From Ustulina deusta (Eukaryota > Ascomycota > Sordariomycetes > Xylariales > Xylariaceae), in the NCBI GenBank assembly GCA_023159155.1, contig JAJNNX010000015.1, forward strand, positions 806,001 through 870,000: a stretch of 64,000 nucleotides of DNA. Reading direction: 5' to 3'. Shown here one piece after another: positions 1-64,000 of this stretch (positions are counted from its first letter, which is position 1; every line of letters begins with the position of its first letter). The notes beneath the pieces are model-generated. The model did no database searches and had not been told where the DNA came from. It was given only the letters and a program-made list of their open reading frames with translations. A program made the translations under genes and the position numbers.

Positions 1-2
1 GC

Positions 3-371
3 CAGGAACAGGTACCGCCAGAGCAAAGAAGGCTCGCTATCCTTCACGCCGAACTCGGATATCCTCCGTATCAACCAGCCTCAGAGCCGATAGATCCCTC
101 AGTCCCTAGCTGGCAGCGTGAGGCGCCTAAAGCCGAACTGTTCGTACCCAAGAGCGCAGCGCCTTCGAATTCTGACGGGGAGGCGCTGCCGTACCCCAAG
201 AAGTTTGAAGAAATCATTAGATTCTTAGAAACGGGCCAGGCGATCCCAGGCGTTCGCCAGATTCCGGACACTGTTATTGAAGACCCATCGATCTCAACTC
301 GCGGGACTATGCAAGCCCCGTTGAAGCCGTGGGAGAGGAATAGTGGAGGTCCCAGTTCAAATGCAGACTAA
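3..371 (+). CDS. PEX39: Pex39-like peroxisomal import factor, C-terminal part (5' truncated by window edge)
   Basis: The reading frame is open from base 3 to the TAA at 369-371 (122 residues); the start lies outside the window. The C-terminal half has the hallmark layout of the small fungal family now called Pex39 (human C6orf226): a YPKKFEEI helix, a TGQAIPGVRQIPDTV segment, then a basic KPWE motif near the end (APLKPWERN). In that family the (R/K)PWE motif binds the PTS2 receptor Pex7 and helps import of PTS2 cargo into peroxisomes. The N-terminal visible part is proline-rich and begins with a QEQVPPEQRR stretch. No signal peptide or membrane segment is seen. Recognition is from the motif order only. 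Upstream exons cannot be excluded. Confidence 0.75.
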   Translation, partial: QEQVPPEQRRLAILHAELGYPPYQPASEPIDPSVPSWQREAPKAELFVPKSAAPSNSDGEALPYPKKFEEIIRFLETGQAIPGVRQIPDTVIEDPSISTRGTMQAPLKPWERNSGGPSSNAD

Positions 372-658
372 GACTTTTGTAGGTCTTCAAGCGACATGGC
401 AATCTTAAAGTCAGGTGTAATTCCGTATAAGACGCCATTATGAGTTATCGTAAGTATGGGTAGCAGGCGGCAGACATAGATCAGCTGGTTGGCTTCATGT
501 CGTGGAGAAAAAGCGTAGCGTGTAATTGCAGATGACTACGGAAGGCTCTACCTGGGTAGCTTTAGTTTTCCTTCGTTTAATGGTAGCCGAGGCATTATAT
601 TCCTGTAGCGGGCGTACCCAGGGCAGTGCCCGAATCAACAAGAATTGATAATCCTTCC

Positions 659-1489
659 TCATCCATCTATATCCATTGCATCAACATCGACGGAATTTCG
701 ACGCATCCGCCTGTGGGCCGGCGGCGCGGAAGAAGGCGGCGCAGACGCAGCCGGTTCGGCCCCAGCAAGTATTTGACGTTGAAGGTTGGCTCTGAGTTCA
801 TCTTTCTCCTTCTGGACGACAGCCCTGTGTCCTTCAATCTGATCATCCCATCCCCATTTGACAAGACTGAGCACATGTGTTAATGCTGCCGAGCGTGGCG
901 TCTGTCGCTCGTCCACATCCCGCCTGAACATTTTCTCGCGACGCAAGGTGGAAAGGTCCGCATATTCGGGGTCCAAAGGACCTCGAGGCCGCATTGGGAT
1001 TGATGGAACTGAATAGGGTCGATCATGAGGCCGTCTCTCACGCGGACCCTCTCGACTGGTACCGGCATCTCCATTCTCCCGGTACTTTCCGTCTTGTAGT
1101 ATCCTCGACACGGCCTCCTGATCCTCCCGGAGAATTATCTCCTCAAGACGCAGTTCGTTGTCCATCCTCCGATGCTGATCCTTGACCGGGCGGCGAAGCG
1201 GGTCGTACTGCAAGCGCTCATCCTGTCCGGCACATTCAACACGCTCGGTATTTCGTCGAATACGCTCAACCTCTCGTCTGAACATCAAAACCATGTTCTC
1301 TTCGACACGCGCCGCGTGCCAATCGAGTGCCTCAATCGTAGCGCCCAGGCGGACTATGGGGTCATCTGATACCGGTGGTGGCGTTTTGGTGAAGTCTCTC
1401 TCAGTCGGTACAAAGATTGACGGAGCGACGGTGCTCAAGGCGGGAATATCCTCCGGGCCATCTTGGCTGGACACGTTCTGGGTAGTCAT
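659..1489 (-). CDS. hypothetical charged coiled-coil-like protein, 276 aa
   Basis: A single-exon frame of 276 codons starts at ATG 1489 and ends at 659. I do not recognise the family. The first 45 residues are Ser/Thr/Pro-rich. Residues about 45-135 are rich in Glu, Arg and Gln with helical heptad character. A basic Arg/Pro-rich linker follows, then a second charged helix (about 215-245), an Ala/Ser/Pro-rich stretch and a tail ending DVDAMDIDG. No membrane segment or signal peptide is seen. It converges with the Pex39-like gene, whose stop is about 290 bp away. It could be a lineage-specific nuclear or cytoplasmic protein. The long open frame and consistent composition support a real gene, but function is unknown. 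Confidence 0.55.
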   Translation of the reverse strand: MTTQNVSSQDGPEDIPALSTVAPSIFVPTERDFTKTPPPVSDDPIVRLGATIEALDWHAARVEENMVLMFRREVERIRRNTERVECAGQDERLQYDPLRRPVKDQHRRMDNELRLEEIILREDQEAVSRILQDGKYRENGDAGTSREGPRERRPHDRPYSVPSIPMRPRGPLDPEYADLSTLRREKMFRRDVDERQTPRSAALTHVLSLVKWGWDDQIEGHRAVVQKEKDELRANLQRQILAGAEPAASAPPSSAPPAHRRMRRNSVDVDAMDIDG

Positions 1490-3280
1490 GCTTCATAGCC
1501 TTGATGTCAAGGAAAATAACACCTGGATAGTCACTGAGCTATAAGCTGGTGTCCTTGGTTATGCATAATGACGAATTACGCGTATACGGGACCTACCAAT
1601 CCACCCAGCCTAGGTCATTACATTTGCCTCTTGCAAATTCAGGTAGGAATGCTGCCTTTAATGGTTATGCTCTGTCCTCAGCAGCGATGTTGCTGGACAT
1701 AGGGAGCTATGGGAAATGTTTGCAGGCGTGATGTCATCTCACTATGTGCGGGATGGGGTTAGTAGGTCGATTAGTTCAGTGCTTAAGTCTTGCCTAGACG
1801 CGGTTGCAACTGCTCACATTTACAGCGTATAGCCTACACTAGGTCTAGGTACTTTACGACCCTACGAGGTACCTACAGCACATGTCCCACCACCAGGGAA
1901 AAAACAGCCGAAAAAAAACCAACTCCACTATTACTTAGTTACCTAGGTACTTAACTAGTGCGCTGCTAGCTGCAAAATAAGTACTATAGAGAAGCAAGCC
2001 TATGTTATGTACCTTCTGAAGGTTTACCTGCCTAGCCTTCTGAATAGCAGTGGGCGCTTTCTCCAACAATCCCTAGCGTTACCTAGGTACTTACATTATA
2101 TACCTAGCATTGCTTCGTGTGAATTCCAGACAAGCCTTGTGTGAGCAAATTTAGGTGGGTATTTAATTCAGAATCCTAATTGATGACAGAAAGAAGACCA
2201 CTGATCAAGTAACGTTATTGACATCACGTGTAGATTCTCATATTATTGGTAACCAACTTTGTAGTCGCTTGTGGCTATTCTAGGGCACCATACATCACTT
2301 ACATGACAAAGTATTCCGCATATCTAGGAATCTTGACGTTCCTCGTGATGTCACCATAGTCACCGGGGGCCGTGTAGTAGAAGACTACCTAGACATAAAT
2401 GATGCAGAAAAATTACGCCCGAGCAGTTAGGCAAGTCCTCGCTCATGCAGCACCTCACCTAGAGAGATGATAACAAAAGCAATGCTCCCCCATAAATTGT
2501 AGGTTCACATAGTTGTATTGTTGGTTTAGCTTTTTGTCAAATTCCCATGGTTTGTTCCGGGAGTTTAGGGAATATCTGGAAGTAATCTTCACTGTCGTCA
2601 CAGTGCTCATTTAAACATTTCCTAGAATAATGATGGAGCTCACTATTCAAGTCTCTTCGAATCTGTAAGACAATAAAGCCAGTAAGTGGTCCTTCCTGCC
2701 TTGTGCCGGATAATGTGGTAAGAACCTTGATAGGCAAAGGAAACCAGGAGGTTTATTGGCAAATTTATTCTGTTTCCCCCAATCGTAGCTGTCGGGACAA
2801 AATGCTTTAACCTAAAAAGCAGTCCCAATAGGGGGGTACGTATAGATATCGTGTAGTATGTACACTCATGTACTCCTTGGCTCGAACCTATGCAGCCATG
2901 TCAACCCTTGAGGGATCAGCTTGAGGGGTAATGGTGTGAGGTCTGCCGCCAACTGGTCTTCCTAGGTTTCGTTTAACCAGGACGTCAACCCTCTCAAAAA
3001 AAAAAAATAACCAAATTCAGAGATATGAACCTAGTCATGGATTTTTTTTTTGGAGCTAGCGCACCCGACGTTTTATCACGTGTCTGCACATGATGGGCCT
3101 TTTTGCTCCTTCGAAAATTCCGAAGCCCAGCCGATGTATCTCAACGGAACAACTTAGTGGAAATATTTGTTGCCGAAGCTCGGCTCGGGCAGCGGTACGA
3201 AGCGCGGATGGGCCTCTCGAGAAGACGCTCATTCGCCTACTTAGTAGGACAACTGAACTCCATGCGGATGAAGTTGTCTA
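1490..3280. other. gene-free stretch with TACCTAGGTA palindromes
   Basis: I see no convincing gene. The stretch is AT-rich, with two exact TACCTAGGTA palindromes (1940-1949 and 2080-2089), related CTAGGTAC words around 1840-1870, and homopolymer A and T tracts near 2998-3009 and 3042-3051. It holds the putative promoter of the minus-strand gene ending at 659 and the 3' flank of the Atg37-like gene. Confidence 0.6.
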
Positions 3281-4385
3281 TCACCTCGACGGGAGTATCT
3301 TTCCGGCGTACTCACGTACTACTCCAAGTATTGCTCGAACCTGATCTTCAAGCCGTCGGTCCTTTCGTTTCCGCATCCATATAAGAACAACAGCAAGTAT
3401 GAAAATGTCGATAGCAAAGTGCTTTGCTACAAGCGACAGCACCCATCCGATCTGCGCCGGAATAGTTCTCTCTTTCTTTGCTCTCCATTCCCGCCCTGTT
3501 GTGATCTGCTCTCGTAATGCTGCTATTTCCGCAGATAGCCGCATAAGTGCTTGTTCGACTTTGTGTGACCAACGATCTCCTTTCTTGACGTAGTCTTCCT
3601 CGCCTTTGTCCTCTTGCTTGTCCCGATACCGATGTTCCGCAGCATCATCCTCGCTCATCGGACTTAACACTTTCATGGGCCCCTCGGTGCCGCTTAAGGG
3701 TTGCTGGAAACGCTGTGGTTCGGCGAATGAGGGGCGACCCTTCGGCGATGAATTTGATGACGAGGGGCTATTGCTTTTGATTTGGTTCCACACGAATTCG
3801 AGCTCGGCGACTAGTTCTAACGCGTCTCTGGTACTCCGTTAGCCGGAATGCTGTGTTCCAGGAAAGCCTGCTTCCCTCGCCACCATATGCCCGAATAGCT
3901 TGACAGGTGGAGAGATGACAACTCACGGAGTATTGGCGTAGCGATGCATGGTATCAATGAGCGCCTCAACATACCGCCTCTTAGCCTCAGTACGGCTGAG
4001 ACCGCTCTGGCTATTCCATGCATCCCACTTATCCTTTTCACGTTGCAGTTCGTCAACATCTATGCCTGTGCCCGACCGTGGCCGCTCCATCACACCATCC
4101 ACATCACCCTCCATTGCCTGTTTGTATAAGCCGTATAGTCGTAATCGGTCGTTCGGCGGTGGTCGCGATGCTCCGGTCTTGGGGATCTTCTTGACGGTGT
4201 TGAGTGCGTGCACAAACACGCGGTCTGTTCCGAAGGAAATTGTCAGCAGACGCCGGAGGTACAAGTGTGAGGGTACAGAAGCACAAATTCCACGAGCAGG
4301 CTGGACGGATTGGAATGGTAAGGGAAGAGTTAAGGGGCAGCGTTAGTAGGACAGCCAGGGCGCGCATACCGACCGAGTCCGCCAT
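3281..4385 (-). CDS. ATG37: Atg37/ACBD5-like acyl-CoA-binding peroxisomal membrane protein, 286 aa
   Basis: Three exons fit exactly (4385-4370, 4224-3927, 3827-3281; introns 145 and 99 bp, donors GTATGC and GTGAGT, both with CTAAC/CTGAC branch sites). The protein starts MADSVDRVFVHAL. Residues about 6-105 are an acyl-CoA-binding domain with the diagnostic RLYGLYKQA and DKWDAWNS motifs. A Ser/charged linker and a helix with an EQITTGREW segment follow. One hydrophobic helix lies near residues 236-255, ending IFILAVVLIW, and a basic 31-residue tail (MRKRKDRR...) completes it. ACBD plus a single C-terminal membrane anchor is the architecture of Atg37/ACBD5, which acts at the peroxisome surface in pexophagy and lipid contact sites. 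It is shorter than many family members. It could instead be a generic tail-anchored ACBP. Confidence 0.85.
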
Positions 4386-5456
4386 CGCGGCTCGAGCCTG
4401 ACCTGCAACTGCGATCACGGCGTGTGATCTCTTCTCCCGCTCGTATGCTACTGTCCTCCGTTTGAGGGAAGCAGGATTTAAGATGGTCGGCCAGTTACGC
4501 AGAGTCGTTCTCGTTTAATCAGGGGGTTTTCGGCCGTTGCTGGATTGCCGCCCAATTATTACGGCAAGGTCGATAGGGATGAGAGGGATTCAAATGTCGC
4601 CAAGACGTCATCTATTGCAAGCAGCTCGTTGATCAAAAGTTGGCTGTGAGATATATAGGGATATTTTAATCCAAGGAGTGGAAAACAAGGCTGGGCGGTG
4701 TAAGTTCGTCGGTTTAGCTGCGAAAAAGGTAGAGTTCATCATCCCTCCTCGGCCGGTTCTACGCCAATGCGCCCACCCAATAATTGGTGAGGCTCCAGCT
4801 TTTGCCTCGGCGTCAAAAGTGTACCTACCTACATACCTAGGTAGTATAAAGTACCTTGCCTAAGTAAGTACCTAACCAGGTAGGTATGTAGGTATCCTAC
4901 CTAGTAGGTTAGTGGAGGTACGCATACCTTGTACTGGAGGTCTGGAGCCAGCTAATCTGCGATAGCTGTGGTCCCCTAACTCTCGCCTAACTCTTCCCTG
5001 TCGGGGACCGGGTAAGTATACTCGTCTACAAGGGACACTATCTGGGGAATTTGGGGTTAGTGCAGTGGGGATACCCAGCACGTCCCGAGGCGTATCTCTA
5101 GCAGCACGTGCAGAGAGGATGCAGACTGGTTCCGATGGGCCGTGCTATATAGGATATCCAGATTTCTTTCTACAACGGGAAGCGTGCAGTTAGAGGATTG
5201 TGAATGTTTCAAAACTAGACTTACCTAGATCTAAGACTTAAGATCGTAGTTATGGAGCTTATGTCCTTTTGGGGGCGGCTCCTTACTAGCTTGTAAGGAG
5301 CTGGGATATACCTTGACTAGCAAGCCTAATTTTCAGGTAAAATCACAGACAAGGCTCGGCCTCATGTTAAAGACACATTTAGGTAGCTTCAACAGAAGAG
5401 ATAGGATAGAATAGATTTTCATATTAGAGTACACATGGGAGATGGCGATTTCTAGA
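4386..5456. other. gene-free stretch with dense CTAGGTA repeats
   Basis: I support no gene here. Positions about 4818-4930 are a dense block of overlapping CCTACCTA/TAGGTAGG words, including an exact TACCTAGGTA at 4834-4843. The block can fold back on itself. The left part is the promoter side of the Atg37-like gene and the right part is the 3' flank of the CYTH gene. Confidence 0.6.
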
Positions 5457-6489
5457 CTAATTACGCGTGTTTTTCCACGTGTCATACGCTGTCAGCTTGC
5501 CAATGGGGGCTGGAGTCGTCGCGAATAGATCTGGGTTCGTTGCCATGAACTCCTTTAGCTCCTCCATCCTCTGCGCCGCAATCCTCTTTCTCTGTGTTTC
5601 GTGCTCTGCGTTGTCCTTGCCCTCAGTCACGAACTCCTGGAACAGCTCCACCTCCCCGATGGTATGGGCAAAGGCGGATTTGCCGGACCCATCCTTGCTG
5701 GCCTTGGCCTCAGTCACCTCATCCATTACGATTGTCATCTCCGCTGAGGGCGTAGTACCGTCGGCCAGCCGTGCCACCTCCCATGATGACCGTCTCGTCT
5801 GGAGATCTGTGACTACCTGCAAGTCCTCCAGCTTTGTCTTTGACTCTGTGATCCGCAGCACCTCGTCCGAGACGCTCTTCTTCCCGTCGACTTCAAGAAA
5901 TTGCGAATTGTTAAAATGACCAGCGAGTCGCACCTTCGCATTCCACCGTGTCTCCTGGCTGCGCAAGGACCTGGGGTTAGTGACTAGCTCGAGAGTAAGA
6001 TCCTGAAGGGATTCGAGTGCTTATAGAGACGACAGAATTCCACGATTCTGGTTATGTAACCTTTTATTCTGAGGCACATCAAATAATAAGTAAATGCATA
6101 CTTCCGGATACTCACTTATCAGTTGTGGCAAGCGCTGAAGCGGCTTCACCGGCGGCCCCACGACCTTGGCCGTTCATTTTCGCGGAAGAGTTGAGAGGCA
6201 AGACTTGAACGTGGCGCTGCCGCACCCAGAGTCCCAGCTTGCTAAGTTGATCGTTACGTGTGTCGTAGTAGGTGTCATGGATAATCTGCCCTGGCTGCCT
6301 GACCACCACGAAAGAGGGACCCCCTTGGTTGTTGTAGACCTTGTGATGCTGTGCTTGGGGTTTCGTCCAGTCCTTAGACAAGAAGACAGATGTAAAAACG
6401 GGGCCTGGATTGAACTTGCGCTCGACTTCCACCTTTGATACAATGCGCTTGAACCGCGAAGCGGCAACTTTTGAGCCTGTCTGACGCAT
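5457..6489 (-). CDS. CYTH-domain protein, thiamine-triphosphatase-like, 295 aa
   Basis: Two exons (6489-6116 and 5970-5457; 145-bp intron, donor GTGAGT, acceptor CCCCAG after CACTAAC) join in frame to 295 residues. The CYTH tunnel-fold signature ExExK is at residues 21-25 (EVERK). It is followed by DTYYDTRNDQLSKLGLWVR, the usual substrate-binding strand pair of eukaryotic thiamine triphosphatases, and later by WNAKVRLAG and an acidic IGEVELFQEF strand. Such enzymes hydrolyse thiamine triphosphate or inorganic triphosphate with divalent metal in the cytosol. The bases before the start (CTAACTACCAG next to ATG) look like an intron 3' end, so an upstream exon or a 5' UTR intron is possible and the true start may be further up. 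Substrate is inferred. Confidence 0.85.
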
Positions 6490-7406
6490 CTGGTAGTTAG
6501 TTCAACTTCGTAAAGTACCAGAAGAATTAGATGAAATAATCTACTTGGCTGCAAAAAAGAAAAGACTTGGAACCCTAGGCCAAGAGCCTAAATATATTGC
6601 TTTTGCAAAGTTGAGTCCTCCCTATGTCAAGTTGCATTCCCAAGCATCAAACACAAGGACCGACGAAAAAGCACTCACAATCATCCTTTCAAGCTACAAA
6701 CCACAAATACAACAAACAAGTAGGACCAGAAGGACTATATTGTTGCTGGTGCACTTATTTGTAGATTGTCTTTGAATTATCAAATCGCCTGAAGACAAGC
6801 CGTTTTCGACACTATAATCAGAACTTCAGAAGGGTGCTGTGTCCACTTGCATGGATGTTGATGGGCGACCCCGTAGTTTGGAACCCATGACGTTTTAACC
6901 ATATTTGGTATTTAGTGGGCCTATCTGTTGGAGTTGTTCTCGATTGGACACCTAAAATCTAACCCTTCTGGAAAGGCAACAAGCCTTCCGGTCTAGCAAG
7001 TAGCTCTAAGCCAAATTTTAGTATAAAAATATATCTGGAATGGCTGAGGGCTTTATAACAAAAGTCTGAAGGCTTTGTATGTACCTAGCAATAGCCAGAC
7101 CTAGCTATCCAATTTTAACTTAGAGAAATCTTGCTCATCCCAGTTAACCCACGTTTCTCCACCACTTTTACACATCCACATACACCTACCCAGCTTGACT
7201 AGCGGTCACACTACCACCACTACCATCTTTACTACGTACCTAGCCAATTACTATGTAAGGACCTTTGTATACCTTACAGTATATATACAACAAGAGCTAG
7301 CTAGGTTGGCTATTGGTTGATTGGTTGGTTGGCTGACTGACTAAGGCTAGGCAGGTTACCTAAACCTACACAACTTCTTTCCAGCTGCTAACAAGTAATA
7401 CTTAGT

Positions 7407-7562
7407 ATGGACGACTACGACTTTGTATGCAACGATAGATTAAACCGAGGGCTATTAGGAGGCCTATTGGGAGGACTATTGCGAGGGCTATTACGAGGGG
7501 GTTGGGTGACTTTAGGTAGGCTTATCATTGTACCTTATGTAGATAAAGTGCGTAGGAGGTAG
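7407..7562 (+). CDS. possible 51-aa small protein with Gly-Leu-Leu repeats
   Basis: An ATG at 7407 opens 51 codons to TAG at 7560-7562. The start is acidic (MDDYDFVCND). Four copies of a 12-base unit then translate as an alternating GLLG/GLLR repeat, followed by a hydrophobic strand (LIIVPYV) and a basic end (KVRRR). A CTAAC-like branch site and TTAG lie just before the ATG, and GTAGGT/GTAAGT donors lie at the stop, so this may be one exon of a longer spliced gene, or a chance frame kept open because the repeat length is a multiple of three. I know no family. Treat as a candidate only. Confidence 0.25.
   Translation: MDDYDFVCNDRLNRGLLGGLLGGLLRGLLRGGWVTLGRLIIVPYVDKVRRR
7447..7498 (+). repeat. 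12-bp tandem repeat, about 4.3 copies
   Basis: The unit is GAGGNCTATTNN at 7447-7458, 7459-7470, 7471-7482 and 7483-7494, with a partial fifth copy (GAGG). Variation falls mainly at unit positions 5, 11 and 12, so the copies are old enough to have diverged. Confidence 0.85.
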
Positions 7563-8135
7563 GTAAGTACTTAGTAAGTAAGCAGGATAATTAAGCTATA
7601 TTCAGTGCTTAATAATAGTAAAATATAGGGCAGTTATAAGGCAGTTATAGGGGGCTCACAGTACCTACTTGGTTATATGCCCAGGTACCTACAGGTCGGC
7701 GAGAGAGATTATAAATTCCGCCTTTATGTGTTTACTCGAAGCTATGCAAATTTCTCTGCTTTCTCAACATTTACTGTGGCAGACTTGGGCTAATAAACCG
7801 TTGCGAGAGTCGAAGGGGGTTAACAAGCCTAGAGCAAAGGCTGTAAGGATTGCCGTTTCTGCGAAAATCTTATGACATGAAAACTAAATCTCGCCACGGG
7901 GGAAAAAAAGGGGTCTCAAGGTTGATAGTATCATGATGAGTTCTTCTTGTGGCAGCAATGGTAATCGCTGTTCGTTTGCTATCCTTGTACACACCTAGAA
8001 TCGTATCTATCACATCTCCCCCATAACCCACGCTGTGGTATCCGAAGCACAATAATTACCTGTCTAACCATAATATAGAGAATCCTCACAGACAAAAAAG
8101 ATGCTTAATCTGGCTACTTCATGACGGTCACCCTC

Positions 8136-9333
8136 TCACCACAACAACTTCTCGTTTGTTGATCCACATCCTCCTTCCAATTCCCCCTCGACAACGTCCT
8201 TGGTCCAATCGTACATACCCCCGCGTTTACTGAACGCTTCCTGGTCCCAGCGAACCTCGCTTAGTGCTCTGTGCACTCCGACCTCCAGGATCGACCGTGA
8301 TTGTTTCTCAGCCCCGGCGCCCTTGTCAAGGAAGCAAAGGTACTCATCGAGGATGAGGTAGCTCGACGCCATAAGCGAGTTCGGCTCGGGCACGAATGAG
8401 GAGAGGTGTTGATGTTTGTCGCAGAACGTCTTGAACTGCTCGGTCGATATGAGAAGCTTCTTGGCGTTTCGTTTTCGCTTACTCAGGTACACGTCCTCAT
8501 CCTTGGAGTCATTTTCTCCCTCAACATAGAGGACTTGGAACACCTTCCACCGGAAGGGGTTGAGTTTCTGTATCATTTCCACCATGTCCTCTTCCCAGTT
8601 GTGGGTGCATATTACCGTATTAAGCTTAAACTTGATCCCCAGCTCCTGGCACCAGTCGCGAATATTAAACAGCTGTTTGACATTGTTGCCAGTACCGCGA
8701 CCAATCGCAATGTTCGTTTTCTCGTTGAAGCTGTCGCAGCTGACGCCTAGAACATCCACCCACTGGCCATTCTCTTCCACCCATCTCTTATCAACCTTTG
8801 TCCCGTTGGTGATAATGCTGACGCTTTCAAGCCCGAGCTCCTCTTTGCAGAAACGGCAGAGCATCGCTAGCTTGCCGGGGTAGAGGAACGGCTCACCTCC
8901 AGCGAAGTTGATTTTCCGCACTATGATACAGAGTTAGTAAGTGACGTTTTGAGTGCGGTCTGCAAGTGTTTTGAAACCGAGGAAAGTCTAAAGCATGATT
9001 CTGGCCTAAGAAGGAGCTTTATGCTCTCTACAACTCGCCAAAAAAAAGAGAGAGAAATAGCTCCAAGAGTTACTCACTACCAGCCGCCCTGAGTAGCCTG
9101 AGCCCACGCTTCATTTCGTCTTCGGAGGCGACGTGAGAGGATTTTTCGGTGTGGAAGCAGAAGGCGCACTCTTTGTTGCATTTCCGCGTGAAATGATAGT
9201 TTACCGAGACCGGAGTGATGGCTTTCCCTGTGTGGTGGTTCCGATAGACCAGGTACACTCCTATGCTGACAAGACAGGTGCAGCCGATAACCATGGACGA
9301 AGTCCAAATCAAACGAAGAAAATCTAGCAGCAT
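8136..9333 (-). CDS. RSAD2: viperin (RSAD2) homologue, radical SAM ddh-nucleotide synthase, 346 aa
   Basis: Exons 9333-9078 and 8920-8136 join at a GTGAGT donor and a CATAG acceptor (157-bp intron) to exactly 346 codons, close to the 361 of human viperin. Residues 1-30 form a hydrophobic N-terminal helix, a likely ER or lipid-droplet anchor. The [4Fe-4S] motif CNKECAFC (Cys52, 56, 59) is followed by FHTEKSS. The SAM-binding GGEP is at 93-96. The viperin-specific blocks [43 protein letters not shown] and [11 protein letters not shown] are all present. The C-terminus ends KLLW, comparable to the Trp-ended tail used for Fe-S targeting. Viperins convert CTP (or UTP in some lineages) to 3'-deoxy-3',4'-didehydro nucleotides that block viral polymerases. 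Nothing is missing, so I expect an active enzyme; the nucleotide used is not readable from sequence by eye. Confidence 0.95.
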
Positions 9334-9432
9334 TGTTGATATTCCACTGTGTTAATCCCTTTCAATCTTTAAAACAAAACGGAGGAGTGATGGAAAGTCT
9401 GGCTGCTGAAGGAAAATGGTGGGTTCAACGCC

Positions 9433-9440
9433 TTCTTATA
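9433..9440 (-). promoter_or_regulatory. TATA-like box upstream of viperin
   Basis: TATAAGAA on the minus strand lies about 100 bases before the viperin ATG at 9333, a usual distance in filamentous fungi. Confidence 0.45.
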
Positions 9441-10132
9441 GACTTTTTTTTGACGGCGCTCAAAATTACTCAGAATTGATGCTTGCTTTAGACGTGAAAC
9501 AGGCATCAGAGACAAGCAGGGGAGATAGGTATAAAAAAAACCGGCAAACATTGGAATACAAATGGCCTCGGTCTCTAAAAAAAAAAACTAAACTGAGTCA
9601 CGGAAGTTTTTGTTTCCCTTTCAGCCCTCTTACTGTTGAGTCAACTATGACAATAACATCAAACCGATCCCCCATGAGCGGCTAAACTACTTCATTGGAT
9701 ATTTTATGTTGGGCTTTACTTGTTTGGATGATTGGCAACAACAACGCTTCTCCTGACAGAAGTGAACAGGTCCTGCTCGGCTAAGTTCTATTTCTCACGG
9801 AGAAATCCGTAGTTCCTTGGGAGTCATAATTTCGGTCTTCAATTCGTTATGGGAACCGAGAGAACCCGTGTCGCACTCCTCATTTCTAGAAAAAATGTTC
9901 TGAGACAAGCCATGGCTTAGCAGGCGTTCCCGAGGCAAACAGACCCAGTACGGTTGTTAGTCTTTGTCAAAATATCTACTATTTGTCTTATCAAGCAGAA
10001 ATTGATTGTTCTGACGGAAAGCTGTTGCGTGTGAAGAACATTCCATCAGTTGAAACATTGTGTTTGTGGTTTGATAGAGGGCTCCAAAAAGGTTTCATCA
10101 TGGCTTCCACGCCTCTACGCTTCCCGATGGGC

Positions 10133-10140
10133 TATAAAAG
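10133..10140 (+). promoter_or_regulatory. TATA box upstream of NMP kinase
   Basis: TATAAAAG starts 80 bases before the kinase ATG at 10213. It is a textbook TATA box, more common at inducible than at constitutive fungal genes. Confidence 0.6.
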
Positions 10141-10212
10141 TACCCCGAAGACCTTCGAAATTTCTCACTTCACCTGCAAATCACTCTTAAGGTATTCACA
10201 GTGGAAGGCACT

Positions 10213-10953
10213 ATGCAATCACGTAACGATACCGTTATTTTCGTCCTCGGACCCCCAGGAAGCGGTAAAGGTACCCTTTGCAAACATGTCACGGAAATGC
10301 TGACGCTTACCCATCGGTGCTATCGCCACCTTTCAGTGGGGGACTATCTACGCGAGCTCTGTGACCCCAAGACACCCCGTGACGCGCAGGGTTTCGATCA
10401 CAGCATGATCCGTGACTACTTGCGAGAGGGCAAACTGCTACCTGCCGACGTGCTCACCCCGGTCCTTAAGCACAAGATTGACTCTACACCGAACGAGAAC
10501 GGCTCTACTGTCTGGCTGATCGACGGATTCCCACGGAACATGGAGACTGCACTTGCGTTTGAGGAGCAGGTAAATACGAGAGAGAAGCAAAGGGATGCTG
10601 GTTGGGAGAAAATGCTAATGCGCTGCTCACACTAGATCGGTCAGCCGGTGAGAGTCATCACTCTGCAATGTGACCGCAACACCGCACAACGGCGATTTCT
10701 GAGCCGAGGTAGAGAGCAGACGGACGACGAGAGACGCTTTAATAAGCGGTATGACGAGTACGTCGAGAACATGGGGGCGATTCGGAACCGCTATGCAGGT
10801 ATCATGGAATCCGTACGTATTTTGCTCTTCTCTCGTCCTTGGGTGCTATACTTATTTTATTGCTAATGACATTTGCAGATTTCCGTGGATGGAGACCAGG
10901 GACAATGCTTGCATCACTTCATGGGCGCATTACCTCCAACGTCTAGTGACTAA
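10213..10953 (+). CDS. UMP/CMP-kinase-like nucleoside monophosphate kinase, 202 aa
   Basis: Three exons (10213-10569, 10636-10812, 10879-10953; introns 66 bp each with GTAAAT and GTACGT donors) join to 202 residues. The P-loop GPPGSGKGT is at 13-21. HLSVGDYLR (NMP-binding helix start) follows, then REGKLLPADV, the DGFPRN motif at 104-109, and a short LID of the UMP-CMP kinase type (RGREQTDDERRFNKRYDEY). These enzymes phosphorylate UMP/CMP (or AMP) with ATP. The ATG at 10213 is chosen because it directly precedes the first strand; the frame upstream has only a GTG. The gene is divergent from viperin. The vertebrate viperin neighbour CMPK2 is a larger, mitochondrial kinase of a related function, so this is a functional rather than proven orthologous match. 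No mitochondrial presequence is seen. Confidence 0.85.
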
Positions 10954-11589
10954 GGACGCAGGAACGGCAAAAGATCAGTGAAGGAAATGGTATGTTTGCA
11001 TGGTGCTTTGTGATGTGGAGCGGAGAAGAGTCACGAGGTGGTGGCTGGGAGAGCGTAGAATTAGGATAGGACTCAATATTCTCGATTCCAGAGTTCTTCA
11101 CGAACTAGATATGGGCCTCCCGGGTCTTATGTGCACAGGAGCCCATCGGCGTTCCAACAACCTTGAAGTGTGGCATTGAGATATCACGTGGTAAAATGAA
11201 ATATAGCTGGCTGCTTAGTAATCCTAGTAAAATGGCGAGGGCATAGCACACTTTTCGACGCAGATTCATACAAAAGTGAATATGATTGATTAGCATGAGA
11301 GTCGAACTCGTGGCCTTTGCATTCCTGGTGTCAGAAGCTCTTTAACAAACAGTTAATGCTCTGGTCTGAAGGGGAGAAGAACGGATTCATAACCAGACAA
11401 ACCGAGAACTGGGAAAGTTGACTAGCCCGAGTAAGGATTACTCTCAGCCTCACATTCACTAATGCCACCGTGAGAAAATACAGAGGATTAGGTCCAGTGC
11501 ACCCACTCTTGTGGAGATACCTCCAACACCAACCAATCTGTCCCCGACAAGTATCACACCCAATTAAGGCCCACGAAATCATCCACCAG
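10954..11589. other. spacer between NMP kinase and tRNA-Ile
   Basis: No protein gene is supported. On the minus strand, around 11290-11330, there is a degenerate T-arm-like sequence (GAGTTCGACTC) that may be a tRNA relic, but no acceptor stem can be formed. Confidence 0.5.
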
Positions 11590-11688
11590 GGTCCCATAAC
11601 TCAGTTGGTTAGAGTGTCGTACTAATATTATAGCTTGTTTATAAAATTAGTAATGCGAAAGTCGTGAGTTCGACCCTCACTGGGACCA
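11590..11688 (+). tRNA. tRNA-Ile(AAT) with a 25-nt intron
   Basis: The full cloverleaf can be drawn. The acceptor stem is GGTCCCA with TGGGACC, discriminator A. The D arm is ACTC-AGTTGGTTA-GAGT. The anticodon stem is TCGTA (11617-11621) with TGCGA (11654-11658, one G-T pair). The loop is CT-AAT-A-A with anticodon AAT at 11624-11626. The T arm is GTGAG-TTCGACC-CTCAC. The intron occupies 11628-11652, directly after position 37, the canonical site for nuclear tRNA introns. Internal A and B boxes for RNA polymerase III are intact (B box GAGTTCGACCC). Confidence 0.93.
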
Positions 11689-12480
11689 AGGATTCATCTT
11701 GCGATGTTGTTGTATCTGGATGTTTTTTTTTTGCTTTCGCTCGAGGTTCACTAGGTATGGGTGTCCAGCTGAGAGACATAGGACCGATTGTGAGTCCCGT
11801 CGGGATGTTACTCTTGTGGGGGGGAAGGAAGGATAGAGACCCTCTGCGCAATGGTATCGGTTATCAACTTGTACGTACATAGCTGGCCATTGCTCGCAGT
11901 TAGGCAGTATCGACATTATTACCCTTGAGATCATGACAGTGATGCAGAAGTGTTCAGTTGAAGCCGAGCTGAGATTGCTATCGGTCGACTAAGTAAAGTC
12001 ATAGCACCAAAGCATAGTATGAGAGTCGCGACAGACTTGTTCCCCGTTTCTCATTCAGGGTTGCAGAGTAAGATGTCCTTTCTCTAGGTCTGAGGGGTTC
12101 CTAGGAAGGCGATTAGAAAGTAGGAAAGTCTCCTGTCACGCCCGTTCGCTGTTTTGGAGGTCTTTAACATGGATATCTATGAAAATCATCTTCATTTGAA
12201 ATCAATTGAGCGCGAGGTATCGAGACGCATTGTTACATTTTGAAATAGACTGAAGGTATGGTCATTAGTACCCGTGTGATATTCATAGACCATCGTCGGC
12301 ATATGCGTAATGCCACCAATAAAGTGAGAAGTAGTGCGATATGCTTACATGTCGCTATTTTGCGATTGATATCTCCGACCATTTTCATGGGTATATATTA
12401 CATAGGCATATCGGAGTGTGTCCTGCGTTCTATGTTGGAAATGCGATACACAGAGCATCTAAAACGCATGTCGTTGTGTT
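11689..12480. other. spacer between tRNA-Ile and RNase III
   Basis: No gene is supported. The first 45 bases contain the polymerase III terminator. The rest is ordinary spacer and the 3' flank of RNase III, with ATATC/CGATAT-rich words near 12340-12420. Confidence 0.5.
11723..11732 (+). terminator. RNA polymerase III terminator (T10)
   Basis: A run of ten T starts 35 bases after the tRNA discriminator base, which suits termination of the tRNA-Ile transcript. Confidence 0.7.
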
Positions 12481-13787
12481 TTATTCATCCGAGGGGTTCA
12501 TGGCCTTAATAAGTGTAGCATTCATGTCCTCCTTCAATTTGCGCAGCCGCTTGATCAATTTCTTATTCTCCAACGCTTTCACCGCCGCGTTATTACCCGC
12601 TTCTTTTTTTGATAGACCGCTTCCGTATGCAAGACTGAGATTTGTCTCGCCCAAGCCGTCGTAGTACGCCCCCACGGTGAACCAAGGTAGACCACTGTTC
12701 TTATCTTTCTTCGGCTGGCCCACATCTCGGTAAGAAATCCTGACCCCTTTTATGCCAATGGTCTGGGCCAAGGCTACTTTTGGGACAGGGTGTGCTGAAA
12801 TACCACCACCAAAGCGCCCCTCACCTCCGACAGGATTGGAATGTCCTTCAATAACGGACTTGTATTCATCACGAATCTCTCGCTTGAGGACAGTGCCCCA
12901 GACTGGCTTTATCCATGCGATAACACGTGGGAGGCCGTCAGCATCGCCTAAAATGGCCGCGGCCACATAGGCTTCAAAGAGGTCGCCGAGAATTTTTTTT
13001 CTCTCCTTTTTTGACGCTGATGTACCAGCCCCTGTCTGGGACTGCCTACCTCCAGGCTGGAATTCAATGGGCAGTCTAGCTCGCTTGTCGATGTTGTATC
13101 GTAGGGTGAACTCGGACAGCGTCTCATTCTTGACGAGCCGTTCCCGAAGTTGCGAGCACCGCCCCACGGGTAGGTTTGGAAATGTCTGATAGATGAGTGC
13201 GGATGACGCGAGATATAGATACGCATCGCCGATCCACTCAAGCCGCTCATAATCCATCTCTCCAAGGCCGCTCACTACGCCAGAGTGCGTACGGGCTGCC
13301 TGCTCGAGAATGGGGTTTAACACAGGAGGCAGGGGTGGTAGGACGTCCGCATCGGGAACATCTTGAGGCGTCCATTTCGTGAGCAAGGCTGGAAGTGGAA
13401 TCGGCAATCCCGACTGCGGATGACCGTTTGAAGGTCCCTGGCACTGGTCCACTTTCGGGATCTTGTGCGTCTTTTCTGATGCTGAGCTCACACTGGCGGT
13501 CTGTCGATAGATGTTAAAGATATGATCTGAGCTTTGGGTGATTTATGGAGTCCTCGCACCTCATCCCGGGACAGTGCCTGCACTGCGGGGTGTATCTGAG
13601 CATTATGTTGTTTGAGAGCTAAGAGGATCTTCTCATGCAATGGGGAATCGCTGTATTTTCCGAGTCGCTCAAGGTCCTGCTTGAGAGATTGCGCAGCTTT
13701 CAGTAAGCTGTCGGCATGATCTAATACCGCAAGGTAGCGAGAACTTGACGCTAATGTTGAAAACTCCTCAAACGACCGCTTAGACAT
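12481..13787 (-). CDS. RNT1: ribonuclease III (Rnt1-type), 415 aa
   Basis: Two exons (13787-13560 and 13500-12481; 59-bp intron with donor GTGCGA and acceptor CGACAG) join in phase 0 to 415 residues. After about 150 N-terminal residues without recognised motifs comes the RNase III catalytic domain with the signature ERLEWIGDAYLYLASS (about 161-176). Its second metal-binding block, ILGDLFEAYVAAAI, carries Asp249 and Glu252. A double-stranded RNA-binding domain follows (about 318-400), ending in the conserved SKKEAGNNAAVKALE helix. This is a single RNase III domain plus dsRBD, unlike Dicer. Yeast Rnt1 processes pre-rRNA, snRNA and snoRNA precursors in the nucleus. The acidic residues for catalysis are present. 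It is divergent from the mS33 gene with 313 bp between starts. Confidence 0.9.
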
Positions 13788-14100
13788 GACGATATTCGCT
13801 CCGTTCTAGCTCAGGAGGGGTTTGAGCTTGGTTGGCTGGCTAGGACGATATTATTTAATATTGGCTTCTTGGACATACAGCGCCTCTACCTATCCAATGA
13901 AAGATAGGTACCTAGCTTTTGGGGTGCTGGTTGTGGAGACTGTGGAGACTATGGAGCACAGGCCATGTGTGGGGGACCAGCTCCCGACTTCATCAAACTC
14001 GCTTTAGTTTTTGGTATGATGCAGCTCGGAACGTTTGCGAAAAAACCGCCCAACAACGAACTATTGAGGCCATAATTACCGAGCCACCCATCCATCGAAG
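13788..14100. promoter_or_regulatory. divergent promoter of RNase III and mS33
   Basis: This 313-bp spacer must contain both promoters. An AGATAGGTACCTAGCT word sits near 13902-13917. A TTATTTAATATTGG stretch near 13850-13863 is the only AT-rich core candidate. No classical TATA box is seen. Confidence 0.5.
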
Positions 14101-14588
14101 ATGGCAGCCGTCCCCCGGGCAAGGCTGCTGGACCTGATGAAGGTAAGGAAATGCCTACGCTCGCCAAACATGGCGCTGACAACCGACCCCCCATCCAGGT
14201 CCAGTGCCAGATCTTCTCGACCACCTACAACCCCGAAGGAATCCGGATGGGGAATAAAATTCTTCGACAGAGACTCCGAGGTCCCTCCCTAGCGAAATAC
14301 TATCCTCCAAGAGGACCCACGATCCAGACGTTGGAGAAGGAATTCAGGAGCCTGGGGCTGGAGACATTGAATGAAGACGAGGAAGACCGAGAGGAACATT
14401 TAGCAGGGCAAGTCGCCTGTGTGCTTTTGTTATGCGTCGCATGTCCAATACTGACTTTTTTCTGCAGCCGGAGACAACGTGGAAAGGGCGCACCGAAGAA
14501 GAAGCGCAGTCCGCCAGGTATGGTTCCCTTGTCAGCCCCCGCAAGTCCTGGATACTAACGCTTTCGTGAAGAGAAGAAAGGCAAATAA
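14101..14588 (+). CDS. RSM27: mitochondrial small-subunit ribosomal protein mS33 (Rsm27), 105 aa
   Basis: Four exons fit: 14101-14142, 14199-14407, 14468-14517 and 14572-14588, total 318 bases. The product begins MAAVPRARLLDLMK and continues VQCQIFSTTYNPEGIRMG, NKILRQRLRGPSLAKYYPP and a basic RGKGAPKKKR segment. All match mS33/Rsm27, a protein of the mitoribosomal small-subunit head. The second intron (14408-14467) has a GC donor (GG/GCAAGT) instead of GT. The last exon is only 17 bases; I chose the acceptor giving EKKGK because related proteins end in Lys-rich tails, but an acceptor two bases later would give a longer end. It is small, as usual for the family. Confidence 0.88.
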
Positions 14589-16840
14589 GACTTCGGTTGG
14601 CCACAACGTAACAGCTGTATTATCGACATGTATAAAAATTGTGATATCCACGAAAAACAGACAGATAGAGCGTCGATGTGAGAATACGAAGACAGGACTC
14701 TTGGGTCATTCCTCATGGACTCTCGAAACCCCCTCTCGACCACACACCCTGACGGCGATACGACCTCTCTTTACCTTGACCCTCGGGCTACAAATTTGTG
14801 TTCAAATTCTAGATCAATTGGCCACATGTGGATGAGGGCCCTGGACTGTAGGTGATGGATACGACTTCGAGGAACAGGCCTAATTCGTGGAGAGCCTGTT
14901 GCGATTGTCGACCCGAGATACGACTGGACACTATATACGTTAGGATGTACTCAGCTTGAATAGTAAGATGTATTATTTGGCCTCCGTTCATTTCCTCTAG
15001 AATGCACTGATATCGAATTCAAGATTGCGGTGGCAAAATATAGTTGTATTCCAGTTCGTTATGTATCACCTATCTATTCCGCTGTTCTTGGTCACGTGTA
15101 ACTCAACCTTGAAGATCCCTTCCGTCCCAACTTCCTATGCATTGTTGCTGCTCAATCAATATATGACTATCTGCACGCGGCTAAACTACATACACTAGGT
15201 ACTAACAGGTGGTGGTGCCACTAGGACCCAGCTTCAAGTTTGCTTTGTTATTGTACAACATGGGGCTTTTGATAGCGCAACATGACTGTGATAATACCAT
15301 GATAAGCATCTAATTCCCGCCTCGTGCGGGGGCATTAGCGGCAACAGGTGGCAAGCAGTCGAGAAGCTCAATTCTCACGGCGTAATCTCGCCGCATACAC
15401 CTGCTTCAGGAACGAGTCTAGATCAAATTGTGTCCCCCGTATACTCGGCCATGTCTTAGCAGCCATGTCACAGCGTGCTTGAGTACTTATCTACCCACAT
15501 TAGTTCAAGCTGCAGGCATGTCCAAAATTGTCGTTCAATTGGACAACCTGAATATTGCCTGGTAATGTGCTTGTTGCCCACTAGTCGGCGGACAATTGAA
15601 GCTGGGAGTCTAATCGGAGTCTAACTGCCACGAACATACCGAGAAAGGAGGTTGCACGGGGGAGACGTATGTACATTTACATACTAACTGCTCTTTGCCA
15701 TTGCACTTTCCACTTCCACTTCCAGCGTTTAGTCGCCTAGGCAAGGACATCACGCCCATTACCTCCCTAGTATGCCTGCATACCTACTTACATCGCCTAC
15801 CTCTAACCTACATGTACTTACTTAGCCGACCTGAACTCACGTACCTGTATGTACACCTGCAGGTACCTACCTGGATTCACTCGACTCGCCTCGGCCTTTC
15901 TTCTTCCCCTGACATCTGCCACTCACCTAGCACTCTCCACGCAACGCGCCTGTTCTCTCTTTTATATACTTCTTTCTCCTCCATCATTAGCCCCTTCGCC
16001 AACTCCATCACGACATCCTCTCTTCGATCTACCTACTTACCTACAACATCCCGCTTCCTAACTTCCAACTGTTGATATCGACGAGGTACGGCGACCTGCC
16101 ATCAGAGACACCCGCTGCCCGTTATCTTCATCTGCCGACGCCTTTGGCCGCTTCTTCTACTGTTGTCTAACACTTTCCATCTCTAGGTCATCTGAAGCTG
16201 CGTGATCTAGCAGGTGTCTAGGTGGGTAGGCTCCCTTGGAATACCTACCACGTCTAACAATCTGCTACATCTGCCATCTGCCTATCATCTCGTCAGTTCC
16301 CGGGCATATTCCGAGGCATACGGCTACTGCCACTTCCCTCATATAAACACACTCTCTTCACCTTGACAATCAGTCGCCAATCTACACATGTACTAGGCTC
16401 CTACTTCGCGTTAGTAGGCGAGCATGCACATCCTGTTTAAGCCAATGCCATCTCTGCCGACGCCTTCTCTCCCTTGATCTCATCTAATATCGACTCGGAG
16501 CTAGCTTCCTTACACCTGTGACATTTTGAGCTCTAATCTGTGGGACTGCCGCCATCTAATTTTCCTCATAGTCACCTGGCCGTGGTATTCCATATTTCGC
16601 CCTTTCATTCTCATCCCATCCCGCATCTCCATCATTTGGTCACCACTTGCCACCCATTCTGGTGTCGCTCACTCTCCATACAATCTAGTCTTTGCTATCC
16701 TGGCATATCTTTCATCTGTCGATTTTGTGTGGATAACTAGAGACTCAGCTGAAACAAACAATCCCCATCGGCCACGGCCGTTGCAACGCCTTACATCCAG
16801 CCTGAGGTTGAGAGTTGCCTGGATCAAGCGGAACAACAGC
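14589..16840. other. long spacer ending in a pyrimidine-rich leader
   Basis: No coding gene is supported. From about 15690 to 16840 the plus strand is markedly C/T-rich, with many CTACCTA, CATCTC and CTTCC words and several short upstream frames. This looks like the promoter and a long 5' UTR of the PUF gene. The left part (14589-15690) is ordinary spacer. Confidence 0.5.
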
Positions 16841-19631
16841 ATGTCTGTGGCCCGCTCAACTGGGTCCCCGACTCTACGCCGCACTCCGGCATCCAAGACA
16901 GTCCAGATGGACGAAAACATCAAGGTCGGCAAGGAGGAGTTCTCTGTTGCCGCTGTAAGTGACCAGCTCAAGTCCCTCCTTATTTTTGTAAGTGCAGTCA
17001 TGATTGTATTATCTGGCTATCGAGCCACCCTATGCTGGTAATTTTCGCTACCCGTGGCCACACCATATCACCCGCCTCGCTTAGTTAGCTGCGTCCTTCA
17101 ATCATACTTATATTCCTCTCTGCCTTGCGTTGGAGCTAACTAACATATTGAACAGGATCCGGATGGCCCATCTTCGCAGAAGAGATCCACCGGGGTCCTC
17201 TCAACTTCGTCGCTAGTCAATCAAAGCTGTCCTAAGGTCAGTGTCGACGAATTTGCTCAGCTAAATAAGTATTTCCAGCTGATGTCTTTGGGACAGAGGA
17301 CCAAGCTGAACCTCGAATCATTCGGTCCTTCTGAGATCCCGGAATCGGGCCTGGCCAATCCTACTCCGCCCAGACTAGTCCGACAATCATCTGGCCTTCC
17401 TCCCATTGGCAGTGCTCTTAATTATTCGGCGGATGCTAGCGATGGTCCAAAGTTGGAACACACCACGACCAGCTCCTCAGTGCCGATCACTCCTGCCACC
17501 GAGGTTTTCGGAAACACCGCCCCCACTACCCGACCAGCAAGTGCTATCATGAATGAATCCACTCCCAGCGATGGAGAGGTGATGCGCCTCAAGTTCGAGC
17601 TCGCCCAGGCCCAGAATAAGATAACCCGTCTCGATCAGGAACTCGCTTCGACTCGCCATGGGCACTTAGGCTTGGACCAGCCGACCAGTATCTCTCCGGT
17701 TGATACTGGGTTCTCTGGAGGGAACCAATCTGCACCTACTGTGTCGCGCACTACTGGCCTCCACCTCGCCAACGCCAACACACAATACATCAGCAGAGAA
17801 GGCGGGCACCCCTGGTCGGGCTATGATGACAGCCGATCTGATACCAGCGATGCTCCCTCGGCGACCGGCTTCAATCGTCCCCGCAATATTTGGGGAGGTA
17901 TGAAACAAATTCCGAGTGCCCTTGGCCCGGGCGGTCCTCCTCCTTCAGAGATGCCGCAGAATGGACCGTGGGTTGGACGAGCTGCAAGTCACAGCTATGT
18001 CGAGCCTAGCATGTCTTACGACCCTGCTACCACCAGTAACTTCCGGCCTGATCGACTGACCCCAGATTTTGACTTTACTACAAAGCCTCCGGGCAGTAGG
18101 CGGGGTAATCGTTACGACACTCGGTTTGGCGGTCCAGGTTTTGGCGGCACTGGGCAAGGCTATAGTAGCCAGCCTAGTTATGGCGGGTACGCTTATCCTC
18201 CAGGTCAGTACGACGCAATTACACCGGGTGGCTCGCAAAACAGCATGGGTACCGGAGTATATTCTAGCTATCAGCCAACACCTGTTGGCACCCCTCTATC
18301 CCCTCTAGCTAGCGAATTCACTTCGATGTCGGGCAGTGCTGGGCCGTGGAAGTCCGAGGTAAGTTGACAACCTCACACCCCGTGTATATGCACTACCTAA
18401 CCTCGTACTTATAATAGCCCCCCTCAACTGAGGGACAAACATATCTTCCTACCACAGAGCCGCTGAACTACCGTCGACTGCTAGACCGCAATGTCAACTG
18501 CAATTGGAAGTATATCGTTGACAAGATCGTATGCAGCAACGATCAGCAAGCTTCTATCTTCCTCCAACAGAAGCTTAAGGTTGGGACTCCGGACCAGAAG
18601 TACGAAATCGTCGAGGCGATTGTTGCCCAAGCTTATCCTCTGATGGTCAACCGTTTCGGAAACTTCTTGGTGCAGCGATGCTTCGAGCACGGCACCCCAG
18701 AGCAAGTGATAAAGATTGCAGAAGCCATTAGAGGATGCACACTCACCTTGTCTATGGACCCATTTGGGTGTCATGTGGTCCAAAAGGCTTTCGATTCCGT
18801 TCCGGAAGACTACAAAGCTATTATGGTTCATGAGCTCCTACGTCGTATCCCTGAGACCGTCATTCATCGTTATGCCTGTCATGTTTGGCAGAAGCTGTTC
18901 GAACTTAGATGGACTGAGTCTCCACCTCAGATCATGAAATATGTAAACGAAGCACTCCGTGGTATGTGGCACGAGGTTGCTCTAGGCGAGACTGGGAGTC
19001 TCGTCGTTCAAAACATCTTTGAGAATTGTCTTGAGGAAGACAAGGTCCGTTATCCCCCACTCCGTAGTTGGATGTCAATATGGTAATGCTAACACTCACT
19101 CAGAGACCTTGTATTGAGGAAGTACTGAGCAACATTGATATCGTTGCGCATGGGCAGTTCGGCAACTGGTGTATCCAACACATCTGCGAACATGGCGCAC
19201 CGGCCGACCGTAGCAGAGCCATTGACCATGTAATTCGCTATGCCGCTGAATATAGCATGGATCAATACGCCTCTAAGGTAGTTGAGAAGTGTTTAAAGAT
19301 TGGAGGAACGGAATTTCTGGCGCGTTACCTCGACCGAGTCTGTGAAGGTCGCATCGACCGCCCTCGCATCCCCTTGATTGACATCGCAAGCGACCAATAC
19401 GGTAACTATCTAATCCAATGGATCTTACAACATGCCAACCCACAACACAAAGAGATTGTGGCTGCTCACATTCGAAAGCATATGGTATCTCTTCGCGGAT
19501 CCAAGTTTGGGAGCCGAGTCGGTATGCTATGTACAAATCCCGCCATCGCCACACGACCTGGACCTGGTGTTGGACCTGGTGTTGGTCGTATGCCTGCTGG
19601 GCCTCGCTACGGCGGTCGGGCATACCAATAA
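16841..19631 (+). CDS. PUF (Pumilio-family) RNA-binding protein, 823 aa
   Basis: Four exons (16841-16954, 17156-18358, 18418-19044, 19104-19631) join in phase 0 to 823 residues. Residues 1-440 are low-complexity Ser/Pro/Gly/Tyr-rich, with one short coiled coil near 180-205 (VMRLKFELAQAQNK) and a Gly/Tyr-rich patch. Residues about 470-790 are PUF repeats with recognisable cores: NRFGNFLVQRCFEH, DPFGCHVVQKAFD, HRYACHVWQKLFE, ETGSLVVQNIFEN, GQFGNWCIQHICEH, DQYASKVVEKCLK and DQYGNYLIQWILQH. The NxxxQ-type RNA-recognition triplets are present in most repeats. The tail has a GPGVGPGVG repeat. PUF proteins bind 3' UTRs and repress or localise mRNA in the cytoplasm. The exact subfamily (Puf3, Puf4 or the Jsn1-like group) is not settled. 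The start is the first in-frame ATG after a long leader. Confidence 0.9.
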
Positions 19632-21075
19632 TCGCACCCCCTCTTCGAAAGTCATATCCACCCGATTGATGTTACGAGAATGGAGTAATTGTTGTTCTCC
19701 GCCAGCAGTGGTTTTGTAGCATGTCGGTGTCTATTGTCTTGCCTCTCATTGCAATAAAAATTTCTTGTTTTTAATAGTCAGCTTCCGAACTACCAATACC
19801 TCGACGAATTTCAGCTCGATTGTTGTTCGGAGCGATCAACATATGACAAGTCGCACAGAAGCATCATCTGGAGCAGACAATTTACAAATCATACGTCTAC
19901 GACATCCTACGCCCAGCAGGCTACTGCCTTGCCTGGGTGCTTTGGACACATCATGGTTATGGATGTTGCGATATGACGTCGAATGTTCGGAACACATCGC
20001 CGTCCTACCCAGCGTTGGCTAGGTTTCTCGCCTCGGTCAATCTGAGTAGGGGTTAATCTTCCGTTCACTCAAAGTGCCATACGGCATGGGTCATGGCGTA
20101 TTGTCTCATATAGTTGCGTGGATGGTTTCCTCAATCTCAACCGCGTAGAACATTCTGCAAAGAATAAAATACTCTGTGTTGGTCATTGGAGAATTCAGGT
20201 TGCAGTTTTTCAAGTGGTATTACAAAAAGAAAATTCAGTGAGCTGGGAAAGGGTCAACAGGTCTAAACATAATGAAGGAGGGGATCCCCATGCTCTTGTA
20301 TTTTGCGCTATGAAAAGGCAGTGTTACATAGGCTCTAGTTTGTACTAACCAAAAGTTTCCTTACATGCTCTCTCCCCATCTAGAATTATCATAGACGTTT
20401 CGTTTTAAACTACCCACCATTGCAACACTAAATCAGCTGCATCTCCCGTCTCTAGTGCCCGCCCGTACGGAGACGACTCTCCCCTTGGACGTTTTAATCA
20501 TTGCTTTTCATTGCATTTTAATGTGATGTGGTGTCTTGGTTGAGTAGGTTTGGAAAAGCCTTCTTCGTTTTACTTTGTTGTACAAGACCTATGTAATGGC
20601 TCATGCCATTCTTCAATTAACTAAAGTCTGCTAGCCATCAGTTCAGGTTCTTCCCTACGTGGTTTTGTATATTATACACCGAGGTCATCAACCTGGTTAC
20701 GGCTGCTTCGCTTGCCTTCTTCCTGGAAGAAGTACCACCACTATCGCAAAGTTTTCGAGGAGGAAAAGCGATAACTTTCAATGTACGATTCACCTTCTAC
20801 GTATCTTCCTCTCGCCACTCTACTACTTCCTGGCCACCTCTTAGAACTCCTCGATGGAATAACTATGCGATATATGTACATTTACTACACATTGTGTAGT
20901 GCACACCCACTCAACTTAGCGGTGACAAAGGGAAACAATGTTCAAACCCCTTTCTATTTTCCATTGGAATCGTGGGCGTTTTTCACAGACGAGCTCTTTC
21001 GGTAAATATCCCGGCGTCTATGGTTCTTTCCCTCCAGTTACAAGTCGATCGATCTTTGGCGTCTGTTATCGCGTC
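19632..21075. other. spacer between PUF and NUO-78 genes (convergent)
   Basis: The two genes converge, so this stretch holds two 3' UTRs and spacer. One AATAAA is placed well for PUF. No other gene is supported; short frames here have no protein-like features. Confidence 0.55.
19753..19758 (+). terminator. putative polyadenylation signal of PUF gene
   Basis: AATAAA lies 122 bases after the PUF stop codon and is followed by a T-rich stretch. Confidence 0.45.
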
Positions 21076-23617
21076 TTATGCGCCGTAAGCAACTTGTCCC
21101 ATGGGCTTATCCTCACCCATGCCAGATGCCATAAAGTTTGTGTCAGGATTGCCCGTTGCCTTAGCAGCCGAGCAACGCGCCATTGTGGGTGAACTGGTTC
21201 ATCGAGTTAGCAGAGATTAGTTGGCAGCTGATGAATAACAAGCCTTCAACTTACCTCCTAGAAATAACGTCTGTGAAGTAGAAATCGTTGATGACCTTCT
21301 TGAGAGGCTCACCGGTAGACTTTGAGCCCTTGTTCTGATCTATTAGCTGTACCTTGCTGAGTTGCTGGAGGGATGTGGGCTCGACAACATCGTAAGCGGC
21401 AAGTGCAGGGCTGATCTCAACCATTCTGTCTCGCAGCATGGCGACATCGTCATACGGAAGAGGAGCGCCAAGGAACTCACTGGCAGCACGGATAATCTTC
21501 CAGTCCGTGCGAGCAGCGCCCGGCAATGAGGTGGCGGCACGGGTCATCTGCACCCGTCCTTCCGTGTTGACATATGTGCCTGCCTTCTCCGTGTACGCAG
21601 CTGCGGGCAGAACAATGTCTGCAACCTGAGCTCCCCGGTCACCGTGGTGGCCCTGGTAGACAACAAATGCGTCTTTAGGGATATCAGCATCGGCAAACTC
21701 GTCGGCGCCGAGAAGCCAGACGAATTTAGGCTTAGTTTCTGCAACAGCGGGAGAAGGTGTTGTGAAGCCAACCTCAAAAGCACCTGCTCTTGAAGCTGCC
21801 CTCTGCAAAATGTTGAAGCCGTTATGCTCCTCAGTCAGGAAGTTGGCAGCATTCTTGTCAACGAAAGTACCAATAAGTTCGTAGAAAGCCTTGGCATCAG
21901 GGTGATCCGTGACACCAGAGCCAACAACAATCATAGGCTTCTTCGCTGCTTGTAGCTTCTTTCCGAAGGGACCGGCAAGAGCCTTCTTCAGAGCAGCGAT
22001 ATCGGTACCGAGGTGCTCAAACTCGAAGGTTGATTCCCAAGTCTCACCAACAACACCAATCTCCAAGTCCGACCGCAGCCATTGTTTCCGAATACGAGCA
22101 TTCAGACCAGCAGCTTCGTGTCTCGGGTTGGTGCCAACAAGAAGCAAGCAATCGACATCTTCTACACCCCAGATCTTGGAGTTGAAGAGGTAGCTGGAAC
22201 GAACATCAACACCGTGGGCAATGGGCTGGCTTCCAGAGGGCATATCGAGGGCGAAGTTGTCGTGGCCAAGTTTGTTCGCCAGGTCCTTCATAGCCACCAG
22301 AGATTCGACTTCTGTTAGCTCGCCGGCAATCGCCTTGAACTCGTTCGGCTTGGGCGCAAGATGTTGGTAAGCGGCGCCAATCTCAGTCAGAGCTTGCTCC
22401 CAAGTAGCAGGCTCGAATTTGTTATTTCTCCGGACCAGAGGCATCGTAAGGCGCTGGGTCTTGAGACCATCACAGGCGAATCGAGTCTTGTCGTTAATCC
22501 ACTCCTCGTTCACATCGTCGTTTAGGCGGGGCTGGATACGCAAGACTTCAAGACCACGGCTGTCGACACGAATTGCAGATCCCAATCCATCCAACACATC
22601 GATAGACTCGGTCTTCTTCAGCTCCCAAGGACGAGCCCGGAAGGCGTATGGTTTTGATGTGAGAGCGCCAACGGGGCAGAGATCGATAACGTTACCGGAC
22701 ATTTCGGAGTTGAGGTTCTGTTCGAGGTAGGTACCGATCTGGATATCATTGCCGCGACCGAATGATCCCATCTCCGGAGCACCAGCAACGTCGTTCGCGA
22801 ATCGAATACACCTCGTGCAGTGGATGCATCGGTTCATCGAGGTCTTGATCAGGGGACCAATATTCTTGTCCTCCACGGCTCGCTTGCCACCGACTTCGTG
22901 GAATCGGCCTCTGTCGCCGCCATACCGCATAGACTGGTCTTGAAGGTCGCACTCGCCACCTTGGTCGCAGATAGGGCAGTCGAGGGGGTGGTTTGCCAGC
23001 AAGAACTCCATGACGCCTTCTCTGGCCTTGTGGGTGAGCGGCGAGTTCGTCTTCACCACCATGCCGGGTTGTACGGGCCAGGCACACGAGGCAACGGGCT
23101 TAGGAGCGCGCTCGACTTCGACGAGACACATACGACAGTTGCCGGCGATCATTAATTTTCTGAGCGATATTGTCAGCAAGAGGGGGTCGGGCCGGAAGCG
23201 AGGTGATATTCGTACTCGTGGTAACAGTATCTGGGAACAATATCATCAGCAATGCCTCCAGACACGCTCGAGATAGACCAAAGGAGCTTGCCCACCTGGG
23301 GATTGTGGCGCCGGCCTTCTCGCAGGCTTGGATTAATGCCGACCCGGCTGTTGTTGCGCAGTTAGCGGGGACACCGTCCTCGTGCCGGCCAGGCCATCAA
23401 GCCGTCGTCGTACCTTCAATCGACACCTTCTTCCCGTCTAGAGGCCCGTTAGCACATGTCCCGAAGCCGTGTCTTCGCCGCCCGACATCTGTGACTGACC
23501 AATGGTGAGCTCGACCTCGGCCGGGCGCTGGGGTGAGGCGGAAAAGGCCCTCGAGGCCCTCGCAGCAGCCTGCCGCGGCGTCCGCCAAGCCGAACGAGCC
23601 AGAGTGTGTCGAAGCAT
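21076..23617 (-). CDS. nuo78: NADH:ubiquinone oxidoreductase 78-kDa subunit (complex I), 743 aa
   Basis: Six exons fit exactly: 23617-23500, 23437-23414, 23347-23296, 23230-23216, 23159-21255 and 21193-21076 (2232 bases). The N-terminus (MLRHTLARSAWRTPRQAAA) is a typical Arg/Ala-rich mitochondrial presequence. The [2Fe-2S] ligands are in YCYHEKLM, GNCRMC and the SCAWP Cys. The N-terminal [4Fe-4S] motifs HPLDCPICDQGGECDLQ and RCIHCTRCIRF follow, then the molybdopterin-oxidoreductase-like domain. The last exon adds the conserved SPTMARCSAAKA tail. This is the largest subunit of the complex I N module, in the matrix arm, carrying electrons from FMN toward ubiquinone. Exon 4 is only 15 bases and encodes the first cluster cysteine. 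Introns are 59-76 bases. Length matches the Neurospora protein. Confidence 0.97.
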
Positions 23618-25124
23618 CGTGTCGTCCCGACGGAATATGGGGTAGAGGGGAGAGGGGGGACCGGAAGGGGGGGGGGTGGGTGGTGGTCAATTGGTTGATG
23701 GGGACCAGCTCGAGGTGTTGACGTCCGTGTCCGACGGATGCTTGAATCGCTCACTCACCGGCCTGGAGGATTACACAACCCTGGCCAGGCATTGGCTGGT
23801 GGCTCCAAAACCGTGGCGCTAGTCACTTAAACTGGCGATTATTTCACGAGCCTTATCATTGGCCCATACCTCTCTACCTAGATCCACTTTATGTGGCTCA
23901 GGTCTCACCACGGTACTCGGTACATACCTGGGTATGTTGAGCTCGGGCCAACACAATTTCTATTGCGAAAGGTGGGTCCACTGCCCGTACCCATTTAATC
24001 AGTCTCGCTTTTCGCCAGAGTTTTGGTTTTCTTTTCTCCTTCATCAACAAATTGTACACGGGCGCATTTTATTGTAGGTGAGCTTGAACAAGCATCTGGT
24101 TTTGCCAGCACTCTTGTTGCAGTCGAGTCTTCCTCTATCTTGCGCTCCAGAGTAATCCATTTTGACGCCGATTATGGAAGCAAGTGAGAGCTTTATGGTT
24201 ATGATGATCTATGCCTCTTACCGCCGGTTGTTACATTCATTTTCTTACGATGTCTAAGTATGTTTGATGGTTAGGTACTGGATAAGGCTTGACGTAGTGG
24301 CTTAATGGGCCTGGTCCTCGCAACGTAACTCTCCCTCAGTATGTGCATCCTTCTGTCGGCTTCAATCAATATCAATTGACGGCACCTGTAGCAATTTTGC
24401 TGCATGGTTGTGACCCCCGCTCGTCATAGCAAGGCACGCTATTCGGCCGAGGACGAGTGCGAAGTCCTGATTGAACATCCACCGTGAACATCTGCCTGGG
24501 GCCATCCATACCTGAAGACAAATCAGATGGTAAACCACACCTATCAAGATCTTAACGTCATGAATGAGTTTTCCGATAGGTCGGTATGCATAATCCGGGT
24601 GGCCATCCATCAGGGTTTTAGGTAAACAACAACGGAGAAAAGATAATATAGGTCTGCATACACAGTTAAGACACCTCCTCAACGTTAGGACTGGCGCGCC
24701 CTTAGCGTAGATGGAACAAATACATGATGTGCCTTGAGTGCGCAACAAACCATTCTTTGGTAATATGTGACTCCCCCTGGGGTCATTTACTACTTCGCTA
24801 GAGTGCTAGTTTCGAGGTGGTATGTTATCCACCTTGTAGAGATTGAGTTTCAATCATCCTAGTGGTTCTGGCTCTTCATATGTAAATTGAAAACCGAAAG
24901 TAGTTTGTTTGAACTGTGGTCTTGTGTCGTAAATTCATCGCTATCTAACGCTCATGCTCATGCAATGTAACAAAGGAAAATCTACCCATGCAACCCCCTC
25001 AACTCCTAAATACATAGATTATCTCCAACATATCCAATACAGAAAACATGAAGATATATATAAGGATATGTCTATATACAACCCTTCTCCTTTGTTCATT
25101 CTCTCCCTCATTATGTGTATTTGT
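23618..25124. other. spacer between NUO-78 and the polyketide synthase
   Basis: No gene is supported. The left 150 bases are the NUO-78 promoter side and include a G-run near 23657-23678 (C-run on the gene strand). The right end is the PKS 3' flank, AT-rich with TATATA words near 25055-25078. The frame at 24362-24748 has no protein-like features. Confidence 0.5.
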
Positions 25125-28100
25125 TTATGCCTTCGGCTGAAGAGCAGCGGGAAGGAACTTCGACTTGGAAGCAATGTGCTGCGCGAGGTCAATCATAGGC
25201 TGGTTCTTGAGGATTTCAGAGACGTGGATCACGCCCTGGAGATCCTTGAGGGCCCAGGCACGAATGTCGACAGCGATGAGGGAGTCAACACCGTATGTGT
25301 TGATCGGGCGGGACGGGTCAAGATCCTCAAGCTCCATCATGAGGCCCTTGGCAAGCTTCACCATGAGGCCCTGGCAGACCACCTTGGTGGCATCGACAAT
25401 GGTCTTGGCTGCACCGAGGAGGGCGGCCAGGTCGACGGTCGTACCGCTGCTCTTGTTAGACTTGGCGTTCTGCGTAGCCGAGTCGAAGGCTCGGAGCGGT
25501 CCAAAGCGGGCGTCGGCGAACCAGTACGGATCGTCAAAGCCGTTTGCCTTGACGAGGCCACCACTTGCTAGACCCAGGGTAGGCTGGTTGCGGATCTCGC
25601 CCGCCATCGCCTCTTCGAGGATTGCCCACAGTTGGGCGGAGCCGATCTGCGGCGCACCGCAGGCCACGATATCTGGCACTTTACCTTGCTCCGACACGAA
25701 ACCGATATCACCCATCCAGCCCAGGTCGATCGACGTACCGGCTAGACCCAGAGTGCGACGGTGGTACGTGAGGGCATCCTGGTACACGTTACCGGCGTTG
25801 TAATTGCTCTGAGCGATGGAACCGATCTGGCCGGCGGAAGAAGACAGCGTGATAAAGAAGTCAAGGTCCTTGGGCAGCTGGTTGTGCAGGTTGGTGGTGA
25901 CGAAGTACTTGGGGCGGATGGCACCGTTCCAAGCGTCGAGGGGCATAGTGTCGAACATAGAATCCTAGGACCGGGCGTTAGCAGATATGTCAACAAATTC
26001 AATCAGGTTTCAGAAAACTGCTTACCTTGACGTTCATGGCTAGAACAACTGCACCCTTAATGGGCGGGAAGTCACTCTTGGCTAGCTCCTCAAGAACCCT
26101 AGCACACTCAGCCTCCTCACCAATATCCGTGGCAAAGACGCGAGTCTGTACACCTCTAGCGTCGAGCTCGGTGAGGACAGCTTGGACTTCAGGGTTCTTG
26201 GCACCAGAGCGCGAGGTGAGAGCGAAGTACTTCGCACCCTTGTCAGCCATCCAGGTGAGCATGGAGCGACCGAGACCACCAGTACCACCAGGAATGAGAT
26301 AGGTAGCGTTAGGATTGAGCTTAAGCTCGGTCTTCTTGCCACGCGTGACGGGAACGATATCGTCGTCAGTGACCTGGAGCACGACCTTGCCTAGGGAGCG
26401 GCGGGACTGCAGGATGCGGAAAGCGTCAGAAATCTCAGAGAACTTCTTGATGTTGAGCGGCACAAGCTTGAAGACGCCCTCGGCATAGTACTTCAGAACA
26501 TCCGCCATAAGCTTGCTGAAGACGCGCTTGTTGGTGCGGTACATTTGTAGGATGTTGACGCCAGAGAATGTGGCGTTGTTAAGGAACGGCACCATGTCAA
26601 GACCCGTGTTGGACTTGATATCCTTCACGCCCAGCTCGATGAAGCGACCGAATGGTGCAATGCAGTGCCAGGTCTGGCGTAGCAACTCGCCGGTGAGCGA
26701 GTTGATGACGACCTGGACGCCCTCACCCTTAGTGACACGCTTGATGCCCTGAACGAAGCCGGCATCCTTGTTGCTAAAGATGTGGTCATCAGGGATACCG
26801 TACTTCTCCTTGAGCAGGTTCTTCTCGGTCTCAGACGAGACAGTGACGAGAACTTCGGCACCAATGTGCTGAGCCATCTGGATCGCGCCCTGACCGAGAA
26901 CATCAGCAGCGGAGTGGATCAGAATAGTCTCGCCGGCCTCAAGGCGGGCGGCATTGTAGACACTGTAGGCCGCAGTGCCGTAAGAGATCAGCAGGGAAGC
27001 ACCCTCTTCAAAGGACATGGATTCGGGAAGCTTCTGGAAATTCTCCTGGCTGTTTCGGACGTAAGTTCTGTACCACCCATTAGCGACCGTCAGGACACGG
27101 TCACCAACAGCGTAGCCAGAAACGTCCTTGCCGAGGCGAGTGACGACACCGGAGCATTCGATACCGAGGTTGACGTCCCAAATTTGGCCAACAGCCACAA
27201 CCATGTCAAATTGGTCGAGACCGACGGCCTTGACCTCAATCTCGACCTCTGAATCACCAAGAGGCTTCTCGTACTCGGCATCATCGCTGAAGAAGAAGCT
27301 GTCGAGCTCACCAGTGGCCTTGATGGCAAGCTTGAGAGCACGGTTAGCCTGCTTGAGTGGCTGTAGGGACAGGGCGTTCTCGTTATCCTCGCTAGGCTCA
27401 AGAAGTCGGCTCAGGCTCTCATCGGTGCCGAGACGGAGGACGTGAAGAGCACCCTCGCGAGCGGCAAATTCGTGCTCGTTATTCGCAGCATCGCCCTGGA
27501 TATTTAGCACCTTAAGGATTGTACTCGTGGTGGAAGCATCATCGAGTGAGACTTTAGGATCGAGATCGAGGGTAACAACACTGATCTCAGGATCTTCACC
27601 GCGGACCGTGCGGGCTAGACCAGTAATCATGTTGAGCACAGGTCGTTGAGTGTCAATAGTAGCACCACCTTGGGTGAGCCAGAGGGTACCATCAGATTTG
27701 AGGAGAACATTCTTGACAGCCGTGTACTGCACTTCGTCCATGGTGGTCAGCACCGACTTCTCAACCTCAGCAGCAACAATAACACGGCTCTTTTTCAAGT
27801 CAGCCTCAGCAGCTTCGGTGAGGGTCTTCTTGTCAACGGTAGCGCCCCCAGCGGTGAGCTTCTTGGTTAGTTCTTCGACGAGACCTTTGGCCTCAGCAGA
27901 CTCATCGGAACCAGTGACGATGGTAACGTTGTTAAGAGGAGAGATCTTAGGCTCAATAGGGTTAGTGGCGGCGACGAGTGAAGACGACCAACCAACATCG
28001 TCACGGTCACGGAAGCACAGATCAGCGCCAGTGAAGCCGACGGATTTAAGACGCTCGTCCCAGCCCTCTTCGGAAAGCTCAGGACCCCAGTGTCGGTCGT

Positions 28101-31100
28101 CATCCTCACCGAGCCACCAACCAGCGAGCAAACCGAAGACGGCAGAACGTCTACCAATCTTGCTAGTTAGCTCGGTAACGATAAGCTTACCACCAGGCTT
28201 CAGCAGCCTGCGGGCGTTAGCTAAGGTCGTGCTGATCTTGGAAGTCGCGTGCAGGACCTGGAAGGCAACGACGACATCATAGGTACCCTCCTCGAAGCCC
28301 TGTGCTGCAGGCTCGTTCTCGACATTCAAGACCTTGAAGTCCATCAGAGAGCGGTATTCCTTGAACTCCTCGGCAGCCTCGGCGAAGAAAGAACCAGAGA
28401 TATCAGTGTAGGTGTACTTGGTGAGCTTGCCGGGAACGTTTTCGCCTAGAGCGGCAAAGATACGGCTGGTGGCCGAACCGGTACCGGCACCAATTTCAAG
28501 GATGCGGAGAGGCCGCTTGGCAGCTAGGCGCTTGATGTACTCGCATTGAACGGCAGGAGTTCGCTCGTCGGAAAGACCATAGCGGTACATCTCGTTAAGA
28601 GCGTTGTCATGGTTCATAAGCTCCCAGGGTTCGATCTCGCCGAGAAGGACGCTCTCAATATTGTCGCTAATGCGGACCATCATCTTACCCTCGAGGCTAG
28701 TAGCTGCGGCACGGGCAAGAACCTCATCCTCGGTCTCTTTGCTCGATGACAACCACTCTGGGGTCTGGCAAGGAAGCTTGCTCTCGCTGGCAAGCTTCAC
28801 TTGATTCTTCATGTAGTTGTAGAAGATCAGGTGGTGAGGGGCCATACGCTTGGCGTCTTCATCAGTGAAACGTTGAGCCATTCTCTTGCACACGATGTAT
28901 GCGCACCACTCGAGGTCGTAGACCTCCTTGTATGGCACCTGGGGAGCCTTGTTGATAGCGTCAGTCAGGACCTCCTTCAAGGTCTCTGGGGAGTTCTCGA
29001 CGTCGACGTGCCATGTCGAGTAGGCACCCAATTTGCGAACAGCCTTGATCTTAGCCTCTTCTTTTTCGTCGTCTTTATTGTCGGAGTTGTAGTCAGTCGA
29101 CTTCAAGCCCTCGAAGATGAGCAGAGGCTCAGCCCACTTCTCATCGGAGAGAACGACAGTTCCGTTGGTGCCATCAGCCCACTTCTCCTTAATCTCGGCG
29201 TAACCCTGTAGCTTTGAGCCAACTTCGGTTGGCAGCTTGGTGGAGACATAGATACGCTCGATGTACTTGGGAATGGTGATCTTCTCAACGCCCTCGGCGG
29301 CTAGGAGGATGTGAAAGATACCATCAAGGGTAGCAGGGTGGATAACGTAGGAGGATTCCACGTGAACAGGCATCCAAGATTGCGTGTCCGGAACCTCGAG
29401 AGTAGCAACGACGGCGTTACCAGCAGTGCGTGACTCCTTGAGGGTCTTGAAAGTTTCGCCCCAGCGCATACCAAGTTTCTCAAACTTGGAGTAGAACTCC
29501 TCACCGGTGTGGGAAGTCAATTGAGCGCCCTGGATGCGAGCATACTCGTTCTTGTAGATTTCGTTGTTGGCGACCTGTTCGTCGGCAAAGCTGGTCGCGT
29601 GATTGTCAGCTGCATATTTCGGCGAGACGAGACCAGTGCTGTGCTGAGTCCAGGTGCCATCACGGGCACGGCTAGAAATGGAGAACTCCTTCCAGTATGT
29701 TGTGAGAGACCGCGAAGCAAGACGCCAGTTACGGAGCTGGAGCTTAGTCTCAACGGGCTGATCCTCGTTGTCGGTGAGGATGATCGGTGCACCAGGGAAA
29801 ACATCTCGGAACTGCACACCCTCGAGGACTTTGCCAGGCTCGGCAATTTGGCGCACGGCCTCCACAACCATGGTTAGGAAGCCTGCAGCGGAGAATAGGA
29901 ATGTGTCTTGTACACCGTGATGGCGAGCCCACGGGATCTCGGAGGTGCGCAGGTAGTTGCGCCAAGCGGGCTCAGCATCGCCGGAGAATATATCGCGTGA
30001 GCCCAGAACGTCGTGTTTAGGTTCACTTCGGTTCTTGTAAGCGTAAGACAAAGCGGTCTCATACCAAAATCGCGTATTATGGTTCCAGGAGAAGTGAGGG
30101 AGGTCAACAAGGAAGCTTGGGAGCTCCTGCTTAGAGTCGAGGTGGTTGGCCTTGCTAACATCAATAGGTAGACCCTTCTGGAACAGGATACCAACACCCT
30201 TAAGAGTAGTTCGGATGGCATCCTCCTTGCGCGTGAGTAGGCTAAATAGATTGAATTCCGAGGGTGGCGTGGGCAGAGCCTTGAGAATCTGCTTGACAGG
30301 TCCTTGCAAGGCGCCGTGAGGCCCAACCTCCATCAAGACAACGGGTTTGCCAGAAACGGTGGGCTCGCTCAGGATGCCAGACAGAGCAGGACTGAAACGG
30401 ACGCAGTTAACCATGTTGTCCACCCAGTATTGGGGGTTTAGGAGGCCGGCATCGTCAATTTCCTTGCCGCTGACGGAGGAGAACATGCGAGTAGCGCTAG
30501 CTTCGCCACCCTTGATACCCCTCATGGACTCGTAATAAGGCTCCGCCAGTTTCCTCATGAACGGACTGTGGTAAGGGGTCTTGACGAGCAGCTTCCTGGC
30601 CCAAGCCTGGCTGCCAATGATGTTAAGCACCTCATCAACACCCTCCACACTACCGGAAAGGGTCACACTTTCGGGGCTGTTCACGCAAGCAATGACTGGC
30701 TTGGGGTCGGAAGTGCACTGGTCGATGAAAGGCTGCACGCCCTCCTCTCCAAGGGCAACAGCCAACATGGCACCGGTAATGTTGAGGCTGGCTGATAGAC
30801 GACCACGATGGTAAGCAACAGTCCAGGCAGCTTCGCGGGAAAGGGCACCCTTGGCGTAAGCGGCAGCGATCTCACCGCTGGAGTGGCCGACGGTAAAGTC
30901 GGGAGCGGCACCCCATTCCTTCAGGAGGTCAACGAGACCCACTTGAACGGCAGTGCAAGCCGGTTGACTAATCTGGGGTTCGTTGACTCGCGAATCGGCC
31001 TGGCTCTTTCCAAGCTCCTCGACAAGATCCCACTCACAACCGAGAGACTTGAGGTGAGCAGCTGCTTCTTCGATACGAGTGCGATAGGTGCGATAGGCCA

Positions 31101-33135
31101 GAAGTTCTCGGCCCATACCAAACCACTGAGCACCTTGGCCGGTAAAGATCCACACCGATGCAAGGTTGTCCGAGGGACGCAGGTGCTTAGCAGGGATATC
31201 GAGCTCCTTAACGGCCTCGTCGAGATCCGAAGCAACGACAAATGAGGCCCAAGCGTGCCGGGATCGGCGTCCTGACAGCGTGTAAGCCAAGCGCTTGAGG
31301 TGAGTGGGAGCCTCGGTAGCGAGAACATTTCCCTCCTTCAGGTAGGCCTGCAGATCCTTGGCGGTTCTCGCAATGCCGTTTTGTTCGTGGTGCGACCAGA
31401 CAAGGAGCTGAGGCGTGGAGGAAATCACTCCCAGGTCCTCCGCGCTGTCAACCTCGGAGGCGGGGGTGGTGGTGCCTTCAGTGCTGACAACTTCAGAGTT
31501 CAGAACACTAGTAGGGACAGCCGACGACGCTAGGGAACTAGGGACCTCGGGTTCAGGGGTGAGAAGAGCAGGTCGAGGGACGATGGAAGCGGTGTTGTGA
31601 CGCCCGGTGAGCCCACGGCTAGTGAGATAATTGTAAGCATCATCAATAATACAATGAGCATTAGTACCGCCGTATCCGAATGAGTTAATACTGGCACGTC
31701 GTAGACCGTCGATGGGCCAAGGAAGAAGCGCGGTGGGAACGGCAAGATTCCATTCCTTCAGCAAAATCTTTGGGTTGGCTCTTTCGAACCAGATGTTAGG
31801 AGGGATCTGACCCTTCTCGAGAGCATAAATTGCTTTGGTGAGGCCGGCAATACCAGCAGCGGCTTCCAAGTGGCCGATATTGGACTTGACGGACCCGACA
31901 TATAGCGGTAACTCGGGAGTGTGGTACTTGCTGAAGACCTTGGAAATAGCAGAAGTCTCCAACGGGTCACCAGCAGGTGTACCGGGACCATGAGCCTCAA
32001 AGTAGGTTGTGTTCTCGGGCGTCAAATTCGCGTTAGTGTACGCGGCTCGGATCAAGTCCTCCTGCGACTCGGCAGAAGGCAGATTGATACCGGGAGTTCG
32101 ACCGTCGTGGGTCACCGAGGTTCCTCGAACAACCGCGCGAATACAGTCGCCATCTCTCAGAGCATCGGCCAAAGACTTAACGACGATGAAAGAAACGCCC
32201 TCGCCACGGGAGTAACCGTTAGCCTTGTGGTCGAATGACTGCGACTTGCCATCCTTAGACAAAAAGGACAGGGTGCTGAGATGGTTGGAAGTGTGCGGTG
32301 CCAAAATCAAGTTGGTGGCACCAACGAGAGCCTATATCAAATGTCAATATTAAGTTGTGTGGGTGTACTATCTTTTGGCCAAGCATACCATATTTGACTC
32401 CCCAGTGCGAATGCTTTGCATGGCTAGGTGCAAGCAGACAAGAGACGATGAGCAAGCGGTATCAAGCGTCAAGCTAGGTCCCTTCAGGTCGAAGTACCAG
32501 GAAACTCGGTTGGACACCATGGCAGTACCCATAGAGCCGTTGGCTTCGTAACGACTGGACAAGAGTTAGTCGACCTTTCGAGCCGTCGAATGCAGATACT
32601 TACGGGTAGTCGTCCGGATCAATGGCGCGAATCGCGGCATAATCCCTGACACAGGTACCCAGGTAGCATCCCATGCTAGATTGGGCAACGTCGGCCATTG
32701 TCAGGCCAGCTACGCGTTCATTATTAGCCAACTATGCCCTCCGACTTTTGACGGAAGCCACAAAGCCTTACCTGATTCCAAGGCCTCGTATGCGAGTTCG
32801 AGAGCAAGTCTCTGTTGGGGGTCCATAGCATGGGCCTCCTGGGCTGAGATCTTGAAGAAAGGAGCATCGAATAAGCCAACATCAGAGGATATGAAGTGGC
32901 CCTTTCGGGTGCTTGTTGTTCCCTGGTGCTCGGCACTAGGGTGGTAGAATCCATCAATGTTGTAGCGGTCCTTTGGTACGTCGGTCAACGCACTCCTCGC
33001 CTGGGAGACCATATCCCAAAGTTTGCCTGGGGTCGACGCATCTCCCGGGAATCTGCCCGAAACACCCACGATGGCGACGGGCATCGCACCATCCTTGGCG
33101 AGGATGGCCTCGATTTCTTGTTGTGACAGGGCCAT
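25125..33135 (-). CDS. highly reducing iterative type I polyketide synthase (KS-AT-DH-CMeT-ER-KR-ACP), 2593 aa
   Basis: Five exons (33135-32772, 32709-32604, 32554-32389, 32331-26026, 25964-25125) join in frame to 2593 residues. KS about 19-445: DTACSSSL with Cys191, [12 protein letters not shown] with His326, SNIGHLEA with His366. AT about 606-915: GHSSGE with Ser697. DH about 988-1290: His1018 in ARHHGVQD and Asp1216 in HPATLDG. C-methyltransferase: [11 protein letters not shown] near 1492. ER about 1890-2200: [14 protein letters not shown] near 2019. KR: GGTGGLG near 2228 and Tyr2369 in SNYNAGN. ACP: GVDSLI with Ser2542. There is no thioesterase, so release needs another enzyme or hydrolysis. 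The DH motif lacks the usual Gly and Pro, and the ER cofactor loop lacks its Gly pair. The product cannot be predicted. No tailoring gene, transporter or regulator is adjacent. Confidence 0.96.
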
Positions 33136-36100
33136 TTTGAGTCTCTATCTCGGTGAAGAGGTATACGGATATGGGTGAGGTGAAGGGTATATACACAAGA
33201 ACAACAACAAAGGTCGTCAAAGAATGTGCAGTTGAATAACAGGCTGGAGGAAGAAGAGGGCTTGTTGGAACCCTCCTGTGTTGAACAAATGGATTCTATA
33301 GCTCTATCGTAAAACGGAGGACGCACCCCGGTTTCGTAAAATCGTAAAGACCACAAGGAAAAGGAGTTGAGGAATCAACGCTCTCCAAGCTCGAGAGCCA
33401 GGCCTCGTGGAGTTATATAGAACCCGCTCTTCGTCACCGCGGCGAGAGCCAGTGTGTCCCCACGTCGAGCCTAGATCCTGCATAGTGAGCAGTACCGTAA
33501 GTCAGTCAGTCAGCATCGCGATAAGGCGGAGACAGCGAGACAGTGGCACGTATACTACAAGAACTTCGGGTCACGACCGTTGCGCCGCGCTTACGGTACT
33601 GGTGCTGTCCCGCAGTGCGAGTGCGTGGTTTCAGGGTATCGAGGTACCACAGCTTGCCAAGGTGTATCGAGACGGACCAGGGCTATGTCCAAACTAAGAT
33701 ACCGTAGAGCGTACGCTACCCAGATCAGCATGCCTCATCCACACACGAGGGGCCGGGCTACGCTACAGTACGCACAGCCTGCAGGCAGAGACAAAGCTTA
33801 CAGAGTAGTGGGCAGCAGCACAGAGAGGCAGGAGGTCGACGAATTAACAGTCAGCCTTAACAGGTTCAGGCCTGTCGAGGCAGTGGGACCCGGCCAGCCC
33901 CTGGACGCTTCGCATCTTCGGGTTCTGGTCGGATCTTCGTCGAGACGCTATACAGGATAGTAGGCGCCACCCAGCCGGACACTGTCACCGTGGGAGGAGT
34001 GGATAGTCGTGGATACGCGAGCGAGTGCTACTGCTCTAGTATCGACATCGACGGTGCATCCATGTGGAGGATAAGGTAGGCAGGCAGTGTAGTGTACAAA
34101 GTGCATACTAGTGCTGGTACCTATGTAGGTCTGGGGCGGGTCTGGAGGATGAGGCGTGCAGGAGATACTACGGCGTGGAACCTGGCACTTACCTAGGCAG
34201 GCGCCTATCGTCTCAACATCTTACTACTAGAGCTTTTTGGGCTGACCAACATCCTCGGCTCTCATTGGCCCAATTGATAGTCGCACGTGGAGCTGATTGG
34301 CCCATCGAAAAGCCACTAAATGTGTGCCGAGTAGTGTAGGTGCTGCTATATTCCTGCTACAACCCATGCAGCCCAGCACTCGGTTACCCGTGTGTGCACC
34401 GGAAGCAGAATACTAAATACTTGACAACATAGCACTACCATATAAGCACACACCGCGTACTTGGGTAATATTACTTGCTTGCTTGGTTACACGAGTCTAA
34501 CGGCGGATCACGAAAATGATCGCCCTTGAATGTCGTTTTCGCCGTGTTTCCCAGCTTCAAAAATAGAACAATACGCTTGCGTACTAGTTGCCGTACAGTG
34601 TCGTCGAACAGTGGGGGATCGTTGCCCTAGTTTCCCTGTTCAACCCTACCTCCTCTTCTTCATCTATCTATCGCGTCATTTTACTTACTGTACGCAGAGC
34701 GCGGAATATGCTTAAAACCTTAATCACTGTGCCACAATGCTGCTTTGATACTGCTGCACCATGCCGTCAACCGTCGGCCAAGCTTGCCCTAGGCACGAGA
34801 GTAAGACTGACCGCATCTCGGTCAAAAACCCCCGACCCTCTCCCTCAACTGGCTGCCAGGGCAGCAATACGGCGGTCCATGCATGCCTGGAAGCCCCACG
34901 ATGGGAGATCAGGGTCCCCGGCTGTGTTTGAAGCCAACAAACGACAGTCTACCACCCCGGGTTGTCCCCAGTTGCAGCTGTCTCTCTGTTGACGACGGAA
35001 CCTCTGTCAAAATAAGCCGGCCCGAACTAACCGGGGCGTGTCTCTACACTCCCGAGTACTAAACCCGAGATAACGCCTAGTCTAATCCTCATTCTAAGCA
35101 GCACACATGCTACCCGCTGTGAATTACTTACAGTAATCAATTAGATTATATAAGATCACTCATCTACCCCTCCATAGCGACGAATGATTCCCCGGGCTTC
35201 CGCTTTCACGCACAGAGGCCTATCTATCTGCAGGTTAGCAATTCAACCCGCACATCCAAGTCGAGATGAGGTAGACTATTGTCAACCACCTAGCATCTTC
35301 AGGATAGTAAAACACACAAGATAAGACTTCCTCTGGCCCGATCAGCGTAGCTTCCCCTCTAGAGGCGTCTATAGTTGATGTACCGGAGGTGGGGTTATCG
35401 TTGTCGACTCACACCCATGTGTGCTTTTAGCCTCTATCGGGGGATGGTCTTGTTCCTTAGGCATGCAACATCGTTACATCGCATACATAGCACCACAACT
35501 ACGTAGTAATATGATCCCTTAGCTCCTAAGATAACTCCGCATCAAGTGGACTTCATAGAGTGGGTATTTCTCCCTAGTTGAGGCCGGTACCGAGCAGTTT
35601 ACTACCGTGCTAATTCTCCTAGATCCCAATAAGTAATAACCCGATAGACAACGGCCGCAAATCTACCACAGCGATTCGCCGCGATGAAACAAGGCGCTTC
35701 TCAAAATCGGGGCGGTCTGATCTAGTTGACTTCCCTCTAGACGGTACAAAAGGGGAATATAAAGAACAAATAACCTTATCATAGCTGCAGCTCGCCCCGT
35801 CGCTCTGCATCGAGTTCCCACAATCCAGACATATCTCCGGCACTGCCTCTGTATGTAGTGTATACGATGTAGGCTACTATAGCGTCCTAAGTGCTGGTAT
35901 AAGCTATTTTCAATGCCACTTCGCATAGATATCGAAAATTGGGGCCTGCGAGCTACCTCATGTTCACTCCCCAGGTATTAGCACAAAAGTTCCCTACTCA
36001 AAGAATGGTAGCATGTTGCTGCTGCCACATCTCCTCCCTGTTGTAAACAATGTAACCGACGCCAAGATCATCTTACAATTTACCGGCAATCTGTTTGCTA

Positions 36101-38328
36101 ATCCCTGAGGGGTTTCTGACCTTTCCCGGGATAGTTAGAAGATTGTCATCAGTGTCACGGATCTTGACTCGTCATCTAGCATAGATCCAGTCTACGCAGT
36201 ACATGTACGTGTGGTATTCAGTTAAACATATTATCGATTTTCCTATCTCACTAGTGGATGTTCTAAGCGCATCGGTCGAAGAGCGCCAAGGTACCCCTCC
36301 TCCATAGAGTAAACCAGTGAGTCTATTGATCGAGACGAGTCCAAGACTGAGGCATCCCAACAATAGAACCGCTATGGTCAATCCACCTGGTTTAGGGGAT
36401 CCACAGCATGCCTAACAGGATTGGTTGGATAGGCTATTAAGGATTTTGAGTTGCCGGCCGGCATGCTTGACCGGAGCACCAGCTGAGACCCACCCAACTA
36501 AGACAACTAAGGTAGGTAACGTTAGTCTAAAACGAGTTCCTCACCACGTCCTTCAGAGACACCACGCTGCTTGGCAGACATCTCCATTTAAGCCACCGCC
36601 AGTCAGCTGATCAAATGGAATCAACACTCTCCCATCAACGGGAAATCTCGGCGGAGCAGTGTTCCTCATCCAATTCGGTAAACCGGTTAAGAGTCATTTG
36701 GTAAACAGCAAGATCTCGTTATCTAGCTTGGCGCCGTCTTAGCCATAGACTGGCTATAATAATGCATAACTTCGTGGGAAAAGCCATACGTGGCGTTCAT
36801 CCAAATGTCAACGCAAGTAAACTCAACCACCCAAAATTAGACAAAATGCTGCCATCTATAATTTTCCAACGGGCGTCACAATTTAATCCATACAATTACA
36901 GCCGATGAAGTCAAGGGTTAGTATAGTACCGAGTGAATGGATACAGACGCATTCGTCTCTCTGGCGACCCAGACAATTGGAACTGTGGTCCAGAACATGC
37001 AAAGAAATTCCCATGTAATTTATTCAGCTTCCCACACTATCTGCTTCTAAGTACAGGCCTGGAACCTCCATTGCAGTAGACCAGGCTGCCACGTGCAATG
37101 CCGAAGGCTATTGGTGGGCCCGGAACCAACTTAGAAACAATGAGGCTGCCAAGCTGTGGTGAAAGCAGTATCCGGGTATACAAGGATGAGCACGTTGCAT
37201 TGGTACATGAGAAATGCAGTGTGAAAGATGTACTGCAAGCCTTTACTTGCGGTGTAACGTCTACGAGTACCGAGAAGGACGATGATTGGTTAACATAGTT
37301 GACCTAAAGTACGATCTGTGTTTGTGATGTTGAAATTTATAGTACTCAATTTCTATACTACAGCTGTGCACCTGAAAACCATACCCTTAATGTCCAAATT
37401 TTGATCTATTGAATAGCTGTCAATATACTAGACGAATGTGTTCTTTGATCCTGCCTCTGCTTTAGGTAACTGTCTTGATGAAAACTATGTTGCTAATATA
37501 TGTAAATAAATTCTAATGATAGATAATCGCTCCTAGGGCCAATTTCGTTCGTTTATTTAGGAGTTGAGCTTACCTAGGCATATTCTATCATTTTACTTTA
37601 CTAAGTACTTAAGTTATCTGTTCTACTAATAAAAAAGTATCGCCACGCTAGATTGGGACATGTTTCTTATCTTAAGTATGTTCATCTTCTCTGAGAGGAG
37701 TAATGGTTAGAGGTCTAACTGTGAAGCCCTTCCGGTAAGTATACAACTACAAATTACGTCTAACAATGGTGCAGAAGACGACTGATGTTGATTTAGTTTA
37801 TCATGTGCATACACGCGTCTCTAAGATATGATCGAACTCATCTCAATTGTTGAATTTACTCCATACAAGTTAGTCGAATCCTTTAATAGCGCAGCAAACG
37901 CAGCTGAATTCAGATTAGTGTATTACCTACGCCTTCTGAATGCCATTGAAAGGCCAGACTGAGCCCACGGAATCAAACAGACATTTCTATAATTAATACA
38001 ATAGCGCACACATGCCGGGAAGCTAAGGTTGTGGCATCGGTTTGAGCGGATGTTCGGCAGAGTAAACCGTTTGAGGCTGAAAAGCGGCGTCCATAATCGT
38101 TAATGCGATAATGTTTCGCAGGCCGGCAAGTTACGGCAAATGTGGTGCCGCAGAGGGCGTGGTGGCGTCATAAGGTTCGACTGTACAGGTGCACAGTACG
38201 GTGGTTGATGTACTGTATGTATGCCCTACCCGAGACGTCTCCCGAAAGAGTTAGGATGAACGCACGTGTACTGTATTCAAGCCACGTACTGCTGTGCGAC
38301 TGCAGCATAACACCTTGAAGACACTAAA

Positions 38329-38355
38329 GCACGCACAGCACGCACAGCACGCACA
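38329..38355 (+). repeat. 9-bp tandem repeat, three copies
   Basis: GCACGCACA is repeated exactly at 38329-38337, 38338-38346 and 38347-38355. Confidence 0.9.
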
Positions 38356-38455
38356 AACGGCCCTGCGATGTCTTGCATTTATTGCACTCGGTGGTGTTGA
38401 AACAGGCTTAAAAGAGGATACCAGCAAGACAGGAGGGCCATCTTCCTGCAGATGT

Positions 38456-38490
38456 TCGCGGGGAAATGACGAGGGGAAATGACGAGGGGA
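38456..38490 (+). repeat. 14-bp tandem repeat, about 2.5 copies
   Basis: The unit GGGGAAATGACGAG is repeated head to tail within this stretch, ending in GGGGAGAG. No function is suggested. Confidence 0.75.
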
Positions 38491-41400
38491 GAGATAGAGG
38501 CCTTGGCTATCATGGAGTTCGCCTCGGCACAGGTACAACTAGCAGCAGCCTTTACAGACGGACCGTATTACTAGATGCCCAAGATCCGACCTAGCGAGAT
38601 AGCGGAGTGTCGTATCCAGATGATACACTAAGTTAGGCCAGCACCGGGTAGCTTGCTGACTGTTCCATGGTCTGTGTGCACACCGCTCCAAGCGCATTCG
38701 GGCATGGTACCAGCTACTGACACATGCATACTATGTAAGTCTTTGGCGCCGAGAATGCTGTTGGATGGAGCCCTTTTTGAGTGTGGCTGCGGCACAGCCT
38801 TGAAATGCCAGCCGGCACTTTATTCTCGGCTTCAAGGTTCTTGCATTTGGGGTTGCACCATGCCGTCCGATGATGCTTATTCCGACTGATGCTGACTTTG
38901 TGCATGATTTGTGCCACTCGCCTTCGCCGACCCTGGCTGAGTAAGATATAGAGAGGCTCACCGTTCCTTTCCGGCCGCGAAAATCTCTGATGGCCATCCG
39001 TCGAGTCAGCCACGAATGATAATGAATCAATCCGACTTGTTGTTGTTGTTACCAATGGGTGATGTGTTTCGTGAAATCCTGCATTGGGCATGTCGGTCGT
39101 CTTGTCCCGACAGCTGCCTTTTCGGTCGGCGTGCGTTGGAAGAATGTCCAACTTCTCTTCGGATCCGGGGTCACCGCAGGTTAAGCATCTGCAGACAGGG
39201 CTAGTCCGGCTCCAGAGGTGCCCCAGTCTCCAAAGCTTGCCTGCTGAAGCGATCGGCTGCAAGGAAGAAGATTTCAAGCTAGGATATTAAAGTTAGCCGA
39301 CCATACGGCGGTTGCAGTGACTTGCATGGCCATCAACTGGTAGGAGACAACGCCCGGCCATCTTGGATGCATCGATGAAAGCTGAAAACTGGGGCATCAA
39401 CTTTGTCCGATGATCCGATTGTGACGATAACATACATACCTTCCTAGGCCAACGTTGCCACAGCCTATCCAACTATCATGAAACGGAGGACTCCTACTTA
39501 TATACATTGTATCCTGCACCCAATTAGGAAGGTCGGCGGATTCATGACGACGACTGACTCGGCGGCTCAACGCTCCCATACAGCATATAATTGTTCCGTC
39601 ATCTTCTTCGAGAGTATGATGATCAGATGTTGACAATTAGTGCATTCAGATAAAATAGATTTTCTATCCTTAGTAGTGCAACGGAAGGTTCAACAAGCCT
39701 TGTCTTTGTTAGTGATAGGAAGAGAGAAACACAACTTACCCCCTTTGTCGTGACTGAAATAGGTATCGTGTCGATGTCTATGCCGAATTCTGATTCCTCC
39801 ATACCACGGACCTGACCCACCGCCTCCTCCAATCAAAATTCATAGTATAAGACCTACTTTTTTACTTGATCGAAAGCTTCAGGTACCATGCCCTCGATAT
39901 CGATATCAACTCTTTTAATAAATACTGAAGTAGAGTAGCTGAATAAGGACTGTATAGCTGCGTTGTGGCTATACGACTCAAAGGTGTGTTCAACACCAAG
40001 AATAATTATAGAGGACCATCCTGTCCAAGAACATCACGACCGGCATTCTTTAGTTGGTTATTGCACTGAATTAAGCTGCGTTCCGTTATAATCGTTTAAT
40101 TCTCCAATTAAAAAACTTACCTGTTTATGCTAGAAAGTGTAGGTTCGACCTATCTCCTAGTATAACGGCAAGCTGAGTACCCCTATACAACTGAGTCTAC
40201 TCACATTGCCCACCTCAGTAGGTAGGTAGGTATTAGTTAGGGCCCAATAGAGCGGCCAACTAGTTCTTGAGCCTCTCAAATATCTTGGGGACTAGCCCAT
40301 ATATATACACAGAATTCCACTATATCCACTCCCAGAGGGTAGGTGGGATATAGTAACCTTCGATGGTGTCCCCCCACAACATGCACGCAAGGTAGGCACA
40401 AAGAGGCAAGACCCGGACAAACCCCAAGGGCAACATAGCAATATTGGTCTGGCCGGGAGGCAGCCTTACAGAAGCTACTCCCACTAGAAATGATACTAGT
40501 CCTATACTAGCCATGGAGGAGAAGAAGGCTGCGTCCATCATGCAGGCGTAGGCCAGTCTGTTAGTGGGCGGCATGTTACTCTAGTAGCTCTCAGTGTGTT
40601 ATGAATGGTGATCCCAGAGTGAAGTTAGGTCACAGGTACCCAGGCAGGCCGGGTATGTTGTGAATCTATTGATAACCTGTAGGATATTTATTATGCACAG
40701 CGTGTTAGGTGTCAGGCTATGTAGCTCTAGAGTGAAGTTAAGTTGTATGTAGGTTACTGTTAGATAGGAGTGCAGGGGTAAGGGCTCAATAGTATTGATC
40801 CTTAAGTCTCTTCCCACAAAGTATTTCTGGCATTTACTAACTTTCTATCATCGTAGTAAGTTTTTTCGACCAAAAACAATGGGCGGGGATTAATGGCTTA
40901 TGGTGAATTGAACTTCGAAAATGTGACGCAGGCTGAAATATCTTGCATCAAGTCTAGTGGCTTTTGAACAATGGCCAGTCAAAGCTATCATGGAATATAC
41001 TAGACCTTGACTTAACTTGCTAATGCTAGGAACCAAAACGGCCCCGAAATAGGACAACTACCTCTAAGGGATGTACACGAAATTTCTAGAGTCGAGACCT
41101 TCGCGAAGATAGCGGACTATGATCGACATCACAAGGGCAGACCCAACGACGAACCGTGCTGAGCTAATGTATTATAGACTCTTCTTTTGAAATAAAAGAT
41201 GTATGGTACAAGTATTGGAATGAGGCGATCAGAGTCTAAAGTAAATTGGTGACGTTAAGCCTTCCGGTGATCTTATATCTTTCTGCCTTACATTACAGCT
41301 GCGCCGTGCTCCCTATTATGATCCCGCTTAGAAGCCATCTGCGACGTTGCTTCCTTCGGAAACCTATCTTGGGCAAGACAAGAAGAAAATAATATGCAAC

Positions 41401-41998
41401 TAGGGCAAGGTGTTGAAAACCCGACACCAGCTAACTAGTGGTATTCGGTATGTGAATGTATATGTACGCAGAAGGTCACACAATATAAGTATTGTTAGGC
41501 CGTTTGCTCATTACTTATAACTATGGCTAACAACTTAGCAAGTGACTGACACAAGACACCATAAAGCCTAGGTATTTCAAGGGATCGAAGCGAGTACGAT
41601 ATTTTTGTCGATCAAAAGGAATATAATTTAAGTATCGGCCGCGTAGTTATTTCCGCAGAAGCATGAGGCTCAGGTTGCTAGGTCAGATTAGAACATCAAG
41701 CTTCTTAAGCACGATAAGTATGAACACGCATCCACTTATATACTCTCTATAGCGAGGCGATCAAACATGAAAGGATTTCTCATATGCACAAGGTCTTGAC
41801 ACATTATATACCTCGATCAGAAATGGAGAGATAAAGAGTGTGCTATTCCAATGTGTCTATGAGTATCCTGACAAACTAGAAAAGCCCTCACGCAAGCTAT
41901 CTTGAAACCTCAACTTGGGAGTTGACTCCATGAAAAGGCTTTCACATAGAAGACCTGGTACTACATCACTAAAGATTCACCTCCACCGAAAGAGATGT

Positions 41999-44273
41999 TT
42001 AGTGATTGTCTCGGGGCGCTGGGTAAGTTTGTGCCACGCGCTGAAACTGTGGTGCACGCTTAAGTATCATACCCTCGCTCAGTCCGCCGACCTCTCTCCG
42101 GAAGATATCCTGCCAAGGAGTCTGACTAGGCGGACCGTGGTATCCGCCCTTGGCCTCGAGCTCCTTTCTCCTAGCGGCAAATTCCTCATCCGACATCAAG
42201 ACGTCGACACGGCGTTTATCCAGATCCACACGGACAACATCCCCGTTTCTGAGCAGCGCCAGATTCCCGCCATCAGCCGCCTCGGGTGTCGCGTTCAGGA
42301 TAGAAGGAGATCCCGACGTCCCGCTTTGGCGGCCGTCTCCGATACAGGGGAGATCTGTGATGCCTCGCTTCAGCAGGTGGCCTGGGGCGCGCATGTTGAC
42401 GACCTCGGCCGCGCCGGGATAGCCCAGCGGCCCGACGCCGCGCATGACGAGGATAGTCCGCTCGTCGATGGGGGCCATATCCACGTTCTTGTGATAGTCC
42501 TCGGGGCCGTCGAAGACGGCCACCTTGCCCTCGAAGGCATTGGGGTCGTCCGGGTTCTCGAGGTATGCCTCCCGGAACGCCGTAGAGATCACAGAGGTCT
42601 TCATGATGGCGCTGTCGAAGAGCGTGCCTTTCAAGTGCAGGAACCCCGCATTAGTCTTGAGGGGATTTGAAAATGGGCGGATTGTGTTCCTATCCCACGT
42701 TTTCTTCCCCTGTGCGTTGTCGCCGATGCTACGTCCGTTAGCTGTTACTGCGTCAGGGTGCGGCAATGCGTCTGCCTCCAGGAGTTCCGCGAGAACAGCC
42801 GGCAGGCCACCCGCACGATAATAATCTTCTCCGAGGACTTCGCCGGCGGGCATCATGTTGAGCAGGAGAGGGACCCTGAAGCCGATGCGATCCCAGTCGT
42901 CCAGATCAAGCGGGACGCCGATGTGCTTCGCAATGGCGTTAAAATGAATTGGCGCGTTCGTGCTCCCTCCTATGGCTGTGTTCACCACGATGACATTCTC
43001 GAAAGCTTTCCGGGTCTGTTATAACACTGGAGTCAATCATGTCCACTGATAGTAAGAATTACTCAGGGTTTCGGGAGCATGCAGGAGTAACAGGAGCAGA
43101 AAATGCCCGTTAAGGCAATTTAGAGCTCTGAGACATGCCAAAAGGGGGAATAAAAAGACTCCAGGGGACTAACCATGATGTCGCTTGGTCTTAGGTCCTC
43201 CCGCACCATTTCGACGATGCGCTCACCAGTTTGATAGGCAATCTGTGCGCGCTCACGATAGACGGCCGGAATAGCTGCGGCTCCGGGAAGCGCCATACCC
43301 AATGCCTCTGCGAGTGCATTCATTGTAGATGCCGTGCCCATCGTATTGCAGTGTCCTGCAGACGGTGTGCCTGCCGCCACCACTACAACACTACGAGTCA
43401 GTCATCACCATTTTGTGGCGAGTGCTTCAGGACTGTGACAAGGCTCTAGAACATGAATTTGGCTCAGAAAGGGGCGTTCAGAGTCTAAAAGGCCGCAAAA
43501 TAAGAAGGAAATGACACCGAAAATTTTTACTTACTATCCGTGACCTGGTCATCATCAATGAGACCTGCGGCATGAAGTTCCCGGGCCTTCCACAGAACAG
43601 TCCCAGAGCCCATTCTCTCCCCCTTTGTCCAGCCATTCAGCATCGGACCAACATTGAGGCAGATAGCTGGGATATTCATAGTTGCCGCGGCCATAAGGCA
43701 CGCAGGTGTCGTCTTATCACATCCCGTGAGCAGCACCACGCCGTCAAACGGATATGCGTATAATAGCTCGACCAAAGACAGATATGCGAGGTTGCGGTCG
43801 AGCGTGGCCGTAGGTCGTCTCGAGGTCTCTTGGATCGGATGCGTGGGGAACTCGAAGGCGATGCCTCCGGCGGACCGGATCCCCTCGCGCACTCGCTTTG
43901 CTAGTACCTGATGGTGTCTGTTACAGGGCGCTAAGTCAGACCCGGACTGGGCGATGCCAATGATTGGCTTCCCGGATAGCAGCTCCTCCTTCGTCAACCC
44001 ATAGTTAAGGTACCGCTCGATATACAGCGTTTGCATGGTACGATCTTCAGGGCGGTCAAACCACGCCGCCGATCTCAGGCGGGTTCTTTCGGGGGGCGCA
44101 TCTTGGGGCACGATTGTCGAACTGCCGTTGGGTGTCTGTGCTGAGAGTCTCTCCTCCAGCTCCTTGACCCGCGCCTGAAGCCTGTGGGCCTCCGCCTTAT
44201 AATCCTCGATGTCTACCGGTGGCTTGCTGCTGCATGTTTCAGTGCAGCCCTTGCAGTCCGAGTCACACGCCAT
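41999..44273 (-). CDS. IlvD/Edd-family dehydratase (sugar-acid or dihydroxy-acid dehydratase), 654 aa
   Basis: Three exons (44273-43535, 43382-43174, 43015-41999; donors GTAAGT and GTTAGT) join to 654 residues. Residues 1-80 are an extension with a Cys-rich start ([12 protein letters not shown]) and a coiled coil (VKELEERL). The family core follows: [55 protein letters not shown] and [14 protein letters not shown]. The Cys of the three last-named blocks and APCN fit the Fe-S cluster ligands. The wording around [10 protein letters not shown] and HPIQE resembles xylonate/arabonate dehydratases more than biosynthetic IlvD, so a sugar-acid substrate is more likely; a role in valine/isoleucine synthesis is less likely. 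No mitochondrial presequence is seen. It is the first gene beyond the empty region next to the PKS. Confidence 0.88.
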
Positions 44274-46561
44274 AGTGATATAACTCTTGGTATCGCGATA
44301 TGGCCGGGAAAGAATCGACAGAATATTACGACAATCATGTGAAATTATATTATGGTTTGTCTAAATCATAGCCATTTCTTTTGGCAGTTTCACGAAATTC
44401 GCGTTCAAATGACCCGAAACCTGACTCTCTGTCCCTCTTACGAGACCGGTTTCGCATCAGCCTAGCCCACTATTCTCTGGCCGTGCAGTATCTATGTGTA
44501 TACACGATCGTGGGGATTGGTTAGATAGGGCCAAGCATCTGCTGCCTACGTCAAACCCAGTTTTCATTAGCAACTCGTCTGGTTGGGTCGCGTACCCAAT
44601 CTATCGCTTCCTAATGGACCAGTACGGTTAAGGATATCCGGCCATCTCCCTAGCGGAACTATCGTGGAGCCATCCACAGTTCCCGTACAGTTTCCGGACG
44701 GTGGCTCATCCACTACCGCAAAGTAGCGTAAATAAAAACCAGTGTATTATTCTTTGTTCGGATATATATGTATATACTAGGTAGGTACAAACACTTCGCT
44801 GCTCTCTATTATAGACTTGCATGACCATACTCCGAAGCATCGACTTGGCTTAGGTACGACGTTACGCAAAGGTAGTTAACGGTTGGAAAAGGAAAAGGGC
44901 AGAATTTTTCATATCGACTAAGAACCGACAGTCAGATAGAATTTAATTATTAGGCGTATGATAGCTCGGCGCGATCCTCTTTGTTATGGGCTGATGAAAT
45001 AGGATGCAAGAACGGCTGTCTCAGAACGAGAACGCGATGGGTCGACTCATGTATCCCAATCTCTATATATAGCTGGCAATAATAAACATTTATATCGCGT
45101 TGATAGAACTACAAACCAGAAGGATCAGAAGAAATATGAATAAGATTTTCCCTCAAGCCCTATCATGGTATTAACACCCCGTGGTTGCGAGGAATAGCTG
45201 GGCTATCTAGGTACTTTATGACCGTAGGCTTCCTGCCTCACGAAGTAGGAATATCCAAACTTACCGTTAGGTTTTCTGCTTCGTTACTTTGCAACGCGGA
45301 AAACCCTCCAGTGTTAGGGATATATATCACACCTATTGTGGGAGTGGATATAGGGATTTTGTCTATATATATCTCGATGACCCGCCGATATATCTCAGTG
45401 TGGCCGGAGGATTTTTGCATTATGAAGTAATGAAATAGAAAAGGTAGCGGTATTCTCACGGAGGTGTGGAGTTGCGATCTAGTGGAAGAAGGGGACCAGT
45501 GCATATTCCATGTATGATAACCAGAGGTGTATTCAGATGATCTAAAGTCTAAGTTCTAGTTACAACAAAGGGATGAAATGAGCTAAATATATATGGGATC
45601 TCTCGGGGTAACCTTGGTCCGCTCTCGTGGATCCCTTGGATCCACCTATCCGTGACAGGTATGTTTGAAATGGATTCAATAAATAGAATGGCAGAGTAGA
45701 AAATCAAAAGTAAAGGCACGTCAAATCGGGGATTCATCTTCTATATTCCATCAATTGCCAAACGGCCAATACGCGGCCTCAACCCGACCCCCAATAACTC
45801 CGCCCGAAACAATTAAGTGTCAACCAGCAGCGTATTATTGCCGGTCCATTCGACTGTTCAACGAAGGCTTCAATCAAGTAACCTTACGAAATATTTGTAC
45901 CAGCGGCGAAATGATGATGAATCAAGTAGACAAAGAGGGGGCCTGTGCAAATATCCGCTGATCAGAGTTGTAGGAGGACGATGACGAGCCGTTGTGCTCA
46001 AGCCGTACGAGTATATCTTTAAGGCGGAGATTTCTCCATTCTGGATTAACGGGGATAATTGATATTCTGTGTCTTAGCATCTCAGTGGGAAATTCGAGTT
46101 GTCTCGGGTTTTGAGGCCTCTCGACGTACCGAGGTAGGGATTCTTCAATAATAGGTCCTCTTGTTCTTGTTCTTGTTGTTGTAGTTGTATTTAACTCCAC
46201 GTGGAGCTGGGTTAGAGCCTTCCACGGAACCTTCCTAGGGGCGCTTCCGCTTTGCTGTCCATCATCTCATTCCGAAACCGCCCAATAGCCGTCTTTCTAG
46301 CTTCCGTCTCGCTAAACGGAGGTCCTCGGAGTCTCGCGGGCGGAGGGACATGAGCTGAATCCCGAGGGTTGGTTAGGGCATGCCAGGCGTACCGGGTCAG
46401 AGTTGTGTTGCGGATATATACCGTTACTGCCGAAAACGCAATAACGGCGTCGTTTTGCGTTATAACGAGTTGGTGAGTTCTTTTCGTTGTAGGTAGCTTA
46501 CTTGCTGACCTCTTACCACTTCGGGTTCAGCAGATCGAAGTTCGCGTTGTGGGATCCCATG
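44274..46561. other. spacer between dehydratase and metallophosphoesterase
   Basis: No gene is well supported. A 92-codon minus-strand frame at 45922-46200 (no ATG start; begins with Thr/Arg repeats from a TTGTTCTTGTTG simple repeat) may be a decayed gene or chance. Otherwise AT-rich with TATATATA tracts near 44760-44775 and 45310-45375. Confidence 0.45.
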
Positions 46562-47539
46562 CTAATGAGACGGAAGGTCGATGTCCACAATCCAAGGTGG
46601 GTGCATAGGAAAGCTGTCAGTTACTCCTTCTACTGCGGCATTAACAAATAGTGTATGCGCATTGGGCCCCATAGCATCGCGGTCCTCCTGGCAGCAGCTC
46701 GTCACACAATATCCTTGTTGTGTGTATTGTTCCGCTCGAATAAGCTTCCTGGTCCTCGTGTTTGGCGCGTCAGAGTTCTTCTCGATGATATGTTTTAGTG
46801 TGTCAATGACCGTAGAATGATTGTTATCAATATCGGTGAAATGAGAAGGGGTATCGGTAGTCCCCCCTCTCCATCTCCATGCGACGAGCTTTGCTCCCCA
46901 GTCTTCGTGGATATGGCCAAAACAATGGAGCTGAGGTTGAGCTCTTGCAACAGCCGCGAAAAGATCTGTACACCCAGCCCTCCCTTGATCGGTACGGTCC
47001 ATGATTCCGCGGGGCGGACCGTGGGTTATGACAATATCGGTATCTCTTCCGATGGCGAATTGATGGCCAGTATTAGGATGATATTGAAAGGCATTTCCGC
47101 CCGCTGAGGGTGTATACGGACTGGCGTAGACAGTTAGCAATGCACCATTATGCAACCTAAATGTATGGGTGCCTTCATCAAGAAAGGCAATACCAGGGGC
47201 TTCATCGAAGAGCCGTCGTGCTTCGCCGTAATCTCCATACTCTCTCCGAACAAGCTCTGGCTCTAGCAGCTCCGTGGCTTCATTGACCTTTCGCTCAAAG
47301 GCCGGAGTATCGAGGGTGAAGTCGTGATTTCCAGCGATTACTAATTTGAGCGGTGCGTCGAGATCCTTCAATAACTGCAGTGTCCGGTGGTATTCGTCGA
47401 GCTTGGACTGGTCGGTTAGATCGCCACAATGAATAACCACATCCGCCTTATGCTCAGGCTTGATCTTGAACACCTCTCCGTGTGTGTCTGAGATTATTAA
47501 AACTCGAGTCTTGACAGTCGTCTTGGCAACAGTTCCCAT
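46562..47539 (-). CDS. calcineurin-like metallophosphoesterase (MPPED-type), 325 aa
   Basis: A single exon of 326 codons runs from ATG 47539. All metal-binding motifs of the calcineurin-like fold are in order: ISDTHGEV (about 15-22), CGDLTD (about 38-43), AGNHDF (about 68-73), VITHGPP (about 172-178) and CFGHIHEDWG (about 210-219). The DTHG start, the TLD after GNHD and the GHIHEDWG tail match the small MPPED1/2-like phosphodiesterase group. The C-terminal 100 residues are fungal-specific and contain CCQED. No signal peptide is seen, so a cytosolic phosphodiesterase or phosphatase is likely; the substrate is unknown. An Asn/Asp-rich DIDNNHST linker joins core and tail. Confidence 0.9.
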   Translation of the reverse strand: MGTVAKTTVKTRVLIISDTHGEVFKIKPEHKADVVIHCGDLTDQSKLDEYHRTLQLLKDLDAPLKLVIAGNHDFTLDTPAFERKVNEATELLEPELVRREYGDYGEARRLFDEAPGIAFLDEGTHTFRLHNGALLTVYASPYTPSAGGNAFQYHPNTGHQFAIGRDTDIVITHGPPRGIMDRTDQGRAGCTDLFAAVARAQPQLHCFGHIHEDWGAKLVAWRWRGGTTDTPSHFTDIDNNHSTVIDTLKHIIEKNSDAPNTRTRKLIRAEQYTQQGYCVTSCCQEDRDAMGPNAHTLFVNAAVEGVTDSFPMHPPWIVDIDLPSH

Positions 47540-49324
47540 GCTGCCAAATGATGATTGTTGTGGTTGATGAATAAATAGTTGTTGTGGCTAGTAAAGGATG
47601 TCGAATGAACAGGGAGAGAGGTTGGGGAGGTAGAAGAAGAAGAGCAATGTTTAAAAGGGGTTATCCAAAATAGATCTTGGTTTGACAAGGCTACATGCAT
47701 TTAACTTTTGCCTTAGCTGTTCCCTTAGCAACAGCTCAACCTAATTGGATATCATTAGGAAAATACCGTAGGTATACCTAGTTCAACCGAATCCGTGCCA
47801 GTTTGCAGAGAAAATTGGTTCGTTCTTCTTCCGGTCGTCTTATCCCATCGTAGTCACCCTATCTCTGCACAATGAGTCGTCGGCGTAATTTTGAAACCAT
47901 CATAAGAAATGTCTGATGACGGCCCCCAGCACCTTCTACAATACCCTAGAGCCTGCAGCTTTCTGTAGGTAGACGATTAGAAGAGGTGCTGAGGAAGTCT
48001 TTTTCTTTTCTTTTCTAATGTGTAGGGCAAGTGGAGGAATCAGAAATCGGTACCTAATTATTGACGTAGGAATTTCAGAGCTTATCGCCACTCTGGGCCG
48101 CTACCTATAAAGTCAGCATCATTCAAGATCGGCAGAGTTGTAATTGTAGAAATTGTTAGAACCTGAGGTATGGGGGTGTAATAGACAATTACTGTTAGAC
48201 AAAGAGCTTAGTCCATTTATGCTAACGATTCCTGTTATGTAGAGAACACCCCCAGAAGATGTGACAGAGTAACATACAGAAGATATCATGACACAATGCA
48301 CAGAAAAATTGTTCCGTCACTCCGGGATTCCTCTTTCTTCCGACTTCGACTAGTTCAGATCAAAACTCAAGGCACCAAATGCAGGTTAAGAGAATCCAAA
48401 CGTACCAGTAGGCGCACAAGAAGTGTAACAGTGATACAACCTTTATCTGCCAATATATTCAAACTTATTTACAGCACTCTCTGGACGTCTCAAGATATCC
48501 CTGCAAACTAGTATGTCTAGTCTGTCAAGTCGATGGACCGGCGTGTTTGTGTAGCTAAAAACACGCGGCACCCCCTATCTCCAAACACTTTCCTTGACTT
48601 GCTCCTAGCTTTCTGGTGCCCTCTTGTGCAGTGGCTACCGTCAGAGGGGTAGCAAACATGGAACAGACGGACAATAGCCTCAAGTCCTGTATCATTTCAT
48701 ATCTTCTTCCTACCATCACTCGAGCGGCTTAGACATGGTTTCTTCAATCCACACCCTTCCGCCAACTTGGCCAAGGGACACTAGGAGTGAAATTTGATGG
48801 ATAATTGTATCATAATTAGAACACGAGTCCACGACTATGAGGAGTGAAAAAATGATGGATGGAATTGCAAGCAACAAACTCCGGTTACACTTTTCATCTA
48901 TAAGACCCGGTTAGGCCAACCCGGGTGTTCTGATATCTATATTTACAATCCTGTATCGCCAGTACCGAAAGTTCATTAACATCATTCCTCATAACATGTG
49001 CCCTTGGCGGCAAGCCCTTCTATACAAAGCCAGAGGAAAAGCCAAATGCATGCAACCCTGTACCTAGATGAGAAACCACCGAATGGCGTTACTCGTCTAC
49101 CCTCCTAATCTCATCAGTGGAATTACTCATAAACATTTCCTTCGAAGCAAGTAAGCCGTATGTAGTGAAGCACAATCAAGAAGGTTAAAAACATGTTCAT
49201 CCACTCATCCCCCCAAATTAAATATTGTTGGCTTGTTGCATCCATTCCAAACGCCAAATACTTTGTATCATTTCGTCGTTATCATATGTGGTTCGTGTGC
49301 GTTGTCATCAAAATTTTGACGGAT
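47540..49324. other. spacer between metallophosphoesterase and Byr4-like gene
   Basis: No gene is supported. There is an AACAACA/TTGTTG simple repeat just upstream of the phosphoesterase start (47553-47590) and a TTTTCTTTTCTTTTC tract near 48001-48016. The right half is the 3' flank of the Byr4-like gene. Confidence 0.5.
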
Positions 49325-52300
49325 TTATGGAGTCTGCATGACGATGTCGCGGATCGCCCACCGCCAGTCAGTTCGATCGCGAATGACTTTGCCAGTCCAT
49401 TTTTCGCATTTTCGTCGCCAACGGGTTTCTTCTTCGTGTTGTCGTCTCACGAATTCGGGACCAACATCAAACTCTTCACCGACAAGCCAATCTTCTCGGA
49501 TGTCACTCACACGGCCAGGGCCACTGTTTGATGACACCTTGTCTTCAAGGTCTGGGATGTCTTTGAAGGGGTCCTCTTCTTCTAAAGCAGCAAAACCGGC
49601 CATGGGATCCTCAGACTGAGGGCCATTTGGCGTAGCTGTTTTTATCTCGAGCCAGCACATGTTCTGGGGATCAAAAACCATGTCGCCCATTCGTCTGATC
49701 TCTTTCTTTGTGTTAATGTTGGTGATTAGGACTGGTCGGGGTGTTGCAGTATCTCTGTCACGGACCACCGGCTGGGGCAAACATGTTGCCGATGGTGATG
49801 AAGCTGGAACATCAAATGCGTTTAGTGCGTTTTCATTCCCTTCCCATCGGAAAGTTACAGGATTATAGGTCATTCCATTAACCACTATTTGGAATTGATT
49901 AGCAGTGTTTTAACAATTCATACAACGCGATGAACCTACCTTTGGAGTCCTTGACTGAGCTTAGGTTCGAAATTAGGTGTGGTTTCAATTGGGGCTGCTT
50001 TCGGGACTTCTTGGATCGACTGTGATTAAGTGAAACATGAGGGTTGAGATTTGATCGAGCTGATAGCTGTGCGACTCGCTGTGAGGCCAAAGGAGCTAGG
50101 GGTCCTGTAGGCTGTGCCCGCTGAGCCAAGCTAGTTTCTCGGGCTATGCGACTGGCAGCCGTATCCCGAGCGAAACGAGGTTGCGAATCCATTCGGCCAG
50201 GCGAATACGGCGAGATAGGGCTGGGCGTGTTGCGGTCGGGTAAGACGTTCTGGTAGATCTTATTTCGGATGTTGCTCTTATTACCACTGGCAATCGGTTG
50301 CTTGATATACCGTGATTCTGTTTGCGCCGAAGTTGGTAGATCATCAAATGCGTCCAATTCATGGCCATCTCCAAAGTGGCGGACTCGCCGTGGCTTATTG
50401 ATTTGTTGCCAAGCGGGTTCTGGTGTTGATTTCTCGTTCTTGAATCGTCTCGGACTAGGAGATCGAATCGCACTACGCGAGAGCGCCCTAGAAAGTGGTC
50501 TTACCTCCGGCCCTTGTTCAGAGTCATGACGTCTGAATGAGCGGGAGCTCCTTGCGTTCACATTGTGTGATTGAGATAGGGACGCACCAGCAGGCAAGAA
50601 AGGCACTTGACTCTTCCTTGCCTGGGCTACGCTGCTCTCGTAAGCTGGGCGGGATCGCTCTATGGGCGTCTTCGGTCGCAAAGACGATTGGGGACGGTAT
50701 AGATCTGTGCGGGAATCCCCGCGTGACGGAGGACGATCAGACCGAATTGTGATGGGTTTGGCGGGTGACTGGTTATGTCGCATAGCCGGCAGTGAACGCT
50801 TTAAACGCAGGAGTTGTGCACTTGTGGTCGTGGGTTCTGTACGTAAAGCGCCTGTCGAAGCCTTTTGACACAGCTCTTTTCTTCGTGGAGTAGGCGGGAA
50901 GTTAGACTGGGCTGAAGAGGGTGTCGAGGGTGTATGTATACTGGAGACTGAAGAATGAGCCGAATGTCCACTTAACCTAGACTGAGGTCTGCGAGCAGGC
51001 TTCTGCGGAATCGGGCCGCCGCTTTCAGAGACGGGTTCGAGGGATGATTGCGTATGAGACCGCTCATGGCTGACCATTGGTCGTGGAATCCGCGAACTGC
51101 TGGTATTGACTGGCTTATTTGTGAAGGTGATGGAAACCGCAGCCTTAGGCCGAGCAGGACTGGCAGGTCGTGCCTCCTTCACTTTGACATTGCGGTGCAC
51201 GGTAGGCTTAGCATAGCGGAAGACGTTGCCTTCGCCAAAGTCCAAGCCAGAAACTAAATCTTCTTCGTCTTTGTTGATTTGAAGAGCGCGATTGGTCAGG
51301 CTATGCCTGGGCGAATTGATTTTTGGCGAAATACGCTTAGGAGAATACTGTGATGGTGAGGCAGTCTTGGGTGAAGTGGGCTGCTTATTGTCTTGCTGTG
51401 ACTTCTTAAGGTCTGGGCGCTCTGGAGATCGGCTTTGCTTCCGTCTCTTAAGTCGCTCGCCCAAGTCGAGAGGCCCCATAGGAAAGACTAATCCATCAAA
51501 AAACTCGTCTTCACTCTCGGCGGTGAATGAACTGGCAATGCTAGGGCTCATAGCCGATACTGATGAACTCCGATTCGAGAAAGCGTCTCGTCTCGTGCCA
51601 CCGAAGCGTGTCCCCAGACTACCTTCGCCCCAGTCAAAGTCGTCGTTGATGTTTAGTGAAGGGGTTTTGGGTATATCTCTCTTACTAGAAAGCTTCAACT
51701 TTCCGTCCGAGGGTAGCTCAAGATCGTTTTCAAAATCATCCTCCTCTGTGTCCTTACTCCTTCTCTTTGGTGGCGAAGGTGTAGGGGGCGTTATCAAAGA
51801 AATAGGTCTGCCCCTGACCTGGAGTTTAGATGCCTTTATTGTAGCAGTACCATCCCCAAATATGTCATCATCATCATCATCCAGATCTCTAAATTTCTCT
51901 AGATTTATGGGTGCGCCTAGGGAGCGGGGCGGGTTGATTTGTGGGGGTGAGATTTGAGAGAGGGTAGGTAACGGCTTCTTTGCCGGACTCGGATTCGTTG
52001 AGCCACTGACTTGACGTAAGACTTCAGGAAATTTGTTTCCATCTTGAGTCTTCAAACGAAGTGCCTGGCCAGGCGCAGGAAGTTCTAGTTCATCGCCCCA
52101 GTCTTCCTGAAAGATCCTTTTGATCTTACGTCCACCAAGTCGCTTAATCGTCCCCCCCATAAGAGCTGAGGGTGGGACGTTGGTGGGTATGGGAATGCCG
52201 GCATGTGTAGCGGCAGCTATGGCGTCTAGTGTGGATTTCTCATCATCCCCTGGTAGATGTACCTGACGTTCATCCCCCGGTAGTGACTCACGGTCAGAAC

Positions 52301-52475
52301 GGAAGGAGGAGCGGCTATCACGACGGCGGCTGCTCAAAGTGTTGTGGGTTGCGGTAGGGTTTGAATGGCTTCTGAAAGCAAGGTCCTCATCATCTCCAAG
52401 CATAAAATCGTCGTCATCCCAGTTCTCAACGATCTCCTCAACCGGTTTGCGCGGTTTAAGGCGTAACGACTCCAT
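49325..52475 (-). CDS. byr4: Byr4/Bfa1-like mitotic-exit/septation GAP component, 1031 aa
   Basis: Two exons (52475-49940 and 49884-49325; 55-bp intron, donor GTAGGT, branch GCTAATC, acceptor AATAG) join to 1031 residues. The N-terminus has the acidic ENWDDDDFMLGDD block typical of the family. A KRIFQEDWGDELELP segment follows, then a long Ser/Pro/Arg-rich disordered middle (about 150-830) with many SP and TP sites. The C-terminal region carries two repeats diagnostic of Byr4: NGMTYNPVTFRWEGNENAL and GDMVFDPQNMCWLE. It ends with a RREDWL-like basic/aromatic patch and EKWTGKV. In fission yeast Byr4 with Cdc16 is the GAP for Spg1 at spindle pole bodies and restrains septation; Bfa1 does this in budding yeast. 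The many proline-directed sites suggest Cdk or Polo control. Confidence 0.88.
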
Positions 52476-54758
52476 CTCGTGTAAGTCTGTGTCTGTGTTT
52501 AAGATTGATATGAAGAACCGTCTAGGAAGCAGTGTAACGAGTGAAATGCGCCCTGGTCGTAGCGCGTCGGGAAACTGTATCTGTGATTCGAGACGTCGTG
52601 ATGTTTTCGGAAGATGAAAGGTCGCGCTGAAATCTGCTGTCCACTCCCTTCCACAGTTATCGATTTAATCCGAGTCGCATCCTCCCGGCCGTAGTTAGAA
52701 GTGAAGTGTTGACAAATCAGCCACAGGTGCTCAGCTCGACGCGAATCGTGACGGTCGGGTCTGTGATGTGAGTGTAGCAGCGACGGTCTCTGCACGTAGC
52801 GGGAAAATGCGATATAAGAGGCGATCGTGGCAGTGGTCGATTCAACTTGCGTGTCATCAATTCGAGTGGATAGAAAGATGACGTGGAATATGCGGGCATC
52901 AATGCGCCTAAGGCTATTGTGTGTGGTGGCAAGACGCGAAATAGAATGGGTCGATCGGATCGATCAGTTGCTTTCGACGGCCTTTGTTGCGTTCCAGGAT
53001 GGAATCGCGAGACTGTATGTTTTACGGTGCCAATGTCTTTGTTGTCTGTGGGCAAGAAAGCGACATGTAGAGGTTGTGCAAACGAACGGGTTGGTTATGT
53101 GGTGGGTTGTTGGTTGAATTGGTTGCAGGTGGGCGAGTGTGAGGAGGATAGTTGGTGTGGTGGATGGATGGGGGGCTCGGTGATTGGCACAGAGAGGGTG
53201 GTCGGGGCTGGCGGTGTCGGTGTGTAACCCGCGTGTAGTGTGCAGCTGTAGTGGCCCACAGAATGGCTGGGAAATCCTGCCCTTGCATCGGAAGTTGTGG
53301 GTGGTTGGGATGGTCTGTCTGGTCTGTGCACCCCCATCCCATGCATGCAGGTACCTACATATGTAGGATATGTGAGTCGGCTGACAGCTGGAATGATACA
53401 TCCACCACCCCATTGCCAGCTGGTAATGATATTTTACACTACCTAGCCTACGCGTGTAGCTATTGCGTACACCATTTGCGTAAAGAACTTAATGGAAGCT
53501 AGAGAAATAAATCCAATGTGCCATGTAAAAGTAGGCAATATCTATATATCTATATTATTCACCATGTCCTTTCTCTAGCTAGATATGCGTAATGGTGCGC
53601 ATCTTCTAACTTGCTCGGATCGTTGGATTCGCAGTATATCCAAATGAGCAGGCGGTGATAGATGGGATAAAGCCCGCGAGACACGCGTTGAGAAACGCGG
53701 GTTGCCCCTCATCCTAACAGTGCAGATGCTGGCTTGTGCTCGGTCATCTTTTTCAACTACCTAGGTACTTAGGTACCTTAAACCCAACAAGTACAATGTC
53801 TTACATCATTCCGGATTTCGCGCAGGTATACTAAGTTTGTTAGTTTATACCTAGGTAGGTTCAGTGAGGTTCTACTGGATAGCCAGGTCCTAAGGTGGGT
53901 AGGTTTGAGTCCTATCGGCGCAATTTGGTTTTTCGCCTTATGGCTTATCTGGTTCCGTCAAACAGTGTCTGAACCGTGCATTAATAGCTAGGTATCTGTA
54001 AAGTGCCCAGGCAGCATCCCCCGCAGAGTTCACAGCTGCCTACGATATGTAACACTACATATATGTAGGTATATAGCTCACAGTACCTAAGGTAGGTTAG
54101 GTAGATTCCGTATAAGTTCTCAATGATGTATAACTACTAAGTATGTAAATAAATAAATAAAGATGTAGGCTAATCAATACAGATGTCTCCCACAATCGAA
54201 TTTTGAATTGAACCTCGCTTAACAAAATCGAGGACTCTTCCACTTCTTTCGGAAGGAAAAAAAAAGAAAAAAGAAAAAGCTGCATTTGCTTAGAATAATT
54301 GTCTACTGCCTCAAGAGGTAGGTATACCTACCCACGCTGCCTAGATACAGGCTACACAAACTAGCCTAACCTAGCTACTTACCTATTCCGTTGCATCGGG
54401 GCTTCTGTGTAGGTAAGGTTCAGGCTGAACATGCAAGCACTTTGATAGGCCTGTTCCCTGCTGCGTCCGACGTACATAGTAGTATAGTAGCCTTACTTTT
54501 ATGCCACCAACTCAGTCTCATATACAGTATCTCTACACCCACTGCCTACTTCAAGAATTGAAATCCTGCTGTTGTCAATGGAAATCGGCACAACGACACT
54601 TACACTTCCTCAATCTCTATTGATGTTCAGCTAGAAATAGAGCATCCTGACTGGCGCACCCTTCCTGCTCTCGGCTCTATTTCCTCCGGCCAACGCGTAA
54701 CCACCAATCGAAAGCAATACAAGCCGCTCACGTCATCTCGCCAACATTGGCTCCCAAT
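52476..54758. other. spacer between Byr4-like and XRCC4 genes (divergent)
   Basis: The stretch contains both promoters. No gene is supported. Exact TACCTAGGTA palindromes occur at 53758-53767 and 53848-53857, with many related words to 54400. A GGTTGTTGGTTG simple repeat lies near 53095-53125. Confidence 0.55.
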
Positions 54759-56164
54759 ATGGCAGAACCGCCTGTATTGCCTGTATTGCGTTTCCCAATA
54801 TCGGGACAGGAATGTGGCTCTTTCTTGGTGGAGGTGTCTCCCAACGGGTCACGGCCTCTCGACCTGAAACTGGTTGGATCTGAGAGCACCGCGGTGTTCG
54901 TCGTCAAGTGTGAGTTCCAAGTTCACGGGCCCCAGATCAGGTTATTTCCTGCGTAGTGCGCCGAGCCCAGATTGACGCGGCCGGATCGGAGACCCCCAGC
55001 ACGCGACATTCATGCAATACCTGCAGCTGGCTGGTAGGAGGAAGCTGACCCCATCTTTCTTCACTTATAGTGCGCCATAAAAAGATGGACGAATACAAGG
55101 CTTCACCTAGTCCCTGCACGGACGAGGAATGGGAACAAATCCTGACGTCGACCTTTGTGGACCTGAAGCCTGCACCTGACATCGAGATCCGGGCGGACGT
55201 CCAATCAGACGGTACCTCGGTGACATTGTCCTTCCGGAAGAATATCCAAGGCATAACGGTGCGCAGCTTGTTCCCAGCATCGGGGCTGAATTGGGGTATT
55301 AAGTTACTGATACACGAATAGCAACGTCTTGGATCTATTAACTTGGATGAGAATGCCAGAACGGAAATCTCACCCTTTGACTGGTGCGTGTCGGCCATTG
55401 AATCCCGCACCAAGGTGACGGAGGAGCTGGCAGCCGCAACAGCCAAGATAGCGTCACTAGAGCATTCCATGGAAGAACTAAAAGCTCAGCTCGAGGATTT
55501 CATCACCACAAAAGAGGATGATGAAACACAAATGCTCGAGAAGTTCCGGGACTTGTTAAACGAGAAAAAGCTCAAGATTAGACAACAACACCGCCTCCTC
55601 GCAGCTGCCAAGGTAGATCCCGAGAAACTTGGCAATATAGCAGGTGACGAGGACCAGGGTGCGCACCGAAATGCGGGGCTTTCGCGCTCAGGCAAGCGAA
55701 AAGCGCTGGTGAAGAAAGAGGAAGATGAGAGCGATGACGGTTTCGAGAAGATGGATATCGACAACCAAGAAACTGGTGACAATGCCAGTACCAGTAGCGA
55801 GCCCGAATCCGGTACCGACGAGGATGAGAACCTAAAGTTGAGCACAGATAATGATGCAACAGCAAGTGAATCTGACACTGAGGATGAGCCGCCTCAGACT
55901 GCCAAGGCAAAGAGAAAAGGGGCAACAGCTTCCGGCAGTATCTCCAAACTGAAAGCATCAGTGAGCAAGCCGACGACTCGATCAAGCCAGGCCATGAGGG
56001 CAGCCACGCAGAAACAAACCGCCGTTGCGAGCGACTCAGAGGATAAAGACGATGAACCACCGCCTCCTCGAATCTTGCCATTCACGGCGGCTAAGAAAAC
56101 GGCGCCGCCACCAAAGCCCGTAGATGACGATGAGACACCGTCTGATGATGATTCTGAGCTATGA
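54759..56164 (+). CDS. XRCC4: XRCC4-like DNA double-strand break repair protein, 393 aa
   Basis: Three exons (54759-54909, 55071-55258, 55322-56164; introns 161 and 63 bp) join to 393 residues. Residues 1-115 form the XRCC4 head (VLRFPISGQE, SFLVEVSP, LKLVGSES, SVTLSFRKNIQGIT). From about 118 a long coiled coil follows (ISPFDWCVSAIES, VTEELAAATAKIASLEHSMEEL), where DNA ligase IV would bind. The C-terminal half (about 210-393) is acidic and disordered with many SD, SE and ED phosphorylation-like sites. XRCC4 (Lif1) bridges DNA ends with Ku and ligase IV in non-homologous end joining in the nucleus. The start is the ATG before EPPVLPVL; the upstream TTG in the same frame is not used. Splice phases 1 and 0 are consistent. 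Confidence 0.85.
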
Positions 56165-56325
56165 AAAACTGAATGGGACCATTTGTATAAGATTGACACG
56201 ATAGTTTATGAATTGAATGAGACACGTCCTGACGATTTCCACACCCGCGTCTCCAAACCCACAAACCAGCCTATATCCCCTCAATATAATCCTAAGTAAC
56301 CCCCTTATCCGAATGTGCACCTTCA

Positions 56326-57443
56326 TCATCGCCTATCGTCCGCGGCATATCTATTCGTCCAATAGCCTCTAAAATGCTTCTTATCGCCCTCCTCAGCGAT
56401 CCTTCCAATCTCCTCCGGCGTGAGCTTAAACGCAGGGAGTCTATTCATATACCCCTTCAACCTCAGCTCATTCGCACTCGTAGTAATCGCCACAATGCCC
56501 TGGTCAACACACCACCTAAGCGCGATATCCGCCTCCTCGACGCCGTACTTGCCCGCAAGCTCAGCATACACGCCATCGCACGGCCCAGGCCTCGCCTTCG
56601 TGACGGCCGTGAGCGGCCCGTACGCCGCCACCGCGATGTTCCTGGCGCGGCAGAACGCCACGAGCCCGTCGGCCCCGTGCTGCAGGTACGGGTGGTACTC
56701 GATCTGGTTGACGGCGGGCGGGACGCGGGCTGTCTGCAGGATCGTCTCGAGGTCGGCGACGGCGAAATTCGACACCCCGATCGAGCGCGCGCGGCCCGAG
56801 GCCCGGATCGCCTCGAGCTCGGCCCACGTCTGCTGCAGATGCGCGGGCGAGGGCGCGCCGAACGGCGCGTGGATGAGATAGAGGTCGACGTAGGAGAGCC
56901 CGAGACGCGCCAGCGAGGCCGCGAAGGCGCTGCCGACGTCGCCCTTCATGCTCTGCAGCTTCGTCGTCACGAACAGCTTGCTGCGGTCGACGCCGGACTT
57001 CCTGATCGCTGCGCCGAGCTCCGTCTCGTTTTTGTAGGCTGGTTGTGGTCGTCAGTGCCGCGCTATATCACGTAGATGGCTTGTATTGGAAATAGAATGA
57101 ATGATCGTTGGGGAGGGGGAGTGCGTATATGCGAGGCGTGAGAGAGAGCTCACATTCGGCACCGTCCAGATGGTAATACCCGTTCTGGATCGCGGATACG
57201 GCGATTTGCGTGGTTTTCTCTGCCTCATCTCTTGTACGGGCCGAGCCGAGACCAAAGCTCAGCTATAGAGTGGGCGTGTATTATTGATTAGCTTCGCTGC
57301 GCATTTGACATTGGCGGATGACGCTCGTTGCTCACTAATGGGATTTCATGGCCGTCGTTCAATTTTAGACTCGGGATAGATCCTAGTTGCTTAGGGCCAG
57401 TCGCGGATGAGTCCGGTTGGGAAGAGGCTGTTATCGAAGCCAT
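56326..57443 (-). CDS. aldo-keto reductase, 309 aa
   Basis: Three exons (57443-57336, 57262-57154, 57038-56326) join to 309 residues. Residues 28-36 carry the N-terminal LNDGHEIPL strand. The catalytic tetrad is complete: Asp and Tyr in HLDGAESY (about 68-74), Lys in FVTTKL and His in YLIHAP. GVSNFAV and EYHPYL, typical for the NADPH-dependent fold, follow, then SANELRLKGYM near the cofactor site. These cytosolic enzymes reduce aldehydes and ketones with NADPH. The ATG at 57443 is preferred to a GTG 30 bases earlier. Exon 3 is strikingly GC-rich compared with its neighbours (runs of GCGCG between 56700 and 56950). Convergent with XRCC4, with 161 bp between stops. Substrate unknown. Confidence 0.92.
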
Positions 57444-59656
57444 TTTTTTTTGGCTTTCGGGGTAAAGTTTCACGGCGGGGGAGCCGTAGTCTGGCGAGAG
57501 GACAATAGGTAAGTAAGTAACTTGATAGAATGAATAGAAGTTTGTGTTGCTGATTTTATAGATATCAGAAGTTGACAGCCTTTTGTTAGAACATGGATTA
57601 TATATGGAGTGTTTACGAAGGTAGCACTGGCATGAATGAAGCTATTGTTAAGCCGGACATACACGGAGGGGTTTTGTTTGGCCGACAGCGGCTTAGATGA
57701 CGGGATTGCTCCATCCCCACAACTCCTCGGGTCGCCGAAGGTAAGGGAGAAAATGAGGGTTCTGTTAGTAAGTGACACTTTTATTGAGGTGTAACCTATT
57801 CGCTTGATCCAAATGTTTAGAGTTTGGCTAATTTTCGCTTCAGATCTAAACTTGACAGTAATATTCTTCTCTCACATTACGCCTATATTCATAGATATGA
57901 TATCCCTCTGTAGGTACAATTGTCTCGCGTGCGAGGAGAGCCCACAATAGGTACCTGCCTAGTATCGTTATCCGCATGCTCAAGTGGCGGGCTGTCCTGG
58001 GAATATGAAGCAGAGGACGTAGTTTTATTGTGCAGCTGCAACATAGACAGCAGCAGGTGCTGATGTCGACGGTGTCTGCCTCACCGGGCGATATCCTCTA
58101 AAATGATGGTTGCATAGAGATGTTATACCCGAGTATTAGATTGGAGTGAATACAATAGAACCTGTATTTGCGATTGACCATAGTACCTGCCTATTGCTCT
58201 GGGTTGGAGGAAGTAAGTACGTGCCTTTCCTCAGAAGCTGGTGAACTCTACTTCGCGGTTTAGAATTCAGTAGCATTACTTAACGCGGATTTCCTCATCT
58301 ATTTCTAGAACTGTAATCTTTCTACTCACTTCCCTTCTAGTAGACCGTCAAACAGACATTCCAGATATTAAATATGCGCGTGTATCTACCTCCGTCATAT
58401 GCGTCTACGGAAGCGACAGAACCAAGATACCGGGAAATATCATCGGTAGACCGCTTGACAGGGTGCACAATGGAGCAGATACAATCGGTGATTGGCTCAA
58501 CATCCAGGGATGACTGCTGTGCGTTCACTTGCCATTGCTTTCGCTGTTTTATCCTGTAGATAAGGACGCGACATTCTGACCCTGGATATGTTACTAATTT
58601 GCGCCGCAACAGTATATGCACTGAGATTCTGCGCCCGCGAGGGAGATATACTCCGTTAGTACTTTCAACGTATTTCGCCATCACATACCATAATAATCAT
58701 GTGGATCGTCCGTCAGACAGCTCCATTTGCAGCAGCTTCGTAGATGTCTTGTTGGGAGATTCCCTCTTGTCGATTATGCGAGCGAAAAGCTGATACGGTG
58801 ACGCATTATAGATTTCTTGAGCCTCAGTCGCTACTGGATAGAACAATTCGGATACCCAGGGTTTGAAAACGACCCTTTGTTGTGGACACGACACGGCGGC
58901 ATTCCATTCAACAAAAAGGGTGTAACTGATTGGGTTATGGCCGTCGATCTTCCCTCCTCTCCCACCACCTCGCCTATGAGTTTGAGATCTGGCCGACGAC
59001 TTGAAAGCCCACCTTCACCTCCACCTCCACAAAAAACTAGCACAACGCAAGTGGCGACGGTGAGAATCGCCAACAGAGATCTCGATGAGCCATGAATCGC
59101 GAAGCGCCCGGGAGACTACCAATAGCGACTGGATCTACCGTAGTTGTGGGTGGTATGTGGGGAGTATGGAGTAGAGGGATAGCGGCCAACTTCAGCGAAG
59201 ATGCTACTGTGTTTTTTCTGTCTTCTCGTCTTTTCAAAGGAGGACATGGATTGTATTGGCGTTGCGTTTAATACTAGGATAGCGAAAGTACCAAATGTTG
59301 ATTTTATGCGGCCAATGATGGAGATAGGTGCTGATTTAGTGATGTTGAATTGTGCGGGGTTGGTAGATAGTACGGTACCGAGGTTAGCTTACTAGGGTCG
59401 ACTACATGCTTGGTAGGTACCTGTGGAACGGATACCCCGGCATTTCCAAATGGGCTGCAGCTCTGACGACATCAATATGTGCGCGCTTTACACTGATCTT
59501 TGCCCCTCGAAAGGAAATATGTAATTGTATTTCCACGCCATCGCTTACTGTATCTCCTCCCTCCTCATTATTATGCCACGCCGTAATTTGTATTTATATG
59601 TATCTACTCGACAACAAATGCAACGAAGCCGACTCCCCTGCCCGTGAGCGTCTTTC
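57444..59656. other. spacer between aldo-keto reductase and SelO genes (divergent)
   Basis: No gene is firmly supported. A 92-codon plus-strand frame at 58817-59095 (TTG start, proline-rich end) and a 115-codon minus-strand frame at 58337-58684 are possible but have no known features. An AATAGGTACCTGCCTAG word lies near 57947-57963. Confidence 0.5.
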
Positions 59657-61657
59657 ATGCTTCCCAGCCGTATTCCCGCCACCAGCAGTCCTCGACTCCT
59701 CCGCCACAACGGCCGATCACTCCGGCCAACCCAACTCCAATTTGCACGCCAAATGGCCTCCCCCACGACCAATGGCGCCACCGCCGGCGCATCGATAAAC
59801 GACATACCAAAATCATGGACCTACACGTCGAAGCTGACGGCCGATGCCCTGTACCCGACCCCAGCTGACTCGCACAAAACCCCGCGGGAAGAGATCCGGC
59901 CGCGCACCGTGCGCGACGCTATCTTCACCTGGGTGCGCCCACAGACCGTGAAAGACCCGGAATTGCTTGCTGTGAGCCCGGCGGCAATGCGCGATCTCGG
60001 GATCCGTCCCGGCGACGAGAAGAGTGCCGACTTCGTGGCCACGGTGGCGGGGAACAAGATACAAGGCTGGGACGAGGAGAAGGGCGAGGGCGGGTATCCG
60101 TGGGCGCAGTGCTACGGCGGCTTCCAGTTCGGGAACTGGGCCGGACAGCTTGGCGACGGGCGCGCCATCTCGCTCTTCGAGACCACGAACCCCGAGACCG
60201 GCGTGCGGTACGAGTTACAGCTCAAGGGCGCCGGCTTGACACCGTATAGTCGGTTCGCGGACGGCAAGGCCGTTTTGAGGAGTAGTATTCGAGAGTTCGT
60301 CGTGAGTGAGGCGCTGAATGCCCTCGGGATACCGTCCACGCGCGCTTTGAGCTTGACACACCTACCGCATGAGAAGGTGCGCCGTGAGACCGTCGAGCCC
60401 GGTGCCATCGTGGCTCGCTTTGCACAGACCTGGTTGCGCATAGGCAATTTCGATATCCTCCGCGCCCGCAGTGATCGCAAGCTCATTCGCCAGCTCGCCA
60501 CGTATCTTGCCGAAGATATATTTGGTGGTTGGGAAACATTGCCGGCTCGCCTAGAAACCCCAGATAAACCAACCGAGAGCCCGGAGCCTCAACGTGGCGT
60601 TCTGTCTGATAAGATTGAGGGCCCGTCAGAGTCGGCCGAGAACCGCTTTGCGCGCTTGTACAGGGAGGTCGTTCGGAGAAACGCGCTCACAGTGGCGAAG
60701 TGGCAGGCTTATGGGTTCATGAATGGAGTGCTCAATACCGATAATACATCGTTATTCGGACTGAGTATCGACTTCGGCCCATTCGCATTCATGGATAACT
60801 TCGATCCCATGTATACACCCAACCATGATGATTCGCTATTGCGGTATAGTTATCGGAATCAACCGAGTATCATATGGTGGAATCTCGTACGGCTGGGTGA
60901 GTCATTGGGAGAGCTCATGGGCGCCGGCAAAGGCGTGGACGAAGAGAAGTTTGTCAATGAGGGCGTAACGGAAGACCAGGTGGACGAGGTTATTGCGAGG
61001 GCCGAGAAACTCATTTCCCAGACCGGCGAAGAGTACAAGGCCGTGTTCCTCGGCGAGTATAAGAAGGTCATGACTGCACGACTAGGTTTGAAGAATTTCA
61101 AGGAGAGTGACTTTGAGCAACTATTTAGCGAACTGCTGGATGCTATGGAGGCTTTAGAATTAGATTTCAATCTGTTCTTCCGACGCTTGAGCAGTGTCAA
61201 GATATCCGAGCTGGCGTCAGAGCAAGCGCGCCAGGACAAGGCGGCTGTGTTCTTTTACCAGGATGGCGTCACCGGCCTTGGCGGCGAGGAAGAAGGCCGC
61301 AAACGTATTGGAGCCTGGCTTGAGAGGTGGAGGCAGCGCATTTTAGAAGACTGGGGTGACAGCTCGAATGTGTCCAAGGAGGTGGACGCGCAGCGCACCG
61401 AAGCTATGAAGAAAGTGAACCCGAATTTTATTCCCCGGGGCTGGATTCTCGACGAGATCATCCGCCGCGTCGAGAAGGAGAAGGAAAGAGATGTGTTAGA
61501 TAGGGTCATGACTATGGCACTGCATCCGTTTGAGGACAGCTGGGCTGGGCGCGAGTTTGGTGGAAAGACTTACGATGGCGATAAAGAAGAAGAGACGCGG
61601 TGGATCTCTGACGTACCGAGAGTTGGGCGAGCTTTGCAGTGCAGTTGCAGCTCATAG
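59657..61657 (+). CDS. FMP40: selenoprotein-O-like protein AMPylase (SelO/Fmp40), 666 aa
   Basis: A single exon of 667 codons runs from ATG 59657. The Arg/Ser-rich N-terminus (MLPSRIPATSSPRLLRHNG) is a mitochondrial presequence. The pseudokinase-type fold has YGGFQFGNWAGQLGDGRAI, ELQLKGAGLTPYSRFADG, RSSIREFVVSEA, HGVMNTDN-like GFMNGVLNTDNTS and GLSIDFGPFAFMD (metal-binding Asp). SelO enzymes transfer AMP from ATP to proteins in mitochondria and protect against oxidative stress. The C-terminus ends CSCSS: the Cys third from the end occupies the place of the selenocysteine in animal SelO, so this is a Cys form. A weak in-frame alternative ATG exists near residue 33 (QMASPT) that would remove the presequence. 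Length and motif order match the family. Confidence 0.95.
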   Translation: MLPSRIPATSSPRLLRHNGRSLRPTQLQFARQMASPTTNGATAGASINDIPKSWTYTSKLTADALYPTPADSHKTPREEIRPRTVRDAIFTWVRPQTVKDPELLAVSPAAMRDLGIRPGDEKSADFVATVAGNKIQGWDEEKGEGGYPWAQCYGGFQFGNWAGQLGDGRAISLFETTNPETGVRYELQLKGAGLTPYSRFADGKAVLRSSIREFVVSEALNALGIPSTRALSLTHLPHEKVRRETVEPGAIVARFAQTWLRIGNFDILRARSDRKLIRQLATYLAEDIFGGWETLPARLETPDKPTESPEPQRGVLSDKIEGPSESAENRFARLYREVVRRNALTVAKWQAYGFMNGVLNTDNTSLFGLSIDFGPFAFMDNFDPMYTPNHDDSLLRYSYRNQPSIIWWNLVRLGESLGELMGAGKGVDEEKFVNEGVTEDQVDEVIARAEKLISQTGEEYKAVFLGEYKKVMTARLGLKNFKESDFEQLFSELLDAMEALELDFNLFFRRLSSVKISELASEQARQDKAAVFFYQDGVTGLGGEEEGRKRIGAWLERWRQRILEDWGDSSNVSKEVDAQRTEAMKKVNPNFIPRGWILDEIIRRVEKEKERDVLDRVMTMALHPFEDSWAGREFGGKTYDGDKEEETRWISDVPRVGRALQCSCSS

Positions 61658-62159
61658 TCAACCATAATGGAGCACTCATGGTCTGATTCCTCTGCTACAA
61701 TTTCCTGAGCTGGCGGAGATGGCTAGATTCCAACATGTAGATCTAGGCCTCCCGTTGCCACGGCATTAATTTCTCAACACCAATACACCCTCCCGTCCTT
61801 GTGAAAAAGTCTATTGGTTAAGGGCAACTCGACGACTCTTCGCTAGGGCACATTACTTGGGCAAGTTTACCGAACAAGAAGCTTCAGATAAGTGTGCCTG
61901 CCTTGGATTGCGCACTGACGTATGAAGGAAGTGAAGGTTTGCATGACACTCTCTGGGACCACATCAGTCAAGACCAAGCCGGTCATTTTCGACAAACCTC
62001 AATCCCTACCTCTCCACCTCCTACCTACAAATAACACTCTATCTAGAATGTGCTACCATGAAGTTATCGTTGCTCATTGAGGATCAATGTTCACAGGTTG
62101 CTTTACGCTTCGTGGCTATACCCACACAACAACCTTCCTCTACGTAGACTTGCGTTTCC
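61658..62159. promoter_or_regulatory. spacer and promoter region of PAP2 gene
   Basis: Only spacer is visible. It must hold the SelO 3' UTR and the PAP2 promoter. The last 200 bases are C/T-rich on the plus strand (about 61990-62040), a common fungal core promoter feature. No TATA box is seen. Confidence 0.5.
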
Positions 62160-63403
62160 ATGGACCAAACGCCTAGCAACCCAGACCCGGCGCAGTCGTC
62201 CAATACCTCCACAGCTGTAGCAAGTCCGCGAACCCCATCGAACGCAGAGTCTGGGACACGAAGAATGTCTTCGGCATGCTCCACAAGGGATCCTTACAGC
62301 ATTGAAAAACGCCCTACATTTGGACAATGGGTTAAAGTTACATGGCTGGACATACTGACGTTATTTATCGTCGGAGCTTTTGCATTTCCAGTAGGCGACC
62401 TCGATACCTAATTATCGATGGAATACATGTAGCTAACCCCGTCGAGGTATATTACCTAGCCCATCCCATTGGTATCCGCATGTTCCCCTTAGACGTTCGG
62501 CTGGACAGAAGCAACTCAACCTCCACCGCCTCAGTCATACCTCCCAATTTCGCATACCCAGCTCGGACGCAGATGGTCAGCAACTGGCTGATCGCCTTAA
62601 TCGCCATCGCTTTCCCGACTATCGTCATCCTGCTAATGCAAATCCGGATTCGGAATTTTTGGGACTTGAACAATGGCCTGCTCGGATTTTGCTATGCCCT
62701 CCTTACCTCCGCCGCGTTCCAGTCCACAGTCAAGGCCTTTGTCGGCGGACTGAGGCCAAATTTCTACGATGTCTGCCAGCCAGACAGTGAACATGCAAGG
62801 AACAATGGCAACAAAAGCGGCCTAAACGGCATTGGCTTCCGCGGGGACATGTGGACCAAAGACGTCTGTACGACGACAGATGATACTAAGCTTCGAAATG
62901 CAATGCAGAGCTTCCCGAGCGGTCACTCGACGACTATGGTAGCCGCAATGGTGTATCTCTGTCTATACCTCAACGCCAAGCTGAAGGTCTTCGCAAACTA
63001 CCACACGCCGCTGTGGAAACTGATTGCTCTCGTCTTGCCTATCCTAGGCGCCGTGTTGCTATGCGGGACCCTCGTCATTGACAACACGCACAGCTGGTAC
63101 GATATCCTCGGTGGCGCGACAATCGGGACTCTCGTGTCCTTTGCGGCTTTCCGGATGGTTTACCCCAGCATTTTCGACTGGAGGATCAACCATATTCCAC
63201 TCAACCGCAACACGCCGTTTGATGGGCAGTCGAGACAGGATTTGGTCGCGACCACGCGTGCTGGCTGGCGCTCGCCGGGGATGGAGAAGGATACTACCGC
63301 GATGCCTAATTCGCGGCATGACGGACTCGAAAGTGACAATGGTACCGGATCCAGCACCCCAAACCAGGCTAACCCCACCTACGTAGGAATAGGTTCATCG
63401 TAA
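62160..63403 (+). CDS. PAP2-family lipid phosphate phosphatase (Lpp1/Dpp1-like), 395 aa
   Basis: Two exons (62160-62390, 62447-63403; 56-bp intron, donor GTAGGC, branch GCTAACC, acceptor TCGAG) join in phase 0 to 395 residues. The first 55 residues are Ser/Thr-rich cytosol. Six hydrophobic helices follow, from WLDILTLFIVGAFAF onward. The PAP2 active-site triad is present: KAFVGGLRP (motif 1), FPSGHS (motif 2) and DNTHSWYDILGG (motif 3, His and Asp). Such enzymes dephosphorylate phosphatidic acid and diacylglycerol pyrophosphate at the vacuole or Golgi membrane. The C-terminal 70 residues are hydrophilic and disordered. The acceptor was chosen because it joins FAFP directly to VYYLAHPIGIRMFPL, as in relatives; other acceptors give stop codons. 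Confidence 0.92.
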
Positions 63404-63707
63404 TTAAGCGTTACACCGAAAGGATAGAATTATATTAGGACTGACACTCAAGGACTGATTCGTGGCCACAAAATCACGAACAGCATGGTTTGATAGTGTT
63501 ACTACAGTATAATCAACATCTGTGATTGACGAGAGTCTAGGAGTGCAGTGCCATCAATATCTTGCTCCTGAGTATGTGTAGTTCAAGGGTCGCTTTGATT
63601 CCCCTCTGTCAACCCCGGAATCTCCAGCGACTTAAACTCCCATCCGGTCGGCTAGGGAAGTAAGGAATGAGAAGTCCCACTATCACTTCTAGTCCCTACA
63701 GTTTTCT
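63404..63707. other. 3' spacer between two convergent genes
   Basis: Only spacer and two 3' flanks are visible. No repeat, RNA gene or ORF is supported. Confidence 0.5.
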
Positions 63708-64000
63708 CTAAGCCTTTGTTGTTAAGACCGCAGGCTCTAATGAATGAAACTGAACGTAGCCCTTGTCCTTGACGAACGTGGCAAGCCACGGCACGTCGCC
63801 CTCGTGATTTGCCAGTTGCGCATAGAATTCAGCGTGGGCGGGTCCGTCAATCGTCGCCCCCTTATTCCTGCCGTCCTCGGTACGCTCGTCGGCGTAGAAG
63901 AAGCTGGCAGCACAAAGCGGATCAGTGACATATCCGAACGCATATCCGAACGCATGAACGAATCTTGGAGTTGCTTACCGGTACCCCCGCGCCGAATATG
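63708..64000 (-). CDS. unrecognised protein, C-terminal part (5' end outside window)
   Basis: Two exon pieces are visible: 64000-63979 (open at the window edge) and 63903-63708, with a 75-bp intron (donor GTAAGC, acceptor TGCCAG) and a shared phase. They encode about 72 residues ending in TTKA. Recognisable wording includes GYRFFYADERTEDGR, NKGATIDGPAHAEFYAQL and DVPWLATFVKDKGY. It is hydrophilic with mixed charge and aromatic residues and has no membrane helix. I do not recognise the family and assign no function. The frame, splice sites and composition support a real gene. The intron contains two copies of a 12-bp unit (63929-63952). Confidence 0.65.

Follow-up and report, generated by a model that had tools for sequence, protein, structure and literature searches.

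A viperin gene paired head to head with a divergent UMP/CMP-type kinase gene in Ustulina deusta, and conservation of the pair in related fungi

Introduction

Vertebrate viperin receives its substrate from CMPK2, a protein that has a thymidylate-kinase domain at its C terminus and a mitochondrial signal at its N terminus, and in the chicken CMPK2 adjoins the viperin gene in the opposite direction (excerpts of PMC9132166). An essay states that 15% of bacterial viperins adjoin a CMPK2-like kinase and that eukaryotic viperins are restricted to CTP or UTP derivatives (excerpts of PMC11249213). A fungal enzyme of the same family as the one described here, the viperin/SAND of Thielavia terrestris (TtRSAD2), was shown in isolated form to dehydrate CTP and UTP to their ddh-analogues, and the excerpts of that paper name no kinase partner (PMC9642334).

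Among the titles, abstract openings and passages that our literature searches covered, none described a viperin-kinase pair of a fungus; an earlier description elsewhere is possible. The word “kinase” did not occur in the excerpts of two texts on viperin evolution and naming (PMC10732462 and PMC9642334), and none of the papers retrieved on viperin and mycoviruses, judged by title and start of abstract, dealt with a fungal viperin.

Results

The window, by which we mean the whole stretch of 64 kb analyzed here, is part of a 991,556-bp contig in the 56-Mb genome of Ustulina deusta (family Xylariaceae, order Xylariales, by taxonomy look-up), a wood-decay fungus that is also called Kretzschmaria deusta. 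It contains the following features.

8136..9333, reverse strand: viperin (RSAD2/SAND-type) gene, 346 aa (rebuilt gene model, family profiles, PDB sequence comparison)
9157..9180, reverse strand: radical-SAM motif CxxxCxxC of viperin, codons C52 to C59 (read directly in the sequence)
9334..10212, no strand: intergenic region between the two start codons, 879 bp, divergent promoters (gene models)
9342..9351, reverse strand: 10-mer CACAGTGGAA, 8 nt upstream of the viperin ATG (a hint only)
9431..9441, reverse strand: TATA-like box CTATAAGAAGG upstream of viperin (sequence scan)
10133..10139, forward strand: TATA-like box TATAAAA, 80 bp upstream of the kinase ATG (sequence scan)
10197..10206, forward strand: 10-mer CACAGTGGAA, 6 nt upstream of the kinase ATG (a hint only)
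10213..10953, forward strand: NMP kinase gene associated with viperin; 202-aa product of the UMP/CMP-kinase type whose lid is shortened (gene model, profiles, tree, predicted structure, alignment)
10249..10275, forward strand: kinase P-loop GPPGSGKGT, residues 13-21 (read directly; all 41 aligned relatives have Lys19)
12481-13491, reverse strand: RNase III, the next gene on the kinase side (flank control)

The sequence-only reading of this DNA had proposed a complete 346-aa viperin, and the rebuilt model bears this out as an intact gene of two exons (ATG at 9333; exon 1, 9333-9078; exon 2, 8920-8136) with an intron of the GT-AG type (9077-8921). The motif cysteines are C52, C56 and C59, and the equivalent cysteines 50, 54 and 57 of a relative, P0098, were invariant or nearly so when 17 fungal viperins were aligned. 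The radical-SAM domain was recognized by Pfam (PF04055, 69.9 bits). The protein passed the curated cut-off of the NCBIfam model viperin_w_prok (NF038283; 255 bits, cut-off 180) and fell below that of a second viperin model (TIGR04278; 351 bits, cut-off 450), so that family membership by curated model rests on NF038283. Among its nine best PDB sequences, five are named as viperin, viperin-like enzyme or RSAD2 and four as radical SAM core protein; the tenth match is MoaA (31.6 bits). PADLOC scored the protein at 234.8 bits with its viperin-without-kinase model and at 222.8 bits with its viperin-with-kinase model. We found one viperin locus in the 56-Mb genome.

The kinase gene starts with an ATG at 10213 and, in the rebuilt model, has three exons (10213-10569, 10636-10812 and 10879-10953); its product is identical across all 202 aa to a database protein of U. 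deusta, P0001. It carries the Pfam ADK domain (PF00406, 79.7 bits). The best NCBIfam family was UMP_CMP_kin_fam (TIGR01359), at 102.5 bits against a cut-off of 207.6, which was not reached. The earlier assignment to a 202-aa NMP kinase of the UMP-CMP type thus stands with a caveat: because this is the best match but lies below the cut-off, the protein is a divergent member of the UMP-CMP kinase family. One of its relatives, P0043, had a weak dTMP kinase match (19.9 bits, cut-off 83.25). Lys19 and arginines 47, 108, 139, 143 and 157, which have a catalytic role in the family, were each kept in 39 to 41 of the 41 aligned relatives. The lid has three residues fewer than that of Ura6 from the same genome, the GRSDD sequence occurred in none of the 41 relatives, and position 145, where Ura6 has lysine, was arginine in 40 of them.

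The AlphaFold model of the kinase had a pLDDT of 89.6, and its five best fold matches in the PDB had TM scores of 0.74-0.80. Three of the five are UMP/CMP or uridylate kinases (5ukd, 1uke and 1uky; TM 0.77-0.80) and two are adenylate kinases; since both groups match about equally, the nucleotide choice cannot be read from the fold. Compared with UMP/CMP kinases of the Ura6/CMPK1 type (PDB 1uky, 1tev and 1uke), the fungal kinase has the same fold and the conserved lysine and arginines, but it is 27-28% identical in structural alignments, has a shorter lid without GRSDD and belongs to a clade apart from the Ura6 of its own genome.

That clade emerged from a tree of 84 rows, made up of 79 of the 97 listed kinase rows (170-260 aa) and five from the U. 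deusta genome, with its Adk1 (contig C69) and a distant copy on C55 left out. The window kinase fell into a group of 66 rows (support, 100/98) that also includes proteins of Diaporthe, Stachybotrys and Ophidiomyces. Outside this group were the Ura6-like kinase of the same genome (contig C36; 37% identical to the window kinase), two UMPK-like genes (C37 and C2) and Adk2. We therefore rejected the possibility that the window kinase is the housekeeping Ura6; the sequence-only reading had asked whether its clade is distinct from the housekeeping UMP kinase, and the tree says that it is. Ura6 lies on another contig.

A second copy of the kinase, with an exon layout that matches that of the window kinase, stands alone on contig C1, unlinked to viperin. 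It shares 94.4% identity with P0034, a protein of Xylaria arbuscula, whereas the window kinase and the viperin-linked kinase of X. arbuscula, P0042, are 50-51% identical; this disparity makes a recent transfer or introgression likely. At least 29 matches to DUF3435 were found in the genome but none on C1 or C31, which leaves Starship cargo unsupported for both kinase loci. We also considered whether the pair had been transferred as a unit. The linked pair on contig 220134 of one assembly labelled X. arbuscula (kinase P0041 and viperin P0138) was placed among Hypoxylon/Apiospora-type rows in both the kinase tree and the viperin tree (118 of the 120 displayed rows), which had suggested a joint transfer. 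In AU tests that constrained the pair to the other Xylariaceae rows, p was 0.273 for the kinase and 0.273 for viperin, on subsets of 44 kinase rows (of 97) and 49 viperin rows (of 120), from which short, long-branched, unnamed and lower-ranked rows had been omitted. The Xylariaceae placement was thus not rejected for either gene, and we do not claim such a movement.

In the rebuilt models, the two genes lie head to head with 879 bp between their starts (9334-10212), as had been proposed, and the TATA-like box that had been read upstream of each is present in the sequence: CTATAAGAAGG, whose far end is 108 bp upstream of the viperin ATG, and TATAAAA before the kinase. The 10-mer CACAGTGGAA precedes both start codons in the same orientation relative to its own gene. 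Random pairs of 40-mers from the window shared at least 10 bases in a fraction of 0.0008 of 20,000 draws, though the 10-mer had first been noticed by inspection. A scan of the whole genome for the pattern before an ATG produced 19 matches (18 sites, of which one was read twice), compared with 5 for the reversed control. By our own arithmetic, about 20 would be expected by chance in 56 Mb, so the pattern marks no regulon; it is absent from the unlinked kinase copy on C1. As a shared control element of viperin and the kinase, CACAGTGGAA is a putative one and a hint only.

We then asked how often the two genes are linked in other species, reading linkage from matching contig sizes and locus tags in the protein lists (all 97 kinase rows versus the best 120 of 2,085 viperin rows). 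Viperin and the kinase were on one contig in 36 of the 39 species labels common to both lists, compared with a chance expectation of 0.81 shared contigs if genomes are assumed to be 45 Mb. This is far above chance, a comparison for which the sequence-only reading had called. Diaporthe, Stachybotrys and Ophidiomyces stand outside this count. Forty contigs were common to the two lists, 38 of them with a species label. The genes were on different contigs in Hypoxylon sp. FL0890 and Jackrogersella minutella; the third unlinked label is U. deusta itself, an artefact of the list, in which its viperin is represented by a 98%-identical sequence from another contig; in the window, viperin lies together with the kinase and RNase III. 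Where locus tags are positional, the viperin and kinase numbers were consecutive in seven of seven pairs (O1611_g450/451, E0Z10_g4921/4920, NUW58_g802/803, RRF57_012444/012443, PG986_000200/000199, ABKA04_005871/005872 and ANO14919_043260/043270, the last read as steps of ten), and both genes were present on each of two contigs of merely 2,927 and 7,371 bp. The head-to-head orientation is known from the window, and the relatives contribute linkage and tag order.

The list rows are 90%-identity clusters, so the absence of a label need not mean the absence of the gene. Several viperin-bearing relatives, such as Rosellinia necatrix and Xylaria cubensis, had no row among the 97 of the kinase list, and the labels from Mycena, Favolaschia and named Dothideomycetes among the best 120 of 2,085 viperin rows were all missing from it. 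Within the sensitivity of the search, the kinase is therefore not found at every fungal viperin locus.

As a control for gene order, we used the RNase III gene (best 120 of 734 homologues). It was listed for 30 of the 36 linked labels, on the same contig as the pair in 17 and elsewhere in 13. These 13 are four Annulohypoxylon, three Hypoxylon, Hypomontagnella monticulosa, Biscogniauxia mediterranea, Apiospora aurea, Xylaria longipes (where the RNase III contig is 40.8 kb) and the isolates FL0255 and FL0594. Annulohypoxylon and Hypomontagnella belong to the Hypoxylaceae and Biscogniauxia to the Xylariaceae (NCBI), and Apiospora belongs to another order, the Amphisphaeriales. Among the 33 labels listed for all three genes, all three were together in 17, the pair was kept with RNase III elsewhere in 13, all were apart in 2, and in 1, the U. 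deusta listing artefact, the kinase and RNase III were together with viperin apart. A sign test of 13 to 0, with the artefact left out, gave a p value of 0.0002 when species were treated as independent, which they are not. The label X. arbuscula covers several assemblies and was counted once, as RNase III linked; its contig 220134 has no listed RNase III rows.

Conservation of gene order that includes RNase III was found above all in Xylaria and Nemania. In isolate FL0016, whose pair groups with Hypoxylon and Hypomontagnella rows, viperin, the kinase and RNase III lie together on a 1-Mb contig, an arrangement which suggests that RNase III may have been part of the ancestral order. Over the 38 linked contigs with a species label, median identity to the U. 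deusta protein was 60% for the kinase and 76% for viperin; for RNase III, among the contigs for which it is listed, the median was 67%. Inherited gene order is thus part of the explanation of the linkage, and the pair outlasts its flank in 13 species. As for the sequence part of what the sequence-only reading had set against its own proposal, a kinase that groups with Ura6 in an unconserved neighborhood, this did not come true, because the pair is conserved beyond chance and beyond its nearest flank and the kinase clade is distinct from Ura6.

To place the pair beside its prokaryotic counterparts, we compared 75 prokaryotic viperin loci with up to 4 kb per side, some of them cut by contig ends. 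A thymidylate-kinase-family segment was present in the flanks of 11 (L033, L036, L038, L039, L044, L049, L051, L074, L075, L078 and L081, with L067 marginal); that of L049, encoded 1.1 kb off on the opposite strand, possibly belongs to an ordinary gene. Viperin was fused to a Cytidylate_kin2 domain at two of the 75 loci (L054 and L059), and at L034 a frame continuing past the viperin stop matched another kinase family, DNMK. None of the 75 loci had a clear ADK-type kinase: the ADK model gave nine weak matches of at most 27.7 bits, of which six fall on thymidylate-kinase-type segments, two on the fusions and the last on a segment that scored 12.5 bits. The fungal kinase in turn gave no match with a thymidylate-kinase model built from seven of the 11 segments, those seven being confirmed by Pfam, and the thymidylate-kinase domain PF02223 was found at one place only in the fungal genome, on another contig than the pair.

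Discussion

Like vertebrate RSAD2-CMPK2, the window pair consists of viperin and an adjoining NMP kinase in the opposite direction (for the chicken, excerpts of PMC9132166), and like the prokaryotic viperins with kinases (PADLOC pVip and pVip-kinase), it sets viperin beside a nucleotide kinase, to which it is there sometimes fused. The sequence-only reading had called it the same pairing, which found no support, since the kinase family differs. Unlike CMPK2, the fungal partner is a 202-aa UMP/CMP-type enzyme of the ADK superfamily without a PF02223 match, and unlike the prokaryotic partners, which are of thymidylate- and cytidylate-kinase types or DNMK, it is of the ADK type, in an arrangement of two spliced genes head to head. 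We accordingly rejected orthology of the kinase with CMPK2. The proposal of an ancient inherited module found no support, CMPK2 being of the thymidylate-kinase type and none of the 75 prokaryotic loci clearly ADK type. Because the fungal kinase belongs to the adenylate-kinase superfamily and is not thymidylate-kinase-like as CMPK2 is, the fungal pairing most likely arose independently and is not the inherited vertebrate module.

We consider it somewhat probable that the pair is a dedicated two-enzyme unit of Xylariales and related fungi, in which the kinase supplies the pyrimidine substrate that viperin uses against mycoviruses. The kinase, predicted to be of the UMP/CMP type, would raise the levels of CDP and UDP and hence of CTP and UTP, from which viperin would make ddh-CTP or ddh-UTP; these would probably act as chain terminators on the polymerases of RNA mycoviruses. 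On the present evidence, the kinase may make CDP and UDP for viperin or may re-phosphorylate ddh-CMP and ddh-UMP, and mycoviruses would be the target of the pair.

Another account is that the two genes have no joint function and owe their linkage to inherited order, the short region of divergent promoters that they share being rarely split. Short divergent intergenic regions are in general harder to break than convergent ones, which would apply to the region between viperin and the kinase, and RNase III, too, has stayed on the contig in 17 of the 30 linked species. We nevertheless regard this account as unlikely on its own, because the pair is kept in 13 species despite the relocation of RNase III, among them members of Annulohypoxylon, Hypoxylon, Biscogniauxia and Apiospora, and persists although the kinase changes fastest of the three genes. 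Such persistence fits selection for a shared promoter and selection for two cooperating genes alike.

Two further accounts accept a joint function and change its nature. The kinase may act after viperin, re-phosphorylating ddh-CMP and ddh-UMP in a salvage reaction or adjusting the terminator pool, so that its substrate would be a modified nucleotide; the divergent lid, with its missing residues, its lack of GRSDD and its Arg145 in place of the lysine of Ura6, points this way, as does a separate, fast-changing clade beside a housekeeping Ura6, which suggests a special substrate. The usual family residues are kept, however, and are compatible with plain CMP and UMP, and we hold a role after viperin to be slightly less likely than inherited order. 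Less probable still is a nucleoside natural-product pathway, in which viperin and the kinase would make a secreted ddh-nucleoside directed against competitors and not against mycoviruses. It would agree with the hypothesis that a fungal enzyme makes antiviral natural products (excerpts of PMC9642334) and with a polyketide synthase-like frame, recognized by eye, at 25999-32310, about 14 kb from the pair, but no nucleoside-tailoring gene lies beside the pair among the open frames of the window that we looked at, and the conserved unit is two genes, plus RNase III in some species.

Substrate supply by the kinase thus remains the account that we favor. We put forward more tentatively a fuller version of it, in which a viperin module may have arisen independently in the Xylariomycetidae: a UMP/CMP kinase from the ADK superfamily would have been duplicated, altered in its lid and fixed in head-to-head position to viperin, with a control region common to both. 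The outcome would be a defense against mycoviruses by terminator nucleotides and, as far as we have searched, the first such coupling reported in fungi.

If this is true, evolution has coupled to viperin a further kinase family, beyond the thymidylate- and cytidylate-kinase types. If viperin was joined more than once, and each time independently, to a different NMP kinase, this would point to substrate supply as a general bottleneck in immunity based on terminator nucleotides. The enzymatic production of ddh-nucleotides could also benefit from a dedicated kinase. Since the two-gene unit is conserved in many culturable fungi, whether viperin protects fungi against mycoviruses is directly testable by gene removal.

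Neighbors of the viperin-kinase pair

Beyond the head-to-head pair, the window carries the following features.

11590-11688, + strand: tRNA gene (Rfam), between the kinase and RNase III genes
12481-13491, − strand: RNase III gene, with a dsRNA-binding match below the cut-off
25125-32310, − strand: large open frames read by eye as a putative reducing polyketide synthase

The tRNA gene, which is long enough to contain an intron, was not found by ARAGORN in bacterial mode, although it is detected by Rfam. Because RNase III lies on the same contig as the pair in 17 of the 30 linked species for which it was listed, its membership in the neighborhood is possible though unlikely. At the prokaryotic viperin locus L034 (Nannocystis bainbridge), a frame continuing past the viperin stop (4879-5450) has a deoxynucleotide monophosphate kinase domain match (46.3 bits) and is perhaps another kinase family adjoining a bacterial viperin.

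A second kinase copy and candidate transfers

The U. deusta genome holds a second viperin-type kinase, unlinked to viperin, on another contig.

C1:1543460-1544072: second kinase copy (listed as L016, L021 and L027)

This copy, spliced by script, is apparently intact (198 amino acids) and shares 94.4% identity with the Xylaria arbuscula kinase P0034; it appears to have passed recently from one genus to another.

In both trees, the kinase and viperin of a genome labeled Lasiodiplodia mahajangana (database proteins P0003, P0101, and P0266; contig 36396) fall within the Nemania clade. That species belongs taxonomically to the Botryosphaeriales, and the placements suggest that the genome is probably that of a mislabeled member of the Xylariaceae.

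The Stachybotrys kinase P0043 sits amid Hypoxylon/Apiospora-type kinases, grouping at 97/78 in the kinase tree with that of Hypoxylon sp. FL0890, whose kinase is off the contig of its listed viperin; judged from its position, P0043 may reflect a kinase transfer. In a quick tree of 118 of the best 120 viperin rows (of 2,085), the viperins of Mycena and Favolaschia, both Basidiomycota, cluster with those of Xylariales and Stachybotrys to the exclusion of Dothideomycete-type rows (SH-aLRT, 97), a placement that could represent transfer between phyla.
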